A stretch of 42,918 bases of DNA from Chitinophagales bacterium (GTDB taxonomy: Bacteria > Bacteroidota > Bacteroidia > Chitinophagales > UBA2359): contig JAEUUX010000084.1 of the NCBI GenBank assembly GCA_016787295.1, positions 1 to 42,918 of the forward strand, written 5' to 3'. Shown piece after piece: positions 1-42,918 of the stretch. The number at the start of each line of letters is the position of its first letter. Position 1 is the stretch's first letter. A model generated the notes under the pieces. The model was not told the origin of the DNA and did no database searches. It saw nothing but the letters and a program-made list of their open reading frames with translations. Both the position numbers and the translations under genes were made by a program.

Positions 1-256
1 CTACAATAAAATGGGCACCTGTTTCGTCAATACAGCTAAGGTCATAGATACCACTACGGCTTTCATCTGTTAGTCCTATAAAGTCGTTTTTGTCAAACGT
101 TATATGGACAATTTTATGGGGAGAACAGATGAGTGCTTGCAGGGCTTTTCGCAAGAAGCGCGTGTCATTTTCGTTGCCAAATGTGACCTTGAAACCATAA
201 TCAGATGTAAAGGGGATAAAACCGTTGTCTATGGGCAAATAGTTTTCGTTCTCCAT
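1..256 (-). CDS. Rpn-family PD-(D/E)XK nuclease/transposase-like protein, N-terminal part (cut by window edge)
   Basis: I translated this by hand from the ATG at 256; about 85 residues are visible and the frame is still open at base 1, so the C-terminal part lies outside the window. The N-terminus carries the features of the Rpn/PDDEXK_2 family: a 'SDYGFKVTFGNE' opening, an 'FLRKALQALI' helix, and the start of the nuclease core in 'GIYDLSCIDETGAHFIV', where the Asp residues fit the metal-binding positions. Family members are recombination-promoting nucleases, often multicopy and once annotated as transposases; some are linked to phage defence. A second, broken member lies at 14.6-15.4 kb. A long hairpin (357-427) separates it from the gene upstream on the same strand. 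Family assignment is fairly sure; activity cannot be judged from half a gene. Confidence 0.75.
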   Translation of the reverse strand, partial: MENENYLPIDNGFIPFTSDYGFKVTFGNENDTRFLRKALQALICSPHKIVHITFDKNDFIGLTDESRSGIYDLSCIDETGAHFIV

Positions 257-356
257 TGTTATTGTGGGGGTTTGGATTGAAATAGCCGCTTATGGTGGCA
301 AAAATACGGTTTTTTATTGATATACCATATTAAATGTACAAAAAAATGACAAAGAT

Positions 357-427
357 AACCCAAAATAGACTGCCTCCGAGTTCGACTTCTTAGTATGAAG
401 CGACTTAGAGGCAGTCTATTTTGGGTT
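357..427. terminator. Long inverted repeat, likely terminator
   Basis: A perfect 20-bp inverted repeat (arms 357-376 and 408-427, AACCCAAAATAGACTGCCTC and its complement) encloses a 31-base loop that can itself fold with bulges (GACTTC against GAAGC). It lies just past the stop codon of the minus-strand glycosyltransferase (429). The A/T-rich outer ends could give a U-tract in either direction. A 20-bp perfect stem is longer than most intrinsic terminators, so a small mobile palindrome is an alternative. Confidence 0.65.
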
Positions 428-428
428 G

Positions 429-1619
429 TTACAGAGCTGTACTTCGTTTGGCTTTTTCCCATACTACTGATTGATTACCTTTTAGATATCGGGCTAAACC
501 GGCGAAGACTGCGTAATTCATAAAGCAAAAATAAAAAGGTATAAAAAATACTTTTTGTTTTATTTGTCTCTTAGATAAAATATAACCTATCAATGCTAAA
601 ATATAAAATAATAGTTGACTAGTGAATAGTATTTTATACAGTATGTTATTATTGCTATACACTAAGTAGCCATTTAACAAGAAAGTGAATAATAGGGCAA
701 AAGGAGTGATAGTCCAACGCAATACACGGTGTGATATGTATTGAAAACTTAGAACACCATATCGAAAGATATTAAGTAGTGGCAATAATCTCATAACCGA
801 TTGCCAACCACCTGCCGCAATACGGATTTTGCGTTTCAATTCTTCTTTTGTAGAGGCAGAAGGCAATTCGGTGGCGCAGGCTTCGGGTTCATATACAACA
901 CGATAAGATTGTTGGGCAATGCGAAGTGTCATGTAAAAATCTTCTATAATAGTATCTGTTGGCACGGCTTCGTAGAGATTTGTGCGAATAGAAAACAACT
1001 CTCCCGCAGCACCTACTACCGAATAGAGTGCTGAATCCCACTTTTTGAGTAACGATTCGTAGCGCCAATAAAATCCCTCACCTGCGCCGCTTGCCGAGTC
1101 GCTACTACCAGAATAGACACGTTTTTCGCCTGCAACAGCTCCTACTTTAGGGTCATTGTAGTGTCGCACGATGTTGTGTACAGCTTCGGGATTTAGCATT
1201 GTATTGGCATCGGTATAGATGACAATAGGTGTTTTAACCAAAGGCATAATGCGATGCACAGCAGCAATTTTGCCACTTCGTTGAGGTTGGTATTGCAAAT
1301 TAATGTTGGGATATTGGCTTATAATATGGTTGGTGTTGTCTGTTGAGCCGTCTGTTACAAACAATAATTGCAATTTATTGGTAGGATATCGCAATGTCAT
1401 AGAATTGTGTATTTTTTCGGCAATACAGTCGGCTTCGTTATACGCTGCTACCACCAACGTGACACTTGGAAGCGCATCGTCGGACAATAAAATTGGCTTT
1501 TGATAGGGCGAGAAAAAGCCTTTAATCTTTACTAATAAGCCCAATAATAGTGCATATCCTATATATGTATAAAACACAATAAGGAGTGCAAGCCAGAAAA
1601 GAACAACTATTACATTCAT
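429..1619 (-). CDS. Membrane-bound family 2 glycosyltransferase
   Basis: About 396 residues if started at the ATG at 1619 (MNVIVVLFW), which places a hydrophobic helix at the very N-terminus; an upstream ATG at 1652 adds 11 residues. The order is N-terminal membrane helix (about 4-30), GT-A catalytic domain (about 50-275) and three to four C-terminal membrane helices. Catalytic features are 'VTDGSTDNT' (Asp90), the DXD-like 'YTDANT' (136-139) and the acceptor-site 'IIEDFYM' (ED near 226). 'KIRIAAGGWQS' takes the place of the Q/RxxRW motif. Such enzymes build polysaccharide at the inner face of the cytoplasmic membrane. It faces away from the polysaccharide locus starting at 2309 and may belong to it functionally. 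Substrate unknown. Confidence 0.85.
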   Translation of the reverse strand: MNVIVVLFWLALLIVFYTYIGYALLLGLLVKIKGFFSPYQKPILLSDDALPSVTLVVAAYNEADCIAEKIHNSMTLRYPTNKLQLLFVTDGSTDNTNHIISQYPNINLQYQPQRSGKIAAVHRIMPLVKTPIVIYTDANTMLNPEAVHNIVRHYNDPKVGAVAGEKRVYSGSSDSASGAGEGFYWRYESLLKKWDSALYSVVGAAGELFSIRTNLYEAVPTDTIIEDFYMTLRIAQQSYRVVYEPEACATELPSASTKEELKRKIRIAAGGWQSVMRLLPLLNIFRYGVLSFQYISHRVLRWTITPFALLFTFLLNGYLVYSNNNILYKILFTSQLLFYILALIGYILSKRQIKQKVFFIPFYFCFMNYAVFAGLARYLKGNQSVVWEKAKRSTAL

Positions 1620-2308
1620 AATGCAGAGGATTAAACTAATAGAAAGTAACAATCAAAAGCCTTGCCAAAGTTGACAGTCACTATAAAAAAGGCTTAAAAT
1701 ATAGGATATTTTTTTTTGCCTTAAGTATTTTTTTTGTTGCCTAAAATTTGATCAAAAGCAGTTTTTGTGGGTTGTTGTAGTTAGAATAATTTTCTGTTTG
1801 AAAAGAAATTTTTTTGTACAAATAGCTGCTTTTTTTTTTGATTATTACAGTTTTGTGACTATGTTTCGTAAAGATAGTCACAAAATTGCAAATTTTTATG
1901 GCAGATGAGCAGAAAATATCTATAAATACGAAAAAAGCCACAAAAAGTTGCATTTTTTATAGTTTTTGGGTTGTTTTGTGCAAGATGTTGATTGGCTTTT
2001 ACTCCTCCATAACTTGTGTTGGATTCAAAAGTAGAAGTCGTATATAGTTAAGTTTAGGCGAACTATGATAGGCAAAGATAAATTTGGCATTATGCTTGTA
2101 CTATGGTAATAGTATCTTGCACAAACACTAAACTTGTTTCGTTTTCTACACTTTTTTTAGAATTTTTACTACAGCAAAATTGGGAGGTTGTTTAGGCAAG
2201 TATGTAACTTTTTGGCTAGATTAGTGTCATAAAACTGTCATTGTTCTGTTAAAAAGTATTAATTTTGCAGCCAGAAACACGTCTCCTTAATAAATTCAGT
2301 TTGACTTT
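1620..2308. other. AT-rich intergenic region between divergent genes
   Basis: No convincing gene. The stretch is very AT-rich with long T runs. A short imperfect hairpin (AAGCCTT/AAGGCTT, about 1658-1694) lies upstream of the minus-strand glycosyltransferase. A perfect 12-bp inverted repeat (TTTGTGCAAGAT at 1975-1986 and its complement at 2114-2125) is split by 127 bases. The promoter of the polysaccharide locus is at its right end. Confidence 0.6.
2241..2267 (+). promoter_or_regulatory. Bacteroidota-type promoter of the polysaccharide locus
   Basis: TAATTTTG at 2260-2267 fits the -7 consensus TAnnTTTG, and TTG at 2241-2243 lies at a plausible -33 distance. The predicted start is near 2274, about 35 bases before the receiver gene at 2309. 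Confidence 0.6.
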
Positions 2309-2707
2309 ATGACCCCTAAAAAAATACTTGTTGTAGAAGACGATAATAGCACTCGTCAACTTCTTAAATTATTGCTTCAAAAAAACTATCATGTAGAATG
2401 TAGTGAAGACGGTTTTGAAGCGATGCTCTATCTCAGTAATGGTAATATTCCCGACCTAATTTTGCTTGATGTAAGCATGCCCAATATTAGTGGCATGTCT
2501 TTTTTGAACAATATTCGTCAAAGCGGTTTTTTCAAAGATATTCCTATCATTATTTTATCGGGTATTGAAACCGTAGCGGAACTAAACGCTGTTAAAAAAT
2601 TGGGTATACAAGGTTTTTTGAAAAAGCCTTTCCGTCCTACCGAGCTTTACCAAAAAATTAATGAAGTGTTTGATCCTATCGAGGCGGACATGCACTATGT
2701 TGGTTAA
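2309..2707 (+). CDS. Stand-alone CheY-like response regulator receiver
   Basis: A 132-residue single receiver domain with no output domain. It keeps the full phosphorylation site: acidic pocket Glu10/Asp11/Asp12, phospho-acceptor Asp54 in 'LILLDVSMP', Ser84 in 'IILSG' and Lys106 in 'LKKPF'. It should be phosphorylated by an unlinked histidine kinase, since none is encoded nearby. It is the first gene of the polysaccharide locus, 30 bases before a phosphoglycosyl transferase that has its own receiver-like N-terminus. Control of polysaccharide initiation through protein contact is therefore a reasonable inference, but it is not shown. The ATG at 2309 gives the complete fold. Confidence 0.92.
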   Translation: MTPKKILVVEDDNSTRQLLKLLLQKNYHVECSEDGFEAMLYLSNGNIPDLILLDVSMPNISGMSFLNNIRQSGFFKDIPIIILSGIETVAELNAVKKLGIQGFLKKPFRPTELYQKINEVFDPIEADMHYVG

Positions 2708-2737
2708 CCAAAAACACCCTAATTTCATTTGTAATAT

Positions 2738-3856
2738 ATGAATAATTTAACTTTACCCATACCAAACGTTCATACCCCTAGTTGGCCCTCCAGCTATGTT
2801 AGCACTAAACCTGCCATAGAGGATATTTTATTTTTAGGTAGCCATACGTCTTTAGTTGCTACTGAATTTTTTACAGATGTTGATCTTTCTACGGTTGTTA
2901 ATATCACAACTGTTGAGAGAGTCTTGCAAACCTTGAATTTTAGGGTTGCAAATGGCTATAGTGCGCCAAAAGCAATTATCTGCGAATTGGATTTTTGGAA
3001 AAAACATCAAAAAAGCATTAGCAAATCGCTGTGTCAACATGTTTTATTCCAAAATATTCCGTTTATATTACTTTCGCCGGGCGAAGAGGTAGATAAAGTA
3101 ACTGCATTGAAAACTGGTGTAGATGATTGCTATCTATACCCCTTCAATATGGTACATATTTATAATCGTATTAATTTCTTAAATTGGTTTAAGGGCGCGG
3201 CGGCTACATATAAAAATCAAGCAGGAAGTTTTGAGGTGAAAATTCCACTTTGGAAACGCACCATCGATATTGTAATTGCTACAATGGCTTTGCTATTGCT
3301 TAGTCCTTTATTGGTATTGATTGCCATTGGCATCAAATTGGAGTCGCCTGGTCCTATCATTTACCGTTCTAAGCGGGTGGGAACAGGCTACCAAATTTTT
3401 GACTTTTTGAAGTTCCGTTCTATGCGAGTCGATGCCGATGCGATGCTCAAGGAACTCAAACACCTCAACCAATATAGTGATGATGGAAAGCCTACGTTTA
3501 TCAAAATTGCCAATGACCCACGCATTACGCGTATTGGCAGATTTATTCGCAACACCAGCATCGATGAACTGCCACAGCTTTTTAATGTCTTAAAAGGCGA
3601 TATGTCTATTGTGGGCAACCGTCCGCTTCCTATTTACGAAGCCGAACAATTGACCAAAGATGTTTGGGCAAAACGTTTTTTAGCACCTGCAGGCATTACA
3701 GGTCTATGGCAAGTCACCAAACGAGGCAACAAAAATATGTCGACCATCGAACGATTGAAGTTGGACAATACGTATGCCGAAAAAAGCTCTTTTTGGTTTG
3801 ACCTTAGTATTATTTTGCGAACTATTCCCGCCATGTGGCAGGAGGAAAGTGTATAG
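2738..3856 (+). CDS. Undecaprenyl-phosphate phosphoglycosyl transferase with N-terminal receiver-like domain
   Basis: 372 residues. Residues about 28-150 look like a degenerate receiver domain: alternating hydrophobic strands 'ILFLGS', 'AIICELDFW', 'PFILLS' and 'DCYLYPF', with no clear phospho-acceptor pocket. Residues about 174-198 form the membrane re-entrant helix. The rest is the bacterial sugar transferase (WcaJ/ExoY/PglC-like) domain with 'FLKFRSMRVDAD', the catalytic Asp-Glu of 'TSIDELPQLFNVLKGD' (275-276), 'MSIVGNRPLP' and 'PAGITGLWQV'. Such enzymes transfer a sugar-1-phosphate from a nucleotide sugar to undecaprenyl phosphate, the first step of capsule or exopolysaccharide repeat assembly. 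The catalytic part is certain; the receiver-like reading of the N-terminus rests on pattern only. Family members with a different N-terminus have several membrane helices there. Confidence 0.9.
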   Translation: MNNLTLPIPNVHTPSWPSSYVSTKPAIEDILFLGSHTSLVATEFFTDVDLSTVVNITTVERVLQTLNFRVANGYSAPKAIICELDFWKKHQKSISKSLCQHVLFQNIPFILLSPGEEVDKVTALKTGVDDCYLYPFNMVHIYNRINFLNWFKGAAATYKNQAGSFEVKIPLWKRTIDIVIATMALLLLSPLLVLIAIGIKLESPGPIIYRSKRVGTGYQIFDFLKFRSMRVDADAMLKELKHLNQYSDDGKPTFIKIANDPRITRIGRFIRNTSIDELPQLFNVLKGDMSIVGNRPLPIYEAEQLTKDVWAKRFLAPAGITGLWQVTKRGNKNMSTIERLKLDNTYAEKSSFWFDLSIILRTIPAMWQEESV

Positions 3857-3988
3857 TATAGATTCAATAATTTTACACAATGTTGTTGAAAAAACAACAA
3901 AATACCAACTTTTTTACCATTCTTTTTGTATCTGTCAATAATTTGCAATTGCTACAAAACTTCTACTTCTATTTCAAATTTTTTTTAT

Positions 3989-4867
3989 ATGTTCCCCTTA
4001 GTTTCCATTATTACCATTAATTATAACCAAACCCAAATTAGCTGTGAACTATTACAGTCCATCGAACACATTGATTATCCCAATATTGAGGTCATTGTAG
4101 TAGATAACGGCTCGACCCATAATCCCAAAGAAATCATCGAAAAACGATTTCCGCGTGTGAAAGTCATTGTAAGTCCCGACAATTTGGGATTTTCGGGCGG
4201 TAACAATTTAGGTATACAGGCGGCTAAGGGGAAATTCTTTTTCTTGGTCAATAACGATACGGAACTCACACCACAATGCGTACATATTTTGGTAGATTTT
4301 TTGGAACGTCATCCGCGTGTAGGTGTGGTTTGTCCCAAGATCCGCTACTTCGAGCCACCCCAATTGATTCAATATGTTGGTTATACTACCTTGAACCCAA
4401 TTACTGCCCGCAATGCTACCATCGGACAGTATGAAGAAGACCAAGGACAATACACACAACCGCGCCAAACGCCTTACGCGCATGGTGCAGCGATGATGTT
4501 GCGAAGAGAAGTGGTCGAAAAAGCAGGTCTGATGCCCGAAGAGTTTTTTTTGTACTATGAAGAATTGGATTGGTCTGAAAAAATTCGCAAAGCAGGCTAC
4601 GAAATTTATGTAGAACCACAAGCCACTATTTTCCACAAAGAGTCCGTTAGTACAGGCAAAGCAAGTCCGCTCAAAACCTACTACCTCACCCGCAACCGTA
4701 TTTTGTTTGTGCGCCGCAATGCGCCTTGGTGGCAACAATTTTTGTTTTTTGTGTATGTTATTTGCATCATGATTCCCAAAAATATGCTCACCATGCTTTG
4801 GCGAAACGAAAGAAAACACCTGCAAGCCTTTGTTCATGCCTTACAATGGCATTGGGCGCACCGATAA
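3989..4867 (+). CDS. Family 2 glycosyltransferase, rhamnosyltransferase-like
   Basis: 292 residues from the ATG at 3989 (MFPLVSIITINYN). An in-frame ATG at 3926 adds 21 residues unlike the family and is rejected. GT-A features are 'VSIITINYNQ' at the start, 'VIVVDNGSTHNP', 'NLGFSGGNNLGI', the DXD-like 'LVNNDTEL' and 'FFLYYEELDWSEKIRKAGY'. This last acceptor motif is typical of WbbL/RfbN-like transferases. A C-terminal hydrophobic stretch 'FLFFVYVICIMIP' may anchor it at the membrane. It follows the phosphoglycosyl transferase by 132 bases and precedes another GT2 by 69. It probably adds the second or a later sugar to the lipid-linked repeat. The sugar specificity is not certain. Confidence 0.88.
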   Translation: MFPLVSIITINYNQTQISCELLQSIEHIDYPNIEVIVVDNGSTHNPKEIIEKRFPRVKVIVSPDNLGFSGGNNLGIQAAKGKFFFLVNNDTELTPQCVHILVDFLERHPRVGVVCPKIRYFEPPQLIQYVGYTTLNPITARNATIGQYEEDQGQYTQPRQTPYAHGAAMMLRREVVEKAGLMPEEFFLYYEELDWSEKIRKAGYEIYVEPQATIFHKESVSTGKASPLKTYYLTRNRILFVRRNAPWWQQFLFFVYVICIMIPKNMLTMLWRNERKHLQAFVHALQWHWAHR

Positions 4868-4936
4868 ACGATTGTTTTAACCAGTATTGTATCGTTTTGG
4901 GCAACCTATTCTCTAATACCCCCAAACCTTCGTCCG

Positions 4937-6139
4937 ATGATAGTTTCTTTTTACTATATACTGCACATCTTTGTGCTATTTTTTTTGCTGTTCCCTGCTG
5001 TATTAGTACTTTTGGTACAATTGGTGCCGCGCCGTCGTTTGCAGCCAATACCCGATAACGCTTATCAGCACGATTTTGCGTGTATTATTACAGCTTATCA
5101 AAACATCGATATTGCCCTTCCGCTCATTGATTCGTTATTGAAACAACAATACGAACATTTTACGGTATATTTGGTGACAGACGACTGTCAAACAGTGCCA
5201 CAAATAAACGATTCGCGAGTAGTTGTGCTAAATCCGCCGCAAAAATTAGGCTCCAAAGTCAAATCGATGCAATATGCCATAGCTAATTTTGTGCAAAACC
5301 ATGAATATATTGTGATTTTTGACCCCGACAATTTGGCTATTACCACTTTGTTGCGCCAATATAACCAATATATCCACAATGGTTACAAGGCTGTTCAGGC
5401 ACGTCGAACAGCTAAAAACTTGGACACTATTTATGCTTGCGCCGATGCCACAGGCGAAATATATAAGAACTACATAGAGCGCTTTGTGCCATATCATCTG
5501 GGGTCGTCTGCCACCATTGCAGGGTCGGGCATGGCAGTCGAAAGCCAACTTTTTAACGGATTTTTACAAAGTCAAGCTATCACACAATTGTTGCAAGCAG
5601 GACGCGTGGTGGTGGCAGAAGATAAAATTCTACACAACTATTTAGTCAAGAATGGCACGGTAATTGCTTATGCTAACGAAGCATTGGTATATGACGAAAA
5701 AGTGACCGAAGCCCAACAAGTCACGCGCCAAAGGACGCGCTGGATTTATGCTTATTTTGAAAACATCGACAATTCGTTGCGGTTTTTGTGGCAAGGCATC
5801 ATTTCTTTTAATTGGAATCAATTTTTATTCGGAATTTTTTCTGTTTATCCGCCATTATTCCTACTTTTGCTCGCTGCTTTGGGACTTGCCGCTTTTGACA
5901 TATTTTTCAATCATTTTTTACTGTTTTTATTGGTGTTGAGCATCATTGTTTTTAGTGCCAACATCTTATTGACCCTCTATTTGAGTCGAGCGCCCAAAGC
6001 CGTTTGGAGTGCCTTGTGGGGTATTCCTTTGTTTATTGGACAACAAATTTTGGCATTACTACAACTTCGAAAAGCCAAAAACGATTTCTTAACCACACGT
6101 CATACACGCAAAATTACGATTGACCAACTTCCTGAATAG
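4937..6139 (+). CDS. Membrane GT2 glycosyltransferase, cellulose/hyaluronan synthase-like
   Basis: 400 residues with one N-terminal membrane helix (about 2-28), a GT-A domain and two to three C-terminal helices (about 295-375). The processive-type signature is complete: 'LVTDDCQ', 'VIFDPDN' (DXD), 'VAEDKILHNYL' (acceptor Asp) and 'RQRTRW' (Q/RxxRW). That set is typical of enzymes that make and sometimes export a chain, although non-processive relatives also keep it. It sits between another GT2 and the structured leader of the Wzc-like gene. No Wzy polymerase is visible in the locus, so a chain-making role for this protein deserves thought. The substrate is unknown. Confidence 0.87.
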   Translation: MIVSFYYILHIFVLFFLLFPAVLVLLVQLVPRRRLQPIPDNAYQHDFACIITAYQNIDIALPLIDSLLKQQYEHFTVYLVTDDCQTVPQINDSRVVVLNPPQKLGSKVKSMQYAIANFVQNHEYIVIFDPDNLAITTLLRQYNQYIHNGYKAVQARRTAKNLDTIYACADATGEIYKNYIERFVPYHLGSSATIAGSGMAVESQLFNGFLQSQAITQLLQAGRVVVAEDKILHNYLVKNGTVIAYANEALVYDEKVTEAQQVTRQRTRWIYAYFENIDNSLRFLWQGIISFNWNQFLFGIFSVYPPLFLLLLAALGLAAFDIFFNHFLLFLLVLSIIVFSANILLTLYLSRAPKAVWSALWGIPLFIGQQILALLQLRKAKNDFLTTRHTRKITIDQLPE

Positions 6140-6140
6140 C

Positions 6141-6237
6141 GTTTTTGCTCAAAGGGAGTGGCGAGAGTAATCCAAACCTCCCTTTCGTCTAAAACCTTCT
6201 GTCATTGAAGGATTTAGCCTCATCTTTTAGCAAAAAC
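6141..6237 (+). promoter_or_regulatory. Predicted three-way-junction RNA leader before the Wzc-like gene
   Basis: The 112-base gap between two locus genes folds into nested helices. A closing helix pairs GTTTTTGCT (6141-6149) with AGCAAAAAC (6229-6237), 9 bp. Inside it, helix 2 pairs AAAGGGAG (6151-6158) with CTCCCTTT (6178-6185). Helix 3 pairs CCTTC (6195-6199) with GAAGG (6207-6211), extended by A-T pairs. The structure ends 14 bases before the ATG at 6252 and is not followed by a U-tract, so it is not a plain terminator. Role unknown; it might act in RNA processing, stability or translation control. Confidence 0.5.
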
Positions 6238-6251
6238 TCTAATTTCTCAGA

Positions 6252-8480
6252 ATGGATTTACTATATTTTGGCAAAATTTTGTGGAAACGCAAACTTCCTA
6301 TCTTGCTATTATCTATCTTAGCAGGTATTGGTGCGTTTATGCTTGCTTCCGAAAAATCGGTTTACTACAAATCGAGTGCAAAATTGGCTACTGGAATCAT
6401 TGGTTATATCGAAAAACCTAATGACGGAGATGTCTATATACAAGAGTTCGAAATCACGAATCGTTTCAACAACCTCATTGAGATGATGCGTTCGCGCACC
6501 AGCATGCAACTGCTACAAAGCCGCCTAATTTTGCACGACATTACTGCCAAAGAACCTTTTCATGATACCAAAGAGCTGAAAAAAAAGTATACTGCTACTG
6601 ATTTAGAAGATTTATCAAATGTTTTGAACACCAATATCGACTTGTTGAGAGCCAATTCGCGCGCAGCCGATACCATTTGGACAAAATATGAAGGCACTAT
6701 CAAAGATGTAGCAAAACTTTTGAGCTATGAACAAGAAGACTTGCAATCGGCACTTCGAATAGACCGAATCACGAATACCGATTATTTGAAAATAGAGTTC
6801 ACAGGCACACATGTCGGCTTGCCGTCTTTTGCCATTAATGATTTTTGTAACGATTTTATTGCATTTTATACCACCATCGTCAACCGAAGCACCAATGAAT
6901 CCATTGATTTTTTGCGCAGTATGTCAGGTGCTAAAAAAGCAGAACTCGATGCCAAACTCGAAGCATTAAAACAATTTAAATTGCGAAACGAGGTGGCAGA
7001 TGTCGATGAGCAAAACAAAACCACCATGACCCAAATCAGTAATTTGGAAATTGCTCGTGAAGAAGCCCGCAAAAAAATCCCAGCATACGAAAAAACACTC
7101 AAAAAATACGACGGTTACAGCACACAAAACTTACAAACATTTGACCAAATTCAGCGCGACAATCGGCGCATTACGGAATTGCGCGATGCCATTACACGCC
7201 TCAACAACGAAAATATTGCGTCGGGTGGAAAAAATGCCAATATCCGCAAACAAATCGACAATTTGCGCGAACAGTTAGATGTAGAGATACACAATGTGGT
7301 GGTGAGCAAAGGCACAGGCAAAACGCCCGACCCACGCGATGTGATTATGAAAGGCGAAAACCTTTGGGAAAAGAAAATTGATGCCGAAGTAGAACTCGAA
7401 TTATCTAAACAAAGTGTCAATAATATTGACAGAGAAATTGGACGTTTGCGTGGACAAATGTCGCACCTTGTCGAAAAAGAAGCAACTATCTCTGCCCTCG
7501 ACCGCGAAATTGCCATGTTGTCCGACGAATACCTCAACCTAAGCGATAAACTGAATGTTGCAGAAATGAATGCCAAAGGCAACCGTCAAAACGCACCTTT
7601 GCAAGTCATAGAAATAGCACGCCCCGCCGACAAACCTGAACCCTCACAACGTGGTATCTTAGCTGGCTTTGCTGCTTTTGTGATGTTTACCATCGGCACA
7701 CTGTTTGTCTTAGTGGCTGCATACATGGACAATTCCTTGAGTTCTACTTTGCAATACAATAAATTGTTGAAAAAACTGCCTTTAGTGCAACATCTCAACG
7801 CCGTAAACATGAAAAACTTCGATTTGGAGCGCTTGTTTCAAGAAAACACCAACAACAAATCGCAAGAAACTTTTAAACAATTGTTGCGGAATTTGAGGTT
7901 TGAGGTGGAGAACATTGGCGCTAAAAAATGGCTTATTGCCAGTACCAAGCAACGCGAAGGCAAAACTTTTACTGCTGTAGGTTTAGCCTATAGTTTGTGT
8001 TTGAACAACAAAAAAGTATTGCTCATCGATACCAATTTCAAAAACAATACCTTATCTAAACTACCTATCAATACAACAACAGAATATGCCCATATTTTGC
8101 AAACCACTATTCAAAGATATGGTTTACAAAATGCTTTTCAAACAGGCGGTAATTTGTTCGAAAACGATGGCGCGATGGTAGACGTGGTGAGTTGTAGAAG
8201 CAACAATTTGTCGGTATCAGAAATTTTGGCAGGTAAAGATTTTAGGGCTTTTGTCGATGAATTAGCTACGAAATACGACTATTTGTTCTTTGAAGGACCT
8301 GCTCTCAATGATTTTACGGATACTAAAGAAATTGTTAACTATGCCGATAAGGTGCTAATGGTGGTGTCTGCTAAATCGAAAGTCTATTCCTCCGACCAAT
8401 TTAGTATCAACTATCTACAACAAATTAATGGCAAACTAAAAGGTGCGGTGCTTAATCAAATAGAGCTAAAAAATATTTAA
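6252..8480 (+). CDS. Wzz/Wzc-like polysaccharide co-polymerase with degenerate BY-kinase domain
   Basis: 742 residues. A first membrane helix (about 13-33) precedes a long, largely helical periplasmic region (about 35-465, rich in Lys/Glu/Gln, coiled coil likely). A second helix lies at about 467-490 and a cytoplasmic P-loop domain at about 540-742. This is the layout of Wzc-type tyrosine autokinases that control chain length and export. The nucleotide site is unusual: Walker A reads 'STKQREGKTF' without the usual P-G-E-G-K-S/T context. Walker A' is 'LLIDTNFKN', and the Walker B Asp appears replaced in 'YLFFEGPALND'. The C-terminus lacks a tyrosine cluster. It may therefore bind nucleotide poorly or not autophosphorylate. 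A terminator follows at 8503. Confidence 0.85.
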   Translation: MDLLYFGKILWKRKLPILLLSILAGIGAFMLASEKSVYYKSSAKLATGIIGYIEKPNDGDVYIQEFEITNRFNNLIEMMRSRTSMQLLQSRLILHDITAKEPFHDTKELKKKYTATDLEDLSNVLNTNIDLLRANSRAADTIWTKYEGTIKDVAKLLSYEQEDLQSALRIDRITNTDYLKIEFTGTHVGLPSFAINDFCNDFIAFYTTIVNRSTNESIDFLRSMSGAKKAELDAKLEALKQFKLRNEVADVDEQNKTTMTQISNLEIAREEARKKIPAYEKTLKKYDGYSTQNLQTFDQIQRDNRRITELRDAITRLNNENIASGGKNANIRKQIDNLREQLDVEIHNVVVSKGTGKTPDPRDVIMKGENLWEKKIDAEVELELSKQSVNNIDREIGRLRGQMSHLVEKEATISALDREIAMLSDEYLNLSDKLNVAEMNAKGNRQNAPLQVIEIARPADKPEPSQRGILAGFAAFVMFTIGTLFVLVAAYMDNSLSSTLQYNKLLKKLPLVQHLNAVNMKNFDLERLFQENTNNKSQETFKQLLRNLRFEVENIGAKKWLIASTKQREGKTFTAVGLAYSLCLNNKKVLLIDTNFKNNTLSKLPINTTTEYAHILQTTIQRYGLQNAFQTGGNLFENDGAMVDVVSCRSNNLSVSEILAGKDFRAFVDELATKYDYLFFEGPALNDFTDTKEIVNYADKVLMVVSAKSKVYSSDQFSINYLQQINGKLKGAVLNQIELKNI

Positions 8481-8502
8481 AACCATTTTGCTTTTTTACT
8501 AT

Positions 8503-8565
8503 GCACCAAGGTACAAAATCCCTAACGATTAAAGTTGACGGCAGGGTGTATCTTGGTGCTTTTTT
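8503..8565 (+). terminator. Intrinsic terminator after the Wzc-like gene
   Basis: GCACCAAG (8503-8510) pairs with CTTGGTGC (8552-8559), with further pairs inside (TAC/GTA, CCCT/AGGG), followed by six T. It divides the polysaccharide locus into two transcription blocks or allows partial read-through to the GT8 gene at 8675. No consensus promoter is obvious in 8566-8674. Confidence 0.75.
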
Positions 8566-8674
8566 GCCAACTTTCTTAGTCATGACAGACAAAGCTATTG
8601 TTGGTGTTTTATGTAAATGACAGAAAATTAGATGCAATTTTTCTTATTACGATTTCATTTTCACCTTAGAAGAT

Positions 8675-9580
8675 ATGCCCCTTGAACAGTTAAACCACCC
8701 TACGCCCATAGTGTTGATTACTAATTGTGACAACAATTTTGCGATATTGTTGGGGGCAATGGTATATTCGTTGGGCAAAAACTATGTAGGTAGCAGTTCT
8801 ATTCATCTATATGCCATTTCGGACGGTATTTTTAGCATTAACAAACACAAAGTAGAGCAAAGCAATGTGTCTGATAAAATCACGATTCAATGGGTAGAAG
8901 TTACAGAATCTTTATTGCAGCAACTCAACTTGCCCGATAATCCGAACAATGTTCTGCACTGCCGTACCACTTATTGCAAACTATTGATGCCCTATTTTTT
9001 GCCCAAGGAAGTCAAAAAAGCCATTTATATAGATGTTGATACCATCATATTGGGCGATATCGAGCATTTATGGAACATTTCTATCCAAGCACCCAATATT
9101 GTGGCAGCCGTGCAAGACCCCATTGGAACAGCCGCCGCCGAAGGAGGTATTGGCAATTATGCCGCTTTGGGTATCGATGCCGATAATCCGTACTTTAATG
9201 CGGGTTTGATTATGGTAGATTTGGAACGCTGGCGCGCTGCCGATATAAGCCATCGTGTGGTCAATTGTGTGAATCAATATACCGAATATGCCGATTTTGC
9301 CGACCAATATGGTCTTAATGTTATTTTGGCTACACAATGGCAAATCTTAGACCCCTTGTGGAATTATTATGCCAACCAAAATGCACCCGCTACAGTGCCA
9401 CACATCATTCATTACATTATGCAAAAACCCATTTATCACGATTATGCCTGCACCGAACATTTTCGTCAAATATTTTATGACCATCTGCAACACACTCCTT
9501 GGAGAGGTCTCAAGCCAATGGGCAGATGGCAACGGCGTATCAATCGCTGGTTAGCACAATGGAATATCGTCAAGATTTAA
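8675..9580 (+). CDS. Family 8 glycosyltransferase
   Basis: 301 residues of a retaining GT8 (LgtC/GlgA-like galactosyl/glucosyl-transferase group). Visible motifs are 'PIVLITNCDNNFAILLGAMVYSL' near the N-terminus, 'RTTYCKLLMPYFLP', the metal-binding DXD in 'AIYIDVDTIILGDI', 'NPYFNAGLIMVDLERWR' and 'DQYGLNVIL'. A late His in 'HIIHYIMQKP' fits the third metal ligand. The C-terminus (about 275-301) is basic and aromatic, as in lipid-glycan enzymes that touch the membrane. It is the first gene after the internal terminator and is followed by the flippase at 51 bases. Donor is probably UDP-galactose or UDP-glucose, but this is inference from the family. Confidence 0.9.
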   Translation: MPLEQLNHPTPIVLITNCDNNFAILLGAMVYSLGKNYVGSSSIHLYAISDGIFSINKHKVEQSNVSDKITIQWVEVTESLLQQLNLPDNPNNVLHCRTTYCKLLMPYFLPKEVKKAIYIDVDTIILGDIEHLWNISIQAPNIVAAVQDPIGTAAAEGGIGNYAALGIDADNPYFNAGLIMVDLERWRAADISHRVVNCVNQYTEYADFADQYGLNVILATQWQILDPLWNYYANQNAPATVPHIIHYIMQKPIYHDYACTEHFRQIFYDHLQHTPWRGLKPMGRWQRRINRWLAQWNIVKI

Positions 9581-9631
9581 GCCTTTTTACAAAAACCACA
9601 ACCTTTTACATTTTATTCCTTATCTAAAAAA

Positions 9632-10969
9632 ATGCCGCAACGCTGGATAAAATCGAGTCTATATGCATTAGGCGACCGCATTTCCGCTTTGATATTCGGA
9701 TTTGGCAGCGTCTTTATATTGTTGCGCATGCTCACCCAAGAAAGTTTTGGCGAATGGGCTTTGTTCATCACCCTAACTGCTTTTATAGAAGTTGCCCGTA
9801 ATGGACTTATACAAAATGCCCTAATCAAATACTTAGCAGGACATGCTCCCGACGAACATGCCACAATAACAACAGCCTCTTTTGTCCTAAATTGTTTGTT
9901 GACCTTAGTGAGCATTGGTTTTTTGCTGTTCGCAGGTGGTTTTTTGAACCAATTATGGCATACGCAGCAAATGCAAACCTTGTGTCAACTTTATTGCTTT
10001 ACCACTCTTGCACTGATTCCTTTGTCACAATACAATTTTTTGCAGCAAGCCAACTCCGATTTTAGAGCTATTTTTTGGACAAATTTTGTGCGACAAGGTA
10101 TATTTTTTGCTTTTGTTGCCTACAATTTAATCATTGGCTTTAAGGTATCTTTGACTTATTTGGCGGCTTGTCAAATCGTGGCAGCAGTAGTGGCAAGTGG
10201 CGTAGCATATAGCTTTTCGCCCAAGATGTCCATTTGGAGTTCATCTATCGAGTGGAAGTGGGTTAACACCTTGTTTCAGTTTGGGAAATTTGTTTTGGGA
10301 ACAAATTTAGCCGCAATGATATACAAAAGTGTTGACAAATTTATGCTCGGAGCCTTGCTGCCTACTACCGCGCCTGTGGCTATTTATGATGTAGCCATCA
10401 GAATCAACAATATCAATGAAGTGCCTACATTGTCGTTAGCTGCCATCTTGTTTCCCGAAAACGCCAAACGCGCCCAAACCGATGGCACAAATGCACTCAA
10501 ATACCTCTACGAAAAATCAGTTGGCATTATGTTGGCATTGGTATTGCCGGGCATTATTTTCATCAATTTATTTCCCAAGTTGGTAATATTGCTATTGGCG
10601 GGCGAACAGTATTTGGAAACAGCCAATTTGTTGCGCCTAACCACACTTTTTGGGTTTTTCCTACCTTTTGCCATACAATTTGGGTCTGTTTTTGACGCTA
10701 TGGGCAAACCTCACCTCAATTTTGCATTCGTAGTAGTAGGTACACTCCTGAACACCCTCTTAAATTTTTTGTTTATTAGCCGATTTGGGTTAAATGGCGC
10801 AGTATATGCCACACTACTGACCTTTGTGTTGACTTTTATTGGCAACCAAGTATTATTGCGAAAACATCTTGACATCAGTTTTATCAATATCCTGAAATAC
10901 CTAAAAGATTTTTACCCCGAAGCATGGCAATTAGTCTTGCATAAAATTAAGCCATCTACAACACCATGA
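9632..10969 (+). CDS. Wzx-type polysaccharide flippase (MOP superfamily)
   Basis: 445 residues with about 12-14 hydrophobic helices spread over the whole length, as in Polysacc_synt/MVF flippases. The start 'KSSLYALGDRISALIFGFGSVFILLRMLTQESFGEWALF' is typical: an amphipathic N-terminus, then 'LGDR' and a 'FGEWAL' turn where many members have YG. 'MIYKSVDKFMLGALLP' in the middle fits the central helix pair. Such proteins move undecaprenyl-linked repeat units across the cytoplasmic membrane. The gene ends in ATGA, overlapping the start of the next glycosyltransferase by four bases, so the two are translationally coupled. No Wzy polymerase is seen next to it. Confidence 0.88.
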   Translation: MPQRWIKSSLYALGDRISALIFGFGSVFILLRMLTQESFGEWALFITLTAFIEVARNGLIQNALIKYLAGHAPDEHATITTASFVLNCLLTLVSIGFLLFAGGFLNQLWHTQQMQTLCQLYCFTTLALIPLSQYNFLQQANSDFRAIFWTNFVRQGIFFAFVAYNLIIGFKVSLTYLAACQIVAAVVASGVAYSFSPKMSIWSSSIEWKWVNTLFQFGKFVLGTNLAAMIYKSVDKFMLGALLPTTAPVAIYDVAIRINNINEVPTLSLAAILFPENAKRAQTDGTNALKYLYEKSVGIMLALVLPGIIFINLFPKLVILLLAGEQYLETANLLRLTTLFGFFLPFAIQFGSVFDAMGKPHLNFAFVVVGTLLNTLLNFLFISRFGLNGAVYATLLTFVLTFIGNQVLLRKHLDISFINILKYLKDFYPEAWQLVLHKIKPSTTP

Positions 10970-12201
10970 ACCCACCCATAGACCTAATCATTCTAACCAT
11001 GTCGCGCTGGGACGACCCATATTCTTCCACCATTTTTTCTTTGTCCAAAGAATTTGCCAAAACCCACCGCGTTTTTTACATCGACCACCCTTTTACACTC
11101 AAAGATGTGTTGAGCAATTATCAACAACCCGCCATCACGCGCCGCCAAAAAGCCTTGTTGTGGGGACAAGATGTGTTTCACAAAGTGGGTGGAACACTGC
11201 CCAACCTCACCACAGTCACGCCGCGTTTTACCTTGCCTATCAATTGGGCAAATAAACCACTGTATGATTCGCTTTCCAATTGGGCAGATAAAGTAATATT
11301 GTCGGCCATTCGCAAAACTGTCAAAACCTACAATATCCAACAATATATTTTTATCAATTCTTTTGACCCATTTTTTGCTCGCACTTTTCCTGCCGAACAA
11401 CCCCCTTTGCTCTACATCTATCAATCCACCGATGATATGAGCCAAGGTCCTTATGTGGCAAAACATGGCGTTTGGTTAGAACAACAAGCCTTTCAAAAAG
11501 CCGACCTCACCCTCACCACCTCCCAAAGTTTAGCCCAATATGCCCGTCAATATAGTTCGAATGTCGCCTTGCTGCCCAATGCCGCCGATGTAAGTTTGTT
11601 TAAACAAGCTATAACACAAACCTATCAACGCCCCGCCGACATTCAACACATCACCACGCCCATTATTTTGTATATCGGCAACCTAAGTCAGTCGCGCACC
11701 AATTATTCGCTTATCAAAGCCATTGCCACACATCATCACAACAAACATCTTTTGTTTATTGGTCCCATAGATAGCGATGACTACCTGCAATATGGTTTAG
11801 ATAAACAATCTAATGTTACTTTTTTGCCACCCAAAAATATCAAAGAATTACCACCCTATCTTCAAGCCGCCGCTTGTGGTATCATTCCGTTCAAAGTCAA
11901 TCAACTGACCCAAAGCATATATCCACTCAAAATTAACGAATATCTGGCAGCAGGAAAACCAGTCATTACCACCAATTTTTCGCCCGATATTACCGATTTT
12001 GCCCACATCGCCTTTGTCACCAACACCGACCAAGAGTTTATTGATGCCATACAAACTGCCATTGATACCGACTCTACCACCTTGCAACAAGAGCGCGTAA
12101 TGATAGCTGAATCCAATTCGTGGCAAAACAGAGCCAAACGCTTTTGGGAGTTAGTAAACACTTGTTTAGCACAAAAAAGAACGTTTGCACCCATCGGTTG
12201 A
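10966..12201 (+). CDS. GT-B glycosyltransferase (GT4-like)
   Basis: 411 residues. The N-terminal half begins with 'IDLIILTMSRWDDPYSSTIFSLSKEFAKTHRVFYIDHP', as in TuaH/WsaF-like enzymes that act on teichuronic acid or surface glycans. The C-terminal Rossmann half starts near 'PIILYIGNLSQSRTNYSLI' and contains 'FLPPKNIKELPPYLQAAACGIIPFKVN' and 'SIYPLKINEYLAAGKPVITTNF'. That is the nucleotide-sugar site with the E-x7-E-like pattern of GT4 (here 'PLKINEYLAAGKPV'). It overlaps the flippase by four bases and is followed by a strong terminator, so it closes the polysaccharide locus. The sugar is unknown. Confidence 0.85.
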   Translation: MNPPIDLIILTMSRWDDPYSSTIFSLSKEFAKTHRVFYIDHPFTLKDVLSNYQQPAITRRQKALLWGQDVFHKVGGTLPNLTTVTPRFTLPINWANKPLYDSLSNWADKVILSAIRKTVKTYNIQQYIFINSFDPFFARTFPAEQPPLLYIYQSTDDMSQGPYVAKHGVWLEQQAFQKADLTLTTSQSLAQYARQYSSNVALLPNAADVSLFKQAITQTYQRPADIQHITTPIILYIGNLSQSRTNYSLIKAIATHHHNKHLLFIGPIDSDDYLQYGLDKQSNVTFLPPKNIKELPPYLQAAACGIIPFKVNQLTQSIYPLKINEYLAAGKPVITTNFSPDITDFAHIAFVTNTDQEFIDAIQTAIDTDSTTLQQERVMIAESNSWQNRAKRFWELVNTCLAQKRTFAPIG

Positions 12202-12242
12202 CCGACGAAACACACCCTATTCAGAACACATGGATAATACAC

Positions 12243-12281
12243 AAAAAAGCTGTAAACCCACTAAGGTTTACAGCTTTTTTT
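12243..12281. terminator. Strong intrinsic terminator closing the polysaccharide locus
   Basis: A perfect 16-bp stem (AAAAAAGCTGTAAACC at 12243-12258 with its complement at 12265-12280) has a six-base loop and T-tracts on both strands. It lies 41 bases past the stop of the GT-B gene and could also stop transcription arriving from thrS on the other strand. Confidence 0.9.
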
Positions 12282-12336
12282 GCGTAATATTTGTTCTATG
12301 TTGGTTGAATAGCCCGATAATACCATATTGATTTTT

Positions 12337-12446
12337 TTGGGCGTTCCCTAGCGGGCGGGCTGTTACGGGCTTCGCTCCGCTTCGGTGCTGCGTTACTCTC
12401 CGCACTGGCTAACGCCCACCCTCCACATCCCTAACGCGCTTCGCCA
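12337..12446 (+). repeat. GC-rich interspersed repeat, copy 1
   Basis: The block starts with TTGGGCGTTCCCTAGCGGGC, continues through GGGCTTCGCTCCGCTTCGG and ends with CCCTAACGCGCTTCGCC. It is far richer in G+C than its surroundings, lacks a gene, and matches blocks at 31.2 kb (same strand) and 35.3 kb (opposite strand). The remaining 12447-12530 holds only a weak hairpin (ACTCTTT/AAAGAGT, 12463-12489) behind thrS. Confidence 0.8.
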
Positions 12447-12530
12447 CTCGAACAAACTATATACTCTTTGGTTTTACAACAAAAAGAGTCCAAATATTGT
12501 GCAACATTATAATCTATGCAATAGTGCGAA

Positions 12531-14444
12531 CTAAGCAATTTCAGCCTCAAAAAGTTGTAAGAAATCGGCAAGTGAAATACTGCCTTTATCACCCTGACCA
12601 TGTCGGCGAGCCGCTACAGTTTGGTTTTCTGCTTCTTTTTCGCCTACAATCAGCATGTAAGGAATTTTACCAACTTCGGCATCGCGGATTTTTCGTCCAA
12701 TTTTTTCGGAACGATAATCAGTATGAACACGAATGTCTTTGGCTTTGAGTTGTTGGACAATGCTATCGGCATAATCATTAAATTTATCGCTAATTGGCAA
12801 CACCACTACTTGTTCGGGAGCTAACCACAAAGGGAAATTACCCGCTGTGTTTTCGATAACCATTGCAATAAATCGCTCAATAGAGCCAAAAGGTGCGCGG
12901 TGTATCATCACGGGACGGTGTTTCACATTGTCGCTACCCATATATTCGAGGTCGAAGCGTTCGGGTAAGTTGTAGTCCACCTGAATAGTACCCAACTGCC
13001 ACGAGCGTCCAATGGCATCGCGCACCATGAAATCCAACTTGGGACCATAAAAAGCCGCTTCGTCGTATTCGATGGTGATAGGCAACCCTTTTTCGTTAGC
13101 GGCTTCAATGATAGCTTTTTCTGCTTTCTCCCAATTTTCTTCCGTGCCGATATATTTGGCGCGTTCTGTTTGGTGTCGCAACGAAACTTGGGCGGTGAAA
13201 TCAGTAAAACCCATTTTGCCAAATACCAACAAAACCAAGTCGATAACGTTTTTAAATTCGTCTTTCACTTGGTCGGGTGTGCAGAAAATATGGGCATCGT
13301 CTTGTGTAAAACCTCGCACACGCAACAGACCATTAAGTTCGCCACTTTGTTCATAGCGGTAGACGGTTCCAAATTCAGCCAGACGTAAAGGCAAATCGCG
13401 ATAAGAAAATGGAAATTGTTGATAGATTTCGCAGTGATGTGGGCAGTTCATAGGCTTGAGGAAGTACAATTCGTCTTCTTTGGGCGTGTGTATAGGTTGG
13501 AAGGAGTCTTTGCCATATTTAGCAAAGTGTCCCGATGTGACATACAAATCTTTTTTGCCAATGTGTGGCGTAACGACCATTTTGTAGCCGCTTTTAACTT
13601 GCTCTTTTTTTAAGAAATCTTGCAACACATCGCGCAAAACTGTTCCTTTGGGTAGCCACAAGGGTAATCCTTGCCCTACACGGTCAGAGAAAGCAAACAA
13701 ACCCAATGCTGTACCGAGGCGTTTGTGGTTGCGGCGTTCGGCTTCTTCCAAGAATTTGTTGTATTCGTCCAATTCTGTTTGGGAGCCAAAGGTAATGCCA
13801 TAGATTCGGGTCAAGCGTGGATTTTTTTCATCACCACGCCAATAGGCAGCAGACACGTTTCGCAACTTCACAGCTTTGATATAGCCTGTGTGCGGAATAT
13901 GTGGTCCTCTACAAAGGTCTGTGAAAGCGCCTTGTGTGTAGAAAGTGATGTCACCGTCCTGCAAATTGTCAATCAGTTCGGTTTTGTAGGGATTGTTGGC
14001 ATAAACGGCGGCGGCTTCGGCTTTTGACACTTCGCGACGCACAAAAGGGTTGTTTTGTTTGGCAAGTTCCAGCATTTTTTTCTCAATAACTGGAAAATCA
14101 TCTGTGCTAACAGAACGGCTGCCCAAATCTACATCATAGTAGAAACCGTTTTCGATAGGAGGTCCGATGGTAAATTTTACATCGGGATAGAGTTGTTGCA
14201 ACGCCTCTGCCATAAGGTGTGCCGACGAGTGCCAGAAAGTTTCTTTGCCTTCTGCGTCGTCGTATGTGAGCAATTGTAGAGTGGAATCGGTCGGAATGGC
14301 GCGGTTAATGTCCCATACACTACCATTGACTTTGGCGGCGATAACTTTTTTCGCCAAACTGTTACTAATGGACTTCGCAATGTCTAAGGCAGAAGTCCCT
14401 GCTTCATACTGACGCACGTTGCCGTCGGGAAAGCTAATGTTCAT
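12531..14444 (-). CDS. thrS: Threonyl-tRNA synthetase
   Basis: Ligates threonine to tRNA-Thr and edits mischarged serine. About 637 residues from the ATG at 14444 (the ATG three bases earlier is equally possible), the usual bacterial length. Domains in order are TGS (about 1-62), the editing domain with '[13 protein letters not shown]' and 'CRGPH', the class II catalytic core with the zinc-site '[10 protein letters not shown]', motif 2 in '[20 protein letters not shown]', motif 3 in '[14 protein letters not shown]', and the anticodon-binding domain after about 535 ('[15 protein letters not shown]'). All key residues are present. No clear promoter motif is seen; a bidirectional terminator upstream (14509-14532) separates it from the broken Rpn gene. 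Confidence 0.98.
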
Positions 14445-14508
14445 CATAAAAATACAAAAAAATTGTCGGCTATACAAACGCCGTTGTTAAGAAGATAAAA
14501 AAAAGGTG

Positions 14509-14532
14509 ACAAGCTTACGAGGCTTGTTTTTG
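14509..14532. terminator. Bidirectional terminator between the broken Rpn gene and thrS
   Basis: ACAAGC (14509-14514) pairs with GCTTGT (14522-14527). T-tracts follow on the plus strand (TTTTTG) and, four bases out, on the minus strand (eight T). On the minus strand it follows the reconstructed stop of the Rpn gene at 14555. Confidence 0.65.
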
Positions 14533-14554
14533 ATACTTGTCTGTGTTTTATGGA

Positions 14555-15450
14555 TTATTTTGCGGAACTATTTTTTTCAATAACAACCTGAACTTCAGCT
14601 TCGGTTTTTTGAACAGAACTTGCAATGATGTCCATTGAAATACTATTGCTATACAAAGCCATGATGGTTTTTTTGTATGTTTTGCTCGGCTACCACTATG
14701 CCTTTCCGCTCTACTTTTTTCCTCGCCTTTGAGCAAACCGCGCTATTCGGCTGTCTTAATAGCCTCACGGATACCAATATAACTCAAACGGCTACGTTCG
14801 TATTCCTGCATTTGTTCGCGGTCAAGGTTGGCTAATAGGGCTGTGTCAAAGGCTTGTTCAAAAATAGGTTCTTTTAGGATTTGTGGAATGCTATCAAAGG
14901 ACTCTAAGTTTTTCAAAAAAAACGCCCATTTATCGAAATGACTCTCCAACTCCCTATCAGATTTCTTAAAGGCGGGCATTTGCAAACAGTACATTTGCAA
15001 GTTATTATAAAAAACATTGTTGTATTGGTCTTTCAGGCCAATACAGCGATAAAATGTAGCATTATCTTTATCCGTTTCATAGAAAAAATCCAGAATGCTA
15101 ATGGAATAGATATCTTTGGGCTTAAAACCCCTATCCTCACGCTGTGCTTGGTCACGAATAGGAAAAGAGATGTAATATATCAAACGGTCTTTGAAGTGCT
15201 TCATATCTGCTTTTTGTATTTCCACAATAAACTGCTCTCCATTGGCTGATTGGCAGTGGAGAGCAAAAAGAGCCTTTCGTTCGTTGCTCGTATCAGGTAG
15301 GTTTTCTGCGTTCTGAAAACTAAGTTCGGCTATTTGGTGGTGAGCAGGAAGGATAGCGTTCAAAAAATCTATCAACAAGTCTTTGCTTGCTTCTTCACCA
15401 AAAAGTTTTTTAAATCCGAAATCGGTATAGGGGTTAATATAGGTGGACAT
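14555..15450 (-). pseudogene. Rpn-family PD-(D/E)XK nuclease, broken by an in-frame stop and a frameshift
   Basis: The open part (15450-14743, 235 residues) is a typical Rpn/PDDEXK_2 protein: 'INPYTDFGFKKLFGEEASKDLLIDFLNAIL' at the start, the core 'GEQFIVEIQKADMKHFKDRLIYYIS' with the E-x-Q nuclease motif, and 'RGFKPKDIYSISILDF'. It stops at TAG (14743-14745) after 'IREAIKTAE', where the family normally runs on into a lysine/glutamate-rich tail. Reading past the stop gives 'RGLLKGEE'. Dropping one A from the A6 run (T6 at 14715-14720 on the plus strand) then restores an open frame, 'KVERKGIVVAEQNIQKTIMA' and on to a TAA at 14555-14557, which resembles the family tail. One substitution plus one homopolymer insertion thus separate it from an intact gene of about 297 residues. 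The truncated core may still fold. Confidence 0.8.
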
Positions 15451-15505
15451 AGATGGTTTTTTTTGTAGCTTATAAATAATGGTATAGTGGTGTCATCAAA
15501 TTAGA

Positions 15506-16417
15506 TTAGCCACGTCCTGCCGCTGTTAGTTGTCTAAACACCTCTTCAAGGTTATTTTTGTCTTGCGACATACCCAAAAGCGTCAGTTGGTTTTGGACAG
15601 CGAATTGGAACAAATCGGCGCGAATATCTTTGGTAGCGGTAATTTGGTATTGTCCATTGCCCAAATCGTGGACGTTTTCCAAATGTTGAATGGTTTTGAG
15701 GCGATTAGGTTCTATTTTTTGTGCCAATTCTATAGAAATGACGAAGGCGTGTTGTGTTTTTTGTTGCAATTGTTGTGCGGTATCGTTGGCGATAAGGTTG
15801 CCTTTGTTGATAATCAGAATACGGTCACACAAAGTTTGGACTTCTTGCATGATGTGGGTGGATAGCAAGACGGTTTTTTCGCTTCCCAATGTTTTGATAA
15901 CTTGTCGGATTTCTGCCAATTGATTGGGGTCTAAACCAGCAGTGGGTTCGTCGAGGATCAATACTTGTGGGTTGTGAATCATGGCTTGGGCAATGCCTAC
16001 GCGCTGGCGATAACCTTTGGAAAGGGCAGTAATTTTTTTATGTTGTTCGTTTTGTAGTCCTGTTAGCTCTATCATAGCCACTACGCGCTGCTGGGGTTGT
16101 GCTACTTTGTGGAGGCGAGCTGCAAACAGTAAGTATTCTTGCACATACATATCCACATATAAGGGGTTATGTTCGGGCAAGTAGCCGATATGTTGACGCA
16201 CCTCTAATGGATTTTTGACAATATCGTAGCCACACACGCTGGCAGTACCTTCTGTGGGAGGAAGGTAGCAGGTGAGCATTTTCATGGTAGTAGATTTGCC
16301 TGCTCCGTTGGGACCCAAGAAGCCTACGATTTCGGCAGTTTGGGTTTCGAATGACAGCTCATTGACAGCTATTTGGCTGCCATATTTTTTTGTCAGTTGT
16401 TGGACTTGTATAGACAA
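15506..16417 (-). CDS. gldA: GldA-type ABC transporter ATP-binding protein (gliding motility-associated)
   Basis: 303 residues. A complete ABC ATPase: Walker A 'GPNGAGKST' (35-43), Q-loop region 'IGYLPEHNPLYVDMYVQEYL', signature 'LSKGYRQRVGIAQAM' (from 132), Walker B 'LILDEPTAGLDPNQ' (from 153) and H-loop 'LLSTHIMQEVQTLCDRI'. The 'GYLPEHNPLY' and 'SKGYRQRVG' stretches and the C-terminal extension match GldA, which in Flavobacterium works with GldF/GldG in gliding. No gldF or gldG is next to it here, and it stands alone on the minus strand between the broken Rpn gene and the zinc-ribbon gene. A general Bacteroidota ABC exporter of the same subgroup is the alternative. Confidence 0.82.
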   Translation of the reverse strand: MSIQVQQLTKKYGSQIAVNELSFETQTAEIVGFLGPNGAGKSTTMKMLTCYLPPTEGTASVCGYDIVKNPLEVRQHIGYLPEHNPLYVDMYVQEYLLFAARLHKVAQPQQRVVAMIELTGLQNEQHKKITALSKGYRQRVGIAQAMIHNPQVLILDEPTAGLDPNQLAEIRQVIKTLGSEKTVLLSTHIMQEVQTLCDRILIINKGNLIANDTAQQLQQKTQHAFVISIELAQKIEPNRLKTIQHLENVHDLGNGQYQITATKDIRADLFQFAVQNQLTLLGMSQDKNNLEEVFRQLTAAGRG

Positions 16418-16445
16418 GGTTAAAAGTTTTAGAGATTAGTGGATA

Positions 16446-16484
16446 TAACAATGCCCTCCATGTGTAGGCAGGAAGGCATTGTTA
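16446..16484 (-). terminator. Hairpin terminator after the zinc-ribbon gene
   Basis: A perfect 10-bp inverted repeat (TAACAATGCC at 16446-16455 with its complement at 16475-16484) lies 30 bases past the stop of the zinc-ribbon gene. The U-tract is weak, so termination strength is uncertain. Confidence 0.6.
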
Positions 16485-16513
16485 GAAAAGCAAAGAACAA
16501 AAAGGATTTGGGA

Positions 16514-17293
16514 TTATAGCAGCTCCTCGTCATGTTCAACATCACCATATTCGGGGTCGATGTAGGGGCTTACCAGAATGCGTCCACAGTGTTCGCATAA
16601 ATGGATTTTTTTATGTTGTGCTATTTCGATTTGTTTTTGGGGAGGGATTTTGCCAAAGCAACCGCCACACGAGTCGCGTTCGATGGGAACAACTGCCAAA
16701 CCGTTGCGATAGGTATTTCTGATTCGGTTATAGGCAGCGAGCAAACGTTCTTTGATATGTCCCATTTGTTCGGCAGCTTTATGCACCAATTCTTGTTCTT
16801 CTTTGGCTGTTTCGGTAATAATAACTTCGAGTTCTTTCTTTTTGTTGTCCAATTCGCGACGTTTAACATCGCGACGTTTTTGTGATTCTTGCAGATATTG
16901 TTTTTTGGTTTCGATATCGCGCAAGGTATCGCGGGTGCGTTTTTTAGCCAATTCGATATCGAGGTGTTGCATCTCGATTTCTTTGCTAATAGCATCAAAT
17001 TCGCGGTTGTTTTTCACGTTCATTTGCTGTTTTTCGTATTTAGCAATGAGTGTTTCCGCGTTTTCGATGGTAATGTTATAGTTAGTAATTTGTGTGTTTA
17101 GCTGGTTCAATTCGGTTTCCAAATTGCTGATGCGGGTTTCGAGACCTGCCATCTCGTCTTCGAGGTCTTGCACTTCGTCGGGCAATTCGCCTTGTAAGAC
17201 GCGTATTTCATCAATTTTGGAATGAATTTTTTGCAATTCATAGAGTTGCAACAGTTCCTCTTCGGGCGTTACAATGTCTTTTACTTGTGCCAT
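16514..17293 (-). CDS. Coiled-coil protein with C-terminal C4 zinc ribbon (zf-RING_7/CT398-like)
   Basis: 259 residues. Residues about 10-185 are a long antiparallel coiled coil, very rich in Glu, Lys and Gln. The C-terminus is a zinc ribbon with two CxxC pairs, 'DSCGGCFGKIPPQ' and 'HLCEHCGRIL', and an acidic tail. The family (PF02591) is widespread and its exact function is unknown; a nucleic-acid- or secretion-related adaptor role has been suggested. It follows the NIF3 gene by four bases, an arrangement that recurs in many bacteria, so the two are clearly cotranscribed and probably functionally linked. Confidence 0.9.
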   Translation of the reverse strand: MAQVKDIVTPEEELLQLYELQKIHSKIDEIRVLQGELPDEVQDLEDEMAGLETRISNLETELNQLNTQITNYNITIENAETLIAKYEKQQMNVKNNREFDAISKEIEMQHLDIELAKKRTRDTLRDIETKKQYLQESQKRRDVKRRELDNKKKELEVIITETAKEEQELVHKAAEQMGHIKERLLAAYNRIRNTYRNGLAVVPIERDSCGGCFGKIPPQKQIEIAQHKKIHLCEHCGRILVSPYIDPEYGDVEHDEELL

Positions 17294-17297
17294 TTAT

Positions 17298-18356
17298 TTA
17301 TAGGTATTTTATTGGATTGGTGTTAATTTGCGAAATAATGGGTGCAAAGTTAGGGAATTTTTGCGACAAAATGCTCTGTAGTATTTCGGTCGTATATTGT
17401 TCTGATTCATAATGCCCTATGTCGGCAATAACAATTTGTTCGTTGGCATCAAAAAATTGATGATACTTGAAATCGGCGGTAATAAATATATCTGCTTTGG
17501 CTTGGATAGCTTGTGGCAACAAGAAACTTCCTGCTCCACCACAAACGGCAATGCGGCGCACTTTTTTCTTTAATAGGCGCGTATGACGAATGCAGTCGGC
17601 TTTCATGGTGCTTTTGAGATGTTTCAAAAACTCGGTGGTCGATGTATCTTCTGCCAAATCTCCTACCATACCTGCGCCTATTTGCGAATAGGTATTCTGA
17701 ATGCTTAGGATTTCATAGCTCGGTTTGGGTGATGGGTGCGAACTGCGCAAGGCTGCCAAAACTTGGCTTTGGAGATGAGCAGGAAATAAGATGTCCAATT
17801 TCATGCTCGCTTGCTGTCCTTTTTGGTCGGCAGCAATACCCACGCCCAACATGCTGAAGCTCGACTCGTCATAGTCTACCAATGTACCTGCACCTGCTTT
17901 GGTGAGAGCATGACGAACAGAATCGGCATGAGCTAATGGCACACTAACACTAATTTTACGAGTGGTTTGTGGTCTTTGGATTAAAACTTGGCGGTTGGAT
18001 AAACCAAGTTTTTCTGCTATTTTTTGGTTAACTCCATCAAAAACATTATCTAAGTTGGTATGAATCGCATAGATAGCAATATCGTTTTTGATAGCTTTGA
18101 TGAGGGTTCTTTCAATATAGTTTTTGCCCGTAATTTTTTTTAATCCGCTAAAAATAATAGGATGATGGGCAATAATGAGGTTACAAGACTTCTCGATGGC
18201 TTCGTCTACTACTTCTTCGGTCGAGTCTAAGCACAATAAGGCATTAGTACATTCATCGTTAAGGTTGCCGGTCAATAGACCAGCATTGTCATACGCCTCT
18301 TGGTAGTCGAGCGGGGCGATGGTTTCGAGATGTTGAATGATGTCTTTAATTTTCAT
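17298..18356 (-). CDS. NIF3/YbgI-family dinuclear metal-centre protein
   Basis: 352 residues from the ATG at 18356 (MKIKDI; another ATG lies at 18362). The N- and C-terminal parts form the NIF3 fold with metal ligands in '[12 protein letters not shown]' (HH), 'AIHTNLDNV' (H, D) and the late '[14 protein letters not shown]' and '[12 protein letters not shown]' (H, E). The central about 130 residues ('[24 protein letters not shown]...') are the PII/CutA-like insertion found in long members. NIF3 proteins form hexamers with a dinuclear metal site. They are often annotated as GTP cyclohydrolase I type 2, but the true role is unsettled. First gene of the pair with the zinc-ribbon protein; a divergent promoter region with superoxide dismutase lies upstream. 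Confidence 0.92.
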
Positions 18357-18393
18357 AGACATAAATACATTGATGTTTGCGTTTTCTGGTAGG

Positions 18394-18401
18394 CAAAGGT
18401 A
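18394..18401 (-). promoter_or_regulatory. -7 promoter box of the NIF3/zinc-ribbon pair
   Basis: TACCTTTG on the minus strand, 38 bases before the ATG at 18356. No clear TTG is seen at -33. Confidence 0.5.
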
Positions 18402-18484
18402 CGGTTTTTTTGGGAATTATTGCGCTATTTTGAACATTTTTTGCTTTTTTTTGTTTTATAAAAGCAATGGTACTCAAAAACTGC

Positions 18485-18492
18485 TACCTTTG
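18485..18492 (+). promoter_or_regulatory. -7 promoter box of superoxide dismutase
   Basis: TACCTTTG on the plus strand, 34 bases before the ATG at 18526. The -33 region is poor, which may indicate activator dependence or simply weak consensus. Confidence 0.5.
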
Positions 18493-18525
18493 CACCCAAA
18501 TTTTGTATCTAAAAATTATTTTTAT

Positions 18526-19134
18526 ATGGCTTTTGAACTTCCTGCATTGGAATATGCTTACAATGCTTTGGAGCCGCATATCGATGCTCGCACGATGGAA
18601 ATCCACCACACCAAACACCATCAAGCGTATATTAACAACCTCAACAATGCCATCGCTGGCACAGATTTGGAGGGTAAAAGTATTGGTGAATTAATGCGTG
18701 TGGCGGGTAGCAATGCTGCTGTTCGCAACAATGGTGGTGGTCATTATAACCACAGTTTGTTTTGGAAAATTATGAGTCCCAAAGGTGGTGGAACACCAAC
18801 AGGCGAATTAGCAAGTGCTATTGATGCTGCCTTTGGTTCTTTTGAGGCTTTTAAAGCTGAATTTGCCAAAGCTGCTACCACGCGTTTCGGTTCGGGTTGG
18901 GCGTGGTTGTGCCTCAAAGCTGATGGCAAATTGTGTGTGTGTTCGTCACCCAACCAAGACAATCCATTGATGGACGTGGCAGATTGCCCCGGTACTCCTT
19001 TGATGGGTTTAGATGTTTGGGAACATGCCTATTATTTGCATTACCAAAATCGTCGTCCTGACTATATCACTGCTTTTTTTAATGTAGTAGATTGGCAAAA
19101 AGTGGCTGATAACTATAGCACAGCTAAAAAATAA
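18526..19134 (+). CDS. sodA: Superoxide dismutase (Mn/Fe family, Mn-type signature)
   Basis: 202 residues. Converts superoxide to hydrogen peroxide and oxygen in the cytoplasm. Metal ligands are His27 ('MEIHHTKHH'), His76 ('[10 protein letters not shown]'), Asp163 and His167 ('LDVWEHAYY'). Gly in 'GGHYNHS' and Gln144 in '[10 protein letters not shown]' follow the manganese-type pattern rather than the iron-type 'AQ-x-WNH' pattern, but cambialistic members share it. The ATG at 18526 is chosen because the family begins with '[18 protein letters not shown]'; the longer open frame from 18337 runs across the promoter. A terminator follows at 19169. No signal peptide. Confidence 0.97.
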
Positions 19135-19168
19135 TTGTGCTTTGTTTGTGGTTATTAGTATCTCTTCA

Positions 19169-19206
19169 AAAACGCCTAAGTCCTTTTAACGGGATTTAGG
19201 CGTTTT
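19169..19206. terminator. Terminator between convergent sodA and the barrel gene
   Basis: AAAACGCCTAAGTCC (from 19169) pairs with GGGATTTAGGCGTTTT (19191-19206), including one wobble pair, with a short TTTTAAC loop and T-rich ends on both strands. Confidence 0.85.
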
Positions 19207-19216
19207 GCTTTGCTGT

Positions 19217-19861
19217 CTATGGTGTTTTTTTCTTAGGTTTTTCAAAATAATACTCCAAACCCAATATCCAATGTTGAGGATTGGCTTCCACAATAAAGCT
19301 TTTGTTGTTTGCATTGCCATAATACTGCAACGAAGCTACCGTGAGCGAAATGGCTAAATCGCGCGTTAGAAAACCTACCAGAGACGGAAACGCACCTGCT
19401 CCAATGGAGTTATACCGCTGCATGGACATATCTAAAAGTACAGCATCGTAGTGCAAAGTTGTACTTTTGTGTTGATAGTATACAAAAAATACTTCGGGCA
19501 TAAACACCAAACGGTCGGTGATGGGTAGATAGTAACGCAACAAAGGACCTGCTCCATAAAGTACATCACGTCTTTCGACATAACCTTGCAATATATCTTG
19601 GGTCGAGGCTTTATCTGTTCGATATTGTCCAACAAGACCTATCAAAAAACGCTTTCCTATTGCATAACCAATTTCTGGTTGTAGCAATAGCGATTTGTTG
19701 CGATAAAGATAACCAGAATAGTCTTCTTTTCTTACTTCTGAACGATAATTTAGGAGGTTTCGCGTCCAAAAGCCCTTGTTTTGTAGTTGGGCATATACCG
19801 TTGTGGAGAGGAGGCAACACACAAACAGCGCCAATAGCAATAATAATGAATTTGGTTTCAT
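19217..19861 (-). CDS. Putative outer-membrane beta-barrel protein
   Basis: 214 residues from the ATG at 19861. This start gives a clean signal peptide, 'MKPNSLLLLLALFVCCLLST' followed by 'TVYAQ'; the longer open frame overlaps hemL and is rejected. The mature part alternates polar and hydrophobic/aromatic residues in short strands ('GYLYRNKSLLLQPEIGYAIG', 'FLIGLVGQYRT', 'GAGPLLRYYLPI', 'LVFMPEVFFVYYQ') and ends 'HWILGLEYYFEKP', as in 8-strand Bacteroidota porin-like barrels whose last strand ends in an aromatic. Function not recognised. It starts 29 bases after the stop of hemL, so cotranscription with hemL is likely. Confidence 0.7.
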   Translation of the reverse strand: MKPNSLLLLLALFVCCLLSTTVYAQLQNKGFWTRNLLNYRSEVRKEDYSGYLYRNKSLLLQPEIGYAIGKRFLIGLVGQYRTDKASTQDILQGYVERRDVLYGAGPLLRYYLPITDRLVFMPEVFFVYYQHKSTTLHYDAVLLDMSMQRYNSIGAGAFPSLVGFLTRDLAISLTVASLQYYGNANNKSFIVEANPQHWILGLEYYFEKPKKKTP

Positions 19862-19889
19862 ATAGTCATAAAGGTTTGTTTTAGTTTTT

Positions 19890-21182
19890 TTACGAAAAAA
19901 CCACTGATAGGGCAGTTTCAATAGCTTGTTGTGCTTGGACGAGGTCGTTGGTGGTGTGGGCAGCAGATACAAAACCCACTTCATAGCCCGAAGGACCCAA
20001 ATATACGCCACGCTCCAAAAGAGCATGATAGAAGGTGCGGAAATACTGCATACTGCTGGCATCGATTTGTTCGGCAGCGCGAATGGCAGTGTGGTCTTGG
20101 CTAAAAACAATCCAAAATATAGAACCGATGTGCATGAAATAGCAAGGATAGCCGTGCGATTCGCAATGTTGGTTCAAATTGGCTATCCACTGCGCTGTTT
20201 TTTGCTCCAATTGTTCATAAAAACCTTTACTCAAACAGGTGCTTAATTGTGCTATGCCTGCTGCCATTGCCATAGGGTTGCCCGACAGCGTTCCTGCTTG
20301 ATAGACAGGACCATCGGGAGCAATATAGGACATCAGGGTTTTGCTGCCACCATACGCTCCTACGGGCAAACCGCCTCCAATGATTTTGCCATACGTCACC
20401 AAATCGGGAGCAATATCATAATAGCCCGCTGCACCCTCGAAGCCCACGCGGAAGCCCGAAATGACTTCGTCGAAGATAAGCAAAGCACCATTTTCGTTGC
20501 AAATTTGGCGCAAAAAGGCTAAATAATCGCGATTTTGTACCAACAAACCATTATTGGCAGGAATAGGCTCGATGATGATAGCTGCAATATCGGGATTTTC
20601 TGCAAAAGCCTGACGAACGGCTGCCTCGTCGTTGAGTGCCACAACGATGGTCGAATCTGCCACACTTTGAGGCACACCCGCCGACGACGAAATGCCAAAA
20701 GTGACCAAACCCGAGCCTGCTTTGACCAACAAAGAGTCGGCATGTCCATGATAACAGCCTTCGAACTTTAAAATTTTATCGCGTTGCGTATAGCCGCGTG
20801 CAAGGCGAATGGCAGACATTACTGCCTCGGTGCCTGAACTCACAAAACGGATTTTTTCGATAAAACGGTTATTATCCACAATCAATTTGCCCAATGCCAA
20901 TTCGTAGGCAGAAGGAGTGCCAAAGGACGTGCCTTTTTGCATGGCTTCGTATAGCTTTTGGAGTACCACATCGGGAGCGTGTCCAAGGATAAGCGGTCCC
21001 CACGAGCAACAAAAATCGATATAAGTGTTGCCATCTACATCAGTAATATGACAACCTTTGCCACTTTCCATAAAAATAGGGGTGCCGCCAACGGAACGAA
21101 ATGCACGAACGGGCGAACTCACACCACCCGGAAAATACTGTAATGCTTCGCTAAATAATTGCTGGGATTGTTGATGATTCAT
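19890..21182 (-). CDS. hemL: Glutamate-1-semialdehyde 2,1-aminomutase
   Basis: 430 residues from the ATG at 21182 (MNHQQSQQLF). Converts glutamate-1-semialdehyde to 5-aminolevulinate with PLP, in the C5 route to heme. Family marks are 'FPGGVSSPVRAFRSVGGTPIFM', 'DVDGNTYIDFCCSWGPLILGHA', 'RFVSSGTEAVMSAIRLAR', 'FEGCYHGHADSLLVKAGSG', the Asp of 'LLIFDEVISGFRVG', the PLP lysine in 'VTYGKIIGGGLPVGAYGG', and 'AGTLSGNPMAMAAG'. Length is normal. Its promoter is at 21202-21233, and the barrel gene follows closely. Confidence 0.97.
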   Translation of the reverse strand: MNHQQSQQLFSEALQYFPGGVSSPVRAFRSVGGTPIFMESGKGCHITDVDGNTYIDFCCSWGPLILGHAPDVVLQKLYEAMQKGTSFGTPSAYELALGKLIVDNNRFIEKIRFVSSGTEAVMSAIRLARGYTQRDKILKFEGCYHGHADSLLVKAGSGLVTFGISSSAGVPQSVADSTIVVALNDEAAVRQAFAENPDIAAIIIEPIPANNGLLVQNRDYLAFLRQICNENGALLIFDEVISGFRVGFEGAAGYYDIAPDLVTYGKIIGGGLPVGAYGGSKTLMSYIAPDGPVYQAGTLSGNPMAMAAGIAQLSTCLSKGFYEQLEQKTAQWIANLNQHCESHGYPCYFMHIGSIFWIVFSQDHTAIRAAEQIDASSMQYFRTFYHALLERGVYLGPSGYEVGFVSAAHTTNDLVQAQQAIETALSVVFS

Positions 21183-21201
21183 GTTTTGTTTTTTGTGGGC
21201 G

Positions 21202-21233
21202 CAAAAGTACAAAATAATATTGACTTGCCACAA
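21202..21233 (-). promoter_or_regulatory. Promoter of hemL
   Basis: On the minus strand, TACTTTTG (21209-21202) fits TAnnTTTG and TTG (21233-21231) lies upstream at 24 bases start to start. The predicted start is close to 21195, about 13 bases before the ATG. Confidence 0.6.
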
Positions 21234-21321
21234 TTATTTTATGAGGTGCTTTAAACAAAGACAACTGATGTTTCTAAAAATATGCGATGTCTTTGTTTCC
21301 GCTTATTCCGCATAAAAGTTT

Positions 21322-21363
21322 GGCGGCTACCTCTCCCCACAAGGGAAAGTAGCCGCCATTTTT
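21322..21363. terminator. Terminator hairpin downstream of a promoter-driven gene remnant
   Basis: GGCGGCTAC (21322-21330) pairs perfectly with GTAGCCGCC (21349-21357), with further C/G pairs in the loop. ATTTTT follows on the plus strand and AAACTTTT on the minus strand. It lies just past the stop of the fragment at 21381-21494. Confidence 0.75.
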
Positions 21364-21380
21364 GTATGGATACCAATCTG

Positions 21381-21494
21381 TTAGTTTCCGACCGTCACCG
21401 ATGCCACATCACTCCACATACCTGCTTGTTTATCATGGTAGCGATAGATAAGGCGATACTGCCATACTTCGGAGCTACCTGATTCGGGTATTAT
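21381..21494 (-). pseudogene. Possible C-terminal remnant of a secreted/beta-sandwich protein
   Basis: One minus-strand frame reads '...PESGSSEVWQYRLIYRYHD' then 'KQAGMWSDVASVTVGN' and stops at 21381. The W-x-Y-R-x-I-Y-R-x-x-D and W-S-D-x-x-S-V-T-V-G spacing resembles the last strands of an Ig- or fibronectin-like domain. There is no ATG, and the frame runs straight into a -7-like box (CAAAGGTA on the plus strand, 21500-21507), so it is not an intact gene. A terminator follows. It could also be a transcribed non-coding element of the same layout as the array to its right. Confidence 0.35.
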
Positions 21495-21615
21495 TAGCGC
21501 AAAGGTACAATTTTTGTGAATAATTGTTGTTACTTGACTTTTTTTTATTGCCTAAACCTTGAAAATTTTAAAGAAAATTTGGGTTTCGCCTATTGTCAAA
21601 GGCACACCTCCAAAA

Positions 21616-21734
21616 GCAAACATAGGCGCATTGCTGCGCCTATGCTACATTTAACAACCTTAAATTTTTTTCCAAATTATGGAAAAATCCTGTAGTCCGC
21701 ATCGCTGCGGTCGTGTTGTTGTTTTACAAGAAAA
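21616..21734 (-). ncRNA. Putative small RNA, array unit 5
   Basis: Minus-strand -7 box TACCTTTG at 21748-21741, with a start estimated near 21734. The RNA has a 5' hairpin CCGCA-GCGA-TGCGG (GNRA loop, 21697-21710), a middle hairpin TTTTTCC/GGAAAAA (21666-21687) and a terminator hairpin CATAGGCGCA/TGCGCCTATG (21621-21644). A short frame beginning 'MRTTGFFHNLEKNL' lies inside it but is not conserved between units. The ends are estimates. Confidence 0.6.
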
Positions 21735-21759
21735 CAAGCGCAAAGGTACGACAAAAAAA

Positions 21760-21897
21760 CAAAAATAGGTGCATCGCTACACCTATTTTTGTTACTCCTA
21801 ATCATAGATATTTTTCCAAGATGTTAAAATAAAGGTCTTGTCTATGAAAAAAAGATAGTCTGCATCATTGCGGTTCTGTCGTTGTTTTATAGGAAAA
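21760..21897 (-). ncRNA. Putative small RNA, array unit 4
   Basis: The -7 box is decayed here (TATTTTTA, 21911-21904), so expression is doubtful. The 5' hairpin has an ATGA loop instead of GNRA. The middle part can pair CAAGA with TCTTG. The terminator stem is ATAGGTG/CACCTAT (21765-21786), where the C-G pair of the other units is replaced by T-A on both sides. Confidence 0.5.
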
Positions 21898-21920
21898 CGA
21901 GTGTAAAAATACAACAAAAA

Positions 21921-22054
21921 ACAAACATAGGCGCATCACTGCGCCTATGTTATCTTTTCATCTTTTAAAATGTTCAACAGGATCTTTAAATTAAAGATCT
22001 TGATGGAAAAATTCTTGTAGTCCGCATCACTGCGGTCATGTTGTTACAAGAAAA
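21921..22054 (-). ncRNA. Putative small RNA, array unit 3
   Basis: The -7 box is TATCTTTG (22068-22061). The 5' hairpin is CCGCA-GTGA-TGCGG (22022-22035), the middle hairpin is a perfect GATCTTT/AAAGATC (21981-21999), and the terminator is a perfect 10-bp stem CATAGGCGCA/TGCGCCTATG (21926-21949) followed by T-rich sequence on the minus strand. Confidence 0.6.
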
Positions 22055-22079
22055 CAAGCGCAAAGATACGACAAAAAAC

Positions 22080-22211
22080 AAAAATAGGCGTATTGCTACG
22101 CCTATTTTGTCTTTTTTATCCTTTAAATTTTTACCAAGGTCTTCGTAAAGACATTGCTCATGAAAAGATTATTTAGTCCTGCATCGCTGCGGTCATGTTG
22201 TTACAAGAAAA
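22080..22211 (-). ncRNA. Putative small RNA, array unit 2
   Basis: The -7 box is TATCTTTG (22225-22218). The 5' hairpin has a GCGA loop, the middle hairpin is GTCTT-TACG-AAGAC (22139-22152, a UNCG-type loop), and the terminator is ATAGGCG/CGCCTAT (22084-22105) followed on the minus strand by TTTTTGTTTTTTG. Confidence 0.6.
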
Positions 22212-22235
22212 CAAGCGCAAAGATACGACAAAAAA

Positions 22236-22371
22236 CAAAAATAGGCGCATTGCTACGCCTATTTTTTATACATTGACATGAAAAAATTACCAAGGTCTTC
22301 GGGTAAAGACATAGTTATGAAAAAAGCTATAACCTGCATCACTGCGGTTACAAAGTAATGTACATAAAAAA
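22236..22371 (-). ncRNA. Putative small RNA, array unit 1 (first after the TIR genes)
   Basis: The -7 box is TACCTTTG (22385-22378). The 5' hairpin is extended here, TAACC-GCA-GTGA-TGC-A-GGTTA, with both sides changed relative to the other units. The middle hairpin is GTCTT/AAGAC (22295-22310) with a six-base loop, and the terminator is ATAGGCG/CGCCTAT (22241-22262). Confidence 0.6.
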
Positions 22372-22397
22372 ACAAAGCAAAGGTACGACAAAGAAAC

Positions 22398-22425
22398 AAG
22401 ATAGGCTCATCGTAGTGCCTATCTT
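22398..22425 (-). terminator. Terminator of the TIR gene cluster / left-over unit of the array
   Basis: AAGATAGGC (22398-22406) pairs with GCCTATCTT (22417-22425), followed on the minus strand by GTTTCTTTG. It lies 150 bases past the stop of the EAD-TIR gene and has the same core as the array terminators. No array-type 5' hairpin is found in 22430-22576, so it probably ends transcription of the TIR cluster. Confidence 0.65.
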
Positions 22426-22576
22426 AAGCAAACATTTTTTTTTATTGTTGTTCGCAATATCTTACACCGAAATAGATTGGTCTATGCCCTATGATGACAT
22501 ACACACAGCAAAACAATAAAAATGAACGATGAAACTGTAGTATTTTTGTAGATGGATTCATACGAAGATGACAAGA

Positions 22577-23440
22577 TTAGATGATTTTTTGTAATGCCGT
22601 GACAACTTCTAACCAAGCCTCGTCGCGGTCTTGATAGGCAGAAATAGGTTTGCCTTTTTGGGGTAGGGCATTGAGAAAAGCTATGGGACTTTCTTGCCAA
22701 TTGCAAGGTCGCAGGATGATGGGAACGAGTTGGACTGTGCCTGCTTTGTGTCGTTCGAGGGCGGGCTGCAATTCATTTTCCCAGATATATTCGGTGGCTA
22801 AAAAATCGGAACTAAGCAATAGCAAAATAATATCGGCTTGGTTGAGGCGTGTTCTAATTGCTTCGTCCCAAGCATCACCTGCCATGAGGTCGGTGTCGTC
22901 CCAAGGTCTAATTTTGTTGTTTTTGACCATTGGACTGAGGTGGGTACGTAGTTCGTTGAGGTATCTCAAATCAAATTTGGAATAGGAGATAAAAATATCT
23001 TTGGGTTTGTCGGTTGTGGCATTGTTGCTAACATTGTTGTCATCGATTTGGGGAGCGAGGTCGGGTTGTGGTGGTATTGTAGTGTCATTGGAGTTTGATG
23101 TGTGGTTAGTGGAGAGTGTGTTGTTATAATCTGTTTCGTTTTGTTGCATGATAGGCACATTGTTATCCATTGTTTGTTGGTAGTCGAGCAGCATTTGGTC
23201 TTGTTGTACTTCATCAATGAGGTGTAACAAGCTATTGAGAATGCGATTTTGTTCGAGGCGATATTCTTGGAAACTTAACACTCCTGAATGCTTGTCATTT
23301 TCGTTTTGAGCGTAGCGGGCGCGCAGTTGGAGGGCAGCATTGGTTTGTATGCCACATTCATCGAAGTATTTAAAACAAAGTTCGGTGCGTCCTTCTGCAA
23401 CCATTCGTTTGGCAACAGCCGCATTAAAATTGGTAGCCAT
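22577..23440 (-). CDS. EAD11-like effector-associated domain fused to a TIR domain
   Basis: 287 residues from the ATG at 23440 (MATNFNAAV). An upstream in-frame ATG at 23575 would overlap the preceding gene and adds 45 unlike residues. Residues about 5-78 ('VAKRMVAEGRTELCFKYFDE...RYAQ...GVLSFQEYRLEQNRILNSLL') match effector-associated domain 11, an adaptor that pairs with copies in other conflict proteins. Residues 80-145 are an Asn/Thr-rich linker. Residues 146-287 are a TIR domain with 'DIFISYSKFD', 'WDEAIRTRLNQADIILLLLS' and 'ATEYIWENELQPALERHK'; Glu223 falls at the NAD-cleaving glutamate position. Bacterial TIRs consume NAD or make signalling nucleotides on phage sensing. It follows the LRR-Roc-COR-TIR gene by 43 bases, so the two form one operon. 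Confidence 0.85.
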   Translation of the reverse strand: MATNFNAAVAKRMVAEGRTELCFKYFDECGIQTNAALQLRARYAQNENDKHSGVLSFQEYRLEQNRILNSLLHLIDEVQQDQMLLDYQQTMDNNVPIMQQNETDYNNTLSTNHTSNSNDTTIPPQPDLAPQIDDNNVSNNATTDKPKDIFISYSKFDLRYLNELRTHLSPMVKNNKIRPWDDTDLMAGDAWDEAIRTRLNQADIILLLLSSDFLATEYIWENELQPALERHKAGTVQLVPIILRPCNWQESPIAFLNALPQKGKPISAYQDRDEAWLEVVTALQKII

Positions 23441-23483
23441 ATTGTTGTGGATTTTGGTTTGGTGTTTGCTGGTTTGGATAGGT

Positions 23484-26027
23484 TTAGTTATTGGGGCGTA
23501 TGATTTTGCGAAGTGCAACCACAACTTCCGACCAAGCGTCGTTGGGAAATGGAAAACTTGTAATGGTAGTGTCATTGGCGGGCAGTGCGCTTAGGTGTGC
23601 AAAAGGTGCTTCTTTCCAATCGCAAGCGGAGAGGATAATAGGAACAAGGGCGGCTTCGTTCTTTTTGTGTCGTTCGATGGCTTGCTGTATTTCCACGTCC
23701 CAGATGTAGTCGGTGGCTAAGGCATCGGCAGAAATGAGCAACAGAATAATGTCGGCTTGGCGGAGTTCTTGTTTAATGCGTTCGTCCCACAATTCGCTTG
23801 CAACTATCTGGCTGTTATCAAAAGCTCTAATGTCGCCGCTTCTTTTTAGGACGCTAAGGTGCTTCAATAGTTCGTCTTTGTGGTGGCTGTCTTGTTGAGA
23901 ATAGGAGATAAAAATGCGTTTTTGGGGTGTTTGGACGTAACGATGAAAATCGCCAATATGGAAAAGTTGTTGTTTGTAATGAAAAGTAATGGCTTTTTGT
24001 GCAAATTGTTCTTCGAGCAAAATGCGTGGCACAAAGTCTATGCCATTGGCGGTTATCATTTCCTGTACAGAGTCTTTGCCATAGCGAAAGCAAACATCTT
24101 TGATAGCATTGGTGATGTTGTTGATAAAAATACGGTCGGCGGGTGTATTGATATGGTTAAGTGGGTAAAGATTAATGGCTTTTTGGTCAAATTTTATGAG
24201 CAAAATGGTGGTTTCGCCTGTATTAGTGGTAGTTAGGCTTTCGATGACCAAGCCATGTTTCCAACAATAATAGGTAGCAGGATTGATGAGACTTTGGACG
24301 GCACTAAAGATTTGGAACAAAATGGTGCGGTGTATAAAACCAGTAAATTCCATTTTGCTAATTGGGTGCGGAAGGTGTTTGAGCAACAAAGCTATGCCGC
24401 GGTTGGGTTGTTCGGGCAGGTACATTGGTGCTAAGTAGGTAGTGGGAGGTGTTTGGGGCATGGCTTTGCCTTTGGCGATAGGCGTGGCGGGAGTTGCTTC
24501 CAATTTTTTGAAAATGAGGTAATTGTTTTCCAAAAAATCCAACAAGGTGGTGTCTGTAATGAGATGGTCGGTGGTTTCGGCGGTTGAGAGGTCAATTTTA
24601 TTCAATACCTTTTTGATGGCTTCGTTAATGTGGTTAAGGCTGGGTGCAATGCGCTCGTATCCCGATGGAGTACGGTTGTGCAAAATAGTGCCTATGTTAT
24701 GAAAATAGGTAATAACATCTTGGTGGACTTTGGCGTTCATGTCGTTGGGAGTCAACACACTTTCTGCAAAACGTTTCACGGTCTCCATATCCATTAGGAG
24801 ACAAGTTTGTTCTTCGAAAAACTTCTCGAAATTTTTGTAATAAGCAGGTAGGAGGGTGGTGGTACGTGTGAGTTGTTGGGCAATAAAATCTTGTAAATGT
24901 TGCTTAAAAAAAGCCACATTGTTGCCATTTTTTGCCGACATAGTAAAGAAATGAGCGATGTTGGGATAGCATTGGCGCAGGTATTCTTGGTTCAAAAATA
25001 CCTCGTCTTCGCGTTGGTCTACTTTGTTTTGTACCACTAAAATAGGGTAGGAGGGAAGCGGTGCGGGTGTTGTTGTGTTAGGCGAAGGCGGTGTGCTGGT
25101 GGCAGATGCTGTTGTTTTGTTGGCGAATTGTTCTATGGCATCTAACCAATAATGCAAGTCGTAGTACTGGTTATTAGCGGACTCTTGGTCGGGTTGTTTG
25201 TGCCACAATAGAATATAGATGGCGTTGGACGTGAAATAAAGGGTGTGAGTGTTGTGGTAATAGTCCTGTCCGCCAAAGTCGAAATAGCGGATATGAGTAG
25301 TCACGTCATTGTGGCGAATGCTTTTCTCTTTGACCGACAGCCAAGGTGTTAAAGGGCGTGCTTTGGACGGTTTATGGGTCGTTAGCAAACGTTCCAATAA
25401 GGTACTTTTGCCCGCATTGCTATTACCCACCAAAATCACTTTAATCACATTGTTGCTGTAGCTTTGGGTGCGGTCTAAACCTTTGAAATAGTTGATAATG
25501 GCGCTATAACCTGCATCGGCAAGTTCGCGCGGAGGCATAGAAAGGGGGTTGTTGGCGATTTCTATACCGCTATAAGTACCTGCTTTTTGCTCGGTCAACT
25601 GTTCTGCAATTCGGTAATAAAATTCTTTGAGGGGCGAAAGGTCATTGATGAGGTTGTTGCTAATATCCAAATAGATGAGATTCGGGAGGTCTTCGACGGC
25701 TGAAAGGTTGGTCAAGCGGTTATTGGCTAAACGAAGACTTTCTAATTGCTGCAATTCGGACAAACCTTCGGGTAGCTGTGTGAGACCACAGTTGTTGAGC
25801 GAAAGGTTTTTGAGGTTTTTGAGGCGCACCAAACCCGATATATCTTGCAAAGGATTGTTGTCCAACAATAAAATTTCCAAATCAGGCAATTCTTCCAATA
25901 ATGTTGGTAGGGTTTGGAGTTGATACTCATTGAGGTTCAAGACAGTCACTGGGGTGCCTGTTTGGTGTGCTTCTTCTATAGTAGCTTGAATAAGGAAATC
26001 AACATTGGTAGGTATATTATTGGACAT
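23484..26027 (-). CDS. LRR-Roc-COR-TIR protein (NLR/Roco-like conflict protein)
   Basis: 847 residues from the ATG at 26027 (MSNNIPTNVD). Leucine-rich repeats span about 45-135 ('LPDLEILLLDNNPL', 'LKNLSLNNCGL', 'LESLRLANNRL', 'LIYLDISNNLI'). A Roc GTPase follows, with P-loop 'GNSNAGKST' (201-209), 'YFDFGGQDYYHNT' (G3, 248-260) and 'VQNKVDQRE' (G4, 334-337). The COR dimerisation domain covers about 395-690, and a C-terminal TIR domain about 703-847 ('KRIFISYSQQD', 'WDERIKQELRQADIILLLIS', 'ATDYIWDVEIQQAIERHK'; Glu779 at the catalytic position). By analogy with NLR-like bacterial sensors, the LRRs would detect a trigger, the GTPase would switch, and TIR would act on NAD. Prokaryotic Roco proteins with TIR are known, but this exact trio with an EAD-TIR partner is not one I recognise. 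Confidence 0.9.
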   Translation of the reverse strand: MSNNIPTNVDFLIQATIEEAHQTGTPVTVLNLNEYQLQTLPTLLEELPDLEILLLDNNPLQDISGLVRLKNLKNLSLNNCGLTQLPEGLSELQQLESLRLANNRLTNLSAVEDLPNLIYLDISNNLINDLSPLKEFYYRIAEQLTEQKAGTYSGIEIANNPLSMPPRELADAGYSAIINYFKGLDRTQSYSNNVIKVILVGNSNAGKSTLLERLLTTHKPSKARPLTPWLSVKEKSIRHNDVTTHIRYFDFGGQDYYHNTHTLYFTSNAIYILLWHKQPDQESANNQYYDLHYWLDAIEQFANKTTASATSTPPSPNTTTPAPLPSYPILVVQNKVDQREDEVFLNQEYLRQCYPNIAHFFTMSAKNGNNVAFFKQHLQDFIAQQLTRTTTLLPAYYKNFEKFFEEQTCLLMDMETVKRFAESVLTPNDMNAKVHQDVITYFHNIGTILHNRTPSGYERIAPSLNHINEAIKKVLNKIDLSTAETTDHLITDTTLLDFLENNYLIFKKLEATPATPIAKGKAMPQTPPTTYLAPMYLPEQPNRGIALLLKHLPHPISKMEFTGFIHRTILFQIFSAVQSLINPATYYCWKHGLVIESLTTTNTGETTILLIKFDQKAINLYPLNHINTPADRIFINNITNAIKDVCFRYGKDSVQEMITANGIDFVPRILLEEQFAQKAITFHYKQQLFHIGDFHRYVQTPQKRIFISYSQQDSHHKDELLKHLSVLKRSGDIRAFDNSQIVASELWDERIKQELRQADIILLLISADALATDYIWDVEIQQAIERHKKNEAALVPIILSACDWKEAPFAHLSALPANDTTITSFPFPNDAWSEVVVALRKIIRPNN

Positions 26028-26098
26028 GGTTTTGGGATTTGGTGAAAGGAGGAAGGGATAGGAATAATGATGGTGGGTGGAGTTATGGAGATATGTTG

Positions 26099-26749
26099 CT
26101 ACACTCCCATACCCTCCGTTCGCTCCATACAATACTGTTTGAGTTGGTATAGAATGCGCAAAATCTGGCAGGCATCGTCAAAATTAGTGCCGTCAAAAGT
26201 TGAGCTGATAGCATATTGTTTGCCTTCCAAGGTCATAAAATACCAATGCTGCCCAATGACACAACAGCCGTAGATGGGTTTTCCGTCGGTGTTGAGGCAT
26301 TGCCCCACGAGCATGGCGGCGAGTGCTTGACCAAGTGCGTCGCCTTTATAGTCTTGTCCGCGTTTGTATTCGTTGAAAGCAAAAAAAGGAATTTTGGGCG
26401 AACGAAAACCTGTGGCTATCAGTTCGTCTACACGTCCTAACAGAACGATATTATCTATATGAGCTTCCATATTAACTTGGGTGAAAATATTGAAACGCAA
26501 AATTTCTGTGAAACCAACCCATGCAAATATGGGACCAATAAAATGCAAGGACAAATCTTGTTCATTCCAATGGGCGGCATTTAAACGAAGATTATTAGTT
26601 GATTTTCGTATCATATAAACATCTTCCGCACTCAATAACATAGATGTAGTCACCCAATTTTGTAAAATAGGCAGACTAATAGATGGTAATAGATTAAATT
26701 GGGTATCCAAAAAATCTAAAGTACAGTCATTAAAATTAACCGTTTGCAT
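26099..26749 (-). CDS. PD-(D/E)XK nuclease-like protein
   Basis: 216 residues from the first in-frame ATG at 26749 (MQTVNF). A GTG at 26860 would add 37 residues and cannot be excluded. The core reads 'ILRFNIFTQVNMEAHIDNIVLLGRVDELIA' then 'PFFAFNEYKRGQDYKGDALGQALAAMLVG', giving Asp108, Glu127-x-Lys129 and Gln141, the PD-(D/E)XK pattern. The later 'KPIYGCCVIGQHWYFMTLEGKQYAISSTFD' fits restriction-like domains found next to conflict genes and in cyanobacteria. No helicase or methylase is linked. It lies 71 bases upstream of the LRR-Roc-COR-TIR gene on the same strand and is probably the first gene of the same operon, with a promoter at 26900-26907. Confidence 0.7.
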   Translation of the reverse strand: MQTVNFNDCTLDFLDTQFNLLPSISLPILQNWVTTSMLLSAEDVYMIRKSTNNLRLNAAHWNEQDLSLHFIGPIFAWVGFTEILRFNIFTQVNMEAHIDNIVLLGRVDELIATGFRSPKIPFFAFNEYKRGQDYKGDALGQALAAMLVGQCLNTDGKPIYGCCVIGQHWYFMTLEGKQYAISSTFDGTNFDDACQILRILYQLKQYCMERTEGMGV

Positions 26750-26899
26750 AGAAAATGGCGATTTTTTTGAAAAAGCAGGATTATACCCTTTAGTAGTGTT
26801 TGGAATAATAGCCGTTTTTTTAACACAAAAGTCATAAACACACAAAATGCTATGTGGCACACCTAATCCCTCAAACCATAATGCCTTTTATTTGCGTGA

Positions 26900-26907
26900 C
26901 AAAGGTA
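26900..26907 (-). promoter_or_regulatory. -7 promoter box of the nuclease/TIR operon
   Basis: TACCTTTG on the minus strand, within the divergent spacer. The predicted start near 26893 leaves a leader of about 145 bases to the ATG at 26749, or 33 bases to the GTG at 26860. Confidence 0.5.
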
Positions 26908-27054
26908 CGCATTTTTGCCAAAGAACTATCATCTAAACAGGAAATTTTGGTAAGCCCTACCAGTTAGTGCTATTTTGCGGAGCATAGAAATAAGATTTTT
27001 GTTTGCATAATAGGATTTTTAGCAACAAAATGCACAATTTTCAGTAAAAAGATG

Positions 27055-27062
27055 TACCTTTC
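27055..27062 (+). promoter_or_regulatory. Near-consensus -7 box of the M42 peptidase gene
   Basis: TACCTTTC differs from TAnnTTTG only at the last base and lies 18 bases before the ATG at 27080. The rest of the 26750-27079 spacer shows no gene. Confidence 0.4.
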
Positions 27063-27079
27063 CGCCTCAAAAAGATACC

Positions 27080-28102
27080 ATGTTAAGTTATGATGTATTA
27101 AGGGATTTGGTAGCCATCGACTCGCCAACAGGTTATACCCAACAAGCCTGCGAATTTTTGCTCCAAACTTTGCAACAAATGGGCTGGCAACCCGAACTTA
27201 CCAATAAAGGGGCGGTGCGGTGTGTGTTGGGCAACGATGCCCCAAGCCTGTCTATTGCTGCTCATGTAGATACTTTGGGCGCTATGGTAGCCAAATTGCG
27301 ACCCGACGGCACGCTCGGAATTGCTAAATTGGGAGGACCACTCCTGACAAGTTACGAAGCCGAATATTGCAGAATTTATACCTTAGACGACAAAATCTAT
27401 ACAGGCACTTTGCTGCTCAACAATCCCTCTGTCCATGCCAACAACGAAGCCGAAAGCACCCGCCGAACCGTCCAAAATATGCACATTCGCATTGACGAAG
27501 TGGTAAGTGTCGCAACCGATTTACAAGATTTGGGCATCGCCATTGGCGATATTATTGCTTTTGATACCCGCTACCAAGAACTACCCAGCGGCTACATCAA
27601 ATCGCGCTTTATGGACAACAAAGCAGGTTGTTTTGTATTGTTGGCAATTGCCGAACGCCTTGCGCGCGAACAACGAACAGCACCTGTCGAATTGTTTTTT
27701 TCGAACTATGAAGAGGTAGGACATGGGGGTACTTGCGGCTATGCACCCACCATCGAAGAACTGTTGGTTATTGACATGGGTGTTTTGGGCTATGACAACG
27801 ACGGAGAGGAAACCCACTGTTCTATCTGTGTCAAAGACGGTTCGGGTCCATATGACTATGCTTTTCGCAAACGCTTGGTCACACTCGCCCGCCAGCACAA
27901 TATCCCCCACAAACAAGATGTATACGTATACTATAGTTCCGACGGCTCGGCAGCTTTGGCAGCAGGGCAACCTTTTCGAGTGGCATTGATAGGACCAGGA
28001 GTAGCTGCTTCGCATGGCATGGAGCGCACCCACAAAAAAGGAATCCAAGCCACCGTCGACCTTTGTATGGCATATATCAACAGCCAATTTGGAGGCAATT
28101 AG
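27080..28102 (+). CDS. M42-family metallo-aminopeptidase
   Basis: 340 residues. Co-catalytic metal ligands of the M42 clan are visible: 'IAAHVDTLG' (His62, Asp64), 'SRFMDNKAG' (bridging Asp179), 'NYEEVGHGG' (catalytic Glu pair), 'VIDMGVLG' (Asp) and the late 'ASHGMERTH' (His). The insertion between the first two blocks ('VSVATDLQDLGIAIGDIIAFDTR') is the family's PDZ/dodecamer-forming domain. Members (FrvX/YsgA/TET types) trim small peptides in the cytoplasm as large oligomers. There is no signal peptide. It stands upstream of the Mpo1-like gene with an 89-base gap. Confidence 0.93.
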   Translation: MLSYDVLRDLVAIDSPTGYTQQACEFLLQTLQQMGWQPELTNKGAVRCVLGNDAPSLSIAAHVDTLGAMVAKLRPDGTLGIAKLGGPLLTSYEAEYCRIYTLDDKIYTGTLLLNNPSVHANNEAESTRRTVQNMHIRIDEVVSVATDLQDLGIAIGDIIAFDTRYQELPSGYIKSRFMDNKAGCFVLLAIAERLAREQRTAPVELFFSNYEEVGHGGTCGYAPTIEELLVIDMGVLGYDNDGEETHCSICVKDGSGPYDYAFRKRLVTLARQHNIPHKQDVYVYYSSDGSAALAAGQPFRVALIGPGVAASHGMERTHKKGIQATVDLCMAYINSQFGGN

Positions 28103-28191
28103 AACACAGTTCTCGCTTGCTTGAGTAGTGAGCATTTTTGCGTCGATATTACTACACCAATAACCAAACAACGTACCAAAAAATACAAGAT

Positions 28192-28650
28192 ATGAAAACT
28201 TTCAACGAATGGCTTAGTGCGTATGGCGTAAGCCACCAAAATCCGACTAACAAACTTATCCACTGGATTTGCGTTCCGACCATTATGTTTAGCCTGTTGG
28301 GTTTGCTATACAGCATTCCGTTTCCTGTCGAAAAAACGATGTTCTTCAATTGGGCAGGTGTGTTTATTTTCCTTACCTTGTTGTTCTATCTACGCCTATC
28401 CTTTAGCATTTTCCTAGGTTTTATCTTCATCGCAGGAGCAATGCTGTGGGGCAACCATCAATTAGCTTTGACTGGCACCAACTTGCCCATCGTTTCCGTT
28501 ATATTGTTTGTGGTGGCATGGATAGGGCAATTTATTGGACATAAAATAGAAGGTAAAAAACCCTCTTTTTTCGAAGATTTGCAATTTTTGTTAATTGGTC
28601 CCGCTTGGCTACTCCATTTTATATACAAAAAAGCGGGTATTCCATACTAA
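28192..28650 (+). CDS. Mpo1-like (DUF962) membrane protein
   Basis: 152 residues from the ATG at 28192 (MKTFNEWLSAYG). The upstream ATG at 28138 adds 18 unlike residues. Four hydrophobic helices and the family motifs are present: 'YGVSHQNPTNKLIHWICVP' with two His, and 'FIGHKIEGKKPSFFEDLQFLLIGP' with a third His. Yeast Mpo1 is an iron-dependent dioxygenase that removes one carbon from 2-hydroxy fatty acids, and conserved His residues bind the iron. Whether bacterial members do this is not settled. A terminator follows at 28693. Confidence 0.9.
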   Translation: MKTFNEWLSAYGVSHQNPTNKLIHWICVPTIMFSLLGLLYSIPFPVEKTMFFNWAGVFIFLTLLFYLRLSFSIFLGFIFIAGAMLWGNHQLALTGTNLPIVSVILFVVAWIGQFIGHKIEGKKPSFFEDLQFLLIGPAWLLHFIYKKAGIPY

Positions 28651-28692
28651 AACAACAACACAAATACACATCATAAAGGATTTGAAAATGCA

Positions 28693-28738
28693 ACAAAAAT
28701 AGGCTTGTTTCTCGCACAAAGAAACAAGCCATTTTTGT
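28693..28738 (+). terminator. Terminator after the Mpo1-like gene
   Basis: AACAAAAA-GGCTTGTTTCT pairs with AGAAACAAGCC-TTTTTGTT around a seven-base loop, with a two-base bulge. The long stem and T-rich 3' arm give a good intrinsic terminator. Confidence 0.8.
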
Positions 28739-28740
28739 TG

Positions 28741-28970
28741 TACAAATTGTCTATAGTTGAAACGTATCTGCGATGGCAAAATAACCTATCAATTGAACAG
28801 AAAGAACACAGGTTGTATTGAGTTTTTTATGGTCTTACTGTTCTAAAGCAACTTATTTTGACAAACATAGCAATCATTTTGTGGTAGCTAATGTGATAAG
28901 GCGAACGTTAATTTATATTGCATTTTGGACGAAAGCGTAACATGAGCAATAATTGTTCTAATAGCTCACA
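28741..28970. other. Intergenic region with one interspersed 18-base motif
   Basis: No gene seen. CATTTTGTGGTAGCTAAT at 28875-28892 recurs exactly at 42685-42702. The bases that follow are also similar in both places. The rest is AT-rich with no clear structure. Confidence 0.5.
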
Positions 28971-29852
28971 TTATTTGACAACTATAATGGGAGAATAAGA
29001 ATGACAAATTTCTATTTGCCTATTATTTTTTTCCAAAATACCTCTTATCTCAAGATAAAAAACTCCTTTTTCGCGAAAAACAATGGTATGTAATTCTCTG
29101 TTATTGGAAACACGTTTGCTATTTATAAAGTCTATACCATGAGGAATATCCTTGCCTAAACGGTTGAATACATATACATTTGTGCCAAAATTGTAATCAT
29201 TAAAACTATTGATGTGCAGCTCTAGTAGCCTTACAGTATCACAAGGATTTAGGTAAACAGTATCTGCAAGTTCGTGTTGCCATTTATCTAATAAGTAGCT
29301 TTTTACACTATAATTGTTGCTTTTTTGCTCAATTATAGTGCCATTTTCATCGCAAGAAACTCCGTATATTATACAATTATCTAAACCTATTAGTTCGTAT
29401 TTTGTAATTTTTTTCTTATCATTGTATGTCTTTTTTGCATCGACCATATCTTTGGGATATGGCAACCACTCAAGAGGAAGTCCATTTTCAACATTATTTA
29501 TTTGTCTTTGTAACTGAGTTGAAATGGGAATATAATACCATATTTCCTTCCAACTGTTAGTGTAATCGACAACAGCAACTAAACCATCATCATAATCGAA
29601 ATACTTAGTACAATTAAGTTTTTTGGGACTCCAAAATCCCCGTTTTGAATAATAATCTATTTGCTTAATAGTGTCGTTAACATACGATATTGTTTTGTAC
29701 CCATAAAAAGTTTTTACATAATCAGTATGAGAAGTACTACACGAGAATATGAACGATAATAGTACCGATATAAAGATTTTGTTCAGAATTTTTGTTGGGC
29801 AAGATTTTATTAATCCAAGGAGATAAAAGTTGGCTAAATATATTACATTCAT
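28971..29852 (-). CDS. Putative lipoprotein of unknown function, AT-rich
   Basis: About 293 residues from the ATG at 29852; a start further inside is possible because the lipoprotein signal 'ILNKIFISVLLSFIFSC' sits about 25 residues in. The Cys of 'FSC' would be the lipid anchor. The mature part is rich in Asn, Tyr, Lys and Ile ('YVKTFYGYKTISYVNDTIKQ', 'WKEIWYYIPISTQLQ', 'YLEIRGILEKNNRQIEICHS') and matches no family I know. Base composition is more AT-rich than the flanking genes, and its strand is opposite to theirs. Horizontal acquisition is possible. Confidence 0.6.
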   Translation of the reverse strand: MNVIYLANFYLLGLIKSCPTKILNKIFISVLLSFIFSCSTSHTDYVKTFYGYKTISYVNDTIKQIDYYSKRGFWSPKKLNCTKYFDYDDGLVAVVDYTNSWKEIWYYIPISTQLQRQINNVENGLPLEWLPYPKDMVDAKKTYNDKKKITKYELIGLDNCIIYGVSCDENGTIIEQKSNNYSVKSYLLDKWQHELADTVYLNPCDTVRLLELHINSFNDYNFGTNVYVFNRLGKDIPHGIDFINSKRVSNNRELHTIVFREKGVFYLEIRGILEKNNRQIEICHSYSPIIVVK

Positions 29853-30001
29853 TTTTTGATAAACTACTTTTTCTTTGCAACAGTCATGAAAAAAATACCT
29901 TTTAAGGCACAAATGTAAAACTATTTTTCCAAAAAATACCCAAACCCAACAACAATATTTCCACCCCAAATATACACCCAAGTCTAATTACAAACAAATT
30001 C

Positions 30002-30032
30002 TTGCAATATTCCCAAAAAAGCACTACCTTTG
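30002..30032 (+). promoter_or_regulatory. Promoter of ychF
   Basis: TTG at 30002-30004 and TACCTTTG at 30025-30032, 23 bases start to start, match the Bacteroidota -33/-7 pattern. The predicted start is about 18 bases before the ATG at 30057. Confidence 0.65.
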
Positions 30033-30056
30033 CCCCCTTAAAATTCAACAATAACA

Positions 30057-31154
30057 ATGGGTTTAAAATGTGGCATAGTAGGTTTGCCCAACGTCGGCAA
30101 GTCTACCTTATTTAATTGTCTATCCAACGCCGAAGCATTGGCGGCGAACTATCCCTTTGCAACCATCGAGCCAAACGTGGGCGTGGTCAATGTACCCGAC
30201 GAGCGCCTCAGCAAACTCACCGAATTGGTCAATCCACAAAGAGTAGTACCAACTACCGTCGAAATTGTCGACATTGCAGGTCTCGTAGCAGGAGCGAGCA
30301 AAGGCGAAGGTTTGGGCAACCAATTTTTAGCCAATATCCGCGACACCGATGCCATTTTGCACGTGGTACGTTGTTTTGAGGACGACAATGTGGTGCATGT
30401 CAATGGCAAGGTTAATCCGATTTTTGATAAAGAAATCATCGATACCGAACTGCAACTCAAAGACCTCGAAACCATCGAAAAAAAAATAGCCAAATACCAA
30501 CGCCTCCTCAAAGCCAACGACAAAGATGCCAAACGCGGCACCGAAGTATTAGAAACCCTCAAGGCACACATCGAACAAGGCAAATCCGCACGCACTTTTT
30601 CGGTGGAAGACAACGAGCGGGAGTATCTGGCAGATATGAACCTCCTCACTGCCAAACCCGTGTTGTATGTTTGCAATGTAGATGAAAATTCTGTTGTGTC
30701 GGGCAATGCCTACACCCAGCAATTAGCCGATGTCGTTGCCGCCGAAGGTGCCAGTATGCTCTTCATCTGCGCCCAAATGGAAGCCGAAATTGCACAATTG
30801 GAGAGCTATGACGAGCGAATGGAATTTCTCGAAGCGATGGGATTACACGAGCCGGGCATCAGCAAACTCATTCGCGAAAGCTACCGCATGCTCCAACTCA
30901 TCACCTATTTCACCGCAGGCGTAAAAGAAGTGCGAGCTTGGACTATCACCCAAGGCATGAAAGCCCCACAAGCAGCGGGCGTTATCCACTCCGATTTTGA
31001 GCGCGGTTTCATTCGTGCCGAGGTTATTGGCTACCAAGACTATGTACAATATGGCTCCGAAGCTGCCACCCGTGAGGCGGGCAAGTTGCGCGTCGAGGGC
31101 AAAGAATACGTTGTACATGATGGCGATGTAATGCACTTCCGTTTCAATGTATAG
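30057..31154 (+). CDS. ychF: Ribosome-binding ATPase YchF/Ola1
   Basis: 365 residues, the usual length. P-loop 'GLPNVGKSTLFN' at the very N-terminus, 'VEIVDIAGLVAGASKGEGLGNQFLANIRD' (G2/G3) and 'YVCNVDENSV' at the G4 position, where Asn-Val-Asp-Glu replaces NKxD and shifts preference to ATP. A coiled-coil arm spans about 130-180 and a TGS domain forms the C-terminus ('AWTITQGMKAPQAAGVIHSDFERGFIRAEV'). It binds ribosomes and is linked to stress and redox responses. Monocistronic here, with its own promoter. Confidence 0.98.
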   Translation: MGLKCGIVGLPNVGKSTLFNCLSNAEALAANYPFATIEPNVGVVNVPDERLSKLTELVNPQRVVPTTVEIVDIAGLVAGASKGEGLGNQFLANIRDTDAILHVVRCFEDDNVVHVNGKVNPIFDKEIIDTELQLKDLETIEKKIAKYQRLLKANDKDAKRGTEVLETLKAHIEQGKSARTFSVEDNEREYLADMNLLTAKPVLYVCNVDENSVVSGNAYTQQLADVVAAEGASMLFICAQMEAEIAQLESYDERMEFLEAMGLHEPGISKLIRESYRMLQLITYFTAGVKEVRAWTITQGMKAPQAAGVIHSDFERGFIRAEVIGYQDYVQYGSEAATREAGKLRVEGKEYVVHDGDVMHFRFNV

Positions 31155-31202
31155 CAACACCATTGCCAACAATACAAAGAAAAACAACTTCAATGTTCAT
31201 TA

Positions 31203-31312
31203 TTTTTTGGGCGTTTCCCTGCGGGTCGGGCTTTACAGGGCTTCGCTCCGCTTCGGTGCAAGCACCAGCCTAACGGCTGCCCTTACAATCCCTAACGCGC
31301 TTCGCCATTCGA
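31203..31312 (+). repeat. GC-rich interspersed repeat, copy 2 (shortened inside)
   Basis: It shares TTGGGCGTTTCCCTGCGGG, GGGCTTCGCTCCGCTTCGG and CCCTAACGCGCTTCGCC with copy 1 at 12.3 kb, but the middle block differs (AGCACCAGCCTAACGGCTGC). It lies between ychF and the T9SS-type protein; the rest of that 348-base gap holds the promoter at 31462. Confidence 0.75.
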
Positions 31313-31461
31313 CCAATGAGACACAAGGTTTTTGCCTCCAATTCCCCACCATACCACACAATATAGCTCATATTACCACCTTTTTTGCACCAACCACCGC
31401 AAAAAAGGTGGTTTTCTGTATTTTTAAGCACCGAATAGCGTGTTTTATTCTAAAAAAACCA

Positions 31462-31469
31462 TATCTTTG
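31462..31469 (+). promoter_or_regulatory. -7 promoter box of the T9SS-type surface protein
   Basis: TATCTTTG fits TAnnTTTG and lies 33 bases before the ATG at 31503. The -33 match (GTTTTATT) is loose. Confidence 0.5.
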
Positions 31470-31502
31470 CCCAAATAAAAACCCTAAAAAAAACGCTATA
31501 AC

Positions 31503-34226
31503 ATGCAACGATTATTCTATAGCCTATTGATAGCAGGAGTAGTTTGGTGCGGCATGGCACTATCCCTATACGCCACCCACAACCGAGCAGGCGAAATTAC
31601 TTATGTAAGTAGCCCGCTGCCCGGACAACCCTACCGCTATGTATTCACCATCAACACCTACACCAAATTTGGTGAGGCAGATAGCGACGCTGCCGACCGC
31701 GACAGTTTGGACATCAACTTTGGTGACGGTTCGCCCATCGAAAAAGCACCACGCGTCAACGGACAAGGCACGCCCATCGAAACAGGTGTCAAACGAAACG
31801 TCTATCGCATTGCACACACCTATCCCAGTCCCTTCACATATGTCGTATCGATGCAAGACCCCAACCGAATCGCTGATATTATCAACATACAGTTGGGCAA
31901 CTCCATCAATATCCCGTTCTATATCCAAGATACCATTTATTTTAGAGACCCACAATTCTTTGGCTACAATAGTTCGCCATTGCTCTATCAACCGCCTATT
32001 GACTATGCCAATGTAGGCGAAGTGTTCATACACAACCCCAACGCCTTTGACCCCGACGGCGATAGTTTGCATTTTGAACTCATCGCACCTTTGTCCGACC
32101 GCAACACACCCGTTCCTATCTACCAATATCCCGATGAAATCCAGCCCGGTGCCGCCAATGTGCTTACCTTAGACCCCAACACAGGCGAATTGGTATGGAA
32201 TACGCCGCGCAAAAAAGGTATCTACAACATAGCCTATCTCATTACCGAATATCGCAATGGCATTAAGATGAGCAATATGATTCGCGACATGCAGATTATT
32301 GTCGAAGACATTAACAACCGTCCGCCCGACATTCCGCCCATCAAAGACACTTGTTTGATTATTGGCAACACCCTCGAAATTGAAGTTACCGCCACCGACC
32401 CCGACAATCCACAGCAAGTACTTAACCTAACAGCATATGGAGGAGCTTTGGAATTGGACGACAGCCCCGCCACTTTCACCTCCAACAATAACTTGGGGGA
32501 AGTTGAAGGTATCTTTACATGGAACACCACCTGCGACCACATTTATAGCCAATTCTATACAGTAGTTTTTAAGGCGCAAGACAATTTTAGTACGCCTTTG
32601 GTAGATTTAGAAACGTGGCGCATTCGCCTATTAGCACCACCACCCAACCCACCCACTGCCACCACCGTAGGCAATGCCATTCAATTGAATTGGAGCAACG
32701 AATATGTCTGTATTAATAGTCCCAAGTTCAGAGGTTTCTCATTGTGGCGACGAAGCGGTTGCGATTCTATCATTTTTGACCATTGTCAAGAGGGCTTAAG
32801 CGGGACAGAATACATCAAAATCGCCGAAAATCTGACAACCAACACCTACACAGACAATACCGTTTTGCGCGGTATCAAATACAGTTATAGATTAGTTGCC
32901 GAATTTGCCGACAATTTTACTGCCTCCAACCCTCCCACACCTATCAACGTGAGCGAAAGTATGCCATCGGATAATGTGTGTGCCGAACTGCCCAAAAATG
33001 CACCTATTATTACCAATGTCAGCATTACAGAAACCGCCACCAGCGCAGGCAAAATATATGTGGCATGGTCAAAACCGCGCGCCATTCCTTTAGATACCAT
33101 AGTCAATCCGCCACCTTATCGCTATGAATTGCATCGAGCTATGGGTATCGATGGCACAGATTTTTCTTTGATTCAAACATTTACCGCCAACAGTTTTGCC
33201 ACTGCCAACGACACCACCTACATAGATACCAACACCGACCTCAATACGTTGGTCAATGCCTATACCTACCGAATTGATTTTTATGCCAATAATCAGTTTA
33301 TCGATAAAACCGAAACGGCATCTTCGCCTTATTTGAGCATTGCTCCCGCCGATAACCAACTCACCTTGTCGTGGCAATATGCCGTATCTTGGCTTAACTA
33401 CCAATATAGAATCTACAGACAAAACAACCAAACAACTGATTTTGATTTCATTGGACAAACTAACCAAAATAGTTATACCGACACCGAACTGAAAAATGGC
33501 GTAAATTATTGCTACTATATTAGTACCATCGGAACATACTCGACCGATGATTTGGTTGACCCAATTATTAACGATTCACAAATTGCTTGTAGCAGCCCGC
33601 GCGATACCGAACCACCATGCCCGCCTACACTCATAAACCTCACCAATAATTGCAATGAAGAAGACCCCGACCCTAATGCTCCGCTACAAAACAATTTGGT
33701 GTGGGAACGTCCGCCTTTGAGTTGTGGTAACGATGTTGTTGGTTACTTTGTATATGTACGCCCGCCTTTGGCAAGTGATTTTGGGGTGATAGATACCATC
33801 GAGGGAGCAGATTTGACGGCTTATATCCACAATATTCAAGGCTCTCTAACTGCCTGCTATGCCATTGCTGCTGTCGATTCGTTTAGCAATGTAAGTGTTT
33901 TGAGCAACATCATTTGTTCCGAAAATTGCCCACTTTATGAATTACCTAATGCTTTTACGCCCAATGCCGACGACCAAAACGACTTTTTTATACCACGCAA
34001 ATCCCGTTTTGTGAATAGCGTAGATTTCAAAGTGTTCAACCGTTGGGGAGGATTGGTATTCAATACCCAAAACCCCGCGCTCAATTGGGACGGTACGGAC
34101 TCTACCACAGGCAACACGCTTCCCGAAGGTGTTTACTATTATACTTGCGAGGTTATCGAACTGACCGCTGCGGGTAGCCCACAAACGGCTGCTTCTTTGA
34201 GTGGTTATATTCAATTGTTGCGATAA
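31503..34226 (+). CDS. Large secreted surface protein with type B T9SS/gliding C-terminal domain
   Basis: 907 residues. The signal peptide spans about 1-24 ('LLIAGVVWCGMALSLYA'). The N-terminal part starts 'THNRAGEITYV', contains 'INFGDGSPI' like a PKD module and several beta-sandwich domains, and three fibronectin III-like modules lie at about 380-800 ('PPTATTVGNAIQLNWSN', 'APIITNVSITETATSAGKIYVAWSKP', 'NQLTLSWQYAVSWLNYQYRIYRQ'). The end is the gliding-motility-associated (CHU_C) domain: 'LPNAFTPNADDQNDFFIPR', 'DFKVFNRWGGLVFNTQNP', 'NWDGTDSTTGNTLPEGVYYY'. Such proteins are exported by the type IX system and fixed to the surface or released, and may act in adhesion or gliding. A terminator follows at 34249. 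Confidence 0.93.
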   Translation: MQRLFYSLLIAGVVWCGMALSLYATHNRAGEITYVSSPLPGQPYRYVFTINTYTKFGEADSDAADRDSLDINFGDGSPIEKAPRVNGQGTPIETGVKRNVYRIAHTYPSPFTYVVSMQDPNRIADIINIQLGNSINIPFYIQDTIYFRDPQFFGYNSSPLLYQPPIDYANVGEVFIHNPNAFDPDGDSLHFELIAPLSDRNTPVPIYQYPDEIQPGAANVLTLDPNTGELVWNTPRKKGIYNIAYLITEYRNGIKMSNMIRDMQIIVEDINNRPPDIPPIKDTCLIIGNTLEIEVTATDPDNPQQVLNLTAYGGALELDDSPATFTSNNNLGEVEGIFTWNTTCDHIYSQFYTVVFKAQDNFSTPLVDLETWRIRLLAPPPNPPTATTVGNAIQLNWSNEYVCINSPKFRGFSLWRRSGCDSIIFDHCQEGLSGTEYIKIAENLTTNTYTDNTVLRGIKYSYRLVAEFADNFTASNPPTPINVSESMPSDNVCAELPKNAPIITNVSITETATSAGKIYVAWSKPRAIPLDTIVNPPPYRYELHRAMGIDGTDFSLIQTFTANSFATANDTTYIDTNTDLNTLVNAYTYRIDFYANNQFIDKTETASSPYLSIAPADNQLTLSWQYAVSWLNYQYRIYRQNNQTTDFDFIGQTNQNSYTDTELKNGVNYCYYISTIGTYSTDDLVDPIINDSQIACSSPRDTEPPCPPTLINLTNNCNEEDPDPNAPLQNNLVWERPPLSCGNDVVGYFVYVRPPLASDFGVIDTIEGADLTAYIHNIQGSLTACYAIAAVDSFSNVSVLSNIICSENCPLYELPNAFTPNADDQNDFFIPRKSRFVNSVDFKVFNRWGGLVFNTQNPALNWDGTDSTTGNTLPEGVYYYTCEVIELTAAGSPQTAASLSGYIQLLR

Positions 34227-34248
34227 GAAAGACATTCTTACAAAACAG

Positions 34249-34284
34249 TAAGCGGCGAAGCTACAATAATAGCTTCGCCGCTTA
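34249..34284. terminator. Terminator between convergent genes
   Basis: A perfect 15-bp stem (TAAGCGGCGAAGCTA at 34249-34263 with its complement at 34270-34284) and a six-base loop lie between the surface-protein gene and the DUF3467 gene. The U-tract is modest. Confidence 0.75.
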
Positions 34285-34298
34285 TGTTTATGTCTTGA

Positions 34299-34619
34299 TT
34301 AAGCTTGGGTAGGAGGGCCTCCAAAGAAATGTGTTGGTGGAATGTCGTTGTGTTGGCTGGGGTCAATAATTTCGCCGTGCAGTTGTTCATACTTTCTAAT
34401 GTTGTCGGCAATAGCCTTGAGCAAGCGTTTGGCATGTTGAGGAGTAAGCACCACACGCGATTTAACTTTGGCTTTGGGCATACCGGGCATTATTTTGATG
34501 AAATCGATAACAAATTCGGACGTGGAGTGGGAGATAACTGCCAAGTTGGCATACACACCTTCCGCAATGTCTTCGGTTAATTCTATATTGATTTGGTTAG
34601 GATTTTGTGGGTTTTCCAT
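34299..34619 (-). CDS. DUF3467 domain protein
   Basis: 106 residues from the ATG at 34619 (MENPQNPNQINIEL); an ATG nine bases earlier is possible. It matches the DUF3467 family: 'IELTEDIAEGVYANLAVISHSTSEFVIDFIKIMPG', 'KAKVKSRVVLTPQHAKRLLKAIADNIRKYE' and a Pro/Gly-rich tail. The family is common in Bacteroidota and has no established function; the first stretch looks like a beta-rich domain. It has its own promoter at 34649-34656 and sits beside tmRNA without an obvious link. Confidence 0.9.
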   Translation of the reverse strand: MENPQNPNQINIELTEDIAEGVYANLAVISHSTSEFVIDFIKIMPGMPKAKVKSRVVLTPQHAKRLLKAIADNIRKYEQLHGEIIDPSQHNDIPPTHFFGGPPTQA

Positions 34620-34648
34620 AAAAGGCATTATTAGTTTGGAATGAGTTG

Positions 34649-34656
34649 CAAAGGTA
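34649..34656 (-). promoter_or_regulatory. -7 promoter box of the DUF3467 gene
   Basis: TACCTTTG on the minus strand, 30 bases before the ATG at 34619. Confidence 0.55.
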
Positions 34657-34710
34657 CTATGTTTTTTTTAGATAACCAAATAGCCATATTTTTTAGATAC
34701 AAAAAATACA

Positions 34711-34750
34711 AAAACCCAAGGTTGTGAGATAACAAACAACATTGGGTTTT
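34711..34750 (-). terminator. Terminator of tmRNA
   Basis: AAAACCCAA (34711-34719) pairs with TTGGGTTTT (34742-34750). The inner GTTGT/ACAAC extends the stem. T-rich sequence follows on the minus strand. It lies directly after the tmRNA 3' end. Confidence 0.75.
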
Positions 34751-34758
34751 GAAAAATA

Positions 34759-35137
34759 GGGTGGAGCTGGGGGGAGTCGAACCCCCGTCCAGATAAATCA
34801 GTAATATGCTTTCTACATGTTTAGTCCTGTATTAATTGTCGGGCATTAGGCAGGAACAGTTCCTAACCAACCTATACCGTATGCTCAATTGGAATTTGCC
34901 GCCGCATCGAGCCGCCTGCTTTGGCTATCTCAGTTGTTTTGATGGAGTTCCTTTTCGCTGTGTGCTAACCGAGAAAAGCGAGCGAGGAACTAATAGCTTC
35001 TAATTCCTAGAATTAGGCAGCCATTCTGTAGGCGTTGTTGCCAATTATTTTTTCGGAAATTCTGATTTACGAGCTAATGACCAAGTCTCGACATGCTTAC
35101 ATACCAATGTCTTTACTGTCAAATCCAGTGCAACCCC
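34759..35137 (-). ncRNA. ssrA: Transfer-messenger RNA (tmRNA)
   Basis: It rescues stalled ribosomes and tags the unfinished protein. The 5' end GGGGTTG (at 35137) pairs with the 3' CAGCTCC (near 34763) to give the tRNA-like acceptor stem. The T-arm 'GGGGGTTCGACTCCCCC' and the 5' 'GGATTTGAC' region are intact. The tag reads GNNAYRMAA, with its stop TAA at 35013-35015 and codons 35016-35042; the resume codon is inferred to be GGC from its match to the 9-residue tags of relatives. The ends are set by the stem and CCA is not fully encoded (ACC only), so CCA would be completed after transcription. Promoter at 35152. Confidence 0.93.
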
Positions 35138-35151
35138 ATTGGTTCAGGCTG

Positions 35152-35159
35152 CAAAGGTA
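35152..35159 (-). promoter_or_regulatory. -7 promoter box of tmRNA
   Basis: TACCTTTG on the minus strand, about 15 bases before the mature 5' end at 35137. Confidence 0.65.
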
Positions 35160-35280
35160 CGGCAATATTTTAGCAATTCCAAAAAAAAGTAAGATTTTTT
35201 TAGGAATTTTTTGTTTTTTTGCACGGAATAAGTTTTATACATCAGATTGTTTTAAAAATATCCGACTCACAAAACACTAT

Positions 35281-35396
35281 TTCGAAGGGCGAAGCGCGTT
35301 AGGGATGCGGAGGGTGGCGTTAGCCAGTGCGGAGAGCAACGCAGCACCAAGCGTAGCGAAGCCCGTAGCAGCCCGCCCGCCAGGGAACGCCCAAAA
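35281..35396 (-). repeat. GC-rich interspersed repeat, copy 3 (inverted)
   Basis: On the minus strand it reads TTGGGCGTTCCCTGGCGGG, GGGCTTCGCTACGCTTGG, CTCCGCACTGGCTAACGCC and CCCTAACGCGCTTCGCC. It is closer to copy 1 than copy 2 is. It fills most of the gap between tmRNA and the aminotransferase; nothing else is seen there. Confidence 0.8.
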
Positions 35397-35436
35397 AATA
35401 AAAAAGATATTGCTATATAACAAGTCCAACAATCAC

Positions 35437-36927
35437 TTAGAACCACTTATGCACCACTGCTGCCCAATCTTGTTGGGGTGTGGTGGCTATTGGTACAAAT
35501 TCGTTGGTGTGGCAATCATAGCGGTATTGCTGTTGCCATGTTTCAAAATTTTCTGCCACACTCCGAACGGCATCTGTGCAATAATCCACCTCTTGGTCGG
35601 TCATGGTGGGGTGAATGGAAAGGCGTATCCAGCCCGGTTTGGCAGATAAGTCGCCATGGTCAATCAAATCGGTGATGTGTTGCGATGTTTCGGGCAGCAC
35701 GTTAAGCAAATAGTGTCCATAGGTGCCTGCACAAGAACAGCCGCCCCGCACCTGCACCCCAAAATAGTCGTTCAACAAACGCACACCCAAATTGTAGTGC
35801 AAACCGTCAATATAAAACGAAAAAACACCCAAACGGTCGGATACATTATCCGCCAATAGGTGTAAACCTTTGATTTGTCGCAAAGCTGGCATGACGCGCT
35901 GCACCAACTCGTGTTCGCGTTGCATGATGTTGTGAATGCCCATTTGCTCTTTGAGCCGAACAGCCAGAGCAGTTTTGATGGTTTGTAGAAAAGGAGGCGT
36001 ACCGCCGTCTTCGCGTGCCTCGATGTCATCAAAATATCGATGTCCGCCCCAAGGATTAGTCCACAAAACAGTGCCACCGCCGGGCTGGTCGGGTGTTTTG
36101 AGGTGGTAGAGTTGGGTGTCAAAAATCAATACACCGGGCGTTCCTGGTCCGCCAAGAAATTTGTGTGGCGAAAAATAGATGGCATCTAATTTCTCTAAAG
36201 GATCTGTGGGATGCATATCTATGGCAACGTATGGCGCTGAACAAGCAAAATCTACAAAACACCAACCGCCAGCGCGGTGCATCATGGCAGCAATTTGATG
36301 ATAAGGTGTTTGTATGCCGGTGATATTGGAACAAGCCGTAACCGCTGCAATTTTGAGCGGACGTTCGGCATATTTTTCTAATAAATAGTGTAAATGTTCG
36401 AGTTGGACATGTCCTTCGGGTGTTGGGTCTATCACCACCACATCGGCAATCGTTTCTAACCATGTTGTTTGGTTAGAGTGGTGTTCCATATGTGTGATAA
36501 ACACAACAGGGCGCTGTTCGGCAGGTACCTGTATTTGGTCATGGAACTGTTCGGGCAGCCGCAAACCCAAAATGCGTTGCCATTTGTTGATAGCAGCGGT
36601 CATGCCTGACCCTACCATAATCAGCGCATCACCCTCTTTGGCATTGACGTGGTGTTTGATGATTTGTCGTGCCTCATGGTAGGCTAAGGTCATTACTGTC
36701 CCGCTACAGTTGGTTTCGGTGTGTGTATTGGCACAGTATTGTCCAAAGGTATGGAGCATTTTTTGTTCTATATCGTTATAGAGTCTGCCGCTCGCTGTCC
36801 AGTCGGCATACACCATTTTTTGCATACCCATACTACAAGGTATTTCAACATCGATGCCAATGATTTGTTGGCGAAAAACAGAAAAGTATTGGGCTAAATT
36901 GGAGGGAGTTTGATATTGGGTAGTCAT
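35437..36927 (-). CDS. Class V aminotransferase / cysteine desulfurase-like protein
   Basis: 496 residues, about 80-100 longer than SufS/CsdA. PLP features are 'MVYADWTASGRLY', 'FITHMEHHSNQTTW', 'VTACSNITGIQTPYHQI', 'CFVDFACSAPYVAIDMH', the lysine in 'AIYFSPHKFLGGPGTPGVLIF', and 'QVRGGCSCAGTYGHYLL', which holds the Cys region of persulfide-forming enzymes. 'PGGGTVLWTNPWGGHRYFDD' and the long tail are typical of the Bacteroidota subgroup of this family. It could release sulfur or selenium from an amino acid, but no Fe-S assembly gene is linked. Starts at the ATG at 36927. Confidence 0.88.
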   Translation of the reverse strand: MTTQYQTPSNLAQYFSVFRQQIIGIDVEIPCSMGMQKMVYADWTASGRLYNDIEQKMLHTFGQYCANTHTETNCSGTVMTLAYHEARQIIKHHVNAKEGDALIMVGSGMTAAINKWQRILGLRLPEQFHDQIQVPAEQRPVVFITHMEHHSNQTTWLETIADVVVIDPTPEGHVQLEHLHYLLEKYAERPLKIAAVTACSNITGIQTPYHQIAAMMHRAGGWCFVDFACSAPYVAIDMHPTDPLEKLDAIYFSPHKFLGGPGTPGVLIFDTQLYHLKTPDQPGGGTVLWTNPWGGHRYFDDIEAREDGGTPPFLQTIKTALAVRLKEQMGIHNIMQREHELVQRVMPALRQIKGLHLLADNVSDRLGVFSFYIDGLHYNLGVRLLNDYFGVQVRGGCSCAGTYGHYLLNVLPETSQHITDLIDHGDLSAKPGWIRLSIHPTMTDQEVDYCTDAVRSVAENFETWQQQYRYDCHTNEFVPIATTPQQDWAAVVHKWF

Positions 36928-36980
36928 GTTTATATAAATTAGATGGTGATGGTAATATGTTTTGGGATGAGTACTTTGGA

Positions 36981-37598
36981 TTATTTTCCAATCAAAATGT
37001 TATATTCTACAGGAATGGCGACACCTTGGAAATGATTCGTCAAACCATATAACAGCAAAAAAGCTGCCAAAAATCCTATCCACAAAATAAGTTTAGCTTG
37101 TGCAATAGGTGTTAATCCCAAAATGTTTTGGTGCATTTTTCGGCTATGGATAGCAGCAAGATGAGCAAAAAAAGCAAGAATAGCGAAGGCATAATAAGGA
37201 ACAAAAAACAGATTAAATGGAAAGGTGTTGAGTCCTGCTACGCCAAAATAAAAGTTGGTATCGAGATGCAAAACCAAACGTCCCACCAAAACGGCGCTCA
37301 AATGTATGCTCAAAAAAAACGCCAAATATAAACCCGACCGCAGTTGCAGTCGTTCAAAAAAAGTTTGGGCTTTTTTTCTTTGGCGCACAAAAAGCCAACA
37401 GCCTGAAACAATTTGCACACAAACTGCTCCTACAATAAGCACTTCTACAAGAATATGACGGTAAGAATGTCGCAATAAGTGCATCAGTTCAATGTGTTTT
37501 TCGGCACCCCAAATACTCCAAAAATGGTTGAACAAATGCAAAGCAATAAAAACACTAAGTAGTAGTCCCGAAAAATAATGCAGTTTTTGGAGTTTCAT
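36981..37598 (-). CDS. Five-helix membrane protein, possible b-type cytochrome
   Basis: 205 residues with five predicted helices: 'LLLSVFIALHLFNHFW', 'ILVEVLIVGAVCVQIVSGCWL', 'LYLAFFLSIHLSAVL', 'FFVPYYAFAILAFFAHLAAIH' and 'ILWIGFLAAFLLLYGLT'. Histidines lie inside or at the ends of four helices (His7, His21, His25, a His in 'FFLSIHLSAV', and His in 'FAHLAAIHSRKMH'), a pattern seen when heme b is held between helices, as in succinate dehydrogenase membrane subunits. I do not recognise the exact family. It is encoded 53 bases upstream of the aminotransferase on the same strand and faces the di-heme peroxidase across a spacer with a perfect palindrome. Confidence 0.6.
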   Translation of the reverse strand: MKLQKLHYFSGLLLSVFIALHLFNHFWSIWGAEKHIELMHLLRHSYRHILVEVLIVGAVCVQIVSGCWLFVRQRKKAQTFFERLQLRSGLYLAFFLSIHLSAVLVGRLVLHLDTNFYFGVAGLNTFPFNLFFVPYYAFAILAFFAHLAAIHSRKMHQNILGLTPIAQAKLILWIGFLAAFLLLYGLTNHFQGVAIPVEYNILIGK

Positions 37599-37825
37599 AT
37601 TGCTTAAGTTTGAGGGAAATATTTTTGATAAAAAGATTGGAAACCCATAATAAGTTTTTGAGTGTGGGGCGTGACAGTTTGAGCTAAAAAATCCCTAACT
37701 TCTTTATGCTGTGTCACCAGCGATTTACTTGCCAAAATTATGGCAGCAAAGTTAAATAAAAAGTGGTAAGGATTCTACAATTGAAAAATAAAGTCGTTCA
37801 AGTAGACAAAAAAAGTGTATTTGGC

Positions 37826-37845
37826 ACAAAATTAGCTAATTTTGT
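37826..37845 (+). promoter_or_regulatory. Perfect 20-bp palindrome overlapping the -7 box of the di-heme peroxidase
   Basis: ACAAAATTAGCTAATTTTGT is exactly self-complementary. Its right half contains TAATTTTG (37837-37844), a TAnnTTTG match, and the mirror image gives the same box on the other strand. It is 42 bases before the peroxidase ATG (37887). A dimeric regulator could cover the promoter here, or the site could be a bidirectional promoter; the hairpin reading is less likely because no U-tract follows. The rest of 37599-37825 shows nothing clear. Confidence 0.5.
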
Positions 37846-37886
37846 AGTATGATTTAGTGTTAACCTCCTTCTAATGATTATTAACC

Positions 37887-38972
37887 ATGAAACGATATTA
37901 TTGGTTATGTTTTCTGTTTTTATTTGCATTTTGGGGATTACAATGCCACCCACAACACGAATTGTTCGCCTATTATAGTGCCACAAAAGCCACTGCCAGC
38001 ACTACTATTGATAGCACTAAAGCCCAATTAGGTCGCTACCTTTTCTACGATACTCGCCTATCTGCCAACAATACCAAATCGTGCGCCACCTGCCATGCAC
38101 CTGAATTGGCGTTTAGCGACGGCTATAGACGTTCGACAGGTATTTATGGTGACAATACGCAACACAACGCTCCTTCTTTGCTGAATCTCAACACGTATAC
38201 CGCCATGAATTGGGCAACGCCACACCTCCAGACCATTGCCCAACAAGTTGTGCGTCCTTTGTTGGATACCATTCCGTTGGAAATGGGAGCACACGGCAAC
38301 GAACAACGAATCTACGCTCGTTTGACAACCGATTCGGTCTATGCTACCTTGTTTCCCAAAGCCTATCCCAATACTACTCAAGCGATTCATTTTGACCACA
38401 TTGTCGAATCGATATCTCAATTTGTGGCTACCCTACAAAGTCGTAATAGCTTGATAGACCAATACAATTTGTCGCCAAACCATTTGCTTCCACCCGAAGT
38501 TGCCGCTGGTAAAGCATTGTTTGAAGGCAAAGCAGGTTGTGCAACTTGTCATAGTGGCAAAGATTTCAACACACCCGAGCAAGGCAGTCGTTATGCCAAT
38601 CTTGGTTTATATAATTGCAACGATGGGTATCCAAAAGAAGACTATGGCATAGCCGAACGCACCCAAAAAATGGAAGATAATGGCAAATACCGCATTCCGT
38701 CGTTGCGAAATGTGGCAATAACAGCGCCTTATTTTCACGACGGTAGTGCTGCCACGCTCAAAGAAGTATTACAAATTTATGAAAATGGCGGACGAAAAGT
38801 GGAGAGTGGCACTTGTATCGGTGATGGTCGCAACAACCCGAATAGAGATAAACGTTTGCCGGTGGTCAAATTTAGCGTGGAAGAAAAACAGCAATTATTG
38901 GCATTTCTCTATGCCCTGACCGACACTTCATATCTCCGCAACAAGGCTTTTATGAATCCTTTTTTGTGGTAA
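37887..38972 (+). CDS. Di-heme cytochrome c peroxidase (CcpA/MauG family), putative lipoprotein
   Basis: 361 residues. The N-terminal signal 'RYYWLCFLFLFAFWGLQC' ends in a Cys (residue 20) that could be lipidated, giving a periplasmic, membrane-anchored enzyme. Two heme c sites are present, 'CATCH' (66-70) and 'CATCH' (218-222), each followed by the family context ('APELAFSDG' and 'SGKDFNTPEQ'). 'YRIPSLRNVAITAPYFHDGSAATLKEVLQIY' provides the distal Met/His region typical of the C-terminal heme domain. It reduces hydrogen peroxide with electrons from a cytochrome, or oxidises a protein partner in MauG-like cases. The Fe-S- or heme-linked proteins upstream may be its partners. Confidence 0.93.
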   Translation: MKRYYWLCFLFLFAFWGLQCHPQHELFAYYSATKATASTTIDSTKAQLGRYLFYDTRLSANNTKSCATCHAPELAFSDGYRRSTGIYGDNTQHNAPSLLNLNTYTAMNWATPHLQTIAQQVVRPLLDTIPLEMGAHGNEQRIYARLTTDSVYATLFPKAYPNTTQAIHFDHIVESISQFVATLQSRNSLIDQYNLSPNHLLPPEVAAGKALFEGKAGCATCHSGKDFNTPEQGSRYANLGLYNCNDGYPKEDYGIAERTQKMEDNGKYRIPSLRNVAITAPYFHDGSAATLKEVLQIYENGGRKVESGTCIGDGRNNPNRDKRLPVVKFSVEEKQQLLAFLYALTDTSYLRNKAFMNPFLW

Positions 38973-38980
38973 GTCGCTGC

Positions 38981-39868
38981 TTATGCTCCCAATGTGCCAC
39001 GCTCAAAAGCATCGATATAGCTTTTTTCGCTACAGTTGGTAATGTTTGCTTTTTGGGCAGTTGCATATTGTTTAAGTTCGTGATAGCCGCCGAATGCTAA
39101 ATAGATTTTTCGAAAAAAATCGTGTATATAATAGGTAGCTCCGCTCAATTGATACATCACACCTGTTTGTTGTCGAGCATCATAAAAATGTTCATGATTG
39201 ATGGTCATGGTATTGTTTTGCGGGTCTATGCGAACTTCTTCGTGCCAAGAGTGGTCGGCTCCGACGATGCTAATTTTTTTATAGCCCAAATTTATTGCCA
39301 ACAAAATAGATGGTAACAAAACATTGTGGGGGCGAACAGAACCGATATTGTTTCGATATGCCCAAAAGCGCAACGAGCTGTATCCTTCAACGGGCGTAAG
39401 GTTCATAAAACGTAACTGTACGTGAGGGTGTTGTGCAAACAAATCTTTGACGACAGGCGAATTTTTACCCATAGCATTCATCACCACCGTCATTTTCCAA
39501 TGCGTTCGTTCGGCGATGTTTTGAAAAATCTTTTGGCGCAAATCTTGGTGAAAAGTGGTGGTTTCGGGTAAATAAAATTCGGGTGCTACCAACAAATAAT
39601 AAGCAGGTTGTAGGCTTTCGTAGTGTGGCGATAGTACCATGCCGTTCACTGCAAAATTGGTGGTTTGGGATAGATAAGGCAGGTGTTTGTCCAAAGTTTG
39701 TCGCAAAGAAGGGCCATTACCCAAAATAACTGCCTCGCTTTGGTCTGTATTGGGCGTAATGGCAGGCACTATTTTGCTCATGAGTAGTATGCGAAAAATA
39801 GAAATACAACTTGCCACACCCGCCTGAACGCTGTTGCGAAGCCACAATAAAAAGGAAATATAGAACAT
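38981..39868 (-). CDS. GNGPSL-motif protein, DUF115/MAF_flag10-like
   Basis: 295 residues from the ATG at 39868; a later ATG at 39781 (MSKIVPAITP) would remove a hydrophobic N-terminus. Motifs are 'AVILGNGPSLRQTL', 'NFAVNGMVLS', 'YYLLVAPEFYL' and 'YKKISIVGADHSWHEEVRID', the pattern of the DUF115 family whose members act on nucleotide-sugar or glycan substrates (including flagellin and capsule genes of other phyla). In Bacteroidota they often stand near surface-glycan genes. Here it lies between the peroxidase and a PAP2 phosphatase on the minus strand. Function unknown. Confidence 0.65.
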   Translation of the reverse strand: MFYISFLLWLRNSVQAGVASCISIFRILLMSKIVPAITPNTDQSEAVILGNGPSLRQTLDKHLPYLSQTTNFAVNGMVLSPHYESLQPAYYLLVAPEFYLPETTTFHQDLRQKIFQNIAERTHWKMTVVMNAMGKNSPVVKDLFAQHPHVQLRFMNLTPVEGYSSLRFWAYRNNIGSVRPHNVLLPSILLAINLGYKKISIVGADHSWHEEVRIDPQNNTMTINHEHFYDARQQTGVMYQLSGATYYIHDFFRKIYLAFGGYHELKQYATAQKANITNCSEKSYIDAFERGTLGA

Positions 39869-39907
39869 AATTGTTGGATACAAAAAGAAAAAGAGAATAA
39901 TGTTGGT

Positions 39908-40516
39908 CTATCGAGCCGAGTTGCGATGTTGTAGAAAACGCACCAATGCTATTGCCAAAAATGCCGATGTTATGACATCAGACAACCAATGTTCGGTAAA
40001 ACTCATGCCGATGCCGATATAGATAGGGTATAACACCGCTGTCCAGCGTTGGTAAGGACGGTCTAAATGGGGCAGCCACGCAAGACACATAGCAGCCGCA
40101 GTAATGGTGTGTCCCGACGGATAACCTTCGGTCAGGCTTGTCCAAATGCTATCTCCTGTCAAGTACCCGAAACGAAAATCGCCACTAAAATCGGCTACCG
40201 AAAGGTCTTGAAAAGGATAGCGATACACCCGATTCGTTATGCCTTTGAGAATGGTAGACAACAAAAGGGCTGCCCCAAAAGCAGTTAAGCTATGTTGCCA
40301 AAATCCTCGCCAAATCTGGTATCTGTGTCGCAAAAAATACGCCAAAACGCAAAAGAATAACGGTAGAAAAATTCCTATTGGCACAGAAGGTAGAAAAAAA
40401 GTGGTCAGAAAAGGATAGGTTTCGCTAAGTTTTGCCCAAAACCAATCTGTTCCCGACATAATAAGCAGGGGAGTAGTGGCAAAGGCAAGGGCAATTAAGG
40501 CAAAATTTGTTTTCAT
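39908..40516 (-). CDS. PAP2-family membrane phosphatase
   Basis: 202 residues from the ATG at 40516 (MKTNFALIAL); an ATG at 40537 adds seven residues. Five to six membrane helices and the PAP2 active site are present: 'KGITNRVYRYP' (Lys, Arg, Pro), 'EGYPSGHTITAA' (SGH) and 'GMSFTEHWLSDVITS' (S-x-x-x-H-x-x-x-D, catalytic His). Such enzymes remove phosphate from lipids: phosphatidic acid, undecaprenyl pyrophosphate or lipid A. Undecaprenyl pyrophosphate recycling would suit a cell with an active polysaccharide locus, but that is inference. Promoter at 40678-40685. Confidence 0.88.
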   Translation of the reverse strand: MKTNFALIALAFATTPLLIMSGTDWFWAKLSETYPFLTTFFLPSVPIGIFLPLFFCVLAYFLRHRYQIWRGFWQHSLTAFGAALLLSTILKGITNRVYRYPFQDLSVADFSGDFRFGYLTGDSIWTSLTEGYPSGHTITAAAMCLAWLPHLDRPYQRWTAVLYPIYIGIGMSFTEHWLSDVITSAFLAIALVRFLQHRNSAR

Positions 40517-40677
40517 TTTTACAATTACGCGAATCACATTTGCAGTTGCTTGAGTGACATTTGCAAGCCTGCAAACGTTAGATGTCTATTGGTTTATTTG
40601 CGAAATCGCTATTGTGCTTTTGTTGTTGTTTACGATGCCATTAAATAATGTCGTTATCATACTTGCAAAAAATGCTG

Positions 40678-40685
40678 CAAAAGTA
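40678..40685 (-). promoter_or_regulatory. -7 promoter box of the PAP2 gene
   Basis: TACTTTTG on the minus strand, with TTG about 23 bases upstream (start to start). It leaves an untranslated leader of about 155 bases. Divergent from the promoter at 40719. Confidence 0.5.
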
Positions 40686-40718
40686 CGCCTTTGTACTACA
40701 AAAACCAACATTTTTTAA

Positions 40719-40726
40719 TAACTTTG
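40719..40726 (+). promoter_or_regulatory. -7 promoter box of the DUF4129 gene
   Basis: TAACTTTG on the plus strand, 57 bases before the ATG at 40784. TTG at 40691-40693 lies a little further away than usual. Confidence 0.5.
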
Positions 40727-40783
40727 CGGCGGAATAGCATACACCACAAAAAATAACCATAAATTCTCTCCTTTTCCTGCACC

Positions 40784-41491
40784 ATGAAAATATACCTTTG
40801 TTATTTGATTATTGGGTTAGCGTTGTTGCTGGGTGTGCAGCCGATACGAGCGGCAGACACCTTATCGGTGCGGTATTTCGACCAAAAGCAATTGGAGGAA
40901 CTACAACAAGACCGTGCCTATTACTACGACCGTCCGCCACCTAACCCATCTTTGTGGGAGAAAATAATGACATGGCTCGACAATTGGCTCAACCGCAATT
41001 TGGGACGCGACAATGTAAATACTTTGAACGATATTTGGCGAAAATATTTGCGCTATATCTTGGTACTATTTATTGTGGGCATAGCGTTGCAACGAGTGCT
41101 TAAAACCCAAATACTTGGCGTTTTCTTCAAAACACCTCCCAAAGTGGTACATAAAGTAGACAATGCTTCTATCGAAAATATTGCACAAATCAACTTTGAA
41201 CAGTTAATACAGCAAGCCTTAGCACAAAAAGATTATCGTTTGGCAGTGCGATGGTATTATTTGCAGATGTTGCAAGAACTAAGTCGCCGCAATTACATAG
41301 ATTGGCAACCCAACAAAACCAACGAAGACTATCAAAGCGAACTACAAAAATCACCTTATTACCAAGATTTTCAGCAACTCCGATGGCTGTTCGATCATGT
41401 TTGGTATGGCGAATTTCCGATAAATACCGAACGTTTTAATGAGGTAGAACAGCAATTTAGGCAACTAAACAAACAATTGCGGAATGCTTAA
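40784..41491 (+). CDS. DUF4129 domain protein
   Basis: 235 residues. Signal peptide or first helix 'YLCYLIIGLALLLGVQPIRA', a second helix near residues 86-104 ('YILVLFIVGIALQRVL'), and a C-terminal cytoplasmic DUF4129 domain ('LAQKDYRLAVRWYYLQMLQELSRRNYIDWQPNKTNEDY' and 'WLFDHVWYGEFPINTERFNEVEQQFRQL'). In Bacteroidota this family usually lies in an operon with MoxR-type ATPases, DUF58/BatA proteins and stage II sporulation M-like proteins. None is present here, so this copy is isolated. Function unknown. Confidence 0.88.
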   Translation: MKIYLCYLIIGLALLLGVQPIRAADTLSVRYFDQKQLEELQQDRAYYYDRPPPNPSLWEKIMTWLDNWLNRNLGRDNVNTLNDIWRKYLRYILVLFIVGIALQRVLKTQILGVFFKTPPKVVHKVDNASIENIAQINFEQLIQQALAQKDYRLAVRWYYLQMLQELSRRNYIDWQPNKTNEDYQSELQKSPYYQDFQQLRWLFDHVWYGEFPINTERFNEVEQQFRQLNKQLRNA

Positions 41492-41610
41492 GGGGTTTAT
41501 TACTTAATGTTGTATTACCTTTTTATTTTGTAAAACAAGTTAATTGTAGACTGTCAACAACTCACAAGGCTATTCTGTTCATTAATATAACATATCTAAA
41601 CTTTTTTTTC

Positions 41611-42444
41611 ATGCAAAAAAATTATCAACATAACAACATCTCCGACCAGCTAAAAACTTTTACGCGCGTTTGGGGCAATCCGACCGACAATAAAGCGGTT
41701 ATTTGTTTGGTGCATGGCTTGGGCGAACACATCGGGCGCTACGAACATTTTGCCAAGTTTTTTACCGACAACAACATTGCTGTTATCGCCTCCGATTTGC
41801 GCGGACATGGACAGTCCGAAGGTACGCGCGGTGATGCCAAATCTTACAACATCTTGTTAGAGCAAGTTGATGATTTGTTGCAACAAGCAGACAAGTATTT
41901 TCCCAATTTGCCGAAATTTATTTATGGACACAGTATGGGTGGCAATATTGCTTTGGCTCATGCGCTTAGTCGTCAAATCAAAGTTAATGGCATTATTCTT
42001 AGCGCGCCTTTCTTGGAGCCGGGAACTCCTATTCCAGCAGTCAAATTCATGGCAGGCAAGTTAATTGGTAGTATTTGGGGAGCATTCCGTTTGCCCAACG
42101 GTTTGGCATTAGATAAATTGTCGCGCTCGCCCGAAGTAGCCGCCAAATATAGCAGTGACCCTTTGGTGCATGACCAAATTTCGGCGCGATGGTTTTTCCC
42201 TGCCTATCAGATAGGCAAAGATGCTTTGAGCAACATCAAAACGCAACTCCAATCGCCAATGCTCATCATGCACGGCTCGGCAGATGGTCTTACAAGTTTT
42301 GAAGCCAGCAAAAAGTTAGCCGCCCAAAATCCTGCTATGGTTACTTTTAAAGAATGGACAGGTTTTTATCACGAATTACATAACGAACCCGAACAGCGCG
42401 AAGTTTTTCAATATACTTTGGCTTGGATACATGCCAAAATGTAG
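41611..42444 (+). CDS. Alpha/beta hydrolase, monoacylglycerol-lipase-like
   Basis: 277 residues. Serine hydrolase fold of the MGL/lysophospholipase group: 'VICLVHGLGEHIGRYEHFA' (oxyanion region), 'VIASDLRGHGQSEGTRGDA', the nucleophile elbow 'YGHSMGGNIALA' (Ser108), Asp225 in 'MHGSADGLTS' and His254 in 'FYHELHNEPE'. The triad is complete. No signal peptide, so it probably acts on lipids at the inner side of the membrane or in the cytoplasm. It is separated from the DUF4129 gene by 119 bases and followed by a terminator. Confidence 0.93.
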   Translation: MQKNYQHNNISDQLKTFTRVWGNPTDNKAVICLVHGLGEHIGRYEHFAKFFTDNNIAVIASDLRGHGQSEGTRGDAKSYNILLEQVDDLLQQADKYFPNLPKFIYGHSMGGNIALAHALSRQIKVNGIILSAPFLEPGTPIPAVKFMAGKLIGSIWGAFRLPNGLALDKLSRSPEVAAKYSSDPLVHDQISARWFFPAYQIGKDALSNIKTQLQSPMLIMHGSADGLTSFEASKKLAAQNPAMVTFKEWTGFYHELHNEPEQREVFQYTLAWIHAKM

Positions 42445-42457
42445 GTTTAAAACACAC

Positions 42458-42570
42458 CAAAAAATGCGGCTATCTCCACCAAGAGACAGCCGCATTGATG
42501 TATACTAAATTGAATACAGTCTTCGGATTTTGTAAAATGTTGTCAGTCGAATAATTGCGGTCACAAAAAA
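42458..42570 (-). ncRNA. Possible diverged relative of the array small RNAs
   Basis: On the minus strand, GTGACCGCAATTATTCGACTG (near 42566-42546) aligns with the 5' hairpin region of the array units (TGACCGCAGTGATGCGGACT), with a later ATTTTACAAAAT hairpin and then the terminator at 42463-42496. The order of elements is therefore the same as in the array at 21.6-22.4 kb. No TAnnTTTG box is found upstream, so it may be silent. The match is short and was made by eye. Confidence 0.35.
42463..42499. terminator. Terminator after the lipase gene, also the 3' hairpin of a distant array-type RNA
   Basis: AATGCGGCT (42463-42471) pairs with AGCCGCATT (42488-42496). TCTC/GAGA extends it inside after one mismatch. 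On the minus strand it is followed by TTTTTTGG, a good U-tract; on the plus strand the tail is weak. Confidence 0.75.
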
Positions 42571-42918
42571 CGCACATCTGCCTACACTATTTTCGTCACC
42601 CGAAATAGTGCTGTTTCGGTCGTTGAGGCATGAAAGTCACGGTTAAATAGACAAAGAATGATAAATTGCCTCAACGATTGCCTACATTTTGTGGTAGCTA
42701 ATACAATAAAACAGACAAAATGCCTGCGATTTTTCTTGCTACCACAAAATTAAGCAAAGACCACAGCACGCCGGACGAATCCACTCGAAAAAAGAACACC
42801 CTTTTTTGCTTCTTTTTTGGGTGAGCAAAAAAGATGAATCACCATTTGTCATTTACGGTAATAGTATTTCGAGGAACGGCAAATGGTCGTTAATTGATGT
42901 TACATTTGGGGGCGAGTG
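42571..42918. other. Intergenic region with several inverted repeats
   Basis: No gene seen up to the window edge. Inverted repeats are CACTATTTTCG/CGAAATAGTG near 42585-42610, CGTTGAGGCA/TGCCTCAACG near 42620-42677, and the pair listed at 42686-42750. This density of palindromes suggests remnants of small mobile elements or a regulatory region for a gene beyond the window. Confidence 0.5.
42686..42750. repeat. 13-bp inverted repeat sharing the 28.9-kb motif
   Basis: ATTTTGTGGTAGC (42686-42698) and its exact complement (42738-42750) enclose 39 bases. The left arm lies in the 18-base sequence also found at 28875-28892. Confidence 0.6.

Follow-up and report, generated by a model that had tools for sequence, protein, structure and literature searches.

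A minus-strand tandem array in a Chitinophagales bacterium that is probably a multicopy family of small-RNA genes

What is encoded by a row of five similar units lying between two protein genes? The question is raised by positions 21617-22385 of the window, by which we mean the whole stretch of 42,918 nucleotides that was analysed (contig JAEUUX010000084.1). Here, five diverged units follow each other head to tail on the minus strand at a spacing of 157-163 nt, flanked by a TIR/EAD11-domain gene (22577-23575) and, downstream, by a class-III aminotransferase gene (19890-21233). All have the same plan of promoter region, leader, small hairpin (hairpin 1), variable middle and intrinsic terminator. 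We assign a probability of about 0.68 to the reading that they form a tandem multicopy family of small-RNA (sRNA) genes. Judged from the letters, the array is probably functional, although one of its copies is probably silent; arrays of this kind are known, but the family is unrecognised. The units are listed below in the order of transcription (U5, U4, U3, U2, U1), preceded by a hairpin seen in the sequence upstream of them.

22398-22425, minus strand: sixth, decayed terminator-like hairpin upstream of U5 (9-pair stem, 10-base loop)
22236-22385, minus strand: unit U5; -7 box TACCTTTG 22378-22385; hairpin 1 22333-22348; UUUYCAU 22317-22323; terminator stem-loop 22237-22266
22079-22225, minus strand: unit U4; -7 box TATCTTTG 22218-22225; hairpin 1 22178-22193; UUUYCAU 22160-22166; terminator 22081-22108
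21922-22068, minus strand: unit U3; -7 box TATCTTTG 22061-22068; hairpin 1 22022-22036; UUUYCAU 22003-22009; terminator 21924-21951
21760-21911, minus strand: unit U2; decayed box TATTTTTA 21904-21911; imperfect hairpin 1 21860-21874; UUUYCAU 21844-21850; terminator 21758-21793
21617-21748, minus strand: unit U1; -7 box TACCTTTG 21741-21748; hairpin 1 21697-21711; UUUYCAU 21679-21685; terminator 21619-21646

The original prediction of five minus-strand tandem units with a period of ~158 bp was borne out. TRF reported a period of 157 over 21679-22264 and 22006-22324, and a second repeat search recovered the same family. A pattern for hairpin 1 and the terminator core, derived from these units, gave exactly five matches and none in 100 shuffles. 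The middle of U1 is ~20 nt shorter than in the other units. Coding had been considered unlikely, and no open reading frame (ORF) of at least 60 aa overlaps 21560-22430 (the longest has 59 aa).

Promoters were assessed against the genome's own. The sample consisted of 40 other stretches of the genome and the window (748,624 bases) and yielded 301 genes preceded by 100 nt or more of unoccupied DNA. TAnnTTTG was present within 150 nt upstream of 137 of these genes; the boxes number 157, where base composition predicts 26, and the promoter consensus of the genome lies near GTACCTTTGC. A weight matrix was built from 126 gene-promoter sites with the window left out, using 817 boxes inside coding sequence as controls. 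U1 scored 19.4 (46th percentile of gene promoters; 0.9% of the coding-sequence boxes as high), U4 16.2 and U3 16.0 (both 29th percentile; 2.1% as high), all three within the range of the 126 gene promoters. The score of U5 was low (11.3; 14th percentile; 7.1% as high) and that of U2 very low (5.3; 7th percentile; 29.7% as high). A TAnnTTTG box had been announced for every unit; this holds for U1, U3, U4 and U5, and fails for U2, in which the last G of the box is lost (TATTTTTA); the same prediction gave only four 5' ends. By sequence, four of the five units have a putative promoter of their own, that of U5 being weak and that of U2 decayed, and U2 is probably silent through loss of its promoter. 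The array boxes have no TTG at the usual -33 place, which had been named as a weak point; the observation stands but carries little weight, since TTG stands there in just 23% of the 117 boxes that were aligned upstream of this genome's genes. A further minus-strand box (TACCTTTG, score 20.9) was noticed at 21507, in the part 21380-21507 of the window; judged by eye, it is followed by a protein-like fragment and a hairpin near 21311-21368.

A terminator for each unit, also part of the original prediction, was recovered. Ten terminator-like sites were found on both strands of 21200-22600 against 1.4 expected, and five of them, all on the minus strand, coincide with the ends of the units. The loops on the minus strand are of GNRA type in 5/5 terminators and in four of the five first hairpins. 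The upstream hairpin at 22398-22425 was not among the matches of this search; the terminator half of R1, a covariance model built from the five units, gave a partial match of 16.1 bits at 22398-22464. This hairpin is perhaps the end of the TIR gene transcript or the remnant of a unit.

The combination of promoter and terminator was then scored as a layout, defined as a box scoring at least 11.3 followed by a strict terminator 60-180 nt further on, the threshold being that of the weakest intact array box and set post hoc. The array contains four such layouts in less than 800 bases, which are not independent because the units are homologous copies. In the other DNA (705,706 bases in 40 stretches, ~13% of the genome) there were four cases, a single one of them without an ORF of at least 60 aa, and this was a tRNA-Met gene. 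As the one outside match is a true non-coding RNA gene, the layout test may serve to find sRNA genes elsewhere.

Conservation across the five units is uneven. Invariant columns number 11/18 in the upstream part, 7/12 in the box, 6/20 in the leader, 12/15 in hairpin 1, 9/47 in the middle and 21/30 in the terminator; box, hairpin 1 and terminator together have 40/57 against 9/47 for the middle (Fisher p 2e-7). Hairpin 1 has a mean pairwise identity of 0.89, the terminator of 0.85, the leader of 0.66 and the middle of 0.57. In the terminator all 12 pairs are kept in all five units, and both sides have changed at three of them. For hairpin 1, 88% of the cells are paired, and the alignment used leaves one position without a partner in three units. 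The 5' hairpin CCGCA/TGCGG, which had been claimed for every unit, is perfect in U1 and U3, can pair with a bulged A in U4 and U5 and is imperfect in U2. Five sequences are few, and the shuffle control for covariation was exceeded only moderately: 5 of 500 shuffles reached the covariation score and 41 of 500 reached the count of pairs changed on both sides. Folds of whole units beat shuffles (z -2.5 to -5.9), much of the effect coming from the terminator; with the terminator excluded, the fold from leader to middle gave z values of -2.6 (U1), -1.3 (U2), -2.8 (U3), +0.5 (U4) and -2.8 (U5). Folded alone against dinucleotide shuffles, the middle reached p values of 0.09, 0.02, 0.14, 0.26 and 0.29 in U1 to U5. 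The predicted variable middle hairpin is thus not established, because the middle alone falls below 0.05 only in U2 and is at chance level in the other four units. Taken with the promoter scores and the rarity of the layout, the conservation pattern gives partial support to an sRNA-gene layout.

The alternative that survives best is an ordinary intergenic tandem duplication, in which slippage or unequal exchange multiplied a stretch of terminator and promoter, and the copies have drifted since without RNA function. Tandem repeats with a period of at least 50 occur in 8 of the 40 sampled stretches, so tandem duplication is in itself common in this genome, and the decayed box of U2 agrees with drift. 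Drift should however be even along the unit, yet the conservation of box, hairpin 1 and terminator does not extend to the middle, and changes in the terminator are compensated; part of this pattern could also be imitated by gene conversion. We regard duplication alone as unlikely. Two other repeats of the genome were observed in passing. At a contig end (L074 1-339, G000:C212), a period-140 repeat of 2.4 copies with a TACCTTTG box in each stands just upstream of a long ORF and is a duplicated promoter region. In L087 (15563-16581, G000:C188), a period-328 repeat of 3.1 copies that are 97% alike is intergenic-looking and has a minus-strand TAnnTTTG in each copy.

The distribution of the array bears both on this alternative and on a second one, a mobile or palindromic repeat such as a MITE, REP or attC-like array. 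The units are indeed GC-rich inverted repeats in AT-rich intergenic DNA and are palindromic on both strands. BLASTN with a two-unit query in the own genome (5.42 Mb) nevertheless found short pieces only and no second copy, by which a mobile repeat is largely refuted; in addition, BLASTN against phages and plasmids gave no match and cassette ORFs are absent. A known transposable repeat, one of the cases that were to overturn the original prediction, is accordingly not supported, and we rate a mobile element as highly improbable.

Model R1 gave 143-156 bits on its own units, and its best score over the 705,706 sampled bases was 23.1 bits. At L068 of this genome, a second, low-scoring pair of R1 matches (19.8 and 19.3 bits) was rejected as a different row of terminators. 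The row itself (L068 7700-7970, G000:C254) has three terminator-like hairpins (GAGCCGC.../...GCGGCTC) ~70 nt apart, no -7 box was seen there, and ATGAAAAAA starts of very short ORFs (MKKNFFIKEP..., MKKTFFFIER...) lie between the hairpins.

In 19 other genomes of the family, among which none of the same genus was listed, R1 found nothing convincing. Two weak matches at E <= 1 in the relatives G009 and G015 (32.5 and 30.7 bits) were rejected; one (L038) breaks pairs in both stems and the other (L039) is without hairpin 1. At E <= 0.01 there was nothing in 395 other genomes of the order, 394 of the class and 394 of the phylum (draws partly overlapping); diverged relatives can escape these searches, because stricter filters were used and seven first-look candidates were taken per genome, among the matches listed. 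In 10 of 59 other genomes BLASTN gave matches of 21-53 bases, which were rejected as covering no whole unit. The exact pattern had no match in viral contigs and one in genome_contigs, in Paenibacillus rhizophilus, which was discarded as about the number estimated for chance in 257 billion bases in a search that may omit records from the own genome or very near ones. Since no homologue was found outside the own genome, conservation between species is without support, a point in favour of plain duplication.

In an Rfam search of the whole window only the tmRNA gene (34759-35137, minus strand, tag peptide GNNAYRMAA) reached the gathering score. At E <= 5, 49 matches fell in 21200-22700, all below gathering and spread over unrelated families, and these were treated as chance. 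The original prediction had not recognised the family; in the array no Rfam family reached its gathering score, and R1 gave no convincing homologue in the other genomes searched. Searches of open-licence papers on tandem or multicopy sRNAs turned up no description of the array.

The flanking genes were also followed in relatives. The downstream aminotransferase is present in 16 of the 19 other family genomes; within at most 1,500 bases on either side of it, no other window protein was found at 1e-5 and the array model gave at most 16.8 bits. The TIR gene has matches in 14 of 59 other genomes, and its protein has 14 in its own genome. Directly upstream of the array lies what may be a defence or conflict cluster, a minus-strand run at 22577-26860 encoding one protein with TIR and EAD11 domains, one of Roc-LRR-TIR type and one that matches PD-DExK weakly. 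Tandem repeats occur in five of the TIR loci compared in relatives (L107, L110, L126, L128 and L135). Those at L107 2251-2880 and L126 146-480 have periods of 127 and 148, contain inverted repeats and lie beside TIR-domain genes; as relatives of the array they were rejected, their sequences being unlike it and TAnnTTTG occurring once in the five L107 copies and not at all in L126.

Three described sRNA families were compared with the array. NsiR1 of Nostoc sp. PCC 7120 is described as 12 tandem sRNA copies with individual promoters of DIF1 type, ~60 nt long and under nitrogen and heterocyst regulation; in the same account, diverged copies can differ in target, and one interaction is predicted within a translation initiation region (PMC9045159). 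The likeness, of layout and not of sequence, is in the homologous tandem units, with a terminator in 5/5 array units by sequence; NsiR1 differs in being a cyanobacterial RNA of ~60 nt with DIF1-type promoters, whereas the array has predicted RNAs of 120-140 nt, a Bacteroidota-type -7 box and no known targets. Several LhrC copies of Listeria monocytogenes lie in tandem. The account of LhrC1-5 gives five copies of 111-114 nt, acting additively, which pair through UCCC seeds with mRNAs in or close to the translation start region and thereby repress them (PMC6794450). Compared by description and not by sequence, five sRNA copies and pairing at the start region (predicted and proposed, respectively, for the array) are common to both; the phylum is different and the LhrC seeds are UCCC motifs. 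FopS (RF04319) of Bacteroides is presented as a multicopy, terminator-ended family of 14 paralogs at several loci, which is bound by an RRM-1 protein and represses translation near the start codons of SusC-type mRNAs; its consensus, as given there, has a single-stranded 5' stretch and a terminator and no 5' hairpin (PMC11697453). Start-codon pairing in Bacteroides is reported in the same source for FopS, GibS, MasB and BatR (PMC11697453). The array resembles FopS as a multicopy family with a terminator in what is presumably the same phylum, but it occupies one place instead of several loci and its units add a 5' hairpin and a middle (a comparison of architecture, the R1 seed of FopS apart). 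That the array is FopS was rejected, the best match of RF04319 having 22.9 bits against a gathering score of 56. One RRM_1 protein is encoded in the genome. By these comparisons, the array looks like an unrecognised sRNA family whose plan has precedents in a few other bacteria.

How would such a family work? Each unit would be transcribed from its own -7 box, of the type used by the genes of this genome, and the DNA upstream of each following promoter would be supplied by the terminator and T-tract of the preceding unit. U1, U3, U4 and U5 would yield predicted RNAs of about 120-140 nt, each a constant scaffold (leader, hairpin 1 and terminator) with a fast-changing middle. Most likely, we infer, the RNAs would act in trans via base pairing, and multiple copies could provide dosage or differing targets.

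A possible seed is UUUYCAU, which ends 16-19 nt past hairpin 1 in all five units (UUUUYCAU in four and CUUUUCAU in U4). Its complement AUGRAAA resembles a common gene start, the commonest first octamer of genes being ATGAAAAA (27 of 377 sampled genes), and pairing with start codons is therefore proposed: the motif would pair over AUGRAAA starts, the variable flanks would select the mRNA and translation would be blocked. The target tests for this step came out negative or weak. The motif has an unpaired probability of 0.96 in U5, 0.52 in U3, 0.49 in U4, 0.33 in U2 and 0.14 in U1. Duplex energies with the 377 sampled gene starts were no better than those of shuffled RNAs (six shuffles per unit). 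Anti-start patterns of 18 nt with at most three mismatches, run over the whole genome for U3, U4 and U5, exceeded the backwards control for U3 (20 vs 7) and U4 (10 vs 4) and did not for U5 (28 vs 43). Likely gene starts made up 9 of the 55 non-self matches; by eye, eight of the nine have signal-peptide-like beginnings, which is in part to be expected, because such genes often begin MKK. One of the nine is a TonB-dependent receptor of SusC type. The complement of the U3 middle has three mismatches in 18 to the start of a SusC-type TonB-dependent receptor, which is at chance level in itself. We hold start-codon pairing as a tentative proposal with the odds against it. Rather less probable, and frankly speculative, is an extension in which the array would be a chromosomal bank of re-aimable repressors with a constant scaffold, a fixed anti-start element and a swappable middle that would direct each copy to a different mRNA, of a secreted protein or of SusC type, and evolving by duplication and recombination within the array.

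On the plus strand the motif becomes an ATGRAAA at an equivalent position of all five units, which would suit short peptides, or an array of type I toxin-antitoxin genes of which the minus-strand RNA is the antitoxin (Sib/Ibs being the model), but the ensuing frames are short and differ (29 codons in U1, 4 in U2, 5 in U3, 38 in U4 and 13 in U5), none in the region reaches 60 aa and the sole plus-strand TAnnTTTG of the array sits inside a terminator stem (21784), so these readings were rejected as very improbable.

To our knowledge, Bacteroidota are largely without Hfq. If expressed, the sRNA genes of this array would represent an unrecognised tandem-array family in Bacteroidota with a layout known from cyanobacteria. 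They would give access to how a phylum largely without Hfq uses paralogous sRNAs, and to the divergence of target choice among sRNA gene copies inside one array. A test for promoter and terminator that is calibrated on a genome's own promoters may also help in finding sRNA genes elsewhere.
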